Both the position numbers and the translations under genes were made by a program. Under the pieces are notes generated by a model that saw only the letters and a list, made by a program, of their open reading frames with translations, searched no databases and had not been told where the DNA came from. Shown here piece by piece: positions 1 to 64,000 of a DNA stretch of 64,000 nucleotides. The stretch comes from Qipengyuania aurantiaca (lineage in GTDB: Bacteria > Pseudomonadota > Alphaproteobacteria > Sphingomonadales > Sphingomonadaceae), in NCBI RefSeq assembly GCF_019711375.1, contig NZ_CP081295.1:806001-870000 (forward strand). Direction: 5' to 3'. Position 1 is the stretch's first letter. Every line of letters begins with the position of its first letter.

Positions 1-1
1 T

Positions 2-1315
2 AATGCTCCAAATTTCGACTCAAGGTTCAAAAAAAAGAAGGGCTCTGCATTCCCCCTTTTTAGAGATCCGGTAAACAAGATTGGTTATCCGATATCGAAA
101 AATCGCTTATTCAACTATTATACGAGCCTCCTCAAACATTGTCAGCCTATAGTCGATAAGGAATTGGGGTACCATTATCCTCTTTTCTCCGCCGATGGCA
201 CTTGCCTTTATGACCTTCATAGCTTGCGGGTGACTGTAATCACAACATTGTTGGATCACGGTGTCCCAGCATATGTTGTTCAATGCCTGGTCGGTCATAA
301 ATCACTGATCATGACTTGGTACTATTACGACAGCACCGACTATAAGGTCCATTCTGCGCTCCAAGCGGAATTTGAGCGACGTAAGAGACAAATCTCGGGC
401 CTGACGTCGACAAAAGAGATTGATCAATCCTTATATTCCGACGCAGTTAGCTTTCGAGATGAGCAAGACTATGCGGGCGTTGAGCTTCTCAAATCTCACT
501 GCGAGACCAAAACTTCCTTTGACGTATTCTCGCACGGAGTTTGCCCTAGCGGCGATTGCAACCACGGGGGTAAGCGCGTGATGCCGGGGAAATATGCGCC
601 AGTGTGGCGGCCAAGAGCCTGCTCCTTTTGCCGTTACCGAGTTACTGGGCCCGCCTTCCTAAATGGTCTTGTCCAGCGTTCAAACACCCTTCTTTGGGAA
701 ATCAAGACTTCGGTGAGGAAGGAAAAGGACCTATATTGCTTGATTGAAGATGAAGAAGATGCTGGCCGCGAGGTCGCTCATTTGCGGTCAAGCGTCCGAC
801 AAGAGCAGGAACTTCGCGATCACCTGTTTGAGGAGTGGGCGCTTGAAGTCCGAACTATTATGGATTGCAACCGTAAACTCAAATCTTCGGCGGGATTGCA
901 GGCAGATCTAGGAACGGAGATCTCGGAGAAAAGTCTCACAACTCATGATTCAGAACCGCGGCTACGCGAGGTTCACGACTTTGAGTTAGCACAGCGGCTT
1001 TCGAAAGATGCCGAGATTGTTCACTCGGCCTTGGAACTTCCACCGGACGTTATTCTCTTTAGAGATAAGGTATTAAATCGCATCGCGAATACCAATGATG
1101 TTGGCGCCTACTTCTTCAATCTGAAACCTGAAACTGCCAAGAAAGCTCTAGATCTTTTTGGCGAGCTACTCGTAACACATTGCGGCATTGAGGAGCTTGA
1201 TGCGCTGATCGAAGGCACGATGCTGATTGAGGAAATTCCCGAACTACGGGACGCTCTCGTCGCCAACAATATTCCGTCACCTGGACAATTGCCGCCCCCA
1301 GCAAACCTGAACTGA
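2..1315 (+). CDS. Tyrosine recombinase, GmtZ-like, 5' part outside the window
   Basis: The frame is open from the left edge, so only the C-terminal part of about 437 residues is visible. The catalytic half of a phage-type integrase is readable: His-x-x-Arg at 218-229 (LHSLR), the GHKS box near 293-304, and a Tyr cluster at 320-328 with the nucleophile expected about nine residues after the GH histidine. Downstream lies a cysteine cluster (HGVCPSGDC, later CSFCRYR) followed by TGPAFLNGL, then a charged helical tail. That cysteine plus GPAFL layout recalls the VPA1269/GmtZ integrases of gamma-mobile-trio islands; this match is from memory and not verified. Its stop overlaps the next start by one base, so the two are co-translated. 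It probably catalyses integration and excision of the island. Confidence 0.72.
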   Translation, partial: NAPNFDSRFKKKKGSAFPLFRDPVNKIGYPISKNRLFNYYTSLLKHCQPIVDKELGYHYPLFSADGTCLYDLHSLRVTVITTLLDHGVPAYVVQCLVGHKSLIMTWYYYDSTDYKVHSALQAEFERRKRQISGLTSTKEIDQSLYSDAVSFRDEQDYAGVELLKSHCETKTSFDVFSHGVCPSGDCNHGGKRVMPGKYAPVWRPRACSFCRYRVTGPAFLNGLVQRSNTLLWEIKTSVRKEKDLYCLIEDEEDAGREVAHLRSSVRQEQELRDHLFEEWALEVRTIMDCNRKLKSSAGLQADLGTEISEKSLTTHDSEPRLREVHDFELAQRLSKDAEIVHSALELPPDVILFRDKVLNRIANTNDVGAYFFNLKPETAKKALDLFGELLVTHCGIEELDALIEGTMLIEEIPELRDALVANNIPSPGQLPPPANLN

Positions 1316-2145
1316 TGTCAAATACCGGTGACTCAAGAGAGGACACCTTGGCATTCCTCCATGCGCAGGTCGAGGCAACACACCATTCACAAATCCGCGA
1401 AACAATCCTCGACGCGATCTCGGAAGCGGAAAGGTACGACGATCCGAGGCCCCTCGCCACCTTGCGACGTACTGTAATGGCCTGTGAAGCGATCCTGAAT
1501 GGAGACGCTGCGAAAATGTCCCGGCAGTTTAATATGTTCGAAGGGAGGTTCAGGAAAGACCGGCCTGCCTTAAACTCGAAAGCGGTCGAAGCCTATATCA
1601 AGTTGCGATATCAAAGTGACGTTTCCAAAGGAGTTACGGACTCCGAATGGACTGGCCCAAGAGCAGAAACACTGCGTCGAGGCGGTCCTGCAAGTCGTTA
1701 TCTTTCTGCAATGCGGGACTCGCAGAAAAGCGGGGGGATTCGGCGCAGGTCAAACCGTCAAAGACAGCTCGAAGAGATCATTTCCAAGCTAAAGCGGGAA
1801 GAAGATCGGTACGTCCTCAGAGAAGAACTTGCTAGAGGTTCTCTAGCTATCCGCCGATTTTCAATACTGAGAAATTCCTTTGCCAAAGCCAACCCCGCGG
1901 TCGACATTGACAACCTAGAATCATACGATGTGAAGCACCGCCAAAAAAGCATCGCGTCAAACAGCGCTCATTTAATTCCAGCAATGATCTCTCTTAAAAA
2001 TAGACTGCAAGACAACGATCAACTTCGGCACTTCGGTCTTGAAACTGACGGGAAGCGGCTGAAGACCACTTCCGGTCAGCACGTCATTCCGAAGGAGGAG
2101 TACGAAATCCTGATCGAGCTATTAGACAAGGCAATAGAACGCTAA
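1315..2145 (+). CDS. Unknown island protein, GmtX-position companion
   Basis: A 276-residue protein encoded directly after the recombinase, with a one-base overlap. It is soluble-looking, rich in Arg, Lys, Glu and Ser, with no signal peptide or membrane segment. The first half contains a helical stretch and a [10 protein letters not shown] patch near residues 117-126; the second half has charged helices likely to coil. I do not recognise a catalytic motif. In gamma-mobile-trio islands a GmtX protein lies next to the GmtZ integrase, and that position is the only basis for the comparison. It may be a recombination directionality or DNA-binding accessory factor. It converges with the gapR paralogue and overlaps its end by four bases. 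Confidence 0.6.
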
Positions 2146-2399
2146 ATCATACCTAGTGCTGCCATATAGGTTTCCAGGATAGCTTCCTCCTCCTGATAAT
2201 CTTCCTTCTTTTTCTTCCTGATTTTCAGGATCGTACGAATTGCTTTTGTATCAAAGCCGCGGGCTTTTGCTTCCGCCATCACGTCTCGGATGTCGTCCGC
2301 GATACCCTTCTTTTCCTCTTCGAGCCGCTCGGCCCGCTCGATGAGTAGGCGCAGCTCGTCGCCCGTGTTTGTACCTTGTCCGCCTATCGCATCAGCCAT
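2142..2399 (-). CDS. gapR: Island-borne GapR-like (DUF2312) nucleoid protein
   Basis: An 85-residue DUF2312 protein of full family length. The family includes GapR, a small DNA-binding nucleoid protein essential in Caulobacter that binds overtwisted DNA. The sequence shows the usual order: N-terminal leucine-rich helix ([19 protein letters not shown]), a DDIRDV turn, and a basic C-terminal segment ([16 protein letters not shown]). A clear AGGAG ribosome site precedes the ATG. Codons are A/T-richer than in host genes, as in the recombinase. It differs from the host copy at many positions, for example [12 protein letters not shown] against YAEAKAVGY. It sits at the end of the island beside the truncated host gene, so it probably supplies GapR after integration. 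Confidence 0.88.
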
Positions 2400-2456
2400 T
2401 TATTAATTCTCCTAAATACCCCGCGTCACACCGATAGATCACATGCGACGCGGATA

Positions 2457-2479
2457 ACTAAATAAAAACTTTACTAAAT
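2457..2479. repeat. Direct repeat pair near the island end
   Basis: ACTAAAT occurs at 2457-2463 and again at 2473-2479, sixteen bases apart, in the A/T-rich strip between the island gapR and the boundary at 2500. Repeats like this near an element end can be arm-type binding sites for a recombinase or its accessory factor. That reading is inference; A/T-rich sequence can give such repeats by chance. Confidence 0.3.
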
Positions 2480-2497
2480 CACGCGAATTGGGGTCGC

Positions 2498-2626
2498 TTA
2501 GTAGCCCACGGCCTTCGCTTCGGCGTAAACGTCGCGGATATCGTCGGCGATCCCTTTCTTTTCTTCCTCGAGGCGTTCGATGCGCTCGATCAGAAGGCGC
2601 AGGCGGTCGTCGGTGGCTTCGGCCAT
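2498..2626 (-). pseudogene. gapR: Truncated host gapR (DUF2312), cut by the island
   Basis: This frame encodes 42 residues that match the N-terminal half of a sphingomonad-type Gap[21 protein letters not shown], then [22 protein letters not shown] and a stop. Family members continue past Gly-Tyr with a basic segment of about 35-40 residues that is needed for DNA binding; here TAA follows at once. The sequence before the break has host codon use and G+C, the sequence after it is island-like. The start, leader and upstream neighbour DUF1244 are intact. The missing 3' half is expected at the far end of the island, left of the window. A 42-residue peptide may still be made and could dimerise through its first helix, but function is doubtful. 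Confidence 0.82.
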
Positions 2627-2708
2627 TTTCGTGAAAACTCCAGTGAAGGTGAGAATCGGTTGGCGGTTCGATAGCCATCCGCCAGCGCCGGGTGAAGGCG
2701 GCGACTCG

Positions 2709-3020
2709 TCAGTCCACGCGATTTTTCGCGATGCTCGCGTCCATACGCGCCAATTGCTCTTCGGTCGCGGGTGTCTGGCGGGTCGCCTTCCACTCGTCTT
2801 GCGGCATGCCGTGGATCAGCTCGCGCGCGGCCAGCTTGTCGCCTTCGAAGCCCGCATCCATGATCCAGTCGGCGAGGCAATTGCGGCAAAAACCGGAAAG
2901 GCCCATGAGATCGATGTTCTGCGCATCATGGCGATGCTGCAAGTGGCGCACCAGCCGGCGAAAGGCCGCTGCCGCTACGTCATCGGGGAGGTTTGCGAGG
3001 GCGTCTGAATTGGTATCCAT
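2709..3020 (-). CDS. DUF1244 family protein
   Basis: A 103-residue DUF1244 protein, a small conserved alphaproteobacterial family of unknown function. The hallmark is visible: an N-terminal helix ([15 protein letters not shown]), then [18 protein letters not shown] with a Cys-x-x-Cys pair near residues 45-48, then the GMPQDEWKA turn. The ATG at 3020 is chosen because AAGGACA precedes it at good distance; an upstream-extended frame overlaps pyk and is not credible. The gene is divergent from pyk (49 bases between the start codons) and followed 82 bases later by the truncated host gapR, with which it was probably co-transcribed. The DUF1244-gapR pairing is common in this order and helps to recognise the interrupted gene. 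Confidence 0.9.
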
Positions 3021-3069
3021 CGAAAGCTTGTCCTTGAGTTGCCACACGTCTCTGCCATAGGCGGTGTCC

Positions 3070-4539
3070 ATGCAAAAGCTCGATCCCAAACGCGTCGATC
3101 CCCGGGGCCGCAAGGTCAAGATCCTCGCCACCGTCGGCCCTGCCAGCCGTTCGCCCGAAATGCTCGCCCGCCTGTTCAAGGCCGGGGTCGATGCCTTCCG
3201 CGTCAACATGAGCCATGGCGAACACGCCGACCACGAAAAGACGATCCAGGCGATCCGCCAGATGGAAAAGGACTTCCATCGCCCGATCGCGATTCTGGCC
3301 GACCTTCAAGGCCCCAAGCTGCGCGTGGGCAAGTTCAAGGACGGACAGGCGGTGATCCGCCATTCGGGCCACTTCACGCTCGACCGCAAACCGGAGCCGG
3401 GCGACGAGACGCGCGTCGAGCTGCCGCACCCCGAGCTTTTCGGCCTGCTCGAAAAGGGCCAGCGCCTGCTGATCAACGACGGCAAGATTCGCCTCAAGGT
3501 CATCCGCGCCGACGAGAATGAAATCCTCTGCTCGGCAGAGGTCGGCGGGGTTATCTCCGACCGCAAGGGCGTCAACGTGCCCGATGCCGAGGTGCCGATC
3601 CCGGCGCTGACCGACAAGGACCGCAGGGACCTCGCCTTCGCCATGTCGCAGGGCGTCGACTGGATCGGCCTCAGCTTCGTCCAGCGACCCGAGGACCTTG
3701 CCGAAGCGCGCCGTCTGATGGGCGGCAAGGGTTCGCTCTGCGCCAAGATCGAAAAGCCGATGGCGGTGCGCCGCCTCGACGAGATCATCGAGATGTCGGA
3801 CGGCATCATGGTCGCGCGCGGCGACCTCGGCGTCGAACTCGAACCGCAGGAAGTCCCGCCGCTGCAGAAGCGCATCGTCAACGCGGCGCGCACCGCTGGC
3901 AAGCCGGTGATCGTGGCGACGCAGATGCTCGAAAGCATGATCGAGAGCCCCGCCCCGACCCGCGCCGAAGTCTCCGACGTGGCCAATGCGGTTTACGACG
4001 GGGCCGACGCGGTGATGCTTTCGGCCGAAACCGCTGCGGGCGACTGGCCCGAGGAAGCGGTGACGATCATGCACAAGATCGCGCGGCAGGTGGAAAAGGA
4101 CGACGCCTATCTCGAACGCGTGCGTTTCCTCGACACGCCGCCCGACAAGACTACGGCCGACGCGCTGGCCCATGCCTGCATGACCGTGGCCGACACCGTC
4201 GCGATCGAAGCGATCACAGTCTTCACCGGCTCCGGCTCCACCGCCCGCCGTGTCGCGCGCGAGCGGCCGAGCGTGCCGATGCTGGTGCTGACCCCCAGCA
4301 TGACCACGGCGCGCCGTCTCGGCCTCCTGTGGGGCGCGCATGCGGTGGCGACCAAGGACATCGGCAGCTTCGAAGAGATGATCGCCAAGGGCAAGCGCAT
4401 GGCGCTGCGTCACGGGTTCGGCAGCGCCGGTTCGAAGCTCATCGCGCTCGCAGGGGTTCCCTTCGGCACGCCTGGCTCGACCAACCTCATGCATGTCGTC
4501 ACCATCAGCGGCGACGAGTTGGACAAGCACGAGGGCTGA
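3070..4539 (+). CDS. pyk: Pyruvate kinase
   Basis: A 489-residue cytoplasmic pyruvate kinase, catalysing the last step of glycolysis (phosphoenolpyruvate plus ADP to pyruvate plus ATP). The protein has the N-terminal KILATVGPASRS strand, VNMSHGEH, the ADLQGPKLRVG segment, the active-site AKIEKP lysine, the metal-binding MVARGDLGVE, and MLSAETAAG. The C-terminal allosteric domain follows from about residue 350. Length is normal for the family. I prefer the ATG at 3070; a GTG two codons earlier (3064) is possible and neither has a strong ribosome site. It stands alone on the plus strand and converges with the SulP gene, four bases apart. Confidence 0.97.
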   Translation: MQKLDPKRVDPRGRKVKILATVGPASRSPEMLARLFKAGVDAFRVNMSHGEHADHEKTIQAIRQMEKDFHRPIAILADLQGPKLRVGKFKDGQAVIRHSGHFTLDRKPEPGDETRVELPHPELFGLLEKGQRLLINDGKIRLKVIRADENEILCSAEVGGVISDRKGVNVPDAEVPIPALTDKDRRDLAFAMSQGVDWIGLSFVQRPEDLAEARRLMGGKGSLCAKIEKPMAVRRLDEIIEMSDGIMVARGDLGVELEPQEVPPLQKRIVNAARTAGKPVIVATQMLESMIESPAPTRAEVSDVANAVYDGADAVMLSAETAAGDWPEEAVTIMHKIARQVEKDDAYLERVRFLDTPPDKTTADALAHACMTVADTVAIEAITVFTGSGSTARRVARERPSVPMLVLTPSMTTARRLGLLWGAHAVATKDIGSFEEMIAKGKRMALRHGFGSAGSKLIALAGVPFGTPGSTNLMHVVTISGDELDKHEG

Positions 4540-4543
4540 TTAC

Positions 4544-6259
4544 TCAGGTCGGGGCAATCTCGGTCTGGAGATAAACCCCGCAGCCCTCCTCGACCGCCTG
4601 GCCGACGGTGCGGTGGAAGCGGCAAACCTGGCTGTCGAGCGAGGTGAGGCTGGCCGCAATCGGCTCGTGCACCTCGGCGAAATGCAGCGCGATGCCTTGC
4701 GACTTCAGCCGCTGGACCGAGCGGCGCAGCATGGCGACACCGCTTGCGTCGATGTCGTTCACCGCGCTCATGTCGAGCACCAGGCTGGTCACCCCTTCGT
4801 GGCGCGACAGCCGGTTGAACAGCTCTTCTTCGATATAGGCCGCGTTGGCGAAATAGATCGAACGGTCGATCCGCACCACGAGGGCAGGCAGCGTCGTCAG
4901 TTCGACATCGTCGCGCTCGATCGATCGGAAACTGGTGCCGCCATCGTCGGTCCCGACGCGCGTGACGCGTGGCACGCTGGAAAACCACAGGAAATAGGCG
5001 AGACCCAGGAGCGCGCCGACCGCAAGGCCCAGCCGCACCCCGAAGGCCAGCGTAGCGAGGAAAGCAGCAAGGATGATAACGCCTTCCATCCGGTCGTGCC
5101 GCCATACCGCGCGCATTTCCCGCAGGTCGATGAGGCCGAAGACCGCGCTGATGACGAGCGCCGCCAGCGCGGTGCGCGGAAGATAGGACAGCAGCGGGGC
5201 GAGGAAGAACAGCACGGCCACGATCGCCAGCGAGGCTATGGCCGAGGCAAGCGGCGTGCGTCCGCCGCTGTCGCGCACCAGGGCCGAGCGGCTGAGGCTC
5301 GCCCCGACCGCATAGCCGCCGGTCAGCGCCGCCGAGACGTTCGCCGCACCCAGCGCCACGGCCTCGCGGCTGGTGTCGAGCTTGCTGCGATCCTCTCCGG
5401 CCAGCGCCTTGGCGACGGCCGTGGCGGTCACGAAGATGATGACCGCAACCGCCAGCGCGCTCGGCAGGAGGCCGATCCAGTCGGACAGTGTCACGAAAGA
5501 GGTGAAGGGACTGGGCAGGCCGCCTTCGATGGACTGGACCGTAGGCACATTCGCACCGCGCAGGCTGAGCGCAATCCAGCCGGCAATCACGATCACCAGC
5601 AGAGGTAAGGATTTCGCCAACGCCAGTCGGAAGGGCGGCTTGACCCCCATCTTCCAGAGGATCGCGGCGGCGTAGCGATTGGCGAACAACAGGGCGATAA
5701 GCGCCGCTCCGCCGATCAAGGCCGTGGTTGGGCGCAGCTCGGAAAGGCCCGCCCATAGGCCGGAAAGGGCGGTCGGCAGGTCCCCGGCGCGCGCTGCGTC
5801 GATGCCCAGCAGGGTCGGCAACTGGCTCGCAGCAATCAGGAAGGCGGCCGCGGCGGTAAAGCCCAACAGCACGGGTTCGCTGATGAAATTGACCAGCCGC
5901 CCGAGGCCGAACCCTCCGAGCAGAAGCAGCAGAACGCCCGCCTCGATGGCAATGATCGCGGCGCCCACTTCGGGAGCAAGACCCGTGTTGCCGACCGCCT
6001 CACCGATGACCAGCGAGACGAGGGCCACAGGCCCTACCGACACAAACGGGCTGGTGCCGAAAAAGAGGTAGAGCAGCGGCGGTGTAAGCGCCGCAAACAG
6101 GCCCATCTGGGGCGGCAGGCCGGCAAGCTGGGCGTAAGCCATCGCCTGGGGCACGAGCAGGATCGACAGCACGAGCCCCGCAACCGCATCGCGCATCGCA
6201 CTGCCCGCGCTCGTCGCTGCGAGCCAGCGTTTGGTAGGCACCAGTGCCTCGCCTGCCAT
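4544..6259 (-). CDS. SulP-family anion transporter with STAS domain
   Basis: A 571-residue inner-membrane SLC26/SulP protein. The opening region carries the family signature GLVLSILLVPQAMAYAQLAGL near residues 28-48, followed by about ten to twelve hydrophobic segments. A C-terminal STAS domain runs from about residue 450, with the conserved SLVLDMSAVNDIDASG strand-loop. Such proteins carry sulfate, bicarbonate or other anions; the substrate cannot be told from sequence. The ATG at 6259 places the start directly before the transporter domain; the longer open frame overlaps gltX. The gene begins 49 bases after gltX on the same strand, so it may be read from the same transcript. Confidence 0.9.
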   Translation of the reverse strand: MAGEALVPTKRWLAATSAGSAMRDAVAGLVLSILLVPQAMAYAQLAGLPPQMGLFAALTPPLLYLFFGTSPFVSVGPVALVSLVIGEAVGNTGLAPEVGAAIIAIEAGVLLLLLGGFGLGRLVNFISEPVLLGFTAAAAFLIAASQLPTLLGIDAARAGDLPTALSGLWAGLSELRPTTALIGGAALIALLFANRYAAAILWKMGVKPPFRLALAKSLPLLVIVIAGWIALSLRGANVPTVQSIEGGLPSPFTSFVTLSDWIGLLPSALAVAVIIFVTATAVAKALAGEDRSKLDTSREAVALGAANVSAALTGGYAVGASLSRSALVRDSGGRTPLASAIASLAIVAVLFFLAPLLSYLPRTALAALVISAVFGLIDLREMRAVWRHDRMEGVIILAAFLATLAFGVRLGLAVGALLGLAYFLWFSSVPRVTRVGTDDGGTSFRSIERDDVELTTLPALVVRIDRSIYFANAAYIEEELFNRLSRHEGVTSLVLDMSAVNDIDASGVAMLRRSVQRLKSQGIALHFAEVHEPIAASLTSLDSQVCRFHRTVGQAVEEGCGVYLQTEIAPT

Positions 6260-6308
6260 CGTATCGTGTGCCCCCGCTTCTTTCCTGCGTATGGGGGCTT
6301 GAACGCGG

Positions 6309-7655
6309 TTAGGCGGCCGCGCGTTCCAGTCGGGCGCGCGCCTCCTCCTCGCCAATCAGGGGGAGGAGTTCCTTCATGTCGGGCCCATGGTCCATTCCGG
6401 TGAGCGCGCGGCGCAGCGGAAGGAACAGCTCTTTGCCCTTGCGGCCCGTCGTTTGCTTGAGCGCGCCTGTAAGGTTCTGCCAGGGCGTGCCGCTCCATTC
6501 CAGCTTGCCGGCGGCTTCGCGCAGATACGCCCGATCCTCGTCTGAGAAATCAAGCGCGGGGACGGGACCGGTCACCACCTGCCACCATTCGATAACCTCG
6601 CTCGCCTTTTCGAGGTTCGGGCGGATCGCGTGCCAGGCCTCGGGCGTGAAGTCTTCGGGCACGAAACCTTTCACCGCCTCGAAAGGCAGCTGGTGGACGA
6701 TGTGCGCGTTGAGACGTGCCAATTCGACCTCATCGAACTTTGCCGGTGCCCGGCCGAAGGTGGACAAGTCGAAGGTGTCGATCAGGGGCGCGGGATCGGC
6801 AAAGGCCTCGACCGGCTGGCTGGTCCCCAGTCGACCCAGCAGCGAAACGATTGCCATCGGTTCGTACCCCTGCTCGCGAAAGGCATCGCAGCCGAGCGAG
6901 CCGAGCCGTTTCGACAACTTGCCTTCCTTGCCGACCAGCAGCGCCTCATGCGCAAAACGCGGCTTCTGCGCTGCGGCATATTGTGCAGCGATAAGCGCGG
7001 TAAACATCTGAATTTGTACGGCTGTGTTCGACACATGATCCTCACCGCGCAGCACGTCGGTCACGCCCATGTCGAGATCGTCAACCGCGCTCGGCAGCAT
7101 ATAGAGCCAGCTGCCGTCGGCGCGGCGAATGACGGGATCGGACAGCTGCGCCGCGTCGAATTTCTGCGGTCCCCGGACGCCGTCGTCCCAACGGATCGGC
7201 TCGTAATGGTCGAGCTTGAAACGCCAATGGGGTGCGATCCCTTCCGCTTCTTTCGCGCCGCGCTCTTCCTCGCTCAGCTTGAGCGAGGCGCGGTCGTAGA
7301 TCGGGGGCAGGCCGCGGCCGAGCTGGATCTTGCGCTTGAGTTCCAGTTCCTGCGCAGTCTCATAGGCGGGATAGACCCGTCCCGCAGCTTTCAGCGCCTC
7401 GAACGCGGCTTTGTATTTCGCGAGCCGCTCGGACTGGCGGTACTCGGCATCTGGCGCAAAGCCGAGCCAGGCGAGATCGGCGCGGATCGCCTCGACATAT
7501 TCCTCGCGGCTGCGCGCGGCGTCGGTATCGTCGATGCGCAACAGGAAGCGCCCGCCGGCCTTGCGCGCCAGAAGCCAGTTGTGCAGCGCGGTGCGGATAT
7601 TGCCGACATGGAGGCGCCCGGTCGGAGACGGGGCGAAGCGAGTGATCGTGCTCAT
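6309..7655 (-). CDS. gltX: Glutamate-tRNA ligase
   Basis: A 448-residue class I aminoacyl-tRNA synthetase that attaches glutamate to tRNA. The N terminus is ITRFAPSPTGRLHVGNIRTA, where HVGN replaces the HIGH signature; FLLRIDDTDAARS follows, and the KMSKS-type loop reads GKLSKRLGS. The anticodon-binding helical domain makes up the last third. The length is a little short of Escherichia coli GltX. Many alphaproteobacteria carry two gltX genes, one for tRNA-Gln mischarging that feeds GatCAB; which type this is cannot be settled here. No good ribosome site is seen before the ATG. Confidence 0.95.
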   Translation of the reverse strand: MSTITRFAPSPTGRLHVGNIRTALHNWLLARKAGGRFLLRIDDTDAARSREEYVEAIRADLAWLGFAPDAEYRQSERLAKYKAAFEALKAAGRVYPAYETAQELELKRKIQLGRGLPPIYDRASLKLSEEERGAKEAEGIAPHWRFKLDHYEPIRWDDGVRGPQKFDAAQLSDPVIRRADGSWLYMLPSAVDDLDMGVTDVLRGEDHVSNTAVQIQMFTALIAAQYAAAQKPRFAHEALLVGKEGKLSKRLGSLGCDAFREQGYEPMAIVSLLGRLGTSQPVEAFADPAPLIDTFDLSTFGRAPAKFDEVELARLNAHIVHQLPFEAVKGFVPEDFTPEAWHAIRPNLEKASEVIEWWQVVTGPVPALDFSDEDRAYLREAAGKLEWSGTPWQNLTGALKQTTGRKGKELFLPLRRALTGMDHGPDMKELLPLIGEEEARARLERAAA

Positions 7656-7683
7656 GGAGCGCGCCGATAGCAGCAGCCGCGCG

Positions 7684-8127
7684 CTATTGCGAGAAGAGGA
7701 GTAGGCTGCGCTCGTTTCCGTGGATCAGCACCCCGTTTTCGGGTGTGCGCTCGATGGTGTCGGCGGCTTCGAGCGCCGACCAGACCTGTTCGAGTTCGGG
7801 CGGATAGCCGATGTCGCACACCTCGAGATTGGCGTTCGACCGCGTCGGCGCCGTGAAGCGCGAGCCGGAGATGCTGTATTCGCGATATTGCAACGCACAT
7901 TCGGGTTGCCACCAGATGTTGGTCTCGTCGGCGACCAGAGCAATGGCATAGGAAGCATCGAGCGGTGCGCCGTCGATCCCCGCCACACGCCACGCGCCCA
8001 CAAGGCTGACCGCAGGCGCTTCGCTAGCCGCGGTCACAGTCGGCTCCGGTTGAGGAGTGCCGTCTTTGTCCGGAGCCGGTGAGCAGGCGCCAAGGAGGAG
8101 CGCCGCAAGGCCGACGAGGCGAGTCAC
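7684..8127 (-). CDS. Small META/HslJ-like lipoprotein
   Basis: A 147-residue secreted lipoprotein. The signal peptide is short (MTRLVGLAALLLGAC) with a lipobox LLGAC, so Cys15 should be lipidated. After a Pro/Thr linker the mature part begins LVGAWRVAGIDGAPLDASYAI, recalling the first strand of META/HslJ domains, and ends with the pattern seen in that fold (NGVLIHGNERSLLLFSQ). Two further cysteines (in PECAL and EVCDIG) could form a disulfide. Its start overlaps the end of the upstream GGDEF-EAL gene by four bases (ATGA), indicating translational coupling, although a functional link is not evident. Confidence 0.75.
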   Translation of the reverse strand: MTRLVGLAALLLGACSPAPDKDGTPQPEPTVTAASEAPAVSLVGAWRVAGIDGAPLDASYAIALVADETNIWWQPECALQYREYSISGSRFTAPTRSNANLEVCDIGYPPELEQVWSALEAADTIERTPENGVLIHGNERSLLLFSQ

Positions 8128-10571
8128 GCCTTGCGCTTGGAAAGTTCGTTGCGCCGGGCAGCGCGGTATTCGAGATACTCTTCGCTCAGTTCCATGCCCT
8201 GTTCGTCACCCTCCCCTGTCCCGTCGGAAGCAATGAGGGTCACCTCTTCGGGTGGGACGGGGCGCGAGATGAGGAAGCCTTGGGCTTCATGCACGCCCAG
8301 TTTGCGCAGGATATCGAGCTGGCGGCGGTCCTCGATCCCTTCGGCCGTAGTGTCCATGCCCAGCGCGTCGGCAAGGCGCGTAATCGTCGAGATGATCGCC
8401 TGGCTACCGATATCGCTGGCGACATCGGTGACGAAGGTGCGGTCGATCTTGATCCGGTCGAAAGGGAAGCGCCGGAGGTAGGCGAGCGAGGAGTACCCCG
8501 TCCCGAAATCGTCCAGCGCGATGCGCACGCCCAGTTCGCGCAGCCGCAGCAGCGTGACGTGCCCGGCCTCGCCCTGGTCCATGAGGACGTGTTCGGTGAT
8601 TTCCAGTTCGACCCGCTCGGGCACGATGCCAGTCGCGTGGATCGCCTGCGCGACGGTGGCGACGAGATTGGGATTCTTGACCTGCGTGGGCGAGAGATTG
8701 ATCGCGATGCGGAATTCGCCAGGGATCGAGGCGGCGTCGCTCAGCGTCTGGCGGATGACCCATTCGCCCAGCGCCGTGATCATGCCGGTCTCTTCGGCAA
8801 TTTGCAGGAATTCCCCGGGTGCAATGATCCCGCGGGAAGGATGGTACCAGCGAAGCAGCGCCTCGAAACCGGTCGTCTCGCCGCTGTCGAGGTCGACGAT
8901 CGACTGGTAATGCATCCGCATCTGGCCGCGAGTCAGCGCTTCGCGCAAGTCGTTCTCGGTCTCGCGTCGCTCTCGCGCCTTGCGGTCCAGCGCGGGCTCG
9001 AACAAGGCGAGATTGTCGCGCCCCTTTTCCTTGGCGGCATAGAGCGCCAGATCGGCGCGGCGCATCAATTCCTCCGCATCGCAATCGCCTTCGTGGCAGC
9101 GCGCCACGCCCACGCTGGTGGACACGCGGTAGCTGTGACCGTCGATTTCGTAGGGCGCGCGGATCACGGAAAGGAACCGGTGCGCACGCTCGATCAGCAA
9201 TCCGTCGCCCGCACGCGTTTCGATCAGCACCGCAAACTCGTCGCCGCCGAGGCGCGCCACGAGGTCCTCGTTGCGCACTTCCTGTTCGAGCCGCGTCCCG
9301 ACTTCGCGCAGCAGACGGTCGCCGACCAGGTGCCCGCGCGTGTCGTTGATGGCCTTGAAGTCGTCGAGGTCGAGATAGAACAGCGCGATGTTGGAGCCGG
9401 TCGAACGGTTCTCCCCTGCAAGCGAGCGCAACCGCTCGTTGAAGAGGTAGCGGTTCGCGAGCCCGGTGAGATTGTCGTAATGCGCCATGAAGGCGACGCG
9501 TTCTTCGATCAGCCGGTCCGCCGTGACGTCGCGCGCGACACCGCTCAGGCGGCCATCCTCGCGCGGACGGGCGGAAAGGCGCCAATAATGGAGCTCGCCG
9601 TTGATACGCAGTTTGACGAGCAGGTCGCGAAACGGGCTGCGTTCCACGATCCGGGTCGCCAGCGCGTCGCGTTCTTCGCCCGGCAGGAAAAGGTCGAGGA
9701 ACGGCGTTCCCTCCACATCGCGCGGCGACCGATGCAGCGCGCGTCCCAGCCGCTCGGACACATCGCGCATGTTTCCGCGTGGCCCCACGGTCCACAGCGA
9801 GTCGGAACTCTGCTCCTCGTAATCGTTGAGCAGCATGCGCACCGTCGCGCCGCTTTCGCGCCGCTCCATCTCGGCCTTGGCCGCCCCGACGAAATAGGAT
9901 TCTTGCGTGCGCGTCGCGCTGATGAGCGCAATGGCGAAGGTGGCGATGAGGACCACAGTCGGCCAAGCGCTCCACGAACCGATGAGGATTGCGGCAAGGA
10001 TGAGTGACGGGGACATGGTCAGCGTGTGGAAGATCGCTGCCGTTGGAGCGGTACGGTGAACCAGCAAGGTCCCGCTGAGGATTGCTGTACCCACGATCCC
10101 CAGCAGGGCAATATCAAGTCCCCGCGAGTAAGGCGCGAGAGCGGGGAAGACCACGACCCAAATCAGGCTGCCGATCGCCTGAAGGATGAGAAAACGGCGC
10201 CATTGTCGGCGCATTGCCTCATAGTCGGCAGTCTCAAGGTCGATTTGCCGGTCGAAGACGACAAAAACGGCCAGTTGCAGGATTTGGGAAGCAGCCCACA
10301 GGCCAAGGAGCAATTGCGGCGCGTCGTTCCAGAATGTCCAGACAAGAACGAGAATAGAAGCGAGCGCCGGCAGGAGTGATGCCGTGGCCCCGGCGCTGAA
10401 ATTCTTGAGGCGCCGATAAAGGAGCAGGTAGTCGAGCGGGTCTTCGGCAGAAGCCCGCTGTTCGATCACCTGATCACCAGACCCGTTGTCGGGTTGCGAC
10501 ACAACAATCCCCCGTACGCAGTGGTCAAGCAGCCATTTGCCAAACTGCGGACTGCATTGGTGCAGGCTCAT
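8124..10571 (-). CDS. Membrane GGDEF-EAL c-di-GMP enzyme with PAS-like domain
   Basis: An 815-residue inner-membrane protein with both c-di-GMP synthesis and breakdown domains. Residues about 50-230 hold six hydrophobic segments with short loops, a possible membrane sensor. A PAS-like region follows (WTVGPRGNMRDVSERLGRAL to VARDVTADR). The GGDEF domain (about 365-530) has the intact active site RLGGDEFAVL, and the EAL domain (about 545-790) has FEALLRWYHP, ELEITEHVL and the DDFGTGYSS loop, so both halves look catalytically competent. It lacks the HAMP and periplasmic layout of LapD, so it is unlikely to be the direct LapG receptor. It could still set the c-di-GMP level sensed by the PilZ protein at 56701. 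Confidence 0.93.
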   Translation of the reverse strand: MSLHQCSPQFGKWLLDHCVRGIVVSQPDNGSGDQVIEQRASAEDPLDYLLLYRRLKNFSAGATASLLPALASILVLVWTFWNDAPQLLLGLWAASQILQLAVFVVFDRQIDLETADYEAMRRQWRRFLILQAIGSLIWVVVFPALAPYSRGLDIALLGIVGTAILSGTLLVHRTAPTAAIFHTLTMSPSLILAAILIGSWSAWPTVVLIATFAIALISATRTQESYFVGAAKAEMERRESGATVRMLLNDYEEQSSDSLWTVGPRGNMRDVSERLGRALHRSPRDVEGTPFLDLFLPGEERDALATRIVERSPFRDLLVKLRINGELHYWRLSARPREDGRLSGVARDVTADRLIEERVAFMAHYDNLTGLANRYLFNERLRSLAGENRSTGSNIALFYLDLDDFKAINDTRGHLVGDRLLREVGTRLEQEVRNEDLVARLGGDEFAVLIETRAGDGLLIERAHRFLSVIRAPYEIDGHSYRVSTSVGVARCHEGDCDAEELMRRADLALYAAKEKGRDNLALFEPALDRKARERRETENDLREALTRGQMRMHYQSIVDLDSGETTGFEALLRWYHPSRGIIAPGEFLQIAEETGMITALGEWVIRQTLSDAASIPGEFRIAINLSPTQVKNPNLVATVAQAIHATGIVPERVELEITEHVLMDQGEAGHVTLLRLRELGVRIALDDFGTGYSSLAYLRRFPFDRIKIDRTFVTDVASDIGSQAIISTITRLADALGMDTTAEGIEDRRQLDILRKLGVHEAQGFLISRPVPPEEVTLIASDGTGEGDEQGMELSEEYLEYRAARRNELSKRKA

Positions 10572-10651
10572 CCAATCCTGTCAAGTAAAGAGCGAAAGCG
10601 GCACTTTAACTTCGTCTAATGTGCCCCAAGGAAACCCTGTCTTCCGGGCAA

Positions 10652-10684
10652 AGAAAAAGCCCCGCCGGAGTGATCCGGCGGGGC
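10652..10684 (-). terminator. Rho-independent terminator of rpoBC
   Basis: GCCCCGCCGGA at 10659-10669 pairs perfectly with TCCGGCGGGGC at 10674-10684 around a four-base loop. On the minus strand the stem is followed by a T-rich run (10652-10658). It lies 25 bases after the rpoC stop and separates rpoC from the GGDEF-EAL gene. Confidence 0.92.
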
Positions 10685-10709
10685 CAATTCTTGGGGCTAG
10701 GGGAGCGAC

Positions 10710-15035
<4,326 letters not shown>

Positions 15036-15078
15036 GACGTAATTCCCTAAGGGGTATTTCTAATGGGCGGAAAGCGGG

Positions 15079-15096
15079 GGGGAGCGGTGCGCTCCC

Positions 15097-15097
<1 letters not shown>
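15079..15097 (-). other. Intercistronic rpoB-rpoC hairpin
   Basis: GGGGAGCG at 15079-15086 pairs with CGCTCCCC at 15090-15097 around a three-base loop, touching the rpoB stop codon. No T-run follows on the minus strand, so it is not a standard terminator. It may be an RNA processing or stability element between rpoB and rpoC, but this is inference. Confidence 0.4.
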
Positions 15098-19278
<4,181 letters not shown>

Positions 19279-19532
19279 AAGGGGTAGTTACCTCTTCTCG
19301 TGTTCGCCGACCCAAGTGTTCCGCTTGCGGGCGCGGAAACGGGCCGGAAATCTGTAAGTCTCATGCGCGTGAGAACCGTATCGCGAGACGCAAAAAGGCC
19401 GCAGCGAATGCACACCAATAGCGGCGGCAGCTGCAGCTCATCAAAAGCGTCGCGATATGGAAACGCCGCTTCCATCCTGTGTCCGATCCCCGCGCATGAA
19501 TCAGACTCGCTCGAAGCGTGCGGTCGAGGGGG

Positions 19533-19561
19533 CATGTAGGAAGGGCGCAGGCGAAAGTCAA
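19533..19561 (-). promoter_or_regulatory. Candidate rpoBC promoter
   Basis: On the minus strand TTGACT (19556-19561) is followed after 17 bases by TACATG (19533-19538), a plausible sigma-70-type pair. It would give a leader of about 250 bases before rpoB. The rest of the 365-base gap at 19279-19643 shows no gene; a TATGCT at 19613-19618 may serve the divergent phosphatase gene but has no clear -35 box. Confidence 0.35.
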
Positions 19562-19643
19562 ACCTCCTTCGACCATGTGAAGAACGCCCTGCGGCTGGGC
19601 GCGAATTCGTGCTATGCTGCTGCTCGATACGAAGGGATGAGAG

Positions 19644-20726
19644 ATGCGGCACCTGCTGCTCCTGCTGGCGGCCCTGATGGGTTTGGCCGCGACCTCCGCA
19701 ACCGCGGAGGCCGAGACACGCGTCCCTGACCGCATTGTCGCGATCGGCGACCTTCACGGCGACTACGAAGCGTGGGAAGAAATCGCGCGCGAGGCGGAAC
19801 TCGTGGATGACAAAGGCCACTGGTCGGGGGGCACGACAACCCTCGTCCAGCTCGGCGACATTCCCGATCGCGGCCCCGAGTCCCTGAAGATCATCCGCCA
19901 GCTGCAGTCCCTGCATGAGGAGGCCGCCGCTGCCGGTGGCGAGGTGGTTGTCCTGCTCGGAAATCACGAGGCGATGAATGTCGTCGGCGACCTGCGCTAC
20001 GTGCATCCGGGCGAGTACGAGGCGTTCGAGGACCGTCGCTCGGCAGGTCGGCGCGAGGCGACATGGAAGGCGAACCGCGAGAAACTGCTCGCCTTTTATC
20101 GGCAGGAGAACCCGGACCTGTCCGAGAAAGAGGTGAAAGCCTTATGGATCGCCGATACGCCGCTCGGCATGTTGGCCCATCGCAGGGCTTGGAGCCCGGG
20201 AGGCGAGCTCGGCACGTGGGCGGCGAGCCTTCCCGCAGTCGTCCAGATCGGGACGACGCTTTTTGCCCATGGCGGGCTCAGCGAGGAACGAACGCGTGAA
20301 CCACTCGATGCGATAAACGGACGCTACCGCTACGCCCTGGGCGCAGATCCGCTGACCGACCGGAGCGTTCTCGAGGATCCGCTCGGTCCGCTATGGTATC
20401 GCGGAAATGTGATGCGCCCGGCTGCGCCTGAGGAGGGCGGAGTGAGTGATGCGAGCGATGCGCCCCCGCCGCGCCTTGGCCGTATGGAGGAGCTTGAACT
20501 CGTGCTCTCACGCTACGAGGCGCAAAGGCTGGTCATTGCCCACACGCCCTCGATGAAAGGCATCGTGACCGAGCTCGGCGGCAGGCTTATCCGGGTCGAT
20601 ACGGGCATATCGGCGCATTACGGCGGGCCCCGAAGCTTCCTCGTCATCGAAGGAGACGAGGTGCACGCCTTTCGGCAGGAGCCGGACGGTACGTGGCGAC
20701 AGCAGCCGCTGGATGATGGCGAATGA
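19644..20726 (+). CDS. Exported PPP-family metallophosphatase
   Basis: A 360-residue protein with a signal peptide (MRHLLLLLAALMGLAATSAT) and a calcineurin-like phosphoesterase domain. The three PPP signature motifs are in order: GDLHGD (35-40), GDIPDRG (71-77) and GNHEA (106-110), followed by later metal-ligand histidines (LFAHGGLS and VIAHTPS). The layout recalls Shewanella-like (Shelph) phosphatases of bacterial periplasms. Substrates could be phosphoproteins or small phosphate esters. The next gene overlaps its end by four bases (ATGA), suggesting coupled translation with the CotH-like protein, a possible kinase; a kinase-phosphatase pair outside the cytoplasm is an attractive but unproved idea. 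Confidence 0.85.
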   Translation: MRHLLLLLAALMGLAATSATAEAETRVPDRIVAIGDLHGDYEAWEEIAREAELVDDKGHWSGGTTTLVQLGDIPDRGPESLKIIRQLQSLHEEAAAAGGEVVVLLGNHEAMNVVGDLRYVHPGEYEAFEDRRSAGRREATWKANREKLLAFYRQENPDLSEKEVKALWIADTPLGMLAHRRAWSPGGELGTWAASLPAVVQIGTTLFAHGGLSEERTREPLDAINGRYRYALGADPLTDRSVLEDPLGPLWYRGNVMRPAAPEEGGVSDASDAPPPRLGRMEELELVLSRYEAQRLVIAHTPSMKGIVTELGGRLIRVDTGISAHYGGPRSFLVIEGDEVHAFRQEPDGTWRQQPLDDGE

Positions 20727-21754
20727 TGAAGGGGCTGTCCTGCGCTCTGGCCCTCGTGGCGATGCTCGCTTCGCCCACCCGGGCACAGGACAGCCACCAA
20801 GCTGTCACGCCTCTCTTCGCTTCCGACGACACGCTCGAAGTGACGATTACCGGGCCGATACGCAAGATCGCGCGCAATGCCGAGAAGTCGACCGAGGCGT
20901 ATGCCGCGCGGCTGGAGGCCTCGGGCGAAACCTTTGCCATCACCTTGGCCGCGCGCGGAAAGACTCGGCGCCTCAAGGAAAGCTGCCAGTTCCCTCCCCT
21001 GCGCATCGCTTTCTCGGACAAACCGGGCGAACAATCCCTCTTCCATCGAAACGGCCGCATCAAGCTAGTCACCCATTGCCGCGACAACGACCGGTCGGAA
21101 CAGACGGTGCTGCGCGAATACGCCGCCTATCGGCTTTATAACCGCCTGACACCGGAAAGCCTGCGCGTACGCCTCGCACAAATTACCTATATCGACGACG
21201 GCAAGGCCGTGGCCGAACGGCTCGGGTTCTTTATCGAGGATGTGGACGACGCCGCGCGCAGGCTGGGACGCAAGGAGGTGGACGTGGTCGAGGTCCCGCT
21301 GTCCGCGCTCGACCAGCAGGACGCCGCGCGATACGCGCTGTTCCAGTACATGATCGGCAACACCGACTGGGCCATGGCCGTCGGCCCTCCGGGCGAGCGC
21401 TGCTGCCACAATTCCCGGCTTGTCGGGGACGATGGAAACGCGCGTGAGGCCCTCACCCCGATCCCCTATGATTTCGACAACGCGGGTCTCGTGAACGCCA
21501 GCTACGCCGTCCCTAACGCGCAGCTGAGGACACGGTCGGTCCGCCAACGCGTCTATCGCGGGCTGTGCCGCTTCAACGCGCTCGTCCCTGCCGAGGCGGA
21601 ACGGCTGCGAAACCTTCGCCGGGACCTCGAACAGGAAATCGCCGCGATTCCGTACGCCTCGGAGAGAACGCGCGAGAGCATGATGGATTATCTCGAAACC
21701 TTCTACCGCGACCTTGCCGAGTTGGATCGTAAGGTTTTGGCCGACTGCCGCTAG
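20723..21754 (+). CDS. Exported CotH-like putative kinase-fold protein
   Basis: A 343-residue protein with a cleavable signal (SCALALVAMLASPTRAQ). The middle has REYAAYRLYNRLTP, then GFFIEDVDDAARR, then QYMIGNTDWAMA (about 209-218), a Cys-Cys-His-Asn patch (227-230) and IPYDFDNAGLVN (247-258). The N/D-rich loop followed by an Asp-Phe-Asp pair resembles the catalytic and metal loops of CotH atypical kinases. CotH-like proteins often neighbour DUF4956 and VTC proteins, and a DUF4956 gene lies directly downstream on the other strand. I regard the family match as probable, the kinase activity as inference. It overlaps the phosphatase gene by four bases. Confidence 0.6.
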   Translation: MMKGLSCALALVAMLASPTRAQDSHQAVTPLFASDDTLEVTITGPIRKIARNAEKSTEAYAARLEASGETFAITLAARGKTRRLKESCQFPPLRIAFSDKPGEQSLFHRNGRIKLVTHCRDNDRSEQTVLREYAAYRLYNRLTPESLRVRLAQITYIDDGKAVAERLGFFIEDVDDAARRLGRKEVDVVEVPLSALDQQDAARYALFQYMIGNTDWAMAVGPPGERCCHNSRLVGDDGNAREALTPIPYDFDNAGLVNASYAVPNAQLRTRSVRQRVYRGLCRFNALVPAEAERLRNLRRDLEQEIAAIPYASERTRESMMDYLETFYRDLAELDRKVLADCR

Positions 21755-21763
21755 CGCGGATGC

Positions 21764-22435
21764 CTATTCGCTACCTTCGCCGGACTGGTCGTGATCGTCG
21801 TCGCCGGTGCTTGCAGGTTCACGGTCGGGTGAGCGCAAGTAACGGTGGGTGCCATCTTTGCCGCCATAATCCGCCATCCACAGCAGGGCGAAGGCGTAGT
21901 TGAAGGTGATGGTCATGACGAGCGCAATCTCCAGCGCCCCGATCCCCGCTGCCAGCCCGATCCCGATGGCAAGCAGGATGTAGATCGCATCGCCCGAGCT
22001 CTTCAGCGTGTTGCGAAAGCGTACCCCGCCGACGATCCCGGCAAGCGAGAACGCCAGCGCGAGCGAATTGTGCACCATGACAACGATGGCGGTCACTGCA
22101 ATCGGCAGCACGATCATGGTTTCGACCAGCGCCTGGTCGTATTCGGCCCGGCTCCGGCTCGCCATATAGGTCCAGGTGACCGGCAAGGTTGTGAGCACAG
22201 CCCCGGCCACGGCGACGAACAGCCACAGCACCGAGCTTCCGAGGTTCGCCACTTGCTCCGCGCCGATCCTCACCCCGCTCAGCGGATCGGCGGAGGACTG
22301 GCTGAGGAGGGTTTGCGCCCCGCCAAGCGGCAGGAAGTCGGCGAGCGCCGGATTGAGAGTGACGGCCGCCACGGCAGCTCCTGTCACCACGAGGTAGAAG
22401 AGCGTGAGCCGGACGAACAGCTTGCCGAATATCAT
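21764..22435 (-). CDS. DUF4956 membrane protein
   Basis: A 223-residue inner-membrane protein with four main hydrophobic segments (near residues 8-26, 65-90, 105-130 and 150-185). The family core NSLALAFSLAGIVGGVRFRN is present near 121-140, followed by the GDAIYILLAIGIGLAAG segment. The tail is acidic and histidine-containing (DDDHDQSGEGSE). DUF4956 proteins have no settled role but are often encoded beside CotH-like and VTC (polyphosphate-type) proteins; no VTC gene is seen here. It converges with the CotH-like gene nine bases away. Confidence 0.82.
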   Translation of the reverse strand: MIFGKLFVRLTLFYLVVTGAAVAAVTLNPALADFLPLGGAQTLLSQSSADPLSGVRIGAEQVANLGSSVLWLFVAVAGAVLTTLPVTWTYMASRSRAEYDQALVETMIVLPIAVTAIVVMVHNSLALAFSLAGIVGGVRFRNTLKSSGDAIYILLAIGIGLAAGIGALEIALVMTITFNYAFALLWMADYGGKDGTHRYLRSPDREPASTGDDDHDQSGEGSE

Positions 22436-22508
22436 GGACCAAATCTCTCCCCGCGCCGGCTATATAACAAAGGACACGGGACGCCAAACCGCGCGCCCGA
22501 AATGGGGC

Positions 22509-22571
22509 ATATCGAATTTCGATATTATTGATTGACAATAAGTGCGACTCGACTTATTGAATATCGATATT
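22509..22571. promoter_or_regulatory. Paired palindromes, candidate operators of the XRE regulator
   Basis: ATATCGAATTTCGATAT at 22509-22525 is a perfect 8-1-8 palindrome and AATATCGATATT at 22560-22571 is a perfect 12-base palindrome. Both contain the half TCGATAT and they bracket the candidate promoter of the DUF2975 operon. Two copies of one palindrome around a promoter, with an XRE regulator gene in the operon, suggest autoregulation. The binding protein is inferred. Confidence 0.55.
22532..22560 (+). promoter_or_regulatory. Candidate promoter of the DUF2975 operon with an inverted repeat in its spacer
   Basis: TTGACA at 22532-22537 is followed after 17 bases by TATTGA at 22555-22560. 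CAATAAGT (22536-22543) and ACTTATTG (22552-22559) form a further inverted repeat that spans the spacer and touches both boxes. The upstream palindrome ends just before the -35 box, and the downstream one overlaps the -10 box. Confidence 0.5.
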
Positions 22572-22592
22572 GAGCATCAAGGAGTTCGATAA

Positions 22593-22721
22593 ATGCCTCG
22601 CTTCTCTCCCAATATCGCCGCCGCTTTCGCCGCTGCACTGATCACGGTTGCCAGCTTCCATGCGGTCACCCTCGTCCCCGCCGCCCACGCCGCCGTGCTG
22701 GCTGCGCCGGCCCTAGCCTGA
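22593..22721 (+). CDS. Small 42-residue hydrophobic peptide
   Basis: A 42-codon gene with an AAGGAG ribosome site nine bases before the ATG. The product starts MPRFSPNIAAAFAAALITVA and continues as an alanine-rich hydrophobic helix ending in LAAPALA. It could be a single-pass small membrane protein or a signal-peptide-like sequence. It is the first gene after the operator-promoter region and is followed 17 bases later by DUF2975, so it is almost certainly in the operon. Family unknown to me. Confidence 0.65.
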   Translation: MPRFSPNIAAAFAAALITVASFHAVTLVPAAHAAVLAAPALA

Positions 22722-22738
22722 TCGAAGGAAAGTTCGAG

Positions 22739-23275
22739 ATGACCAAGCTCACCTCCGACCCGCTGCTCGCGCTCGGCAAGATCGTCGTTATCCTCGCCCA
22801 GGCCCTCATGGGCCTCGCGGCCGCGGCTGTCGCGATCGGAACGCCCATCGTCCTCCTCATGAAGGATAAGGCCCAGGCCGACCTTCGCGCCGAACTGGGC
22901 AACCCGGACTTCATTTTTCCCGCCTTCTCCATCGCCGGCCTGCTCATTCTGGCTCTCGCGATCCTGCTGATGGCCTTTTTCTTCTTCGACCGGTTGCGCC
23001 GCATCATAGACTCCGTGGGTGCGGGGGATCCGTTCGAGCCGGCAAATGCCACGCGCCTCACCGCAATGGCCTGGCTGATGCTGGGCATCCAGCTGCTCGC
23101 CATTCCAGCAGCAGGGCTCGGCCTCTACCTCGTGAAGATCATGGAAGAAACCGAGGCCACCGTGGACGCGAGTCTCGACCTCAGCGGCATCGTCATGGTG
23201 GTGACGCTGTTCATCCTCGCCCGCGTTTTCCGTCACGGCTCCGCCATGCGCGCCGATCTTGAAGGGACCGTGTAA
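22739..23275 (+). CDS. DUF2975 membrane protein
   Basis: A 178-residue protein with four hydrophobic segments (about 12-40, 62-85, 105-130 and 148-165), typical of DUF2975. Between segments two and three lies FDRLRRIIDSVGAGDPFEPANATRL, the conserved intracellular stretch of this family. Members are regularly encoded with a small YozG-like XRE regulator, as here, where the next ATG overlaps the stop by one base. The family's function is unknown; the pairing resembles a membrane sensor that controls its regulator. Confidence 0.87.
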   Translation: MTKLTSDPLLALGKIVVILAQALMGLAAAAVAIGTPIVLLMKDKAQADLRAELGNPDFIFPAFSIAGLLILALAILLMAFFFFDRLRRIIDSVGAGDPFEPANATRLTAMAWLMLGIQLLAIPAAGLGLYLVKIMEETEATVDASLDLSGIVMVVTLFILARVFRHGSAMRADLEGTV

Positions 23276-23499
23276 TGCCAGCCGAAGAAGGAACCCATAT
23301 CGTGGTCAAACTGGACGACCTCCTCCACGCAAAGCGCATGACGCTGACCGAGCTTGCAGACCGGGTGGGCCTGACCCTCGCCAACCTCTCGATCCTCAAG
23401 ACCGGCAAGGCCAAGGCCATCCGCTTCTCCACGCTTGAGGCGATCTGCCGCGAGCTGGAATGCCAGCCGGGCGACCTGCTCGCCTACATGAGGGATTGA
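23275..23499 (+). CDS. YozG-like XRE transcriptional regulator
   Basis: A 74-residue Cro/C1-type helix-turn-helix protein of the compact type that lacks a ligand domain. The helix-turn-helix is ITVKLDD-like at the start, with MTLTELADRVGLTLANLSILKTGKAKAIRF as the core and the family ending ICRELECQPGDLLAYMRD. The start overlaps the DUF2975 stop by one base. It probably binds the paired palindromes upstream of the operon, giving autoregulation. Confidence 0.88.
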   Translation: MPAEEGTHIVVKLDDLLHAKRMTLTELADRVGLTLANLSILKTGKAKAIRFSTLEAICRELECQPGDLLAYMRD

Positions 23500-23553
23500 A
23501 GGAACAGGCTGCGGCGCCGAAGCGTTGCAATTAGGAAGAAAACGGAGTTGACC

Positions 23554-23811
23554 ATGAAATTGCCCGTAATTGCCGCAGCCCTGTCCCTTTCGATCGGCCT
23601 CGTCGCCTGTGGAGAGCCCATCGACGGCAGCGACACTGCCGATATGGCGCCGGACGCAGTCTCCGGGGAAACCATCGATACCAGCGCAGCCGAATACAAG
23701 CCCGGCGAGGATGGCCCGCTGCAGTCCGATGGTATGGTCGATGATACTCAATACACGACCGAGGAATCCCTTGAGGAGGATCCGGCGGTAAACGAAGATG
23801 CGGCTATGTAA
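23554..23811 (+). CDS. Small acidic lipoprotein
   Basis: An 85-residue lipoprotein: signal peptide MKLPVIAAALSLSIGLVAC with lipobox GLVAC, then a strongly acidic, low-complexity mature part (GEPIDGSDTADMAPDAV, later EESLEEDPAVNEDAAM) without recognisable fold. The ATG at 23554 has GGAG seven bases upstream; a TTG two codons earlier is less likely. It follows the regulator gene by 54 bases and may be read with it. No function can be assigned. Confidence 0.7.
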   Translation: MKLPVIAAALSLSIGLVACGEPIDGSDTADMAPDAVSGETIDTSAAEYKPGEDGPLQSDGMVDDTQYTTEESLEEDPAVNEDAAM

Positions 23812-23850
23812 GCGCCAAGCTTTGGCTTGACAGAATCGCTCAAATCCTTA

Positions 23851-23880
23851 GAGGCCCGCCACCGAAGGCGGGTCTCTTTG
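23851..23880 (+). terminator. Hairpin with T-run after the lipoprotein gene
   Basis: GAGGCCCGCC (23851-23860) pairs with GGCGGGTCTC (23867-23876) with one G-T wobble around a six-base loop, followed by TTTG. It most likely ends the upstream transcript. However, TTGACA at 23827 lies just before it, so part of this sequence could instead belong to the rplJ promoter region. Confidence 0.6.
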
Positions 23881-24128
23881 TATCCGCCCTCATCCGTCCG
23901 AGACAGTTGGTGACCGGGATCTGCCGGTCTTAATTTCCAGCCTAGACGGGGAAAAGAGATTTTCATGGTGGGCCGCAAGACCCGCCGTTTCGCGCCAGAT
24001 GGCGCACTCCTTCCCCCCTCAACGGACTCGCCCGTGTCGTGGTTTCGGCCCAAGCCGTCTCACGACAAGGACAAACGTAGCCGGTCGTCACGGAAGTCTC
24101 CGGGGCGGCCATAGTGAAGGAGTATGGC
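23881..24128 (+). promoter_or_regulatory. rplJ leader region
   Basis: About 250 bases without a gene precede rplJ. In many bacteria the rplJ leader RNA binds L10-L7/L12 and lowers translation. Short complementary stretches are present here (for example GGCGCACTCC and GCGCCAGATGGCGC around 23994-24008), but I cannot fold the RNA reliably. A candidate -35 box TTGACA lies at 23827-23832 with a weak TAGAGG 16 bases later. Confidence 0.35.
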
Positions 24129-24644
24129 ATGGATCGTTCGCAAAAAGCCGATTCGGTCGCCCAGCTCAACGAAGTCTTCAACCAGGCTGGCGTGGTCGTC
24201 GTGACCCGCAACCTGGGCCTGACGGTCGCTCAGTCGACTGAACTGCGTACGAAGATGCGTGAAGCCGGTGCGTCCTACCAGGTTGCGAAGAACCGTCTCG
24301 CCAAGCTCGCTCTCGACGGTACCGATTACACCGGTATCGCCGATCACCTCAGCGGCCCGACCGGCCTCGCGTACAGCGAAGACCCGGTTGCGGCTGCGAA
24401 GGTGGCGGTGGAATTCGCCAAGACGAACGACAAGCTCGAAATCGTCGGCGGCTCCATGGGAGCGACCGCACTCGACGAAGCCGGGGTCAAGGCGCTTGCC
24501 TCGATGCCGAGCCTCGACGAACTGCGTGGCACGATCGTGGGCCTGGTCAACGCGCCGGCAACCAAGGTTGTCCGCACGATCAAGGAACCCACCTCGATGC
24601 TCGCTCGCGTCTTCGGTGCCTATGGCGCCAAGGAAGCCGCGTAA
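24129..24644 (+). CDS. rplJ: Ribosomal protein L10
   Basis: A 171-residue L10, the base of the ribosomal stalk that holds L7/L12. The N-terminal domain reads [20 protein letters not shown] and [12 protein letters not shown], with [13 protein letters not shown] following; the C-terminal helix that binds L7/L12 ends the protein. AAGGAG lies six bases before the ATG at 24129, so this start is preferred over the GTG at 24114. It is followed by rplL after 84 bases. The usual upstream rplK-rplA are not in the window. Confidence 0.96.
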
Positions 24645-24728
24645 GAGCTGGTTCTCGCGTAAGAACACATATTCATCGGGGCAGAGCCTTTCACGGCACC
24701 CCGGCCTATTATTTTGGAGTGAAACATC

Positions 24729-25106
24729 ATGGCTGATATCGCCAAGCTTGTTGAAGAACTGTCGAAGCTGACCGTCATGGAAGCCGCTGAGCTTGCCAAG
24801 GCACTTGAAGAAGAGTGGGGCGTGAGCGCCGCTGCTGCTGTTGCTGTTGCTGGCCCGGCCGGCGGCGGTGACGCAGGTGCCGCTGCTGAAGAAAAGGACG
24901 AATTCGACGTCGTCCTCACCGGCGACGGTGGCAAGAAGATCCAGGTCATCAAGGAAGTCCGCGCCATCACCGGTCTCGGCCTCACCGAAGCCAAGGCTCT
25001 CGTCGAAGGCGCACCGAAGGCCCTCAAGGAAGGCGTCAACAAGGCTGAAGCCGAAGAAATCAAGGGCAAGATCGAAGCGGCCGGCGGTACCGTCGAACTC
25101 AAGTAA
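24729..25106 (+). CDS. rplL: Ribosomal protein L7/L12
   Basis: A 125-residue L7/L12 stalk protein that recruits translation factors. It has the N-terminal dimer helices ([20 protein letters not shown]), an alanine-glycine hinge (about 40-55) and the C-terminal factor-binding domain with [24 protein letters not shown] stands a few bases before the ATG. A strong terminator follows, so rpoBC is not read from this promoter. Confidence 0.97.
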
Positions 25107-25148
25107 GCTTCGCTTACGCTTCGATCTCCTCGCGAGATCTAACGGAAA

Positions 25149-25175
25149 GGGCGGTGCCGCAAGGCGCCGCCCTTT
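25149..25175 (+). terminator. Rho-independent terminator of rplJL
   Basis: GGGCGGTGCC (25149-25158) pairs with GGCGCCGCCC (25163-25172) with one wobble, around a GCAA tetraloop, followed by TTTT. It closes the rplJ-rplL unit. Confidence 0.92.
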
Positions 25176-25250
25176 TCGTATCTGGGCACTACGTCGGCAG
25201 CAGAGATAGGCGACGAGCGAAGAACGCAATCGCCCGAAAGTGCATCAGCC

Positions 25251-25784
25251 CTAAAAACGGCGATTCACGCGCAAGCCCATCATGTCGATGCCAGGGTTCT
25301 GTTCGCGGTTGAAGAGGCGGGCGTTCGATATGTGCACCCAACTCGCCTCAACGGACCATCTCTCGTCGAGGTCGACGCCGAGCGCGATTTCGGGCTCAAA
25401 CAGCACGCGGCTGCCCAGATCGGTGCGATAGCCGGTCTCCGGGTCGACCCTGAGTTCGGGCGCATCATGCACGACCAGCCCGCCCCCCGGGCGCAGATAG
25501 ACCGGACCCAGTTCCGCCTTCCAGCTCACGCCGACGCCCACGAAGCTGGTATCGCCCGAAAGGTTGGCCGAGCCGAAGACATAGGGCTGGACATCGGCCA
25601 GGCCTTCGATCGGATCGAAGCGGACGCCCGCCTGCACATCCGTGCCGCCTTCGCCCGTGTCGAAGGTGAACGGGGTGTCGACGGCATGGGCGTAGACCCC
25701 GCCATAGACTTCCTGCGCCGACAGCGAGGCGGGAACGGCAGCCGCAAGCACGGCGAGCGAGGTCAGGGTACGGGCTAGGCGCAA
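25251..25784 (-). CDS. pagL: PagL-like lipid A deacylase
   Basis: An outer-membrane beta-barrel protein of about 177 residues, related to PagL, which removes the 3-O-acyl chain of lipid A. A signal peptide (LARTLTSLAVLAAAVPASLSA) precedes alternating barrel strands. The active-site strand reads EASWVHISNARLFNREQNPG, with the catalytic His and Ser in the family spacing. The third triad residue, usually Glu, appears to be Asp in GIDMMGLRV. The start is uncertain: no ATG is available, TTG at 25784 gives a proper signal peptide, and the frame stays open up to a TTG at 25856. It lies alone, downstream of and opposite to rplL. Confidence 0.8.
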   Translation of the reverse strand: MRLARTLTSLAVLAAAVPASLSAQEVYGGVYAHAVDTPFTFDTGEGGTDVQAGVRFDPIEGLADVQPYVFGSANLSGDTSFVGVGVSWKAELGPVYLRPGGGLVVHDAPELRVDPETGYRTDLGSRVLFEPEIALGVDLDERWSVEASWVHISNARLFNREQNPGIDMMGLRVNRRF

Positions 25785-25922
25785 GATCGAATTCCCAAGT
25801 TTTCGTGAAGAGCCGTTAGGGATTATTACAGGGCAGCTTTCCGGGGGCTGAAGCAAACTGTTACCCCGCCGTTAACCTAGAGGCGAAACCGTTCCTTGAG
25901 CTTGCCCTCCTAGCAAGGGGGC

Positions 25923-26900
25923 ATGATCAGAGCCGCCTCCTCGTCCGCCACGCTTCGCACCGCCTTGTTCGGTGCCGCCATGCTGGCGTGCATGCCGCAG
26001 GCGGCGCAGGCCGCAACGCCGGTTGTGGCGGTGCAGGCAGCAGAGATGGTTGCCAGCGATTGCAGCGCTTCGCTGCTCCGACCTTCCGCCACGACCGCCC
26101 CAATCTCCATCGCGGCACCGGCGCCCAGCAAGGCGGCACAGATCCTCGGCGGCGAAAGCGCGCTCGACGCGATCCGCGCCCGGCAGGCTGGCGCTCCGGC
26201 ATCGCACCCGCTTCTTTCCGGCAGCCCGACCAAGGCGTTCGAGCCCGCTGCCGCTCCCATAGCCGCCCGCCCGGCAGGCTGCGCCATCGCGGCCAGCCCC
26301 TTTGCAGCCAATGCGCCGATCGATCTCGGCACTCCCGCACTCGCGCTTCCGCGCCGGGACGAGCCGGTACTCGGCGCCGCGCCCCAGGCCGACCGCGTGC
26401 TCGGCAGCCGCATGGTCCGCATCTCGCGCACCAGCTTCGATGCGCAGTGGCAGCGCGTTGGCGCCAGCCGCGCTGACCTTTCGGCCACGCTCGCCCGCGT
26501 CGGCTCCGCTTCGCAGGACCGCGCGGCCTTGGCGGCCAGCGTGAACGCCTGGGTCAATCGCGAGATTGCCCATGCCGAGGATATCGAGCTTTTCGGTCGC
26601 AGCGACTATTGGGCCGATGCCGCCACCACGCTGCGCCTGGGCCGCGGCGATTGCGAAGACTTCGCCCTGCTCAAGATGGAACTGCTCGCCGCCGCCGGCG
26701 TCGCGCGCGAAGACATGATGCTGACCCTCGCCCGCGATCTGATCCGCCGGCAGGACCACGCCGTGCTGATGGTCCGCACCGAGGACGGCCTGCTCATGCT
26801 CGACAATGTCGGCAGCGCGCCGCTCGATGGCACGCAGAGCCACGGCTACCGCCCGGTGATGAGCCTTGGCGCCAATCAGAGCTGGCTCCACGGCTATTAA
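25923..26900 (+). CDS. LapG-like periplasmic cysteine protease
   Basis: A 325-residue transglutaminase-like cysteine peptidase (BTLCP family). A signal peptide (about 1-30) and a long Ala/Pro-rich region (about 31-150) precede the catalytic domain. The triad is visible: Cys244 in GRGDCEDFALLK, His279 in RQDHAVL and Asp294 in LMLDNVG. LapG of Pseudomonas cuts the N-terminal retention module of the adhesin LapA between two alanines and so frees it from the surface; c-di-GMP, through LapD, blocks this. The gene faces the secretion operon for a LapA-type adhesin, whose protein has a matching Pro-Ala-Ala-Gly site. The Ala/Pro-rich N-terminal extension is longer than in Pseudomonas LapG. Confidence 0.85.
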   Translation: MIRAASSSATLRTALFGAAMLACMPQAAQAATPVVAVQAAEMVASDCSASLLRPSATTAPISIAAPAPSKAAQILGGESALDAIRARQAGAPASHPLLSGSPTKAFEPAAAPIAARPAGCAIAASPFAANAPIDLGTPALALPRRDEPVLGAAPQADRVLGSRMVRISRTSFDAQWQRVGASRADLSATLARVGSASQDRAALAASVNAWVNREIAHAEDIELFGRSDYWADAATTLRLGRGDCEDFALLKMELLAAAGVAREDMMLTLARDLIRRQDHAVLMVRTEDGLLMLDNVGSAPLDGTQSHGYRPVMSLGANQSWLHGY

Positions 26901-26939
26901 TCGCAAAAGGGGCGCGAGCGCCGTAGCGCCCACGCCCCT
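26901..26939 (-). terminator. Terminator of the adhesin-secretion operon
   Basis: AGGGGCG (26908-26914) pairs with CGCCCCT (26933-26939), with an inner GCGC/GCGC stem. On the minus strand the stem runs into TTTTGCG. It lies between the convergent LapG-like and HlyD genes and ends the minus-strand operon. Confidence 0.75.
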
Positions 26940-26960
26940 CGCTCTCCCCCAAGAAAGCCC

Positions 26961-28226
26961 TTAGCGCTCGGTCATCGCGCGGTCGAAGGCGCGGTTCACC
27001 GGCTTGAAGAGATAGGACAGCACGCTGCGGCGCGCGGTCAGGATCTCGACGTCGCAGATCATACCCGGGACGATGGGCAGGCGCGCCCCGCCCTTCTCGA
27101 TGAAGGAGCGGTCGGTCTCGATGACCACCGAATAATAGGCTTCGCGCTCGACCTCGTCGAAGATGCTGTCGGCGCTGACCTGCACCACGCGGCCGCGCAT
27201 CCCGCCATAGATCGAGAAATCATAGGCCGTGACCTTCACATTGGCACGGTCGCCGACCTTCACGAAGGCCCGGTCGCTCGGCGAGATTTTTGCCTCGATC
27301 AGCAGCTTGTCGCCCACAGGCACGATCTGCATGATCTTTTCGCCCGCGTTGACGAAGCCGCCTTCAGTAGTGACCTGCACATCGTTGACGATACCGTCGG
27401 AGGGTGCGCGCAATTCGTTGCGGTCGCGACGGGCCGAGGCCCCGCGAATGCTCTGCTCGTTGACCGCGATGCGCGTGGCAATCTCGCTGCGTTCGGCAAG
27501 CGCCTGCTGGCGGAAGTCGGCACGCGCCTGGCTTAGATCCGCCTGCGCCTGGCTGATCGCGGCCGACGCCCGGCCCGCCGCCTGGCGCGCGGCCGAAAGA
27601 CGGCCCTGCAGGTCAACGACCTCGCGCTGGGCCTGCAGCAAGTCGGTCTGCGGTACGATGTTCTTGGCTGCGAGCGGACGCAGCATGTCGACTTGCTCTC
27701 GCGCCAGCCTCAAGCTGCTTTCGAGGCTGGAAGCGGTCGCCTGCGCTTCGGAAAGATCGCGGCGGCGCTGCTCGACAGCCGAGGCCAGCGAGGCTTCGCG
27801 TGCCCGGGCGGTGTCGCGGCGTGCCTGCGCAAGCCGCGCTTCTTCCGCGCAGGGCGTGCCGGGTTCGCACCCCAGCGCGCCGCCGGAGGCCTCGGTGTCG
27901 AGGCGCTGCGCACGGGCCGAGAGCCGCTCGTTTTCTGTCTGCAACTCGCCCAGCGCCGAGGCGCTCTGCGAATCGTCGAGGCGGACGAGGAGGTCGCCCT
28001 TCTTCACGCTCTGCCCGCTGCGAACGAGGATCTCGGACACCACCGAAGGCTCGGCCGGCTGCACCAGCTGCGCCTTGCTCGACGGGATGACCGTGCCAAC
28101 GCCGCGCGTGATCTGGTCGACCTGCGCCACGGCGGCCCAGGCGAAGAGCAGCGCCATGCCCACCGCCGCAGTGACGATCAGGCGGCGCGAGGCGGTCATC
28201 ATGTTCCAGCGCTGGAAAACACTCAT
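26961..28226 (-). CDS. HlyD-family type I secretion adaptor
   Basis: A 421-residue membrane fusion protein that links the inner-membrane ABC transporter to TolC. It has a short cytoplasmic start, one membrane segment (LIVTAAVGMALLFAWAAVA), a lipoyl/biotinyl-like region (VVSEILVRSGQSVKKGDLLV), a long coiled coil (about 95-255) rich in Arg, Ala and Gln, and the beta-barrel end (IVPVGDKLLIEAKISPSDRA, later GMICDVEILTARRSVLSYLF) typical of the HlyD family. It is the last gene of the operon and overlaps the SleB-type gene by four bases. Confidence 0.93.
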   Translation of the reverse strand: MSVFQRWNMMTASRRLIVTAAVGMALLFAWAAVAQVDQITRGVGTVIPSSKAQLVQPAEPSVVSEILVRSGQSVKKGDLLVRLDDSQSASALGELQTENERLSARAQRLDTEASGGALGCEPGTPCAEEARLAQARRDTARAREASLASAVEQRRRDLSEAQATASSLESSLRLAREQVDMLRPLAAKNIVPQTDLLQAQREVVDLQGRLSAARQAAGRASAAISQAQADLSQARADFRQQALAERSEIATRIAVNEQSIRGASARRDRNELRAPSDGIVNDVQVTTEGGFVNAGEKIMQIVPVGDKLLIEAKISPSDRAFVKVGDRANVKVTAYDFSIYGGMRGRVVQVSADSIFDEVEREAYYSVVIETDRSFIEKGGARLPIVPGMICDVEILTARRSVLSYLFKPVNRAFDRAMTER

Positions 28227-29251
28227 TGCTCTTGCTCCGAAACCTCTGCGGGGGCAACTTCATCGGCGATGAGCGCGCCTTGCGAGGAAAGCGTGTTGCG
28301 ATAGCCGGCGCTGGCCTCGACCGGATCGGGAATGGTCAGGCGCCAGGTCTTGGTCGTGTCGATCCGTCCGCCGACATCGGCCTTGGCGTGGCGGTCGGTG
28401 ACGTCGGGTACGACGGTAAGACCGGGTATGTAGGTGGGCTCTGCCACGCGCGCCACACGCTCTTCGGTGTCATCGGCAAGGAAGCGTGCGAAGTCGACCT
28501 GTGGCTTGAACTCGCGGCCGGCCCAATTGCCGTAGAAACTTGCCGCGCGGCCGGGCGAACCGGGGAAGCGGTAGAAGATGTGCCGACCGATGGTGGCGAG
28601 CTTGCCCATCTTGAACGCCCAGTAGGGGACGACATAGTCGGCGTGGTAATGGGTGGCGGTGCCCACCTCGGCCACTTCACGTCCGGCAAGGGCCTCGCGC
28701 GCGATCTGCTTCGACTGGCGCCAGAGATTGGCTTGCGGCGCACGCATCAGGGCGCCGTCGCAGGTGAAACTGAACTGGCAGACGGGCTGGTTCCAGCCCT
28801 GGTAGACCACGCCGCAGACGGTGTTGGGATAGGCCGGGTGCCGCACGCGGTTGAGAACCACCTGCGCCACCGCGCGCTGGCCCTGTTCGGGCTCCAGAGC
28901 GGCTTCGTAATAGACCGCCTGCGCAAGGCACTCGCTCGCCGTACCATAGTGGCGCGAGGACATCGGGATGCCCGAGAAACCGCCCGCGCGCTCGATCCGC
29001 CCGGCCAATGTCGGGATGGCGAGGTTGCGTGCGAGCGCACCGCCCTCGTCGATCTCGACCAGCGTGCTTTCCGCCTCGGTGGAAGTCGTCATGTCGGCAA
29101 GGTCGGCCTGCATTTCGGGCGCGAGCTTGGCCATGGCGATAGCCTTATCCTGCGGCATCAGCAGCGAGGACGTGCCGATCAGGAAGCTGGTCGCCACGAG
29201 GAAGGCATAGCCCCAAGCGCGGCGGATGCGGGTGACGGCGGCCTTGCTCAC
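28223..29251 (-). CDS. SleB-family cell wall hydrolase
   Basis: A 342-residue protein with one N-terminal membrane segment (YAFLVATSFLIGTSSLL) that anchors it or acts as a signal. The SleB/CwlJ hydrolase domain covers about residues 105-215: CLAQAVYYEAALEPEQGQRA, AVAQVVLNRVRHPAYPNTVCGVVYQG and ATHYHADYVVPYW, including the family Glu. SleB-type enzymes cleave peptidoglycan. The gene overlaps the ABC transporter gene and the HlyD gene by four bases each, so it is co-translated with the secretion machine. It may open the wall for assembly of the export channel or for adhesin anchoring. Hydrolases in type I secretion operons are uncommon. Confidence 0.88.
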   Translation of the reverse strand: MSKAAVTRIRRAWGYAFLVATSFLIGTSSLLMPQDKAIAMAKLAPEMQADLADMTTSTEAESTLVEIDEGGALARNLAIPTLAGRIERAGGFSGIPMSSRHYGTASECLAQAVYYEAALEPEQGQRAVAQVVLNRVRHPAYPNTVCGVVYQGWNQPVCQFSFTCDGALMRAPQANLWRQSKQIAREALAGREVAEVGTATHYHADYVVPYWAFKMGKLATIGRHIFYRFPGSPGRAASFYGNWAGREFKPQVDFARFLADDTEERVARVAEPTYIPGLTVVPDVTDRHAKADVGGRIDTTKTWRLTIPDPVEASAGYRNTLSSQGALIADEVAPAEVSEQEQ

Positions 29252-31392
29252 GACACGCCTCCGCGCGAGGCGCCGGCCTTCGCGAGCACTTCCTTGATCG
29301 GGCCATCGGCGGCCACCCGGCCCTTGTCGAGCACGATCAGGCGATTGCAGATCGCGAAGAGCGCGGGGCGGTGGGTCGAGATGACCAGCGTCTGCTCGGG
29401 GCGCATCGCGCCCGACAGCCGTTCGACGAACATCTTCTCCGTCTCGCTGTCCATCGCGCCGGTCGGTTCGTCTAGGAACAGCAGCTCGCGCGGCTCTACC
29501 AGCGCGCGGGCGAGCGAGAGGAAGCTGCGCTGGCCGCCGGAAAGCTGGCGTCCGTCTTCGCCGACCGAACGGTCGAACCCGCCTGCATCGCGGCTGAGGA
29601 ACTGGTCGGCTCCGGTCGAGCGCATGGCTTCGAGCAGCGCCTCCTCCGAAAGGCCCATGCGGCCGAGCGTAAGGTTGTCACGCACCGACCCCGAAAACAG
29701 CGCCGCGTCCTGCCCCACGAAGCCCAGGGCCTCGCGAAGCTGGTGCGGTCGGTACTGGCGGCTGTCGATGCCGTTGACTATCATCGCGCCCTTGCTCGGC
29801 GCGTAGAGGCCGCATAGCAGGCGGCCGAAGGTCGACTTGCCCGAGGCCACGCGGCCCACGATGGCGATCCGCTCGCCCGGCTCAATGGTGAGGTTGAGGC
29901 CGGTCAGCGCGGCAGGCGCTTCCTCGGCATAGCGGAATTCGGCATCTTCGAAGACGATGCGCGGACGCGTGATCGCAGCCGGCGCCACGCTCGCGCCAAG
30001 CTTGCGCTCGTCCGAGCCTTCGAACATCCGTTCGATGCTGGCGAGCGTTTCCTTCGCCTGCCGTCCGCGGGTCAGCAGGAAGGCGATCTGGCCAGCCGGG
30101 GCAAGCGAGCGCGAGGCGAGCATGACGATGGCGATGATCGCGCCCATGGTGATCTCGCCCGCCGCGAAGAGATAATAACCGCCGATGATCAGCGCGACGG
30201 TCGAGATCTGCTGGAACACCTGCGCGAGGCTGACTGCGACCGAGTTGATGTTGCGCAGGCGCAGCTGCGAATGGCCGCCGATATCGGCGAGGCGATGCCA
30301 GCGCGAGAGCATGCCGCCTTCCCCGCCCATGGCTTTCAGCGTTTCCGCACCGGTCAGCGATTCCACCAGCAGGGTCTGCTGCAATCCGTAATCGGCTTGC
30401 GCGTCCTGCGAGGCCTCGACCACCTTTTTCTGCAGGATGAAACCGGCGATCGCCATGGCGGCGATGATGGTCAGCGGCACCAGCGCGAGCCAGCCCGCGA
30501 TGATGGCGATGACCGCCACGAAGACCACGAGAAAGACCACGTCGACCACCAGCACGACCGAGGTTGAGGCGAAGAAATCGCGCACGGTCTGGTATTCGGT
30601 GACGCGCGCCGCCATCGAGCCGGTGTGTCCCTTGCGCTCGGCGAGCGGCATGGCGAGCAGGCGGGAGAAGATTTTCTGGCTCAGCTTGAGATCAAGCCGC
30701 TGGGCGATCTCGTCGACGATGCCGGTGCGCGCGCGGCGCAGGGCGAATTCCAGCGCGAAGGCCAGCAGCACGCCGGTGCCGAGTACCCAGAGCGTTTCCT
30801 GCGCTTGGTTCGGAATCACCCGGTCATAGACGTTCATAGTGAAGATCGGCAGCGAGATCGCCAGCAGGTTCACCAGCAGCGAGGCGAGGATGACCGGCAT
30901 GAAGGCGCTGCGTTCACGGCGCAGTTCGCCCCAGAACCAGTGGGTGCGGGCCTTGGCGTGCCAGGGTGCCTCGTCGGCGCGCATGCGGTCGGGATCGCCA
31001 TAGACGGGCCACAGCGTGCCCTCGAAAGTCTCGCCGATATCGAGGCGCTTTTCCCAGCTCTCGGTGCCGGTTTCCGGGCGCCAGACGAGCAGTTCATCCT
31101 CTTGCGCCTCGAGGAGCAGGATGAACCCGCCCTCTTCCAGCGCGGCGATGGCCGGCAGAGTTTTTGCACTCGTAGGCAGGCGGCGCTGGCGCACGAGGTC
31201 GTGATGCAGCCCGGCGAGGTCAAGCGCGGCGGGTGCCTGGTGTGCGGGCAGCAGGCCTTCAGGGTTGCGGGGAAGCTGGGCGAGCGTGCTGCGCGCGAAC
31301 GGCAGGCCGTATCGCTTCGCTGCTTCACCAATGCAATCGACGAGCGGGTCCAGGACCCGCCCGTCGATCTGTTTAGCCCTTGCTTGTTCCAT
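29248..31392 (-). CDS. Type I secretion ABC transporter with C39-like domain
   Basis: A 714-residue exporter of the LapB/HlyB type. The N-terminal region (about 1-130) resembles a C39 peptidase domain without a catalytic Cys, as in transporters for LapA-type and RTX proteins. The membrane domain spans about 165-430 (FMPVILASLLVNLLAISLPI and VVLVVDVVFLVVFVAVIAII). The nucleotide-binding domain has Walker A GRVASGKST, ABC signature LSGGQRS and Walker B LLFLDEPTGAMDS. The ATG at 31392 gives a normal length; the open frame continues further upstream into the TolC gene. It drives export of the giant adhesin at 33585. Confidence 0.93.
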   Translation of the reverse strand: MEQARAKQIDGRVLDPLVDCIGEAAKRYGLPFARSTLAQLPRNPEGLLPAHQAPAALDLAGLHHDLVRQRRLPTSAKTLPAIAALEEGGFILLLEAQEDELLVWRPETGTESWEKRLDIGETFEGTLWPVYGDPDRMRADEAPWHAKARTHWFWGELRRERSAFMPVILASLLVNLLAISLPIFTMNVYDRVIPNQAQETLWVLGTGVLLAFALEFALRRARTGIVDEIAQRLDLKLSQKIFSRLLAMPLAERKGHTGSMAARVTEYQTVRDFFASTSVVLVVDVVFLVVFVAVIAIIAGWLALVPLTIIAAMAIAGFILQKKVVEASQDAQADYGLQQTLLVESLTGAETLKAMGGEGGMLSRWHRLADIGGHSQLRLRNINSVAVSLAQVFQQISTVALIIGGYYLFAAGEITMGAIIAIVMLASRSLAPAGQIAFLLTRGRQAKETLASIERMFEGSDERKLGASVAPAAITRPRIVFEDAEFRYAEEAPAALTGLNLTIEPGERIAIVGRVASGKSTFGRLLCGLYAPSKGAMIVNGIDSRQYRPHQLREALGFVGQDAALFSGSVRDNLTLGRMGLSEEALLEAMRSTGADQFLSRDAGGFDRSVGEDGRQLSGGQRSFLSLARALVEPRELLFLDEPTGAMDSETEKMFVERLSGAMRPEQTLVISTHRPALFAICNRLIVLDKGRVAADGPIKEVLAKAGASRGGVS

Positions 31393-31420
31393 AGCCCTCG
31401 AAGGCCCTTTGCGCTTGCGT

Positions 31421-32824
31421 CTAGTCTCCGTCGACGCGGCGCTGCAGTTCGGCTTCGACCGGCGGGCCGTAATCGAACCGTGCGCGTTCCTGTTCACCGG
31501 CTCCGGCACCCGGAGCGATGTTCAGTGCGTCGAGGAAGCGGTTGGTAGCAGCAAGCGTCTGGTACTGCGCGAACAATTGCGAGAACCGTGCCGTTTCGAG
31601 ACGCACCTGCGTGTTGAAGCGCGTGTTCTGCGCATCGAGCACGTCGAGCAGCGAGCGGCGACCGATGTTGAACTGGCTGCGATAGCTCAGCAGGAGGTCG
31701 TCGCTGACCTGGCTCTGGCGGTCGAGCTGCTGCGTCACGCGGCGCTGCGTGTCGAGCTGCTGCCATGCGAGGCGGACGTCTTCTTCCGCTTCGCGCTGGC
31801 GATCGTGCAGGGCGTAGCGCGCAAGGCTGGCCTGGCGAATCGTTTCCTGCAGCTTGGCGCGGTTGATGCCGCCATCGAACACGTCCCAGCGCAGCACGAC
31901 GCGGGCCTGAAGGTCGTTGGTCTCACCCTGAAAACCGTCGATATCCTCGCCCGTACGACCGCGGGCCTCGAGGCTGATGGTGGGCCAGAGGTCGCCCTCG
32001 GCCGAACCGACCAGTGCATTCGCAGCATCGACATCGGCCTGCGCTTCGCGAACCAGCGGGTTGTTCAGGCGGGCAAGGCCGACAGCGGTCGGCAGGTCGG
32101 CCGGCATGGCGCTCGAGAGATCGGGCGGCAGCGTGCCGACGTTGATGTCGAGACCGGTCAGGCGGCGCAGCGAGATATAGGCGTTCTGGAGTTCCAGATC
32201 GGCTTCCTCGTTGCGGACCAGCGCCGACTGCAACCGCTCTTCGGCCTGCTGCTGGTCGGCGATGGAGATCGAGCCCTCGTCGACACCGCGCGACAGGTCA
32301 CCCACCAGCGTTTGGTGGAAAGCGGCGTTGTCACGCGCGGCGGCGGCCACGCGTTCCTGCAGCAGCACGTCCAGATACTGGCGCGCGATCTGGAGGGCGA
32401 TGAATTCCGAACGCTCGACCACGCGCAGCGAGGCGCCGTCGACACGAGCCGCCTGGCGCAGCAATTCGCCGCGGCGACGACCGAAGTCGAACACGGTCCA
32501 TTCGGCGTTGATGCCGGCTTCGAGCGGATAGAGCTCGTTATCGGAAATGCCGAGCGTACGGCGCGTCTGGTTTTCCAGGCGACGGACGCCCGCGCTCGCT
32601 TCGATGCCCACGCGCGGCAGGTAGAGGCCCTGCGCCTGGCGGCGTTCGAATTCGATCGCTTCCTTGTTGTACTGGGCCTGAAGGATGTCCGGGTTCGACT
32701 GCATGGCGATCGAGATCGCATCCTGCATCGAGACCGTATCGGCCGTGGCAGTCTGGGCGAAGGCTGCCGGAGCCGATCCTGCGAGCAGGAGCGCCGCGGC
32801 GGTGGCCAGGGTTGTCTTGCGCAT
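31421..32824 (-). CDS. TolC-family outer membrane channel
   Basis: A 467-residue outer-membrane efflux protein forming the exit duct of the type I system. Signal peptide MRKTTLATAAALLLAGSAPA and processing near AFAQ. Two TolC repeats follow with long helical stretches, for example FVQ-like hairpins in ALQIARQYLDVLLQERVAAA and LLLSYRSQFNIGRRSLLDVL. LapE-like by position: it lies between the OmpA-like gene (15 bases) and the ABC gene (28 bases), so the export trio TolC-ABC-HlyD is in one operon. Confidence 0.92.
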   Translation of the reverse strand: MRKTTLATAAALLLAGSAPAAFAQTATADTVSMQDAISIAMQSNPDILQAQYNKEAIEFERRQAQGLYLPRVGIEASAGVRRLENQTRRTLGISDNELYPLEAGINAEWTVFDFGRRRGELLRQAARVDGASLRVVERSEFIALQIARQYLDVLLQERVAAAARDNAAFHQTLVGDLSRGVDEGSISIADQQQAEERLQSALVRNEEADLELQNAYISLRRLTGLDINVGTLPPDLSSAMPADLPTAVGLARLNNPLVREAQADVDAANALVGSAEGDLWPTISLEARGRTGEDIDGFQGETNDLQARVVLRWDVFDGGINRAKLQETIRQASLARYALHDRQREAEEDVRLAWQQLDTQRRVTQQLDRQSQVSDDLLLSYRSQFNIGRRSLLDVLDAQNTRFNTQVRLETARFSQLFAQYQTLAATNRFLDALNIAPGAGAGEQERARFDYGPPVEAELQRRVDGD

Positions 32825-32839
32825 TGTTCGTCCCCTCTC

Positions 32840-33550
32840 TTACTGGTTGACCAGGATTTCGACGCGGCGGTTCTGCAGCTCGCGTACGCCATCGGCGGTC
32901 GGCACGCGGGGCGTTTCTTCGCCCTTCGCCTGCGTGGTTATGGCCGCGCCCGAGATACCGCGGCTGGTCATGAGGCCTTCGATCGCATCGGCGCGGCGTT
33001 CGGACAGGCCCTGGTTATAGGCGTTGCTGCCCGCACGGTCGGTGTGGCCGACGACGGTGAAGCTGGTCCAGTTGCACGGTCCGGCGTTCTCGACGACATA
33101 TTCCACCGTCTCGACAGCGTCCTGCTGCGGCGTGGCGGAATCGAATTCGAAGAAGATCAGGCCCGGCGCCTGCGCGGTGCAGACTTCGGGGCGCGGTGCC
33201 GGGGCTTCCGGCATCGGTGCGGCCACGCGGGCCTGCGGCGTGCGGTTCATCATGTCGTAGGCGAGCGCGCACTTCGACAGGCTGACTTCGTCCTTGGTGT
33301 TCGACTTGAGGTAACCGAGCGCGATCCCGCACTGGGCCTTGGCCTCGCTCGCCCAGATGTAGCGCGGGTCGTTGGCGGCGACGATGGCGCTGTTGTTGGT
33401 CATCGCCAGCGCGGCGTCGTAGCGCATCTGGACCGCATCGCGCAGCGTGTCCCCGTCCAGTGCCATCAGGTCATCTTGCGCGAAGGCCGCGGTGGGGGTG
33501 AGTCCCACTGCGGCTCCGGCCAACGCGAAAATCGCGGTTACTTTTTTCAT
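32840..33550 (-). CDS. OmpA-like peptidoglycan-associated protein
   Basis: A 236-residue secreted protein with signal peptide (KKVTAIFALAGAAVGLTPTAAFA). The first part (about 30-125) contains two cysteines in a helical region, then a proline-rich linker, and the C-terminal OmpA domain with VVGHTDRAGSNAYNQGLSER, whose Asp and Arg bind meso-diaminopimelate. It begins 34 bases after the adhesin stop and precedes tolC by 15 bases. It could couple the secretion channel or the retained adhesin to peptidoglycan. ATG at 33550 is preferred over the TTG two codons upstream. Confidence 0.9.
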   Translation of the reverse strand: MKKVTAIFALAGAAVGLTPTAAFAQDDLMALDGDTLRDAVQMRYDAALAMTNNSAIVAANDPRYIWASEAKAQCGIALGYLKSNTKDEVSLSKCALAYDMMNRTPQARVAAPMPEAPAPRPEVCTAQAPGLIFFEFDSATPQQDAVETVEYVVENAGPCNWTSFTVVGHTDRAGSNAYNQGLSERRADAIEGLMTSRGISGAAITTQAKGEETPRVPTADGVRELQNRRVEILVNQ

Positions 33551-33584
33551 TGCCAAGCCCCTTGTTGCTTAGATTTCATGGCGA

Positions 33585-36500
33585 TTAAGCGGAAGCTGCT
33601 GCCAGCGCGGCGGCTTCGTCGTTCTGCTCCTGCGTCATCAGCGGTCCCCCGTGTGGGGTTAGGCCCGAATTGATGACATTGTCGAGAAGGCCCTCGGTCA
33701 CGCTCATGGCGATAGCCGGAGCGTCGGTGGGTGCGAAGTGGTCGACGATGGCATCGACCTGCGCCTCGGCGTGGAGGTCGGCCAGGGCTTCACCCAGCGC
33801 GATTCCCTCGACGCGAGCCAGCGCGCCCTCGGCGATCTGTGCCGGAGCCTCGAGCATGAGCAGGGCTTCCATCGCGCCGCTTGCGTTGCCGTTGGCGAAG
33901 CCTTCGAAGACGCTCGGGCCACCTGCGAACTCATGCGCCGAAGCCATGTCGGCGATGAAGTCGGCAGCCTGAGCTTCGAACGCGGGAGCCGCGGCGAAGG
34001 AGGTGGCCGCAAGGCCGTCCATATCGCCCAGCAGATTGGCCATGCCGGCATCGAAGTCGAAGCCGCCGTCCATGTCGACCGTACCTTCGAAATTCGCCGC
34101 ATAGGCCTCCGGCAGGTCCATCGGACGGATGTCGGGCGCCGGTGCAAACTCGAAATTAACCATCTCGTGTCCGGCGAAATCGGCGGCGGAGAAGGTCTGC
34201 GAAAGGTCCTGCTGGACCTGCGGCAGGGCAAGGCCGGTCGCCATGGCGGCGACGGTTGCCGTTTCGAGCGGACGCATGTCGATGCGCGAGCTTTCGAGGT
34301 TCTGCTTGGTCATGCCAGCGACCATGTCGTTGTCGTTGGCAAGCTCGGTGCTCAGCAGCGACTTCAACGCGGCCATTTGCGCCGGAGCGTTGGGATCGAC
34401 GTCGATGGAGATCGTCGACACGGCGGTCGAGTCCCCGTCGGAGTCGGTCGCACTGACATCGAAATCAACGGTGAAGCCATCGGGCAGGATGTTCTGCGTG
34501 TAGCTCAGGTTGTCGAAGCGTGCGCCCTGACCCGAACCGCTGATCGCTTCGACCGTGAAGCGGTTGAAGGTATCGAGAACGCTCGGGTCGATGATGGCGA
34601 CCGAGTTGTTGGCCGGCAGCGTACCGACGAACACCACTTCCGACGTCCCATCGGCATCGTTGTAGACGGTGATTTCATACACGGTCGAAGTGCTGCCGCG
34701 GTTCACCTGGAGCTCTGCGCTCGAGACATAGAGCGGATCGGTGAGCGGATCCTGGTCGCCCACAGCGCCCGCCGAGTGGAATTCCACCTCGAAGGCTTCG
34801 CCGTTGGCCACGAACTGGTTGTCGACACCAAAGCCCTGGCCGCCCGAGTTGACCCCGCGATTGGGATCCACCGCGTTGGGGTCGGAGAACTCGATGAAGC
34901 CATCGGGCGTCTCGAGGAACGGCGTCGGGCCGCCTGCGGACAGGCCGATCAGCGAAACCGTCGTGGTGGTGCCGGCATCCGGCTCGAGGAGCTGGAATTC
35001 GTAATTGCCTTCCACATCGACAGCGAACTGGAAGACCGGCGTGTTGCCGTCGGTCGTCGCGCCGACCAGCACTGCACCCTGTTCCATCACACCATCACCG
35101 TCGAGGTCGAGCATCGTCTGCGTGACCGTCTGATAGGTGATGCCGTCGAGTGCCGTTCCGGTGATCGCGAAGGACCCGTGTCCGTCGCCACCCGGCGAGT
35201 AGGAGAAGGTTCCTTCCGCGGTCGCGTTGTCCTCGTTCGGGATCGTCTGCGTGCCCGGCGTGAACGAGCCGATGATCGGGCTGTCGTCCTCGAACACCAC
35301 GGTGATTGCCGTCGTGTTTGTGGTCGAAGTCGTGCCATCGTCTGCGGTGACCGGGATGACCAGCGAGGAGGTCAGAGCGTCTTCGACGTTGGCGGTCGGG
35401 TGGTCGATCTGCTGGAGCTGGTTGACCGTGAAGCTGCCGTCATCGGCGATCGTCACGGTGACAACCGGGTCATTCACATCGTTGGTATAGCCGACGAGTG
35501 TGGTGTCGTTGTCCTGCAGCGTCCACTGCACCGCAACGCCGCCCGAGCTGAGCGAGCCGACGGTCGGCAGGCCGAGCGTGACTTCCAGAGTGTCGCCATC
35601 GGTGTCGGACACATTTACCTGGCCGTTCGCCGTGTTCGAGTTGGTGGTGTCCTGCGGCGTGCCGACACTGTCGGGATTGCCACCGAGCAAGCCTTCGTCC
35701 GAAGTCGCCACCGCATCGGCGCCCACGACAGGTGCATCGTTGGTGCCGTTGATCGTGATTTCCAGCGTCGCGGTCGACGTGTCGCCGTCCGCATCGGTGA
35801 TGGTGTAGGTGAAGGTGTCGGTCAGCGTGTCGCCCACACCCAGCCCCTGCACCGCCGAAAGGCCGTTGCTCAGCGTGTAGGTGTAATTTCCTTGCGCATC
35901 GATGGTCAGCGTACCGTAGCTGCCCGGTGTGTTGCCGCCGATGACGCCAGCTGCCGTGCCAACGATGGCCATGACCGCTCCGGCGCCGTCGGCACCGTAG
36001 CTGTCGGCACCCGCGGCGTTGCCGTCTTCACCGACGCCGGTGACGACATTGCCGCTGGCGCTGGTGTTGGTGTCTTCGGTGACCGCATCGGTGTCGTTGG
36101 CGGCCGAGGGGCCGTCGTCGCGGAATTCGATGGCGTTGCCGATGGCTGCGCTCTGCCAGACAAAGTCGCCATCGCCATCGGTCAGCGTGACCGTTGCGTC
36201 GACAAGGCCCGCCAGGTCGAGCGTATCGTCATGCTCGCCAGCCGAATTGTCGCCGTCTTCAAGGTGCTCGAGAGCGACATTCTGCTCCAGCGTGACCGTG
36301 CCGTTGGCGTTGATCGTCAGCGTGAAGGCCGTGAGATCGTTAGCGCCGTCGTTATAGACGCCGGTGATGACGTTCGGCGTGTTCGCATCCTGCACGAGGG
36401 TGATCGGGTAATCGCCCTGCGCCGTCTGCAGGCCGGTCGCGGCCTGGGTGATGTCGAGCGTGTAGACGACCGAATTGGCCGCTGCCGCGCCGTCCGTGCC

Positions 36501-39500
36501 GAAATCGCCAGTGTAGCTGATGATTGCCGCAGCGCTGGTGTCGGAGATCGGGAAGCCGGCCGGGCTACCCGCATCGGTTTCGTCGACCTCGACGCTGCTG
36601 TTTACGGCAACGTTGGTGATCGCCGGGCCATCGTCCTCGAAGGCGATGATGCCGCCGATGTCGATGGCTGCCGACTGGGCCGTGTCGCCGTCGCCGTCCT
36701 GCGCCGTGACCACCGCGTTAAGCGCGCCGGCCGCCAGGGTTTCGGGCGTCAGCGCTTCATCCGCATCGAGCGGATCGTCATGCTGGACCGAAAGGTACTG
36801 TTCGACCGAGACGACGCCCGTCGCCGGGTCGATCTCGACCGCGAAGGCTGCAGTGTTCGTGCCGTCGACCACGCCGACTACGACCGTGTCGCTGACGGCC
36901 ACCAGGGTAATCGCCGTACCGTCGGTGGTGGAGACGCCTGAAGCGCCGCCATTGCCCACGGTCAGGCTGTAGGTCAGCCCGCCGCCGTTGACGTTGGAGT
37001 CCGCACCGAAATCGGCGATGACGGAGAGCACGTTGGTGCCCGAAGTCGAACCGATCAGGGTCGGCGAACCGCTGACGTCGCTGTCGCTGCCCTGCGTGTA
37101 GGTCGCGCCGAGATCGATGCTGCCGGCTGCGGCAACAAGGTCCGTCTCGTCGACCACGACCGAGGCACCGCCTGCCAGCGTCGCGCTGACGGTCGGACCG
37201 TCATCGAGGATCTGGAACGCGCCGCCGATATCAGCAGTGGCCGAGGCCGTGTCGCCATCGCTGTCGACGATGGTCGCCGTCAGCGTGATGAGATCGGCCG
37301 CCCAGCCCGGAACCGGCTCGGCGTCGTTGTGATCAGTGGTGATGTCGTGCTGGACGGCACGCAGCTGGTCGAACTCGACGCTGCCGGTGCTGTCGACCGT
37401 GATGGTGAAAACCAGGTCTCCGCCGAGCGCGGTGCGGCCTTCGACGACGCCGTTGTTCATGCCGAGGACGACCGCTTCGCCCGACAGCGTGTCGGTCAGG
37501 CCGGTGGCCGTGCCGTTCAGAGCCAGCGCGTAGCTGACCGGCGTGCCCGGATTGTCGGCGTTGAAGTCCGAGGTGAACAGGGTCGAGAAGTCGGCCGTCG
37601 CATCGGTATCGAAATCGGTTTCGTCGACGCTGAGGCTGTCGGCGGCCGGATCGGTTGCGCTGATGCTGGGCAGGTCGTCCGAGACCGAGACGCTGACCGT
37701 CGCGCTGGCGGTGTCGCCGTCGATATCGGTCGCGATGACGTCGACATCGCCGAGATCTGCGAGATCATCGACACTGATGGTCGGGTGATCGTCGTAATTG
37801 TCGTTGAGCGTCGCCGTGACGGTCGCAACATTGTTGGTGACCGAGAGATCGAGCGTGACGACCAGGCGTCCGCCGTCCGAACCGGTGATCTGCGTGTCGC
37901 TGACGCGGGTCCAGGTCAGGCCGCCATCGAGGGCACCGATGCCGCCGAAGACGATCGAGGCGATATCGTCCGAGCCTTCGGTGAACGTGATCGTGTCGCT
38001 ATCGGTGGTCGCACCCGGGGTGGAGCCGTCGGCCAGGTTCTGGTCGTCGACGGTCAGCGAGATGTCGGGACCCGCCATCGGATCGGCACCATCGGTGATG
38101 CGGATCGGCTGGGTGGCGGTGTCGAAATCGCCGTCGCCATCGGTCAGCGTGTAGCTGAAGTCGGCGACGATCAGACCGTTCGTCTGGTTGAGGTTCGGGT
38201 TGGGATCGAAGGTCCAGTCACCGTTCGACTGGATGGTGTAGGTGCCGTTGGTCGTGATGACCGTGGCTTCGCCGTTCACCAGCTCGGTGGTGATGCCGCC
38301 GACGGTGATAGCCGTGACCATCGCGCCGTCCGCACCCTCGGTGTCGGGCGTGCCGTCGGTCATGACGTTGCCGCCGATGGCAGCCGCGTCTTCGGCGACA
38401 TTGACCTGCGCCTGGTCGGTCGCAGTCGGGATGTCGTCGATGATGTTGACGACGATCGTGTCCGAACCGATCAGATTGCCCGAAGTGTCGCGCACTTCGT
38501 AGTTGAAGCTTTCCGCGCCGAGCACGGTGTTGGTGCTATTCTCATCGACCATGTCGGTGAAGGCGGTGTCGAGCGTGTAGGTGTAGGCGCCGGTCTCGGT
38601 GTTCAGCACGATCGTGCCGTAGGTGCCGTCGATCTGCACTTCGTTCGCGCCCGGACCTGCCACCGCGCCGTTGAGCGAGAAGGTGAAGGGACCGGTTGCG
38701 TCGGTGACCGTAATCTGGCCGTCGGCATCGATTTCGCTGTCGGACGCCGCGTCGCTGCCGGTAGCAAGTCCGGCTTCGTTCACCAGCACATCGTTGTCGG
38801 CGACATTGCCGGCAACGTTGGTGATGGCGATGTCGAGCGTTGCCTCGGCGATGTCGCCGTCGGCATCGATGATGCGATAGGTGAAGCTGTCGGTGACATC
38901 CGCATTGGTGGCGTTGGCGAAGCTTTCGTAGCTGTAGCCGCCATCCGCAAAGACGGTCAGTTCGCCATAGAGGCCGGTCACCACGAAGGGCGCACCGTTG
39001 TCGCTGCCGCCTGCGCCGCTCACGTCGAGGATGGTGAGCGAGCCGTCGGCGCCGTTCACGTCGACACCGAAGCCATCGTCATCGGTCAGCAGGTTGCCCG
39101 CAGTCGTCATGCCTTCGACAACCGCGTTAGTGTTGTCGGTGGCCGTCGGGGCGTCGTCGTCGAAGGTGATGTCGAGCGTTGCGGTGGCGGTCTCGCCCTC
39201 GCTGTCGGCGACGGTGAAACCGATGCTGGCGAGCGCGTCGTTTTCATCCATGCCATCGGCGTGGAGGACGTTCTGCAGCAGCGTGACGGTGTAGGTGCCG
39301 GTGGCCGTATCGGTGATCTCGACGGTGAAGATTTCGCCGCGAGCGCTCGATGCGGTCAGCGTGGTGCCGACGACCGAGTAAGTGACCATTTCGGCGCCCA
39401 GCATCGCGGTCGAACCGTCGAGGGCGGCGTCGAAGCCGATCGTTGCCGGAGTGTCGTTACCGACATCGAAGCTCAGCGTCCCGTTGAAGACGCTCTCGTC

Positions 39501-42500
39501 GGCCATGCCGGTGTCGAGGTCGCCCGTGACGGAGTCCGGGTTGCCAGCAGGCAGGCCGTCGTCATCGACAGCCGCAGTGACGGTGGCGCCGCTCGGCTCG
39601 CTGTCGGGCTGGAGCGTGACCGTGACCGAGGCGGTCGAGCTGTCGCCGTCTTGGTCCACGATCGTGTAGGTGAAGCTGTCGGTCAGTCCGCCGTTCGAAC
39701 CGGCGCCTGCGACCGGCGTGTAGGTGAAGAGGCCGGTGGTGGCGTCATAAGTGACAGTGCCCTGCGTGGGCTGGGTTGCCACGAACACATCGGCAACGTC
39801 GGTGGTGTCGACGCCATCGGCGCCGAACACGTCGTTGGCGAGCGCGTCGATGGTGATCGAGGCGTTCTCTGCCGCCTGGGTGGCCGTATCGTTCACAGCG
39901 GTCGGCACGTCGTCGATGACTTCGATGTCGAGCGAGGCGCTGTCCTGCGAACCGTCGGTATCGGTTGCGACGACTTCGAGGCTGTCGATCAGCGAGTCTT
40001 GGCCCGCGACGTCATGCACCAGCGTGTTGTCGGAAAGCGTGTATTCGTAGGTGACGGTCGCATCGACCACGTCGCCATTGGCGTCGAACACCGGGGTGAC
40101 GCCGGTGATGCGCACCGTGCCATAGGCGCCGGGGATCTCGATCGGGTAGGTTTCACCGCCACCCCAGACCTGCACGCCGCCCACGGTGAGCACGCTCAGG
40201 CCGTCCGGGCTGTCGACCGTGAACTGGCCGCTCTGCGTGAGAGCACCGGCATCGGGCGAGGAGCCGTCGGCCAGATCGTCTTCGTCCACCGTCAGTTCGG
40301 GCGTCTCGAGGTCGAGGCCGTTGATGGTGACGATATCGTCCGCGCCGTTGATGGTGACGGTCAGCGTGGTGACGCTGGTGTCGCCGTCGCCATCTGTCAG
40401 CGTGTAGGTGAAGACTTCGGTCAGGCTCTCGGTCGCGTCGAGGCCCTGGACGAACGCGTTCGTGTTATCGAGCGTGTAGGTATAGCTGCCGTCCGCGTTG
40501 AGAACGAGCGAGCCATAGGCACCGGCGGTCGCGCCATCGACCGTTCCGGCCATGCCGCCGAATTCGACGGCGGTCACGGTTGCGCCGTCGGCACCGGTGG
40601 TGTCGGCGCCCATGTCGCCATTGGCTTCGGCGTTGGTTATGACGTTGCCATCGGCAGTCAGCGGGCCGTCCTCGGTCACGCTGTCGGTATCGGCAACTGC
40701 GGTCGGCACGTCGTCGACGATGGCAATGTCGAGATTGCCGCTGGCGATGTCGCCATCCTGGTCGGTCACGACCACGGCGAAGCTGTCGAAGGTGTTGTCG
40801 CCGCTGGTGTTGGTGGTGAGCTCGTAGCTGTAGCCGATCGCGCCTTCGGCAATCGAGGTGATCGTCAGCGTGCCGAAGCTGCCGGTGATCGTCTGGCCGA
40901 CCGTGGTCACGGCCTGGCCGTCGATGGTCACCGTGGCCGGGCCGTCGGGCGCGTCATAAGTGAAGGTGCCGCTGGTAAGCTCGCTGTCGCTGGCTGCGTC
41001 CGAACCGGCGGGCAGGCCGGCTTCGTCGACCAGCGTGCCGTCGCCGCCGACGACCGGCAGATCGAGAACGACCGGGCTGTCGGCAATCGCGATCACGAGG
41101 TTGGCGGTAGCCGTGTCGCCGTCGCCATCGGTGATGGTGTAGCTGAAGGTGTCGGAGACGCCGCCGTCCGTGCCCGGATTGCGGGTGTAGGTGTAGCTGC
41201 CATCGGCTTCGATGGTGAGCGTGCCGTATTCGCCCTGGATCGTGTCGCCTGCCGCGCCCGTGCCGTTCGCGCCGGTGAAGGAGGTGACATCGGCATCATC
41301 GGCACCGACGGTGTCGTTGGCGATGACATTGCCGGTGACCGGGCCGTATTCGCCGGCAGCGATGCTGTTGGCGTCGTCGGCTGCGGCAGGGTTGTCGTCG
41401 ACGATGGTGAGCACCAACGTCGTTTGTGCGCTGTCGCCGTCGCTGTCGGTGACCACCAGAGTGAAATCGTCGGTGCTCGGATCGGTCAGCGTGTTGTCGG
41501 TGAGTTCGTAGCTGTAGCCATACTGGCCGTCGGTCAGCGTAACGGTCAGCACACCGCTTGCCGTGGTGACCGTGCCGCCGCCGGTGACATCGACGCCGTT
41601 GATGACGAGCGAAGCGACGGTGTCGCCGCCGGTCGCGATGGTGATGGCGCCGGTGGCGAATTCGCCGTCGCTGGCCTCGTTCGAACCGGCCGGCTCGCCG
41701 TCGCGGGCCGCCAGCGCTTCTTCGAAGACGGTGTCTTCGCCGCTCACGCCGATTTCGGGCGTCGAGTCGGGCTGCAGCGTGATGGTGACCGTCGCGGTCG
41801 CGGTGTCGCCGTCACCGTCGGTGATGGTGTAGTCGAAGGTGACCGGCGCTTCCTCGCCCGGAGCGGGCGCGTAGGTGAAGGTGCCGTCGCCATTGTAGGT
41901 GAGCGTGCCGCCGCCCGAGAGCGAGCCGTCGACAACGGCCACACCGGTGGCAAGATCGACGCCGTCGGCGCCGGGCGTGTCGTTGTCGATCACATCGACG
42001 GTGATCGAGGCGTTTTCGCTGCCCTGGGCGGCGAAATCGTCCAGCGCCTCGGGCGTGTCGTCGACGATGGTGATGACGAGATCGTCTTCGGCGGTGTCGC
42101 CGTCGAGATCGGTGATGACGATCGGGAAATCGACCGTGGTGCCGTCGGTATCGCCCGTGTTGTCGGTTAGCTCGTAGACATAGGTGATCGTGCCTTCACC
42201 GGTCACCGGATCATACGTGTAGCCGGTTACGGTGAGCGTGCCGGTTTCGTCGCTGACGACGACCTGCGGAAGGTTGTCGGGATCGACCACCGTGCCGCCG
42301 ATGGTCACCGAGCCGACGCCATCGGGCGAGCGGAATGTAATCACGCCGGTAGCGGTTTCGGTGTCGCCGTCGAAGTCCGAACCCTGCGGTTCGTCGTCGC
42401 GCGTACCGGTGGTCGGCGGCAGCTGGCCTTCGTCGACCACGGTGGCGTCGTCGCCGGTCGGGACGTCGGTCACCGCATCGGGCGCGTCGCCGATGTTGAT

Positions 42501-43718
42501 GGTCAGCGTTGCGGTGCTGGTGCTGCCGTCGCTGTCGACAATGGTGTAATCGAAAGTCTCGCTCACACCGCCCGGCGTGTTGACGAAGCGGGTGTAGCTG
42601 TAAGTGCCGTCGGCGTTGAGGGTCAGCTCGCCATATTCGCCAACGAGCGTGTCGCCAGGCTGGGCCGAGCCGCCGGCGTTGGAGAACCCGGACACGGCGC
42701 CTTCGGCGGCATAGCTGTCGGCACCCGATTCGTCGTTCACCAGCACATCGCCGGTGATCGGGCCATGCGTTCCGGCGGCCACTTCACCCGTATCATCGCG
42801 GGCGATCGGTGCGTCGTCGATGACATTGATCTGCAGCGTTGCGTCCGCACGGTCGCCATCGGTGTCGATGACGGTCATGACGAAGGAGCCGTCAAGGCCA
42901 CCGCCGACCATGTTGTCGCCCAGCGTGTAGCTGAAGCCGATCTCGCCATTCGCCAGGTCGATGCTGGTGATGGTGAGCGTACCCATCGCGCCTTCGAAGG
43001 TCTGACCGATTTCGGTGATGGCCACGCCGTTGATGAGAACGGAAGCGACGCCGTCCGGCGCGTTGAAAACGATGGTGCCGGTCGCGGTTTCGCTGTTCGT
43101 TGCCTCGCGCGTACCTTCCGCTTCGGCGACGCCGTCGACCGTGCGTGCGGGCAGGCCGTCTTCATCGACGGTGGCGATGGCGTTGATGACACCGATCGGA
43201 TTGTCCGGCGTTTCGATCACGATGACGGGGTCTTCCTCGACATCGTAGGGGATGATCTCGCGCTCTTCGGGCTGCGGGAACTGCAGCTCGGTGTAGGGCA
43301 GCAGGTTGCCGATCGCATAAGCTGCCTGGATGTTGCCCGGATCGACTTCGAAATTGCCGCCCGAGCTCTGCGGGTCGCCAGCGGCCGGCTGCGGTTCGTT
43401 GCCGGTGAGCAGGGCGGCGAGGTTGGCGGCAGGGACGGTAACGCCATCGACGACGATCTGCGGCACGATGATCGCGCCTTCGGGAATGATGATGCGCGAG
43501 CCGTCTTCCATCACGATGACGAGATCGCGGCCCTGAACACTCAGGTCGTCGAGCGAGATGCCGGCGGGGAGTTCGACCACTCCGTTCGCATCGGGCTGAA
43601 GGATGACATCGCCGCTGCGCGCTGCGCGGGTCGACGCGTTATCGGCCTGCGTGTCGGCAGCCTGGTTTTCGCTGTTATCCGTGCCAGCGAAGTCGTTGCG
43701 CGTTTCGAAGCTGTCCAT
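33585..43718 (-). CDS. Giant LapA-type adhesin with retention module and Ig/VCBS repeats
   Basis: A 3377-residue surface protein. Residues about 35-105 form a retention-module-like beta region (GVVELPAGISLDDLSVQGRD, EGAIIVPQIVVDGVTVPAAN). Residues 111-114 read Pro-Ala-Ala-Gly, at the place where LapG cuts LapA. From about 190 to 2900 there are more than twenty Ig-like, VCBS/cadherin-like repeats of about 90-140 residues with boundaries such as DDVPTAV, DDAPTAT, and TLTDGDGDT, which are calcium-binding in related proteins. A lectin-like insert follows (about 2880-3060), and the last 330 residues are rich in Ala, Met and Phe. No RTX nonapeptide array is seen before the C terminus. It is first in a six-gene operon with its export system. 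Role: attachment and biofilm. Confidence 0.9.
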   Translation of the reverse strand: MDSFETRNDFAGTDNSENQAADTQADNASTRAARSGDVILQPDANGVVELPAGISLDDLSVQGRDLVIVMEDGSRIIIPEGAIIVPQIVVDGVTVPAANLAALLTGNEPQPAAGDPQSSGGNFEVDPGNIQAAYAIGNLLPYTELQFPQPEEREIIPYDVEEDPVIVIETPDNPIGVINAIATVDEDGLPARTVDGVAEAEGTREATNSETATGTIVFNAPDGVASVLINGVAITEIGQTFEGAMGTLTITSIDLANGEIGFSYTLGDNMVGGGLDGSFVMTVIDTDGDRADATLQINVIDDAPIARDDTGEVAAGTHGPITGDVLVNDESGADSYAAEGAVSGFSNAGGSAQPGDTLVGEYGELTLNADGTYSYTRFVNTPGGVSETFDYTIVDSDGSTSTATLTINIGDAPDAVTDVPTGDDATVVDEGQLPPTTGTRDDEPQGSDFDGDTETATGVITFRSPDGVGSVTIGGTVVDPDNLPQVVVSDETGTLTVTGYTYDPVTGEGTITYVYELTDNTGDTDGTTVDFPIVITDLDGDTAEDDLVITIVDDTPEALDDFAAQGSENASITVDVIDNDTPGADGVDLATGVAVVDGSLSGGGTLTYNGDGTFTYAPAPGEEAPVTFDYTITDGDGDTATATVTITLQPDSTPEIGVSGEDTVFEEALAARDGEPAGSNEASDGEFATGAITIATGGDTVASLVINGVDVTGGGTVTTASGVLTVTLTDGQYGYSYELTDNTLTDPSTDDFTLVVTDSDGDSAQTTLVLTIVDDNPAAADDANSIAAGEYGPVTGNVIANDTVGADDADVTSFTGANGTGAAGDTIQGEYGTLTIEADGSYTYTRNPGTDGGVSDTFSYTITDGDGDTATANLVIAIADSPVVLDLPVVGGDGTLVDEAGLPAGSDAASDSELTSGTFTYDAPDGPATVTIDGQAVTTVGQTITGSFGTLTITSIAEGAIGYSYELTTNTSGDNTFDSFAVVVTDQDGDIASGNLDIAIVDDVPTAVADTDSVTEDGPLTADGNVITNAEANGDMGADTTGADGATVTAVEFGGMAGTVDGATAGAYGSLVLNADGSYTYTLDNTNAFVQGLDATESLTEVFTYTLTDGDGDTSVTTLTVTINGADDIVTINGLDLETPELTVDEDDLADGSSPDAGALTQSGQFTVDSPDGLSVLTVGGVQVWGGGETYPIEIPGAYGTVRITGVTPVFDANGDVVDATVTYEYTLSDNTLVHDVAGQDSLIDSLEVVATDTDGSQDSASLDIEVIDDVPTAVNDTATQAAENASITIDALANDVFGADGVDTTDVADVFVATQPTQGTVTYDATTGLFTYTPVAGAGSNGGLTDSFTYTIVDQDGDSSTASVTVTLQPDSEPSGATVTAAVDDDGLPAGNPDSVTGDLDTGMADESVFNGTLSFDVGNDTPATIGFDAALDGSTAMLGAEMVTYSVVGTTLTASSARGEIFTVEITDTATGTYTVTLLQNVLHADGMDENDALASIGFTVADSEGETATATLDITFDDDAPTATDNTNAVVEGMTTAGNLLTDDDGFGVDVNGADGSLTILDVSGAGGSDNGAPFVVTGLYGELTVFADGGYSYESFANATNADVTDSFTYRIIDADGDIAEATLDIAITNVAGNVADNDVLVNEAGLATGSDAASDSEIDADGQITVTDATGPFTFSLNGAVAGPGANEVQIDGTYGTIVLNTETGAYTYTLDTAFTDMVDENSTNTVLGAESFNYEVRDTSGNLIGSDTIVVNIIDDIPTATDQAQVNVAEDAAAIGGNVMTDGTPDTEGADGAMVTAITVGGITTELVNGEATVITTNGTYTIQSNGDWTFDPNPNLNQTNGLIVADFSYTLTDGDGDFDTATQPIRITDGADPMAGPDISLTVDDQNLADGSTPGATTDSDTITFTEGSDDIASIVFGGIGALDGGLTWTRVSDTQITGSDGGRLVVTLDLSVTNNVATVTATLNDNYDDHPTISVDDLADLGDVDVIATDIDGDTASATVSVSVSDDLPSISATDPAADSLSVDETDFDTDATADFSTLFTSDFNADNPGTPVSYALALNGTATGLTDTLSGEAVVLGMNNGVVEGRTALGGDLVFTITVDSTGSVEFDQLRAVQHDITTDHNDAEPVPGWAADLITLTATIVDSDGDTASATADIGGAFQILDDGPTVSATLAGGASVVVDETDLVAAAGSIDLGATYTQGSDSDVSGSPTLIGSTSGTNVLSVIADFGADSNVNGGGLTYSLTVGNGGASGVSTTDGTAITLVAVSDTVVVGVVDGTNTAAFAVEIDPATGVVSVEQYLSVQHDDPLDADEALTPETLAAGALNAVVTAQDGDGDTAQSAAIDIGGIIAFEDDGPAITNVAVNSSVEVDETDAGSPAGFPISDTSAAAIISYTGDFGTDGAAAANSVVYTLDITQAATGLQTAQGDYPITLVQDANTPNVITGVYNDGANDLTAFTLTINANGTVTLEQNVALEHLEDGDNSAGEHDDTLDLAGLVDATVTLTDGDGDFVWQSAAIGNAIEFRDDGPSAANDTDAVTEDTNTSASGNVVTGVGEDGNAAGADSYGADGAGAVMAIVGTAAGVIGGNTPGSYGTLTIDAQGNYTYTLSNGLSAVQGLGVGDTLTDTFTYTITDADGDTSTATLEITINGTNDAPVVGADAVATSDEGLLGGNPDSVGTPQDTTNSNTANGQVNVSDTDGDTLEVTLGLPTVGSLSSGGVAVQWTLQDNDTTLVGYTNDVNDPVVTVTIADDGSFTVNQLQQIDHPTANVEDALTSSLVIPVTADDGTTSTTNTTAITVVFEDDSPIIGSFTPGTQTIPNEDNATAEGTFSYSPGGDGHGSFAITGTALDGITYQTVTQTMLDLDGDGVMEQGAVLVGATTDGNTPVFQFAVDVEGNYEFQLLEPDAGTTTTVSLIGLSAGGPTPFLETPDGFIEFSDPNAVDPNRGVNSGGQGFGVDNQFVANGEAFEVEFHSAGAVGDQDPLTDPLYVSSAELQVNRGSTSTVYEITVYNDADGTSEVVFVGTLPANNSVAIIDPSVLDTFNRFTVEAISGSGQGARFDNLSYTQNILPDGFTVDFDVSATDSDGDSTAVSTISIDVDPNAPAQMAALKSLLSTELANDNDMVAGMTKQNLESSRIDMRPLETATVAAMATGLALPQVQQDLSQTFSAADFAGHEMVNFEFAPAPDIRPMDLPEAYAANFEGTVDMDGGFDFDAGMANLLGDMDGLAATSFAAAPAFEAQAADFIADMASAHEFAGGPSVFEGFANGNASGAMEALLMLEAPAQIAEGALARVEGIALGEALADLHAEAQVDAIVDHFAPTDAPAIAMSVTEGLLDNVINSGLTPHGGPLMTQEQNDEAAALAAASA
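35018..43150 (-). repeat. Tandem Ig/VCBS-like coding repeats in the adhesin gene
   Basis: The middle of the adhesin gene consists of diverged tandem units of about 300-400 bases. Recurrent peptide pieces include GDGDTATA, FTYTITDGDGD, and AYGTLTI/AYGSLVL. Unit boundaries are approximate. Units are similar but not identical, so recombination and assembly collapse are possible. Confidence 0.75.
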
Positions 43719-43743
43719 GTCATCCGTCCTTGCTCCGCCGGGT

Positions 43744-43760
43744 GGAAGGAAGATCCTTCC
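43744..43760. repeat. Inverted repeat in the adhesin leader
   Basis: GGAAGGA and TCCTTCC, separated by AGA, form a 7-3-7 inverted repeat starting 26 bases upstream of the adhesin ATG. In RNA it would make a small hairpin just before the ribosome site (AAGGA near 43730). It may be a regulator site or an RNA element. Confidence 0.4.
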
Positions 43761-44475
43761 GGTGCGGACAGTGGGCGGATGAGGAGCCGATCAGATCGGC
43801 CGTGGGCCTCTTATGCGGCTTGGCAATAGGCCGTTGCCTGAAGAGGTCATCCGTACTGTCTCGCGGTCCCGACTTGTTGTCCTGCCCCCCAAGGCGACTC
43901 AGCCAAGGGAATGTATGTCGTTGCAATTGAAGTAACCTTCGGAGCACACTCTATGCAATCGAATTAACGTTCTCTTCATGGTGCACACGAGGTCAATCGG
44001 GCCGCATATGACTGCTTTTCTACCCTAAAATGCTGATTTTGCTTGATAGTATGACCGCCTCCCGTTTTGGGACAGCGAGTCATGAGCGGAGGAGGCAGTG
44101 GCCGGTGGAGATACCCGCTTTACCATTTAAGCACAGGCGAATCGCAGCATCGGACGCCGTGGGACATGCAAATCCGGAAGGCGATTCCCCCTTGGAATTC
44201 ATTCCAATGAAACGATTCGCTGCGAATCGGCCACGCAGTGCGCGCCAAATGTCACAATCGGCCAGGAAATTAACCTTGCCCCTTAACATCCCCAACACGT
44301 AAATCGCTGTTTTTAGAAGATACTTTTTATTGGTTGCAAGAAAGTTGACCCCAAGCTGCAATTCAGCGAACTTCTAAGGGCTTCGAAGGGAGCCAGCGTG
44401 CAACGATCGGCGCAAGGGCCGATAATAATAATCGGGCCGCGCCGGTTCCACACTACCCCCTTCGAGCGGCGGTTA

Positions 44476-44542
44476 TCCGGAAATAGATGCCGGGACCTTC
44501 GACAAATTGGACGGGCAAATCCCAGCAGGGGGCCTTTCCGGA
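44476..44542 (+). promoter_or_regulatory. Long-range inverted repeat in the flp leader
   Basis: TCCGGAAA at 44476-44483 is complementary to TTTCCGGA at 44535-44542. The second arm ends nine bases before the GGGGTAA ribosome site of flp. The leader could fold into a long stem that affects flp translation or mRNA stability; this is inference. Confidence 0.35.
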
Positions 44543-44563
44543 TTAAACTTGGGGTAAATTACT

Positions 44564-44758
44564 ATGTTCAAGAACTTTCTTCGTGACGAATCGGGTGCCT
44601 CGGCAGCTGAATACGCTCTGATCCTCGCCGTCGTCGGCGCCGGCATCGCTTTCGCTGCTTACGCACTTGGCCAAGCTGTTGACGGCTCGATCAAGGCAGC
44701 GACCTCGCAGGTCACCAAGTGCTCGCCGGGTGCAGCCGCTGGTGCATGCACCGCATAA
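44564..44758 (+). CDS. flp: Flp/Fap type IVb pilin
   Basis: A 64-residue major pilin of the Tad pilus. The prepilin signature is complete: a short charged leader (MFKNFLRDESG), then ASAAEYALILAVVGAGIAF with the conserved Glu-Tyr pair, in one hydrophobic helix. Two cysteines in the C terminus (TKCSPGAAAGACTA) may form a disulfide. The leader should be removed by the CpaA peptidase encoded at 55556. A strong terminator directly follows, so flp is probably made in excess over the assembly genes. Confidence 0.95.
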   Translation: MFKNFLRDESGASAAEYALILAVVGAGIAFAAYALGQAVDGSIKAATSQVTKCSPGAAAGACTA

Positions 44759-44771
44759 GCACTAAAATTGA

Positions 44772-44810
44772 GGCCCCCGCGACACAAAGGTCGCGGGGGC
44801 CTTTCTTCTT
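44772..44810 (+). terminator. Terminator after flp
   Basis: GGCCCCCGCGAC (44772-44783) pairs perfectly with GTCGCGGGGGCC (44790-44801), followed by TTTCTTCTTT. The twelve-pair stem should stop most transcripts after flp, with readthrough or a separate promoter serving cpaB. Confidence 0.9.
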
Positions 44811-44897
44811 TCATGCATTGGCGCATGACTTGAAGCCTTAAATACGTTAATCTTATTCTCGGGCGGCATATTCGCCTTGCCAAAGGGGGGCCTAGGC

Positions 44898-45836
44898 ATG
44901 CGAGGAAGAAACCTCATTATCCTGGCGGTCGCGATATTCATCGGCCTGATCGCCGTTTTTCTTGCCAACTCCTATTTCAGCGGCGTCCAGGAACGCGAAG
45001 ACCGCCGAGCCGAAGAGCTGCAAATGGCACGCATCGTCGTTGCCACGCAGGAAATCCAGTTCGGCCAACCGTTGACCGAGACCAATACCCGCCTTGTGAA
45101 CTGGCCGGCCGGCTCGGTTCCGCAGGGCTCCTACACCAGTCTTCAGGAAGCGCTCGCCAACGGGCGTGTTGCGCTTCGTCCGATCACGATCGGCGAACCC
45201 ATTCTTACCAGCAAGGTCAGCGGCGCAGACGGGCGCGCGACCCTGTCCGCCAATCTTCCGCCCGACATGCGCGCCGTGGCCATTCCCGTGAACCGGGTTG
45301 CAGGCGTCGGCGGCTTCGTGCGCCCTGGCGATGTCGTCGACATCATGCTGACGCGCCAGATTCCCGGCGAAGGTTCGGGCAACGCCGACAAGATGACCAC
45401 CGTGGTCCTCGAGAATGTCCTCGTCCTCGCCACCGACCAGGTCGCCAACGACAAGGCAACCGAACCGCAGGTGAGCCGCACGGCTACCGTACAGACCGAC
45501 CTGTTCGGCGCGCAGAAGCTGGCTCTCGCCCGCGAAGTCGGCACTTTCACCCTGGCGCTGCGCAATGTCGAGAACCAGGAAGTCGGCGCGACCGAGACCG
45601 TCGTGACCAACGATCTGGGCGGCAGCGGTTACCGTATCTACGGCCGTCGCGGTTCGTCCGGCGGCGCCAACGCTGGCGGCGGTGGCACCACGCCCGTCAT
45701 CAACATCACGCCTGCCATGCTCGGGGGAGCAACGCAGGCCTCGCGTGCCGCCTCGGCCGCACCGAGCCGTCCGCGCGGGCCGACGATGAGCGTCGTTCGC
45801 GGCACCGACAGCAAGACTTACGAAGTGGAGCGCTAA
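44898..45836 (+). CDS. cpaB: Pilus assembly protein CpaB/RcpC
   Basis: A 312-residue Tad protein with one N-terminal membrane segment (NLIILAVAIFIGLIAVFLA) and a periplasmic SAF domain (about 45-110, ARIVVATQEIQFGQPLTETN). The RcpC-type domain follows to about 245, then a Gly/Ser-rich and Pro-rich tail. CpaB helps assemble or stabilise the outer-membrane secretin. ATG at 44898 is preferred: an earlier in-frame start adds only a short charged stretch. The next gene begins two bases after its stop. Confidence 0.93.
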   Translation: MRGRNLIILAVAIFIGLIAVFLANSYFSGVQEREDRRAEELQMARIVVATQEIQFGQPLTETNTRLVNWPAGSVPQGSYTSLQEALANGRVALRPITIGEPILTSKVSGADGRATLSANLPPDMRAVAIPVNRVAGVGGFVRPGDVVDIMLTRQIPGEGSGNADKMTTVVLENVLVLATDQVANDKATEPQVSRTATVQTDLFGAQKLALAREVGTFTLALRNVENQEVGATETVVTNDLGGSGYRIYGRRGSSGGANAGGGGTTPVINITPAMLGGATQASRAASAAPSRPRGPTMSVVRGTDSKTYEVER

Positions 45837-45837
45837 G

Positions 45838-47265
45838 ATGACCAGGTTCACGACGCCGCTCGCCGCACTTGCGCTGGCCTTGGCCGGCACCGCCCTCGCC
45901 CCGACCGCCGCCAGCGCGCAGGTCCAGGCGCAGAACGGGATGACCATGCACGCCGGCACGGTCGATATCGCCGTCAACAAGAGCCAGGTGCTCACCGCGG
46001 ACACCGCGATCGACCGGGCGATGATCGGCAATGAGGAAGTCGCCGACATCCTCCCGATCTCCAGCAATTCGATCTATGTCCTCGGCAAGTCCGTCGGCAC
46101 GACATCGCTGACGCTTTACGATCGCAACAACCGCGTGATCGCGGTGATGGACATCTCGGTTGGGCCCGACGTGGTCGGCCTGCGCGAGCAGATGGGCCAG
46201 CTCATGCCCGGCCAGCCGGTCGAGACACGCGTGTCGAACGGTGCCATCGTGTTGTCGGGTACGGTCAGCGATGCCGGCGTTGCGGACCGCGCGATGCAAC
46301 TTGCTCGCGCCTATGCACCTGACGACAAAATCGTGAACCTGATGACGCTCGGCGGAAGCCAGCAGGTCATGCTGGAAGTTCGCTTCGCCGAAGTGTCCCG
46401 CACGATCGGCAAGGATCTCGGCGCCGGCGCCTTCTTCAGCAATGGCACCGATTTCGAAGGCGTGACCGGTGACGGCGCGCGGCTCGTAAACGGCGCGACC
46501 AACGCCGACGGTATCGTCGGGTCATTCGGCATCATCCGCGGCATCTTCAACGATGTCTTTGGCCTCACGGTCGATGCCACGCTCGATGCGCTGGAAGAAA
46601 AAGGCCTCGCCAAGACGCTGGCCGAACCGACCCTGATCGCGCTTTCGGGCGAGAGCGCCAGCTTCCTCGCTGGCGGCGAATTCCCGATCCCGGTCGTCCA
46701 GAGCGGCGGCGGTGGCGGGCAGGACGGCAACAACGCCGTCACCGTCCAGTTCAAGCCCTTCGGCGTCAGCCTCGGATTCACGCCGACGGTGCTGTCCGAC
46801 AAGGTGATCAACCTGGTTGTCGAGCCGGAAGTGTCCTCGATCGACCCGACCGCCTCGATCAACATCAACGGCCTGCAAATCCCGGGTCTCCAGACCCGCC
46901 GGGCGAGCACCGTGCTCGAACTGCGCGATGGCGAGAGCTTTGCCATCGCCGGCCTGCTGCAGCGCGACTTCAAGACCACGGTCAACCAGGTCCCGCTGCT
47001 CGGCTCGATCCCAATCATCGGCACACTGTTTCGTTCCTCCTCTTTCCAGAAGGGCGAGACGGAGCTGCTGATCGTCGTCACGCCGCGCCTCGTTGCGCCG
47101 ATCAAGCCCGGCCAGGTGCGCCTGCCGACAGACCGGATCTACGACCCGAGCGAGGCCGACGTGCTGCTCAACGGCGAAGCCTATCGCCCCAAACCGCTCG
47201 ATCCCATCGCGGGCCCCGTGCCTGCCGATGCCACCGCTACGGAGGCCGACGACTATGCCTTTTGA
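45838..47265 (+). CDS. cpaC: Tad secretin CpaC/RcpA
   Basis: A 475-residue outer-membrane secretin through which the Flp pilus passes. It has a signal peptide (LAALALALAGTALAPTAASA), an N-terminal pilus-specific domain (about 35-110, VDIAVNKSQVLTADTAIDRA), a BON-like segment (about 125-165), and the secretin domain (about 175-430) ending with LLGSIPIIGTLFRSSSFQKG and ELLIVVTPRLVAPI. Length is normal for the family. It overlaps the next lipoprotein gene by 11 bases. Confidence 0.95.
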   Translation: MTRFTTPLAALALALAGTALAPTAASAQVQAQNGMTMHAGTVDIAVNKSQVLTADTAIDRAMIGNEEVADILPISSNSIYVLGKSVGTTSLTLYDRNNRVIAVMDISVGPDVVGLREQMGQLMPGQPVETRVSNGAIVLSGTVSDAGVADRAMQLARAYAPDDKIVNLMTLGGSQQVMLEVRFAEVSRTIGKDLGAGAFFSNGTDFEGVTGDGARLVNGATNADGIVGSFGIIRGIFNDVFGLTVDATLDALEEKGLAKTLAEPTLIALSGESASFLAGGEFPIPVVQSGGGGGQDGNNAVTVQFKPFGVSLGFTPTVLSDKVINLVVEPEVSSIDPTASININGLQIPGLQTRRASTVLELRDGESFAIAGLLQRDFKTTVNQVPLLGSIPIIGTLFRSSSFQKGETELLIVVTPRLVAPIKPGQVRLPTDRIYDPSEADVLLNGEAYRPKPLDPIAGPVPADATATEADDYAF

Positions 47266-47539
47266 TCGCAAGAATCTCGTCCTTGCAAGCCTCGCCGCGC
47301 TGGCCGCAGGTGGCTGCACCAACACCGAAGGCCGGTTCGACCTGACGCAGGGCGACCCGACCTGGGGCGATGCCAACCGCGCCACCATGGCCGCGCAGGT
47401 GATCGATCCTTCGCCCGAATACGCCGATCCGATCCCGCCGACCTCGGCTGCCAACGCCGTTCGTGCTGCCGACGCCTATCGCGAAGGCCAGGTCGAACAG
47501 CCCGAGCGGATCAGCACCACCGACAACATCGACAACTGA
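47255..47539 (+). CDS. Small lipoprotein in the CpaD position
   Basis: A 94-residue protein with signal peptide and lipobox (LASLAALAAGGC). The mature part is about 70 residues and polar (TNTEGRFDLTQGDPTWGDAN, later QPERISTTDNIDN). In other Tad loci the gene after the secretin encodes CpaD, a lipoprotein of about 200 residues that acts as secretin pilotin. This one keeps the place and lipidation but is much shorter, and I see no clear CpaD sequence. It may be a reduced or analogous pilotin. Confidence 0.75.
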   Translation: MPFDRKNLVLASLAALAAGGCTNTEGRFDLTQGDPTWGDANRATMAAQVIDPSPEYADPIPPTSAANAVRAADAYREGQVEQPERISTTDNIDN

Positions 47540-47563
47540 GCGATACAATTGCGAGCATGAACC

Positions 47564-49129
47564 ATGAAGGTGAACACGGTTAAGCGGTTCCTTGGCGACG
47601 AGAGCGGGGCGGTTGCGGCCACCTATGCACTCGCGCTGATACCGCTTGTCGCGTTCGCCGGCGTGGCAATGGACTATGCCCGCGTCATGGGCATGGACAG
47701 CGAGCTGCAGAACGGCGCGGACCAGGCAGCGCTTGCCGCGGCAAGCCAGCTCGACGGGCGTGCAGGAGCGTGCGAGCGCGCTGCCAACGCGGCCTCGGGC
47801 ATGTTGCAGAACCTCGTCGTCCTGTCTTCCGACAGCCAGTTCGTCACCGTAACGGCCGAAACCGCCTGCGACGCGACGGGCCAGATCCGGTTCTACCAGG
47901 ACAAGGAAAAGACCACCGCCGCCGATGCCGACGACAACGCCAATTATGTCGAGGTCTGGGTCGATGCGCGCTCGGTCGATTATTACCTCCTGCCGATCAC
48001 CGGCCTGCTGACTTCGCCCGACATCCAGGGCATTGCCTTTGCCGGTCTGGGGTCGGCGATCTGCAAGGTCCCGCCGGTGATGATGTGCAATCCGGAGGAA
48101 GCGACCGGCTCGCTCGATTTCGACACCACGGCGCATGCCGGCAAGGGCCTGCGCCTGATCGCGAATGATCAGGGCGGCTATGTCCCAGGCGTCTTCGGTT
48201 ATTTGGAAACCGACGCGGGATCGGGCGCCTCTGCGACCCGCGCTGTGCTCGGCCTGCCCACGCCGCCGGGCAATTGTATTGCGACGGACGGCGCGGACAT
48301 CAAACCGGGTGTGCAGGTAAGCGTGCTGGACGCGCTGAACACCCGCATGGGCGTCTACGCCAACGGTCTAAACATCTGCGGTACCGACGGGGTCAACTGC
48401 CCCGCCTCCGGCAATTCGCGAATCGATCTCGTGAAGCCCAACCTGAATACCAATGGCAACGCTTGCGCAATCGGTCCGCAGGGCTTCAGCGTCGGCGGGG
48501 CCCCTTACCGACCGAACCAGTCGGGAGCGCTACCGGGTGGCACGGACTACACATTGCTCGACCCGATGGGCTACCCGCGCGACAAGTGTCATGCCTGGAG
48601 CAAGCTGGGCGACTGCGCATTCGGACGTATGGGCGACGGCAATTGGGACCGCGACGCCTACTACGGAAGCTATCAGGGCTATTTCGGCACGCGCCCGACG
48701 AGCTGGGACAGCTATGGCTATGACGAGCTAGAGGGCCGCACTCAGCCGACGCGATACCAGCAGTACCGCTGGGAATATGACGAAGGCCTGACCGGCACGC
48801 GCGGTGCGCTTACATCCGGTTATGTCCAAGGCGCTCCAATCTGCGGTCCGGCAGGGATTCCTCCGGCCAGCACCCCCGATCGCCGCGTGCTCTCCATCGC
48901 GATCATCAATTGCATCGACGAGGCGGTCAGCGCCAGCAGCACCGACGCGCCGATCCTGAAGTTCATCGACGTCTTCCTTGTCGAGCCTTCAGCGGCTCGT
49001 GGAAGCGGTGGCAACCAGCTGACCGAAGCGAGCGACGTCTATGTCGAAATCATTGGCGAAACCGTGCTGGGCGGCGGCGCTACGGAAGGGCAGAAGGTCC
49101 GCAAGGACGTTCCGTACTTGATCGAATGA
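47564..49129 (+). CDS. tadG: TadG-like pilus assembly protein
   Basis: A 521-residue protein with a TadE/TadG-type N terminus: FLGDESGAVAATYALALIPL, a pseudopilin-like cleavage and membrane helix, followed by MDYARVMGMDSELQNGADQA, the typical DUF2134-like start. A long extracytoplasmic part follows, rich in Gly, Asn, Tyr and Cys, including a tyrosine-dense stretch near residues 365-405 (DAYYGSYQGYFGTR, then YQQYRWEYDEG). I see no von Willebrand A metal motif such as DxSxS. It overlaps the tadE-like gene by four bases. It probably acts as a minor pilin-like or tip component. Confidence 0.85.
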   Translation: MKVNTVKRFLGDESGAVAATYALALIPLVAFAGVAMDYARVMGMDSELQNGADQAALAAASQLDGRAGACERAANAASGMLQNLVVLSSDSQFVTVTAETACDATGQIRFYQDKEKTTAADADDNANYVEVWVDARSVDYYLLPITGLLTSPDIQGIAFAGLGSAICKVPPVMMCNPEEATGSLDFDTTAHAGKGLRLIANDQGGYVPGVFGYLETDAGSGASATRAVLGLPTPPGNCIATDGADIKPGVQVSVLDALNTRMGVYANGLNICGTDGVNCPASGNSRIDLVKPNLNTNGNACAIGPQGFSVGGAPYRPNQSGALPGGTDYTLLDPMGYPRDKCHAWSKLGDCAFGRMGDGNWDRDAYYGSYQGYFGTRPTSWDSYGYDELEGRTQPTRYQQYRWEYDEGLTGTRGALTSGYVQGAPICGPAGIPPASTPDRRVLSIAIINCIDEAVSASSTDAPILKFIDVFLVEPSAARGSGGNQLTEASDVYVEIIGETVLGGGATEGQKVRKDVPYLIE

Positions 49130-49620
49130 GCAGTCTCTCCGCCTTCCTTCGCGACACGCGCGGTGCCGCAGCGACCGAAATGGCGCTGATGGTGCCGCTG
49201 CTGCTGGTGCTGATGTTCGCCGGGTTCGAAGCGGGCCACTACTTCTATACCGAACAGAAGATCATCAAGGCCGTGCGCGAGGGCGCTCGCTACGCCGGTC
49301 GTCTCGGTTTCAGCAACTATCCCTGCGGCGGCACGATCGATTCGACTGCCGTGGCACAGGTGCAGCAGGTGACGCGAACGGGCACGATCTCCGGCCAGAC
49401 CGCACGCGTCCCCAACCTCGCCCTTGCCGACATAAGTGTCTCGCACCGGTGCGACGATTCTTACGAGGATCTCGGGATCTTCCGCGGCACCAATGGCGGC
49501 GCACCCATCGTGCTGGTGCAGGCGAGCACGAATTACAACTCGCTCTTTGAGGCGCTTGGTTTGATCGATTCCTCGGTCAAGGTGCAGGCGAGCGCCGAAG
49601 CCGTGGTGAACGGCATATGA
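49126..49620 (+). CDS. tadE: TadE-like minor pseudopilin 1
   Basis: A 164-residue TadE-family protein. The N terminus SAFLRDTRGAAATEMALMVP carries the Gly-(x)4-Glu prepilin-like site, followed by one hydrophobic helix (LLLVLMFAGFEAGHYFY). The mature domain has two cysteines (YPCGG and HRCDD) that may pair. Overlap of four bases with genes on both sides indicates coupled translation. TadE and TadF are pseudopilins processed by the prepilin peptidase and needed for pilus formation. Confidence 0.88.
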   Translation: MSSLSAFLRDTRGAAATEMALMVPLLLVLMFAGFEAGHYFYTEQKIIKAVREGARYAGRLGFSNYPCGGTIDSTAVAQVQQVTRTGTISGQTARVPNLALADISVSHRCDDSYEDLGIFRGTNGGAPIVLVQASTNYNSLFEALGLIDSSVKVQASAEAVVNGI

Positions 49621-50216
49621 GACGTTTCGCCGCCTTCTTGCGCAACAGCGCCGGCGCCATGGCGGCCGAGTTTGCGCTGGTCCTGCCGATCCTGATCCTG
49701 TTCCTGCTCGGCATCATCGATGTCGGCTTTTACGCCTGGACCCTTAACCGCGGCGAAAAGGCGAGCCAGATGGGCGCGCGCTGGGCCGTGGCGACCGATC
49801 TCGTACCCTCGGGCCTTGCGACCTATAGCTTCGCGACCGACGGCGGCATCCCGCAGGGAACCGTCGTCCCGCAATCGTCCTTCCCCGGGGTTACCTGCAC
49901 CAGCACCGGCTGCACCTGCAAAGGCCAGTGCGATTTCAGCACCACGGCAAACAGCGACGCTTTCGACGCGATCGTCGAGCGGATGCAGGACTTCAAAAGC
50001 AACATCACCCCCGCAAACGTCCAGATCGATTACGACTGGTCGGGGCTCGGATATTCAGGAGACCCCAACGGTCCCGACGTCGCACCCATCGTCACCGTAA
50101 GCTTGATCAACATGGAGCACCGACCGCTCTATGGCATCCTGATCGGCTCGGTCGACTTACCTGACTTCACCTATTCGCTGACCTCCGAGGACGGCGAAGG
50201 GGATTACGCGAATTGA
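49617..50216 (+). CDS. TadE/TadF-like minor pseudopilin 2
   Basis: A 199-residue TadE/TadF-type protein. The start RFAAFLRNSAGAMAAEFALV has the prepilin site and Glu, then a membrane helix (LPILILFLLGIIDVGFYAW). The middle contains a Cys-rich patch (CTSTGCTCKGQC) that could bind metal or form disulfides. It overlaps the first tadE-like gene by four bases and is followed by cpaE after one base. It probably forms a pair with the preceding pseudopilin. Confidence 0.87.
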   Translation: MRRFAAFLRNSAGAMAAEFALVLPILILFLLGIIDVGFYAWTLNRGEKASQMGARWAVATDLVPSGLATYSFATDGGIPQGTVVPQSSFPGVTCTSTGCTCKGQCDFSTTANSDAFDAIVERMQDFKSNITPANVQIDYDWSGLGYSGDPNGPDVAPIVTVSLINMEHRPLYGILIGSVDLPDFTYSLTSEDGEGDYAN

Positions 50217-50217
50217 T

Positions 50218-51408
50218 ATGAGCATGAGCAATTTCGAAAACATCAACACGGCGGGGACAAGCGCAATGGCCGGACTCCCGGAACAGGTCTTCGTCTTCGC
50301 CCGCCCCGACGCTCTCGACGGGCTCGACTCGCTGGCCGAAACGGTCACGCTGGTCGAAATAAACCCGTCGCAGGCGCTGCCGGCGGAACTGGTGGAGCAG
50401 GCGCGGATCGCAGTGGTCGAAGTCGACCCGTCCGACCGCCGCTCGATCTCCCGGCTCGACACGCTGCGCGCCGCACGACCGGATCTCGCAATCATTGCCG
50501 GCCTGCCGCAGGTCGATCTTTCGATCACCCGCCTGATGCTGCGCAAGGGCATTGGCGACGTGGTGGCGATGCCCTTCACCGTCGACGAATTGCTCACCGC
50601 CGTGCTCGAGGTCGAGCGCGAGCTGGGCGATGCGCCGCAGGAGCAGGACGTGCAGCTGGCGCCCGTCATTGCGGTCCAGAAATGCGTCGGCGGCGTAGGG
50701 GCGACGACGCTGGCGACCCATCTTGCCGACGCGATGAGCCGCGAGCTTGGCCGCGATGCGCGGGCCTGCGTGATCGATCTCGACCTTCAGGCCGGCGATG
50801 TCGCGTCCTATCTTGAAACCGGTTCGAAAAAGTCGCTGATCGATCTCGTCGAAGCCGGTACTCGCCTTGATGACGAGCTGTTCAAATCGGTTGCCGTAGC
50901 CGGGCGCAAGACCTTCGACGTCATTGCCGCGCCCACCGACATCGTGCCTATCGAGGAGATCGAGCTCAGCGCGCTCAACGCGGTCGTCGCCCTCGCCCGG
51001 CGCAAATACGATGTCGTCCTGTTCGACATGCCCGCCAGTCTCACAAACTGGGCGATGTCGACGCTGCTGGCCGCCGATGCGGTCCTGCTTGTTGGTAACA
51101 GCACGATTGCCTCCCTGCGCCAGGTCAAGCGCAAGCTGCAGCTGCTGCAGGGCTTCGACTATCGCCCCGACCGCGTCGCCATCGCGCTCAACAACGAAGC
51201 CTCCGGCATGTTCAAGAAGCTCGACCGTCGCGGCATCGAGGACGCCCTCGGCCACATGATCGCGGGCGTGGTCCATTCCGAGACACAGCTGATCGAGCAG
51301 GCACAGGCCCAGGGCGTTCTGGTACGTGATGTCCAGCGCAAGAGCCGGTTCGCCTCCGATGTCGAGGCGCTGGCCGACCACTTGCTTGCGCTTGTCGAGG
51401 AGGGCTGA
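50218..51408 (+). CDS. cpaE: CpaE/TadZ pilus-localising ATPase
   Basis: A 396-residue MinD/ParA-like ATPase. The N-terminal part (about 15-135) is a receiver-like domain without a clear phosphorylation Asp set. The ATPase domain starts at about 150 with the deviant Walker A KCVGGVGATTLATHLA, then VIDLDLQAGDVASYL and the switch VVLFDMPASL. TadZ proteins place the Tad machine, often at a cell pole. The gene ends three bases before cpaF. Confidence 0.93.
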   Translation: MSMSNFENINTAGTSAMAGLPEQVFVFARPDALDGLDSLAETVTLVEINPSQALPAELVEQARIAVVEVDPSDRRSISRLDTLRAARPDLAIIAGLPQVDLSITRLMLRKGIGDVVAMPFTVDELLTAVLEVERELGDAPQEQDVQLAPVIAVQKCVGGVGATTLATHLADAMSRELGRDARACVIDLDLQAGDVASYLETGSKKSLIDLVEAGTRLDDELFKSVAVAGRKTFDVIAAPTDIVPIEEIELSALNAVVALARRKYDVVLFDMPASLTNWAMSTLLAADAVLLVGNSTIASLRQVKRKLQLLQGFDYRPDRVAIALNNEASGMFKKLDRRGIEDALGHMIAGVVHSETQLIEQAQAQGVLVRDVQRKSRFASDVEALADHLLALVEEG

Positions 51409-51411
51409 GCC

Positions 51412-52800
51412 ATGTGGAAAGTCAGGCGTGCGGACGAACCGCAACAGGGATCTGAAATCGAAACCGCCTTCGTCCCGGACGAAGAGGAGCAGGAACGCAT
51501 CCTGTTCGGCGAGAAGGACCAGCAGCGCGAAGCGATGCTGGACCTCAAGGTCTCGATCCACAAGGCCCTGCTCGACCGGCTTAACCTGGGGATGCTGGAC
51601 AAGACCCCGGTCGACCAGATCAAGAGCCAGATCGCGGCGATCATGCCCGAGCTGGTGGCCGATTTCGACAAGCCGCTGAACCGCCAGGAACGCGAGGACC
51701 TCATCCAGGAGGTGGTCGACGAACTGCTCGGGCTCGGTCCGCTGGAGCCGCTGCTGCAGGACGACACGATTACCGATATTCTGGTCAACGGCCACGACAC
51801 CGTCTTCGTCGAAAAGCGCGGCCAGCTCGAACGCGTATCGACCCGCTTCCAGGACGAAAAGCACCTGATGCGCGTGATCCAGAAGATCGTCAGCGCGGTC
51901 GGTCGCCGGGTGGACGAAAGCTCGCCCTTCGTCGATGCCCGCCTTGCCGACGGCAGCCGCGTCAACGCCATCGTCGCGCCGCTCGCGATCGATGGCTCAC
52001 TGCTTTCCATTCGTAAGTTCGCCAAGTCGCCTATCAGCATCCAGAAGATGATCGGTCTGGGCTCGATCCCTGAAGATATGGCGCAGGTGCTCGAAGCGAT
52101 TGTCGCCTCGCGCCGCAATGTGCTGATCTCGGGCGGTACGGGTTCGGGCAAGACGACGCTCCTCAACGCCATGTCGAGCTTCATCGACGAGCAGGAGCGT
52201 ATCGTCACGATCGAGGATTCGGCCGAGCTCCAGCTCCAGCAGGCGCACGTCGCCCGCCTCGAAACCCGCCCGCCCAATATCGAGGGCAAGGGCGAAGTCA
52301 CCCAGCGCGATCTCGTCAAGAACGCCCTGCGTATGCGCCCCGACCGCATCATCGTGGGCGAAGTTCGCGCCGGTGAGGCCTTCGACATGCTCCAGGCCAT
52401 GAACACGGGCCACGACGGTTCGATGACCACGGTCCACGCCAACACCCCGCGCGATGCGCTTTCCCGCGTCGAGCAGATGATCGGCATGAGCGGAATCGAC
52501 ATCACCGCGAAATCCTCGCGCGCGCAGATCGCATCGGCACTCAACGTCGTGGTGCAGGTCGGACGCTTGTCCGACGGTCGCCGCAAGGTGAAGAGCCTGT
52601 CGGAACTGACCGGCATGGAGGGCGAGACCATCACCATGCAGGAAATCTTCCGCTTCAAGATGACCGGACGCGACGATGACGGCACCGTGCAGGGCCACTT
52701 CGAGGCGACCGGGATCCGACCCAAGTTCCTGCAGGACGCCGAGGCGCATGGCATCAAGCTGCCGCCCGAACTGTTCCGCCCGGAAATGAGGATCGGCTGA
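51412..52800 (+). CDS. cpaF: Tad secretion ATPase CpaF/TadA
   Basis: A 462-residue hexameric ATPase powering pilus assembly. The N-terminal region (about 1-90) is charged and variable; the core starts at IQEVVDELLGLGPLEPLLQD. Walker A is GGTGSGKT at 241-248, followed by the Asp box (IVTIEDSAEL), Walker B (DRIIVGEVRAGEAFDML) and the His box (GHDGSMTTVHANTP). All key residues are present and the length is typical. It is followed by tadB after one base. Confidence 0.96.
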   Translation: MWKVRRADEPQQGSEIETAFVPDEEEQERILFGEKDQQREAMLDLKVSIHKALLDRLNLGMLDKTPVDQIKSQIAAIMPELVADFDKPLNRQEREDLIQEVVDELLGLGPLEPLLQDDTITDILVNGHDTVFVEKRGQLERVSTRFQDEKHLMRVIQKIVSAVGRRVDESSPFVDARLADGSRVNAIVAPLAIDGSLLSIRKFAKSPISIQKMIGLGSIPEDMAQVLEAIVASRRNVLISGGTGSGKTTLLNAMSSFIDEQERIVTIEDSAELQLQQAHVARLETRPPNIEGKGEVTQRDLVKNALRMRPDRIIVGEVRAGEAFDMLQAMNTGHDGSMTTVHANTPRDALSRVEQMIGMSGIDITAKSSRAQIASALNVVVQVGRLSDGRRKVKSLSELTGMEGETITMQEIFRFKMTGRDDDGTVQGHFEATGIRPKFLQDAEAHGIKLPPELFRPEMRIG

Positions 52801-52801
52801 C

Positions 52802-53803
52802 ATGACCGAAATCATCGTCCGCGTGCTCTTCCTCCTCGCCGTGTTCATCGCGGTGTTTCTCGCGGCGCAAAGCTTTGCGCGCGCGGCGGCGGAGAAGAAG
52901 TCTTATTCCAACGCGGTCAACCGCCGTCTCCAGCTGATCCAGTCGGGCGTGGACCGGGACGAATTGATCGCGCAGCTGCTCAAGAACAGCCCGCGCCAGT
53001 ATGTCGGCCTGCCGCCGATCATCCGTGGCCTGGTCGAGAATTTCAATCGCGCGGTCTTCGCCTCGGCCATTCCCTTCGGCACCGCGCAGGTCGCCTCGGT
53101 CATGGGTATCGCCGCGCTGTGCGTCTTCGCGCTGGTGATCGTCGTATCGCTGAGCTTCGGTGTGGGCATCGGGTTCGGTGTGATCCAGCTTGCGCTGCTC
53201 TTCTCGATCGCGCTTGCCGTGGTCCTGCCCTACCTCGTCCTCCAGCGGATCGCAGCTGCCCGCCGGCGAAAGGTGGAAAAGCAGTTCCCCGTCGCGCTCG
53301 ATATCTTCGTGCGCGCCCTGCGTTCGGGCCATCCGGTCGCTTCGGCGATCGAACTGCTCACGCGCGAAATGGAAGATCCCATCGGCACCGAATTCGGTCT
53401 TGTCGCCGACGAGGTGACCTATGGCGCCGACCTCGTCACCGCGCTCAACGCCATGGCCGAACGCTGGGACCTGGAAGACATGCGCATGTTCGTCGTCTCG
53501 CTGGCCGTCCAGAGCGAGACCGGCGGCAACCTCGCCGAAATCCTCGAAAACCTTGCTACGGTCATCCGCGCCCGCGCCTCGATGTTCATGAAGGTCCGCG
53601 CGCTCAGTTCGGAAGGCCGCATGACCGGCTGGATGCTGACGGTGCTCCCCGTGTTCGCTTTCGTCAGCGTCTTCGTGGGCACGCCGCAATTCTATCTCGA
53701 CGTGATCGAGGACCCGATCTTCATCTACGGCTCGATCACCCTCGTCGTCCTCTACATCTTCGGCGTGATCGTGATCCGCAAGATGATCGACATCAAGGTC
53801 TGA
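52802..53803 (+). CDS. tadB: Tad inner-membrane platform protein TadB
   Basis: A 333-residue T2SSF-type membrane protein. Hydrophobic segments lie near 5-22, 95-125 and 125-150, and two at the C terminus (about 275-325). The cytoplasmic T2SSF domain covers about 155-275, with FPVALDIFVRALRSGHPVAS and the family's AVQSETGGNLAEILENLA. TadB and TadC form the inner-membrane base that works with the CpaF ATPase. Spacing to both neighbours is one base. Confidence 0.94.
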   Translation: MTEIIVRVLFLLAVFIAVFLAAQSFARAAAEKKSYSNAVNRRLQLIQSGVDRDELIAQLLKNSPRQYVGLPPIIRGLVENFNRAVFASAIPFGTAQVASVMGIAALCVFALVIVVSLSFGVGIGFGVIQLALLFSIALAVVLPYLVLQRIAAARRRKVEKQFPVALDIFVRALRSGHPVASAIELLTREMEDPIGTEFGLVADEVTYGADLVTALNAMAERWDLEDMRMFVVSLAVQSETGGNLAEILENLATVIRARASMFMKVRALSSEGRMTGWMLTVLPVFAFVSVFVGTPQFYLDVIEDPIFIYGSITLVVLYIFGVIVIRKMIDIKV

Positions 53804-53804
53804 C

Positions 53805-54773
53805 ATGCTTGAACTTGCGATCTCCAACTGGTTCGTCCGCATCCTGATCCTGGGGCTGATCTTCGCTCTGGCCGTCGTGATCGTGCTGATCGGCGTCAAT
53901 TGGGCCGCCAACCGTCGCACGGCCGGACGCCAGCTGGCCAAGCTCGGCACCGAGGAATCGCAAAGCTTCCAGACAAGCGTGCTCCAGCGCGAGCGTGAAG
54001 GTCGCTGGGCCAGGATCACGGAGTCGATCGAAAGCTCCGGCATCAAACTGACCGACACCGAAAACGACAAGATGGTGAAGCTGCTGAAAGCCGCCGGCTT
54101 CCGCAGCTCCGCAGCCCCGCGTATCTACACGCTCATCCGCGTCATCATGGTGCTGGCGGTTCCCTCGCTCGTGCTGCTCACGGTCTTCACCTCGCCCGAA
54201 CCGCCCAGCGCCCTGAAAATCTATTTCTTCTGCGCGGCTGGTGCCCTTTTCGGTTTTTACGTTCCCTATCTCTTCGTGCAGGCGAAGGCCGATCGCCGCC
54301 AGCAGGCGATCATCAACGGTTTTCCCGATGCCCTGGATTTGCTGCTGGTCTGCGTCGAGGCAGGCCTCGGCCTCGAGGCGGCACTCGACCGCGTCGGCCG
54401 CGAGATTGCGTCTACCCACCCGCTCGTCGCCGCGCTCTTCACGGAGACGACGCTGATGATGCGCGCCGGTGCCAGCCGCGAGGAAGCCATGCGCCGCCTC
54501 GGCAGCACTTCGGGCGTCGACGAAATCAAGAGCTTTGCGACCCTGATGATCCAGTCGGACAAGCTCGGCACCAGCATCTCCAGCACGCTGCGCGTCTATG
54601 CCTCCGAAATGCGCGAGGCGCGCCGTATGCGTGCCGAGGAGAAGGCGCACCGGCTGCCGGTCCTCATCTCGATCCCGCTCGTCACCTGCATGCTGCCGGT
54701 GATGATCGGCGTTCTCATCCTGCCCGCGGCCGTTGGCGTCGTGCGCGAAATCTTGCCATCAATGGGGGGCTAA
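53805..54773 (+). CDS. tadC: Tad inner-membrane platform protein TadC
   Basis: A 322-residue T2SSF protein. It has an N-terminal membrane segment (ILILGLIFALAVVIVLIGVN), two central segments (about 108-155) and a C-terminal one (LISIPLVTCMLPVMIGVLIL). The T2SSF domain includes FPDALDLLLVCVEAGLGLEA and ATLMIQSDKLGTSISSTLRV. It partners TadB. It is followed three bases later by a TPR lipoprotein. Confidence 0.94.
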   Translation: MLELAISNWFVRILILGLIFALAVVIVLIGVNWAANRRTAGRQLAKLGTEESQSFQTSVLQREREGRWARITESIESSGIKLTDTENDKMVKLLKAAGFRSSAAPRIYTLIRVIMVLAVPSLVLLTVFTSPEPPSALKIYFFCAAGALFGFYVPYLFVQAKADRRQQAIINGFPDALDLLLVCVEAGLGLEAALDRVGREIASTHPLVAALFTETTLMMRAGASREEAMRRLGSTSGVDEIKSFATLMIQSDKLGTSISSTLRVYASEMREARRMRAEEKAHRLPVLISIPLVTCMLPVMIGVLILPAAVGVVREILPSMGG

Positions 54774-54776
54774 ATC

Positions 54777-55547
54777 ATGAAACCCGCAACCACTCTGGCG
54801 CTCGTAGCGCTCGCCACCAGCCTCGGCGGCTGCAAGAGCTTCGTCCAGGCGTTCGATTTCTCGCGCCATTCCTCCGCGCCGCAATACGCCATCGGCGAGG
54901 CGGATCTGGAAGAGGGCAAGGATGCCCTGCGCGCTGGCGCTGCCGGCAACGCGCTTTCTCCGCTGCATCGCGCCGCGCTCAACCCGCAGACCTGCGGCGA
55001 AGCGCTGAACGCGCTCGGCGTCGCTTATGCGCGCCTTGGACGCGGCGATCTTGCGGAGCGCTATTTCATCGCCGCCACGCGCGTCGATGCCGATAACGAG
55101 CGCTTTGCCGCCAATCTCGACCGTTTCTATCGCAGCGACCTTTCGCGCAGCGCCCGGGCGCTCCACGCCCAGCGCCAGACCGTCGCCGAAGCTTTTGCCG
55201 AATACGCGCAGAGCGAGGCGGCCGTGCCGGCCGAACCAGTGGCCGACACGCGTGTCGTCGAGAGCGGCGGCGAAAAGCGCACGATCACGCTTTCGGGTCC
55301 CGCCACTTCGACCCGCGTGTCGACTTCGAGCCCCGCGCCGGTTCGCACCGCGGCGACCCCCATCCGGGTTCGCATCTCCGGCGAGGCACCGAGCGCACCG
55401 CAGACCGCACGTCCGGCGGAGATGCGTATCGGTTCGGCCGCGCCCGCTATGCAGCCGCGCGTGCGCGTCGGCGTTGCGCAGGGTAATGCAAACTATCCGG
55501 TTCGCGTGACCCTGCCGGCGCGCCGCGCCGGTTCCGACAAGAACTGA
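54777..55547 (+). CDS. tadD: TadD-like TPR lipoprotein
   Basis: A 256-residue lipoprotein with lipobox (LATSLGGC). Residues about 40-115 contain two tetratricopeptide-like helical pairs (ALRAGAAGNALSPLHRAALN and ALNALGVAYARLGRGDLAERYF). The second half is low-complexity, rich in Ala, Pro, Arg, Ser and Thr. TadD proteins are TPR lipoproteins needed for secretin stability in other Tad systems; this one has fewer repeats than usual. The position after tadC supports the call. Confidence 0.83.
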   Translation: MKPATTLALVALATSLGGCKSFVQAFDFSRHSSAPQYAIGEADLEEGKDALRAGAAGNALSPLHRAALNPQTCGEALNALGVAYARLGRGDLAERYFIAATRVDADNERFAANLDRFYRSDLSRSARALHAQRQTVAEAFAEYAQSEAAVPAEPVADTRVVESGGEKRTITLSGPATSTRVSTSSPAPVRTAATPIRVRISGEAPSAPQTARPAEMRIGSAAPAMQPRVRVGVAQGNANYPVRVTLPARRAGSDKN

Positions 55548-55555
55548 CTGGGCTG

Positions 55556-56014
55556 ATGGGCGCGGCGACAATCTGGCTTGGCACACTTGGGGTCTTGGCC
55601 GCCTCCGGCGCAGCCCTGGATGTAGTCACCCGTAAACTGCCGAACATCCTGTGCGCGATCATGCTGGTGGCGGGCCTCGCCCTTGCCTTCGCCAGCAGCG
55701 CGTGGACTGGCCTCGGCCTGCATTTCGCCCACGCCGCCGCGGCGTTTGTACTCGGCTACGTCATATATCTGACCGGCCTGTTCGGCGCGGGCGACGCCAA
55801 GTTCTACACGGCCTGCGCAGCCTTTTTCCCGATCGCCGACATGCTGGGCCTGTTCGTCACGATCATCGGCGCAGGTTTTGTCCTGCTGCTGGCCTGGATG
55901 GTGGCCAAGCGTACGATCCGCACGCCCAAGGGCGCGGACGATTTTGCCAAGCTTCCTTATGGGGTGGCGATTGCCGCCGGTTCGATCGGCTTCGCCCTCC
56001 TCAAATTGCCATGA
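55556..56014 (+). CDS. cpaA: Prepilin peptidase CpaA/TadV
   Basis: A 152-residue membrane aspartic peptidase of the small A24 type. The first catalytic Asp is in SGAALDVVTRKLPN (Asp near 23) and the second in LFGAGDAKFYTACAAFFP (the GxGD motif, Asp near 82). Four to five hydrophobic segments make up most of the protein. It removes the leader of Flp and of the TadE-type pseudopilins. It lies near the end of the locus rather than beside flp, and overlaps the next gene by four bases. Confidence 0.93.
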   Translation: MGAATIWLGTLGVLAASGAALDVVTRKLPNILCAIMLVAGLALAFASSAWTGLGLHFAHAAAAFVLGYVIYLTGLFGAGDAKFYTACAAFFPIADMLGLFVTIIGAGFVLLLAWMVAKRTIRTPKGADDFAKLPYGVAIAAGSIGFALLKLP

Positions 56015-56694
56015 TCCGGATGCGCGCTAGCCAAGGGCAGATGGTGCCCCTGATCCCGGCACAAGTCGGCCGCTGGATGGTGCTGCTTGTCACCCTGGCG
56101 ACGATCTGCCTTTTCTCGTGGAGCATGCGTCCTGCCCATTCGAGCGGGGCGGTGGTTCGCGTGTCTCTGGCCAAGGTGCCTGAAGAACGTATCGTCACCT
56201 TCGGACACGAAAATCACGACTACGCGGCCTTGCAGCTATCGCCTCGCGATCCGCTTGGAATCGAATTCCCGGAGAGTCAGGAGGACAGTCCGGTGATGCC
56301 TCGCCCGGCAACCCGCTTGGCGAGTCGGCCGGAGACGCAACGCAAGATCACGCCTGCAGCGCGCGTAAAAGCCGATGCCAACGGGATATTGCCGATCGAC
56401 TATTCCCTCCCCGAAGGTGTGTCCTCCACCAAGGGCGGGGTGAGCGTTGCCAAGACACTCGCAGCGGAAGGCGGTGAGGCTACCGGGCTCACGATCTTCC
56501 TGATCGGAGACGCCCTGATCGAAATCGATCGTAACGAACTTCTTGGCGCCTTGGCCCGGCTCGGCGCTGGAGAGCGCGTCAGCCAGGTACCCCCGGCTAG
56601 CGATAGCGGGCGGCTTTCGCTCGACCGAGTGCGAACGGCGGGTATCGACCTGCGCTACGATGCGGTCCGGGACCGGTTGGTCCTTCGCCCCTGA
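56011..56694 (+). CDS. Unknown membrane-anchored protein at the end of the Tad operon
   Basis: A 227-residue protein with one N-terminal membrane segment (WMVLLVTLATICLFSWSM) and an extracytoplasmic part. After a proline-rich middle region the last 90 residues look folded (GLTIFLIGDALIEIDRNELL, later DRVRTAGIDLRYDAVRDRLV). No motif is recognised. The start overlaps cpaA by four bases, which ties it firmly to the Tad operon. It might be a periplasmic assembly factor or a regulator of the peptidase, but there is no direct evidence. Confidence 0.75.
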   Translation: MIRMRASQGQMVPLIPAQVGRWMVLLVTLATICLFSWSMRPAHSSGAVVRVSLAKVPEERIVTFGHENHDYAALQLSPRDPLGIEFPESQEDSPVMPRPATRLASRPETQRKITPAARVKADANGILPIDYSLPEGVSSTKGGVSVAKTLAAEGGEATGLTIFLIGDALIEIDRNELLGALARLGAGERVSQVPPASDSGRLSLDRVRTAGIDLRYDAVRDRLVLRP

Positions 56695-56700
56695 GAGGCC

Positions 56701-57384
56701 TCAGCCGTTATCCCAGTTGATATTGATGTCGACGCTGGCCTCATCGACGCCAGCGGCCTGCGCGATCCGCCTGCGGCTCACCCGCACCAGTTCGGCAAGC
56801 GACAAGGTCGCGTCCGCTTCGCCTTCGGCAATGGCCGCCGCCTTGCCCAGCCCCGGCGCGCCGTAAACCAGCTCGAGTTCGCTGACTTCGAGTTCATTCG
56901 CCAGGCGCTGCATCGTTTCGTGGCGGGGACGCACCTGGTCGCCCTCCCACTTCCAAAGCGTCGGCTTGCTGACCCCGACGCGCTCGGCAAGGCCGCGCAT
57001 GGTGTGCCCACGTGTGACGCGCAGGCGCTTGATCCGGCTTCCCAGCGTCTCGTGGTCGACACCGAAGCGATGGTCCGGATCGTCGTCGAGCGAGGCGACA
57101 TCGTTCGCAGCCTCAAGCTCTTCCTGCGAAATCGGGGTGGCGAAACTGCAGCCGTAAAGCTCGTCCGCGCCCCAGACGACTTTTGCTTTTACGGCGCCGC
57201 TTTGCGGCAAAACGACTTCGAGCGGGTCGTCCAACGACAGCTCGGCCTGGGTTTTCACCAGCATCCCTTCGCGCGAGAGATTCAGGATTTCGGCATCAAA
57301 AGCTCGGCCCGATTGGCCCACGCCGGTGCTCAGCCGCAGCACCAGCCGCGGTTGCCGCCGGTCCCTTTCGTCTGCTTCAGTCAC
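56701..57384 (-). CDS. PilZ-HTH fusion regulator
   Basis: A 227-residue protein with an N-terminal PilZ domain and a C-terminal XRE helix-turn-helix. PilZ motifs that contact c-di-GMP are present: Arg-x-x-x-Arg at 9-13 (RRQPR) and NLSREG at 35-40. The DNA-binding domain lies at about 113-170 (LGSRIKRLRVTRGHTMRGLA, VSKPTLWKWEGDQVRP). The C terminus is helical and acidic. Such a layout would let c-di-GMP control DNA binding directly. The gene converges with the Tad operon six bases from its end, so the pilus genes are plausible targets; this is inference. Confidence 0.87.
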   Translation of the reverse strand: MTEADERDRRQPRLVLRLSTGVGQSGRAFDAEILNLSREGMLVKTQAELSLDDPLEVVLPQSGAVKAKVVWGADELYGCSFATPISQEELEAANDVASLDDDPDHRFGVDHETLGSRIKRLRVTRGHTMRGLAERVGVSKPTLWKWEGDQVRPRHETMQRLANELEVSELELVYGAPGLGKAAAIAEGEADATLSLAELVRVSRRRIAQAAGVDEASVDININWDNG

Positions 57385-57726
57385 ATCAACCCCGTTTGTT
57401 ATCCCCGTTTGAAGGACTGCCTAGCACGTTCCACATGCCAGTGCTTGTCCAATTTTGGCAGCCTTTTCCAGCCCGAACGACCGCTAATCGGGTTTTTTCG
57501 GTTCCTTGCGGTAAACAGTTCGACAAGGGCTCCATCTGCATTTCCGGTAGAGTAAGTCTTCGGAAACGGCACATAATTCCGAGGGCAGCAACTTAGGTCG
57601 TCGCCCCTGCAGAGCGGGCTGTCGCTCTTCGAAACCATGAAAAATCCAGCTTTCGGTAGCTTTCGGTTTACACTTAGCTGGCATTACCAGTTTCGTAACA
57701 AGACCAAACGTCATTGGGATCGTGAC
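57385..57726. other. Gene-free divergent region
   Basis: 342 bases between the PilZ-HTH gene and the small membrane protein gene. AGCTTTCGGT occurs twice in tandem near 57650-57669. A weak hairpin CCCGA/TCGGG followed by six T lies near 57473-57498. Otherwise I see nothing clear; promoters for both genes are expected here. Confidence 0.45.
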
Positions 57727-58092
57727 ATGCAAACCGCCGCCTTGATCGCGGTGCCGGCCTATCTGGCCAGCACCTTCCTCCTGAGTGCCCTGATCGTGCG
57801 CTTCGCACCCAAAGCGCACAGCTCGCGCCAACTGCGCAAACATCTCGTCCTGTGCATGGTGCTGCCGATCCTGCTGGTGGTCGACGCGATCATGGCTGTC
57901 GACGCGCTGCGCAAGCTCGCGACGCGCATCATGCGCGGCGCGTTTGAGATCATCTCGGGCCGCCAACTGCTGTCGGGCGACGAATACGCCTATGCCTATT
58001 TCGGCTATAGCCGCCGTCGCCAGAACCGCCGCAAGAGCGATCGCCGGGCGAGCGCAGCGGCCGCAGGCAAGAAGGTTGCCGTCGGCGGCTGA
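57727..58092 (+). CDS. Small membrane protein of unknown function
   Basis: A 121-residue protein with two hydrophobic segments (ALIAVPAYLASTFLLSALIV and LVLCMVLPILLVVDAIMAV) and a basic C-terminal tail (YSRRRQNRRKSDRRASAAAA). The tail could bind membrane phospholipid or nucleic acid. ATG at 57727 has GGGAT before it and excludes a poorly coded upstream extension. I do not recognise the family. It is followed by a terminator, so it is transcribed alone. Confidence 0.65.
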   Translation: MQTAALIAVPAYLASTFLLSALIVRFAPKAHSSRQLRKHLVLCMVLPILLVVDAIMAVDALRKLATRIMRGAFEIISGRQLLSGDEYAYAYFGYSRRRQNRRKSDRRASAAAAGKKVAVGG

Positions 58093-58126
58093 TCGCCCTC
58101 GCCACAGATTCAGTGTTTGAGCTATG

Positions 58127-58158
58127 GAGCCGATCCGCCTAAGCGGGTCGGCTCTTTT
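58127..58158 (+). terminator. Rho-independent terminator
   Basis: GAGCCGATCCGC (58127-58138) pairs with GCGGGTCGGCTC (58143-58154) with one wobble around CTAA, followed by TTTT. It ends the small membrane protein gene and lies 28 bases before the MATE gene. Confidence 0.9.
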
Positions 58159-58185
58159 GCGTCCGGCGCCTAAGAGCGCGATGCG

Positions 58186-59625
58186 ATGACACAAGACATC
58201 ACCCCTTTGCCCCTGCCCCCCGAAACGGGATCCGGCAGCGAGGGCTGGCGCGGCGAATTTGCCGCGACCCTGAAGCTGAGCTGGCCGCTTGCTGCGGCGA
58301 ACCTGCTGCAGATGCTGACTTACGCCATCGATGTGATCTTCATCGCTCGCCTGGGAGAGGCCCAGCTTGCCGCATCGGCGCTCGCCATCGCGCTGTTCGG
58401 TTTGGTCATGTGGGCGCTCTCGGGCCTGACCGGGGCCGTAGCTCCTGTTGCCGCTGCCGAGCTGGGCGAACGTGCGCCTGCGCTTAGGCCCGTGCGCCGT
58501 TCGGTCCGCATGGCCCTGTGGCTGGCGGTCTTCAGCGGTATTGCCGGTATGGGCATCTGCCTGCTGCTCGGGCCGCTGATGCGGGCGACGGGGCAGGAAA
58601 GCGAGATCATCGCGCTGGCGCTCGAATACAACACCATCCTGGTGTTTTCGATGGTGCCTTTTCTCATCAACAACGTCCTGCGCAGCTTCGTCTCGACACT
58701 GGACCGACCCATTTTCGCCACCGCGATTACCGCCGCCGGAATCTTCGTGAACGCGCTGGCGAACTACGCCTTCATCTTCGGCAATCTGGGCGCACCGGAG
58801 CTTGGGCTGCGAGGCGCGGCGGTCGCCACGATCATCACCACCCTGGTGACGCTGGCGGCCTATGTCGCCGCGATCCGGCTCGACCCGCGGCTTTACCGCT
58901 ACCGCATCTTCGGACGCTGGTGGTTCCCAGACTGGCCGCGCTTCTGGCATATCACCCGCATCGGCACGCCGATCGCGCTCACCATCTCCGCCGAGGCCGG
59001 TATCTTCGGCGCCGCGGCCTTCCTGATGGGCAATATCGGCGCGACCCAGCTCGCGGCCCACACGGTCGCACTGCAGATCGCCGCGCTCGCCTTCCAGATA
59101 CCCTTCGGCGTCGGGCAGGCAGCGACAATTCGGGTGGGCTACTTCTACGGCGCGCGGAATCGGGAAGGCATGCGCCGTGCCGGCTGGGCGGGCATTGTGA
59201 TCGGCACCGGTTTCATGGCGGTGACCGCGCTGGCGATGATCGTCATCCCCAAGCCGCTGCTCGCAATCTATATCGACCCGTGGGACCCGAAAAACGCGGT
59301 TCTGGTGGGTTTTGCGTTCCAGTACATCGCTATCGCCGCCGCCTTCCAGCTGTTCGATGGCATGCAGGCCGTCGCGGCGGGCGCGCTGCGGGGACTACAG
59401 GATACGCGCGTGCCGATGTGGATCGCCGCCTTCTCATACTGGGTGCCGGGGATCGGGACGTCGGTCTATCTCGGTTTCTTCACCCCGCTCGAAGGCATGG
59501 GCGTGTGGATCGGCCTTGCGACCGGCCTGACCGTGGCCGCCATCCTGCTGACGTACCGGTGGGCGCGCCGAGACCGGCTAGGGCTGACGGTCAGGCCAGA
59601 GGCAATCAAGCCGCCCGCTGCGTGA
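58186..59625 (+). CDS. MATE-family efflux transporter
   Basis: A 479-residue multidrug and toxin extrusion protein with twelve predicted membrane segments. The N-terminal half opens LKLSWPLAAANLLQMLTYAI, with the VDVIFIARLGEAQLAA-like family stretch, and the second half mirrors it (IGTPIALTISAEAGIFGAAA, later AAFQLFDGMQAVAAGALRGL with the QD motif after it). These carriers use sodium or proton gradients to export cations and drugs; the closest named relative would be NorM. The end overlaps the convergent MscS gene by 20 bases. Confidence 0.93.
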   Translation: MTQDITPLPLPPETGSGSEGWRGEFAATLKLSWPLAAANLLQMLTYAIDVIFIARLGEAQLAASALAIALFGLVMWALSGLTGAVAPVAAAELGERAPALRPVRRSVRMALWLAVFSGIAGMGICLLLGPLMRATGQESEIIALALEYNTILVFSMVPFLINNVLRSFVSTLDRPIFATAITAAGIFVNALANYAFIFGNLGAPELGLRGAAVATIITTLVTLAAYVAAIRLDPRLYRYRIFGRWWFPDWPRFWHITRIGTPIALTISAEAGIFGAAAFLMGNIGATQLAAHTVALQIAALAFQIPFGVGQAATIRVGYFYGARNREGMRRAGWAGIVIGTGFMAVTALAMIVIPKPLLAIYIDPWDPKNAVLVGFAFQYIAIAAAFQLFDGMQAVAAGALRGLQDTRVPMWIAAFSYWVPGIGTSVYLGFFTPLEGMGVWIGLATGLTVAAILLTYRWARRDRLGLTVRPEAIKPPAA

Positions 59626-60439
59626 CCTCGCGCTGCGGGAACGGGATCGAGATACCGACATCGTCGAAGCGGGCCTTGGCCCGTTCGGTCAGGTCCCAGC
59701 TCACCGCGACGAAATCGCCCGTCGTACACCAGACGCGCAGGCCGATGCCCACCGAACTGTCGTCGAGCGAGGCGACGAAGGCTACTGGCTTGGGATCGTC
59801 CAGCACGCGCTCGTCGGCAGCGGCCAGCGCCAGCAATTCCTTGCGGGCCTGCTCCATGCTGTCCGAGTAAGCGATGCCGACGATCAGCTCGAAGCGGCGG
59901 ATCGGGTGGCGATGGAAATTGACGATCGCCTGGTTCCACAGCTCGGAATTGGGCACCATCACAAAGAGGCCGTCGAACTGCTTGAGCTCGGTCGTGAAGA
60001 GCCCGATCTGCTGGACGGTGCCGGTGACCGACGCCGCCGAGATCGCCTCGCCGATCTTGAAAGGTCGCTGGACGAGGATCATCACGCCCGAGGCGACATT
60101 GCTCAGCGTGCCCTGCAGCGCGAGGCCGACCGCCAGCGCCATGCCGCCTAGCGCGGCCAGGATAGAGGTCGTCTCCACTCCGAATTGCGTGAGCACGGTG
60201 ACGATCACCAGCGCCCAGAGCGCGTATTTGACGAGGTTGGAGAGGAAGTTCGCGACCGTCGCATCGAACCGGTCCGAACGCGCCAGCGCCCGTTCGACCC
60301 AGCTAGAAATGAGCTTGGCGGCGAGCAGTCCGAAGATCAGCACGGCGAAGGCGCCGGCGATGTCCATCATGTTGAGCCGCAGCCACAGAAGGGCGTGCTC
60401 GGGGATGGTCAGGGCCGAAACGGCCTTGTCGGTCTGCAT
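59606..60439 (-). CDS. MscS-family mechanosensitive channel
   Basis: A 277-residue small-conductance mechanosensitive channel. Three membrane segments are visible, the third being the pore helix with alternating Gly and Ala (AALGGMALAVGLALQGTLSN, then VASGVMILVQRPFKIGEAI). The beta domain follows (VTGTVQQIGLFTTELKQFDG and VMVPNSELWNQAIVNFHRHP), then the alpha-beta C-terminal domain. It opens under membrane tension to release solutes at low osmolarity. ATG at 60439 is chosen since the upstream extension has poor codon use and reaches into the groES promoter region. Confidence 0.92.
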   Translation of the reverse strand: MQTDKAVSALTIPEHALLWLRLNMMDIAGAFAVLIFGLLAAKLISSWVERALARSDRFDATVANFLSNLVKYALWALVIVTVLTQFGVETTSILAALGGMALAVGLALQGTLSNVASGVMILVQRPFKIGEAISAASVTGTVQQIGLFTTELKQFDGLFVMVPNSELWNQAIVNFHRHPIRRFELIVGIAYSDSMEQARKELLALAAADERVLDDPKPVAFVASLDDSSVGIGLRVWCTTGDFVAVSWDLTERAKARFDDVGISIPFPQREVTQRAA

Positions 60440-60563
60440 GAATTGGGCTCCAGTGATCGAATAAAGGGCGAATTTTCGCGGCTCGATAGGAGTTGTGATG
60501 CGGTCTGGCCACCCCAGGCCACGGCCCAGCCCATTACGCGGAAATTTTTTGCATGTGCACCCG

Positions 60564-60592
60564 TTGACTCCGCGCAGGCGCGTCAACATATC
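60564..60592 (+). promoter_or_regulatory. Candidate groESL promoter
   Basis: TTGACT at 60564-60569 and CATATC at 60587-60592 are separated by 17 bases. Transcription would begin just ahead of the CIRCE palindrome, the usual arrangement for HrcA control. Confidence 0.6.
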
Positions 60593-60600
60593 CGCGCCAC

Positions 60601-60625
60601 TGGCACTCTCGCACCGGGAGTGCCA
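60601..60625. promoter_or_regulatory. CIRCE operator for HrcA
   Basis: TGGCACTC, nine bases, then GAGTGCCA: an 8-9-8 inverted repeat. The consensus CIRCE is TTAGCACTC-N9-GAGTGCTAA; this copy has G/C in place of the A/T near the outer end. HrcA binding represses groESL until heat stress. The hrcA gene is not in the window. Confidence 0.9.
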
Positions 60626-60659
60626 ACCAACATTTCAAACCAACTGAAAGGTCATCACT

Positions 60660-60947
60660 ATGGCATTTCGTCCGTTGCACGACCGCGTTCTCGTGCGCCG
60701 CATCGAAGCAGAAGAAAAGACCGCCGGCGGGATCATCATTCCCGACAGCGCCAAGGAAAAGCCGAGCGAAGGCGAAGTCGTCGCTGTCGGCGCAGGTGCG
60801 AAAGCCGAAGACGGCACCGTCACCCCGCTCGACGTGAAGGCTGGCGACCGCGTTCTGTTCGGCAAGTGGTCCGGCACCGAGATCAAGCTCGACGGCGAAG
60901 ACCTGCTGATCATGAAGGAAAGCGACATCATGGGGATCATGGGCTGA
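60660..60947 (+). CDS. groES: Co-chaperonin GroES
   Basis: A 95-residue co-chaperonin that caps GroEL. It starts [20 protein letters not shown]; the mobile loop [20 protein letters not shown] and the strand [20 protein letters not shown] are typical. GAAAGG precedes the ATG. It is the first gene of the CIRCE-controlled operon and is followed by groEL after 53 bases. Confidence 0.98.
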
Positions 60948-60976
60948 GCCCGATCCGCCACGCTTTCCAACACTAG

Positions 60977-62647
<1,671 letters not shown>

Positions 62648-62680
62648 GCCTTACCGACCAGCCGAGAGGCACCGACAAAG

Positions 62681-62715
62681 AGGCCCGGCGGGAGCGATCC
62701 TGCCGGGCCTTTTTT
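62681..62715 (+). terminator. Terminator of groESL
   Basis: AGGCCCGGCGGGA (62681-62693) pairs with TCCTGCCGGGCCT (62698-62710) with one wobble, around a GCGA tetraloop, followed by a T-run. Confidence 0.93.
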
Positions 62716-62753
62716 GCGTGATGGTCCGATTGATGCCGGGCGGATCGGTGAAG

Positions 62754-63233
62754 TTAACTGCCCGGATAGCTCGACCAGACCGCGCGGCCTTCGGGACCGA
62801 ACGCGATTACCTGATAGGCATCCTTGCGGTCGCCCATTTCCATGCCGGGCGAGCCGATGGGCATACCCGGTACGGCCAGCCCGGTCACGCCCTCGGGACG
62901 CGCGGCAAGCAGCCGCTGGACATCGGCGGCCGGGACATGGCCCTCGATCACATAGCCCTCGATAATCGCCGTGTGGCAGGAGACGAGGTCAGCCGGTACG
63001 CCGAACTCTTCCTTCACCGATGCGATGTTCTGGCTCTCGATGGTCTTCGTCGACACCTCGTCGTCCGCTTCGCCGAACCAGCTCTTCGCGTGGTCGAGCC
63101 AGGCTAGGCAGCAACCGCAATTGGGATCGCGATACATGGCGATCTCGGTTGCCTGCGCGGCCCCGGCGCAAGCCGTCAGCGCAAGGCCGAGCGAGAGGAC
63201 AAGCGGGCTACGGGTCAGGGCGGATAGCGTCAT
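62754..63233 (-). CDS. DUF411 metal-binding protein
   Basis: A 159-residue exported DUF411 protein. A signal peptide (LVLSLGLALTACAGAAQA) is followed by the family core: YRDPNCGCCLAWLDHA with a thioredoxin-like Cys-x-Cys-Cys, then VSCHTAIIEGYVIEGHVPA and the methionine-rich loop GMPIGSPGMEMG. The Cys, His and Met residues suggest copper or another soft metal. DUF411 proteins often lie in copper-resistance clusters; here no copper pump is adjacent. AGGAGGAG precedes the ATG. LTAC could also serve as a lipobox. Confidence 0.9.
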   Translation of the reverse strand: MTLSALTRSPLVLSLGLALTACAGAAQATEIAMYRDPNCGCCLAWLDHAKSWFGEADDEVSTKTIESQNIASVKEEFGVPADLVSCHTAIIEGYVIEGHVPAADVQRLLAARPEGVTGLAVPGMPIGSPGMEMGDRKDAYQVIAFGPEGRAVWSSYPGS

Positions 63234-63328
63234 CGGGTAGGTCTCCTCCTAAGGTTCTTACCAGAAGTCCAGCCCGATGCGCCAGTCGCCAGCGCACGCC
63301 CGAAAGGCCCGCGCTCCACGCCCTTAGC

Positions 63329-64000
63329 CTAGCCGCCCTTGCGGCTGTCCTCTGCGGCGCGCACCACTTCGTCGGGCCAGGTCACTTGCGTCTGAGTCTG
63401 CGGATTGAAGAGATCGCCTTCATAGGTCGCAGCCTCGGCGGCGGCGATTTCCTCTGCGGTCAAGAATTCGCTCGGTTCGAGGGCAAACACATCCAGTCCG
63501 CGCGCGATCTCGGTGGCGTAGATGCGGCCGTTGTACCAATAGGCGGACCAATAGCCGCCGGTAATCAACTGGTCCTCATCCACCGGACCGCGGTCGAAAT
63601 AGGCGATTTCGAAGGGGTTGGTGGCGTCGGTGAAGTCGATCACCGAAATGCCGCCTTGGTACCACGCCTGCACGAAGATATCGCGCCCCGGTACGGGAAT
63701 GATCGAGCCGTTGTGCGCGACGCAGTTCTCCTTGTCGCCCTGCGGTGCCGGCAGCTTGTACATGCCGCGGTATTCGAGCTTGCCGTCCTCGATGGCGTAG
63801 AACGCATCCGCCCCCCAGTTCGTGGGATCGCCCGCCTGGCAGCGCGGACGTCCGCCCCCGCCCCATTCGTCGGTGAAGAGCACCTTGGTGCCGTCGTTGT
63901 TGAAGGTGGCCGAGTGCCAATAGGCGAATCCCTTGTCGGTCACATCATCGATGCGGGTGGGCTTCAGCGGATCGGAAATGTCGAGGATGATCCCGTTGCC
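63329..64000 (-). CDS. LVIVD-repeat protein, 5' part outside the window
   Basis: The frame is open to the right edge, so only the C-terminal 223 residues are seen. It is made of beta-propeller-type LVIVD repeats: GNGIILDISDPLKPTRIDDV, GISVIDFTDATNPFEIAYFD and LDVFALEPSEF. Tryptophan, His and Asp are frequent (AYWHSATFNNDGTKVLFTDE, NCVAHNGSIIPVPGR). Proteins of this kind are usually exported; the signal peptide would be outside the window. Function unknown. The tail is acidic and ends EDSRKGG. It follows the DUF411 gene's upstream region on the same strand, 95 bases away. Confidence 0.8.
   Translation of the reverse strand, partial: GNGIILDISDPLKPTRIDDVTDKGFAYWHSATFNNDGTKVLFTDEWGGGGRPRCQAGDPTNWGADAFYAIEDGKLEYRGMYKLPAPQGDKENCVAHNGSIIPVPGRDIFVQAWYQGGISVIDFTDATNPFEIAYFDRGPVDEDQLITGGYWSAYWYNGRIYATEIARGLDVFALEPSEFLTAEEIAAAEAATYEGDLFNPQTQTQVTWPDEVVRAAEDSRKGG

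Follow-up and report, generated by a model that had tools for sequence, protein, structure and literature searches.

We analysed a window of 64,000 nucleotides (C1:806001-870000) of the genome of Qipengyuania aurantiaca, which is one contig, C1, of 2,825,489 bases. The left edge of the window lies inside an island of foreign DNA, and the right end of the island, together with the host gene in which it ends, is made up of the following features, the last of which lies beyond the window.

1..1315, plus strand: C-terminal 437 residues of a GmtZ-like tyrosine recombinase (whole gene 1134 aa, C1:803911-807315)
1315..2145, plus strand: third gene of the integration module, 276 aa, without an assigned family
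2142..2399, minus strand: complete gapR of the island, 85 aa (Pfam PF10073, 108.9 bits, columns 2-72)
2400..2497, minus strand: 98-bp leader that separates the island gapR from the host 5' half and contains a stem-loop at about 2420-2454 (folding)
2490..2500, no strand: right-end inner arm GGGGTCGCTTA, the inverted counterpart of the left-end AAATCGACCCC, containing the stop codon that closes the host frame
2501..2506, no strand: 6-bp core GTAGCC, spanning gapR codons 41-42 (Gly-Tyr), with its second copy in the left end at C1:754065
2501..2626, minus strand: 5' half of the host gapR, 42 codons (2498-2626 with the stop)
2709..3020, minus strand: host DUF1244 gene (Pfam PF06844, 93 bits), the native neighbour upstream of gapR
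C1:753957-754073, minus strand: 3' half of the host gapR, 54.4 kb leftwards

The 42-codon host frame ends in AVGY followed by TAA, where the TAA (2498-2500) is island DNA, and it aligns to columns 2-38 of the 72 columns of the Pfam GapR_DNA-bd model. The leader behind it has a GC content of 42%, and the island gapR, which lies 98 bp downstream in the same direction, has AGGAG shortly upstream of its ATG and differs in composition from the host 5' half (GC 51.6% and GC3 58% versus GC 61.9% and GC3 79%). The original prediction had read the same arrangement from the window, namely a host gapR that stops at Gly-Tyr, A/T-rich sequence beyond the break, and a complete gapR of other codon use with its own ribosome site, and all of this was borne out. 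A search of the genome with the island GapR found three places: the island copy, which is the only complete GapR among them, the cut 5' half, and C1:753960-754070 on the minus strand, which spans query residues 48-84. The missing 3' half of gapR, whose absence from the far end of the island would have spoken against the original prediction, was thus found there beside the core repeat; the repeat had been expected within 2498-2510 and is the 6 bp at 2501-2506.

The two host halves lie on the same strand and keep their order, and joining them across the core gives an uninterrupted 78-residue GapR that is identical over 78/78 residues to the GapR of six congeners. The joined gene shows 88-95% DNA identity to the congener copies (20/20 compared), and the left and right flanks of the island abut at the core in 20/20 congener loci compared. 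A search of the genus returned a GapR match in 58 of 60 genomes, among which ours is the only one with gapR in two pieces. The uninterrupted gapR that had been predicted for relatives lacking the island is present in 56 of the other 59 genus genomes, which match at least 77 of 78 residues; one further genome has a partial match (63 residues), and a GapR match is absent from two, G330 (99% complete) and G340 (87% complete), where gapR loss, a contig break or another insertion may lie behind the absence. Among the matches listed, at least 297 of 298 family genomes have a GapR match, as do 278/278 of good quality, and the DUF1244 gene adjoins gapR in many relatives. The split is more than chance, because the 3' half lies on the same strand, the two ends share a core, and the arrangement recurs in two other genera (see below).

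From core to core, the island measures 54,436 bp, and its GC content is 58.0% compared to 64.2% in the two flanks measured. The right end reads GGGGTCGCTTA-GTAGCC at window positions 2490-2506, and the left end, from C1:754065, reads GTAGCC-AAATCGACCCC. Closing the element into its predicted circular form would give GGGGTCGCTTA-GTAGCC-AAATCGACCCC, in which an inverted repeat (GGGGTCG...CGACCCC) flanks the 6-bp core. Inner ends that pair equally well were found in 16 of 5000 random pairs from the island and in 30 of 5000 for the Kiloniella element described below; in the A. vermicomposti element the inverted repeat was not above chance (1472 of 5000). The island has the marks of a site-specific integrative element, in that a short core recurs in direct orientation at its two ends and the empty site is contiguous in relatives; it is apparently mobile, splitting the host gapR and bringing a complete gapR with it. 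A tRNA or tmRNA as the landing site was ruled out, as none was found in the window or in loci L004-L007.

At its right end, the island carries a module of a 497-aa GmtY-like recombinase, the 1134-aa GmtZ-like recombinase and the 276-aa protein, in that order; hereafter we refer to these genes as the trio. Residues R597, H770, R773, H796 and Y805 of the GmtZ-like protein, which we take to be the active site, are identical in 11/11 aligned homologues, and the active-site residues of the GmtY-like protein were read by eye. The third gene, in the place of a GmtX, matched no NCBIfam family at E <= 0.1 in a scan whose control, G229 (below), covered GmtY and GmtZ, and the structural model of its protein is poor (mean pLDDT 57). 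Its stop codon overlaps that of the island gapR at window positions 2142-2145, and the two genes therefore converge tail to tail with no gap. The two recombinases are related in sequence to those of gamma-mobile-trio (GMT) elements, which were reportedly described by Mahata et al. in Nat Microbiol in 2024, and judged by their scores they stay below the NCBI cut-offs for that family: the GmtY-like protein scores 141.1 bits against NF040693 (cut-off 340), and the GmtZ-like protein 177.1 bits against NF047926 (cut-off 600).

Searches for the recombinase beside split gapR genes elsewhere, as the original prediction had proposed, yielded two further cases, both in draft assemblies. The first, in G129, presumably Allosphingosinicella vermicomposti, has a GmtZ-like protein 49% identical to ours, and its trio adjoins a gapR 3' half that starts at Gly-Tyr. 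The other end, 46,436 bp away, holds the gapR 5' half and a complete 86-residue gapR, which is the only complete one among the three GapR matches of that genome; the two ends share an 8-bp core. The second, in G845, presumably Kiloniella litopenaei, belongs to another order, the Rhodospirillales. There, the gapR 5' half breaks off after Gly-Phe on a contig of 6456 bp, which also holds a complete gapR of 105 residues starting 102 bp after the stop of that half, and a second contig carries the trio and the gapR 3' half; the assembly leaves the two contigs unjoined, and the core repeat is imperfect (GGTTTC versus GGCTTC). By eye, the 6456-bp contig also holds a DUF1244-like gene. A fourth GapR match in Kiloniella is diverged (73 bits), and thus the island copy is not the only GapR of that genome. 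Between the Kiloniella trio and gapR 3' half (L070:15580-17216) we recognised by eye a WYL-type regulator and an IS200-type transposase, and the end of the element therefore seems disturbed.

The three elements have their trio genes in the order Y-Z-third gene in adjoining frames (3/3). The third protein of our island is 35% identical to its A. vermicomposti counterpart, which in turn is 28% identical to that of Kiloniella. Both further elements also fall below the NCBI cut-offs, at 152.4 (A. vermicomposti) and 159.8 bits (Kiloniella) for GmtY and at 190.9 and 172.9 bits for GmtZ, compared to 366.1 and 710 bits in G229, which served as control. Common to all three elements is a complete gapR that immediately follows the host 5' half in the same direction, at a stop-to-start distance of 98 bp in our island, 73 bp in A. 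vermicomposti and 102 bp in Kiloniella. By contrast, the trio lies at the 5'-half end in our island and at the 3'-half end in A. vermicomposti and Kiloniella. The constant position of gapR and the variable position of the trio imply that the placement of gapR follows the host promoter rather than the recombinases, which would point to read-through from that promoter.

GmtZ matches are rare, occurring in 3/298 genomes of the family, 2/396 of the order (an overlapping draw) and 1/61 of the order of Kiloniella. A search of the class found matches in 20/385 genomes, of which only those in our genome and Kiloniella exceed a short motif; the other 18, whose 16-26 bits come from a short stretch near the catalytic motif, were not counted as cases. 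The third match in the family, G229, is a GMT by the NCBI cut-offs, and its one GapR match is complete. It was likewise not counted, being a true GMT located elsewhere in its genome, and its intact gapR implies that not every GMT element targets gapR. The G229 trio, which is above the NCBI cut-offs, lies in the region L032:6262-14678, and the part of that region beside it, L032:13980-14678, is, by eye, what we take to be the C-terminal part of a RarA/MgsA-type ATPase; the G229 GMT may be inserted in a gene of this type. No GmtZ relative was confirmed in viral contigs with one-protein or three-protein queries. Among plasmids, 31 records match GmtZ in part, all at less than 60% identity (23-27% among the 20 listed) and none over 80% of GmtZ. 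A split at the Gly-Tyr site was found in none of 16 family genomes that were re-read (15 with at least three GapR matches, and G007). In three genomes (G075:C10, G244:C3 and G007:C1) GapR is broken near profile column 20 into two frames, in what look like frameshifts. Weak matches to GapR columns 2-50 in G024, G109 and G170 (genus g25) lie on small contigs and are repeated within a genome, and possibly belong to another plasmid or phage gene family.

We compared the divergence of the island gapR with that of the recombinase. A profile built from the three GmtZ-like proteins found eight further homologues, four of which lie on contigs equal in bases (6648, 23,872, 6634 and 1,161,294) to contigs with an island-type GapR; the GapR side of this pairing consists of the longest contigs among the 120 hits listed, and linkage is read from the equality alone. 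Across the resulting seven pairs (four paired by equal contig size alone), the GmtZ and GapR identity matrices correlated with r 0.95, and 12 of 5040 permutations were as good; without Kiloniella, r was 0.82, and 12 of 720 permutations were as good. This correlated divergence suggests that gapR is a resident gene of these elements. The protein is under constraint, given a pN of 0.123 and a pS of 0.80 between the gapR genes of our island and the A. vermicomposti island. Repair of the 3' end of gapR alone was ruled out, as the island gapR begins at a start of its own and diverges from the host gene along its whole length. The stem-loop of the leader is also present in A. vermicomposti; compared to shuffled sequences, the fold reached z -2.25 in our island and z -0.77 in A. 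vermicomposti, where it is not clearly better. A simple scan, which is a weak test, found no sigma-70-like site on the island gapR strand in 2100-2800 that might give the island copy a separate promoter.

In a tree of 33 GapR rows, including 23 hand-chosen from the 120 hits listed, the island GapRs of our genome and A. vermicomposti group with other sphingomonad GapRs and away from the GapRs of both hosts, and the Kiloniella island copy groups with the GapR of its host; 13 of the 30 inner forks are weak, and the Kiloniella rows carry a long-branch warning. Among 66 loci drawn from the genus and family searches, with a bias towards the best Pfam scorers, 63 have a GapR nearer to our host type and three are undecided. 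Twelve of 23 family genomes picked for weak Pfam scores have a GapR nearer to the island type beside pyruvate kinase. Six of these are clear (74-82% identity, also beside DUF1244) and six are less so (61-69%); a thirteenth such call was a weak second match. The matches listed include just one GapR per genome for ten of the 12, and one of the 12 carries the protein of Stakelama saccharophila. Judged by these identities and gene neighbours, the island GapR type is native to other sphingomonad genera, and integration would therefore replace the host GapR by a foreign-type one that is 71% identical. Searches of 50,697 phage and 72,556 plasmid records also found GapR-like proteins, in 40 and 12 records, respectively. 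They align with about residues 30-85 of the query, and several are annotated as hypothetical and one as a virion structural protein; P0007, a 131-residue protein with two GapR stretches in tandem, may be an internal duplication or an assembly artefact.

Our home-made gene caller predicted 49 genes in the island, and the Pfam scan covered 33 of them, two in part. The cargo recognised in this way includes acetyl-CoA synthetase, a sodium:solute symporter, a sucrose-phosphatase/glycosyltransferase protein, a sulfotransferase, a DUF294 protein, a hybrid histidine kinase, an HSDR_N protein, a ResIII helicase and an Xre/MbcA-type protein. Relaxase, type IV secretion and phage structural genes were absent from the 33 of 49 genes scanned (two in part), and Padloc gave weak or generic matches only. 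In the left part of the island, at C1:757223-758491, a fragment of a GlpX fructose-bisphosphatase (profile 202-307 of 307) stands directly before a class I fructose-bisphosphate aldolase and is possibly the remnant of an older cargo operon.

We assign a probability of roughly 0.8 to the reading that a 54.4-kb integrative element enters the host gapR at Gly-Tyr and supplies a complete gapR that can be read from the host promoter. What the sequence itself offers for this reading are the boundaries, the cut gene and its far half, the second complete copy, the recurrence in three genera and the correlated divergence of recombinase and gapR; the circular form, recombination by the trio proteins, read-through and an island GapR that does the work of the host GapR are what we infer. 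The GmtY-like and GmtZ-like recombinases and the third protein would act on a circular form whose site is the inverted repeat around the core, and the element would enter the chromosome at gapR codons 41-42. Insertion would cut gapR, with the island's stop codon closing the first 42 codons of the host, and the host promoter could then read through into the element gapR, as this lies 98 bp downstream in the same direction. The integrated state would have the complete gapR of the element, and excision would rebuild the host's own, leaving one complete gapR per cell in either state. We put forward more tentatively a stronger version, in which integration obligatorily exchanges the native GapR for one of the element's lineage under the host promoter and the swap helps the element. 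If this version is true, a nucleoid protein would make up the core set of the family along with the two tyrosine recombinases and the third protein, and the supercoiling and replication protein of a carrier would stem from the element's lineage up to the point at which excision brings back the old one.

Alternatively, the island gapR may be mainly a working part of the element, for instance as an architectural factor that serves excision or transfer, or by silencing the element's genes, with the cut in the host gene as a tolerated side effect. We consider this unlikely as the main explanation. It is consistent with GapR divergence that tracks recombinase divergence and with GapR-like genes on phages and plasmids that have no known link to a split host gene, but a part needed for recombination requires no placement behind the host 5' half, where the element gapR lies in 3/3 cases even with the trio at the other end. 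The two roles are compatible with each other. Much less probable is that an ordinary element landed beside an older second gapR, or acquired one once, with no lasting partnership: GapR paralogs are indeed common in the family, with at least 15 of 298 genomes (ours and G129 aside) having three or more matches, some of them fragments, but one layout at one codon site in three genera, the correlated divergence, and the location of the island gapR within the boundary wherever both ends were seen argue otherwise. An inversion or misjoin that split gapR is barely credible even with two of the assemblies being drafts, because our genome is one contig of 2.83 Mb, the DNA separating the halves has 58% GC compared to 64% in the flanks, strand and order of the halves are preserved, and three genomes agree.

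Mobile elements usually are held to spare needed genes or to restore the end of a gene that they enter. Here, the gene of a widespread chromosome-organising protein appears to be interrupted internally and substituted in full, the substitute being a foreign-type ortholog in two of the three cases. In its mode of action, the integrative element that we propose most resembles the Tsy elements (Faure et al. 2023, PMC10293859), which, according to the available part of that source, have two tyrosine recombinases that are both required, form a circular intermediate, and insert within the conserved comM, whose halves flank the element. Its target, in contrast, is gapR rather than comM, which marks Tsy together with a zinc-finger N-terminus of TnsF, and a replacement comM is not mentioned in the available part of that paper. 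GMT elements, known here through the NCBIfam models and the accessible portion of PMC12715929, share with our island the order of GmtY and GmtZ, a third gene that follows them, and the location of the trio at an end of an island with varied cargo. By contrast, our recombinases score far below the NCBI cut-offs (141 of 340 and 177 of 600 bits), our host is an alphaproteobacterium, and our island lands in gapR and carries gapR, whereas the true GMT of G229 (366 and 710 bits) leaves gapR intact.

The SXT/R391 ICEs, which are conjugative and integrate in the 5' end of prfC (available text of PMC2791158), share tyrosine-recombinase integration in a conserved housekeeping gene, but an internal cut combined with a complete foreign ortholog is not described in that text. 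A review of integrative mobilizable elements (PMC5704250, as far as accessible) covers site-specific integration in protein genes, and a table note there distinguishes internal sites, which leave a disrupted gene, from 3' or 5' ends, which leave an unchanged or almost unchanged product; our island, in contrast, disrupts an internal site and supplies a complete copy. This combination is not described in the portions of PMC10293859, PMC2791158 and PMC5704250 that were available. Erythrobacter phages are also mobile elements of a related host with their own GapR, which the 2025 paper, in its available part, reports as the first GapR in a phage (PMC12185513), but that GapR is an extra copy, and interruption of the host gapR is not described in that part. 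A literature search over titles and the openings of abstracts returned no description of an element that splits gapR, and we claim no absence beyond that scope.

If borne out, the arrangement would represent a safe use of an important gene as a landing site and the exchange of a core gene between lineages in one recombination event. It would also provide natural GapR swaps for asking which functions of GapR are interchangeable.
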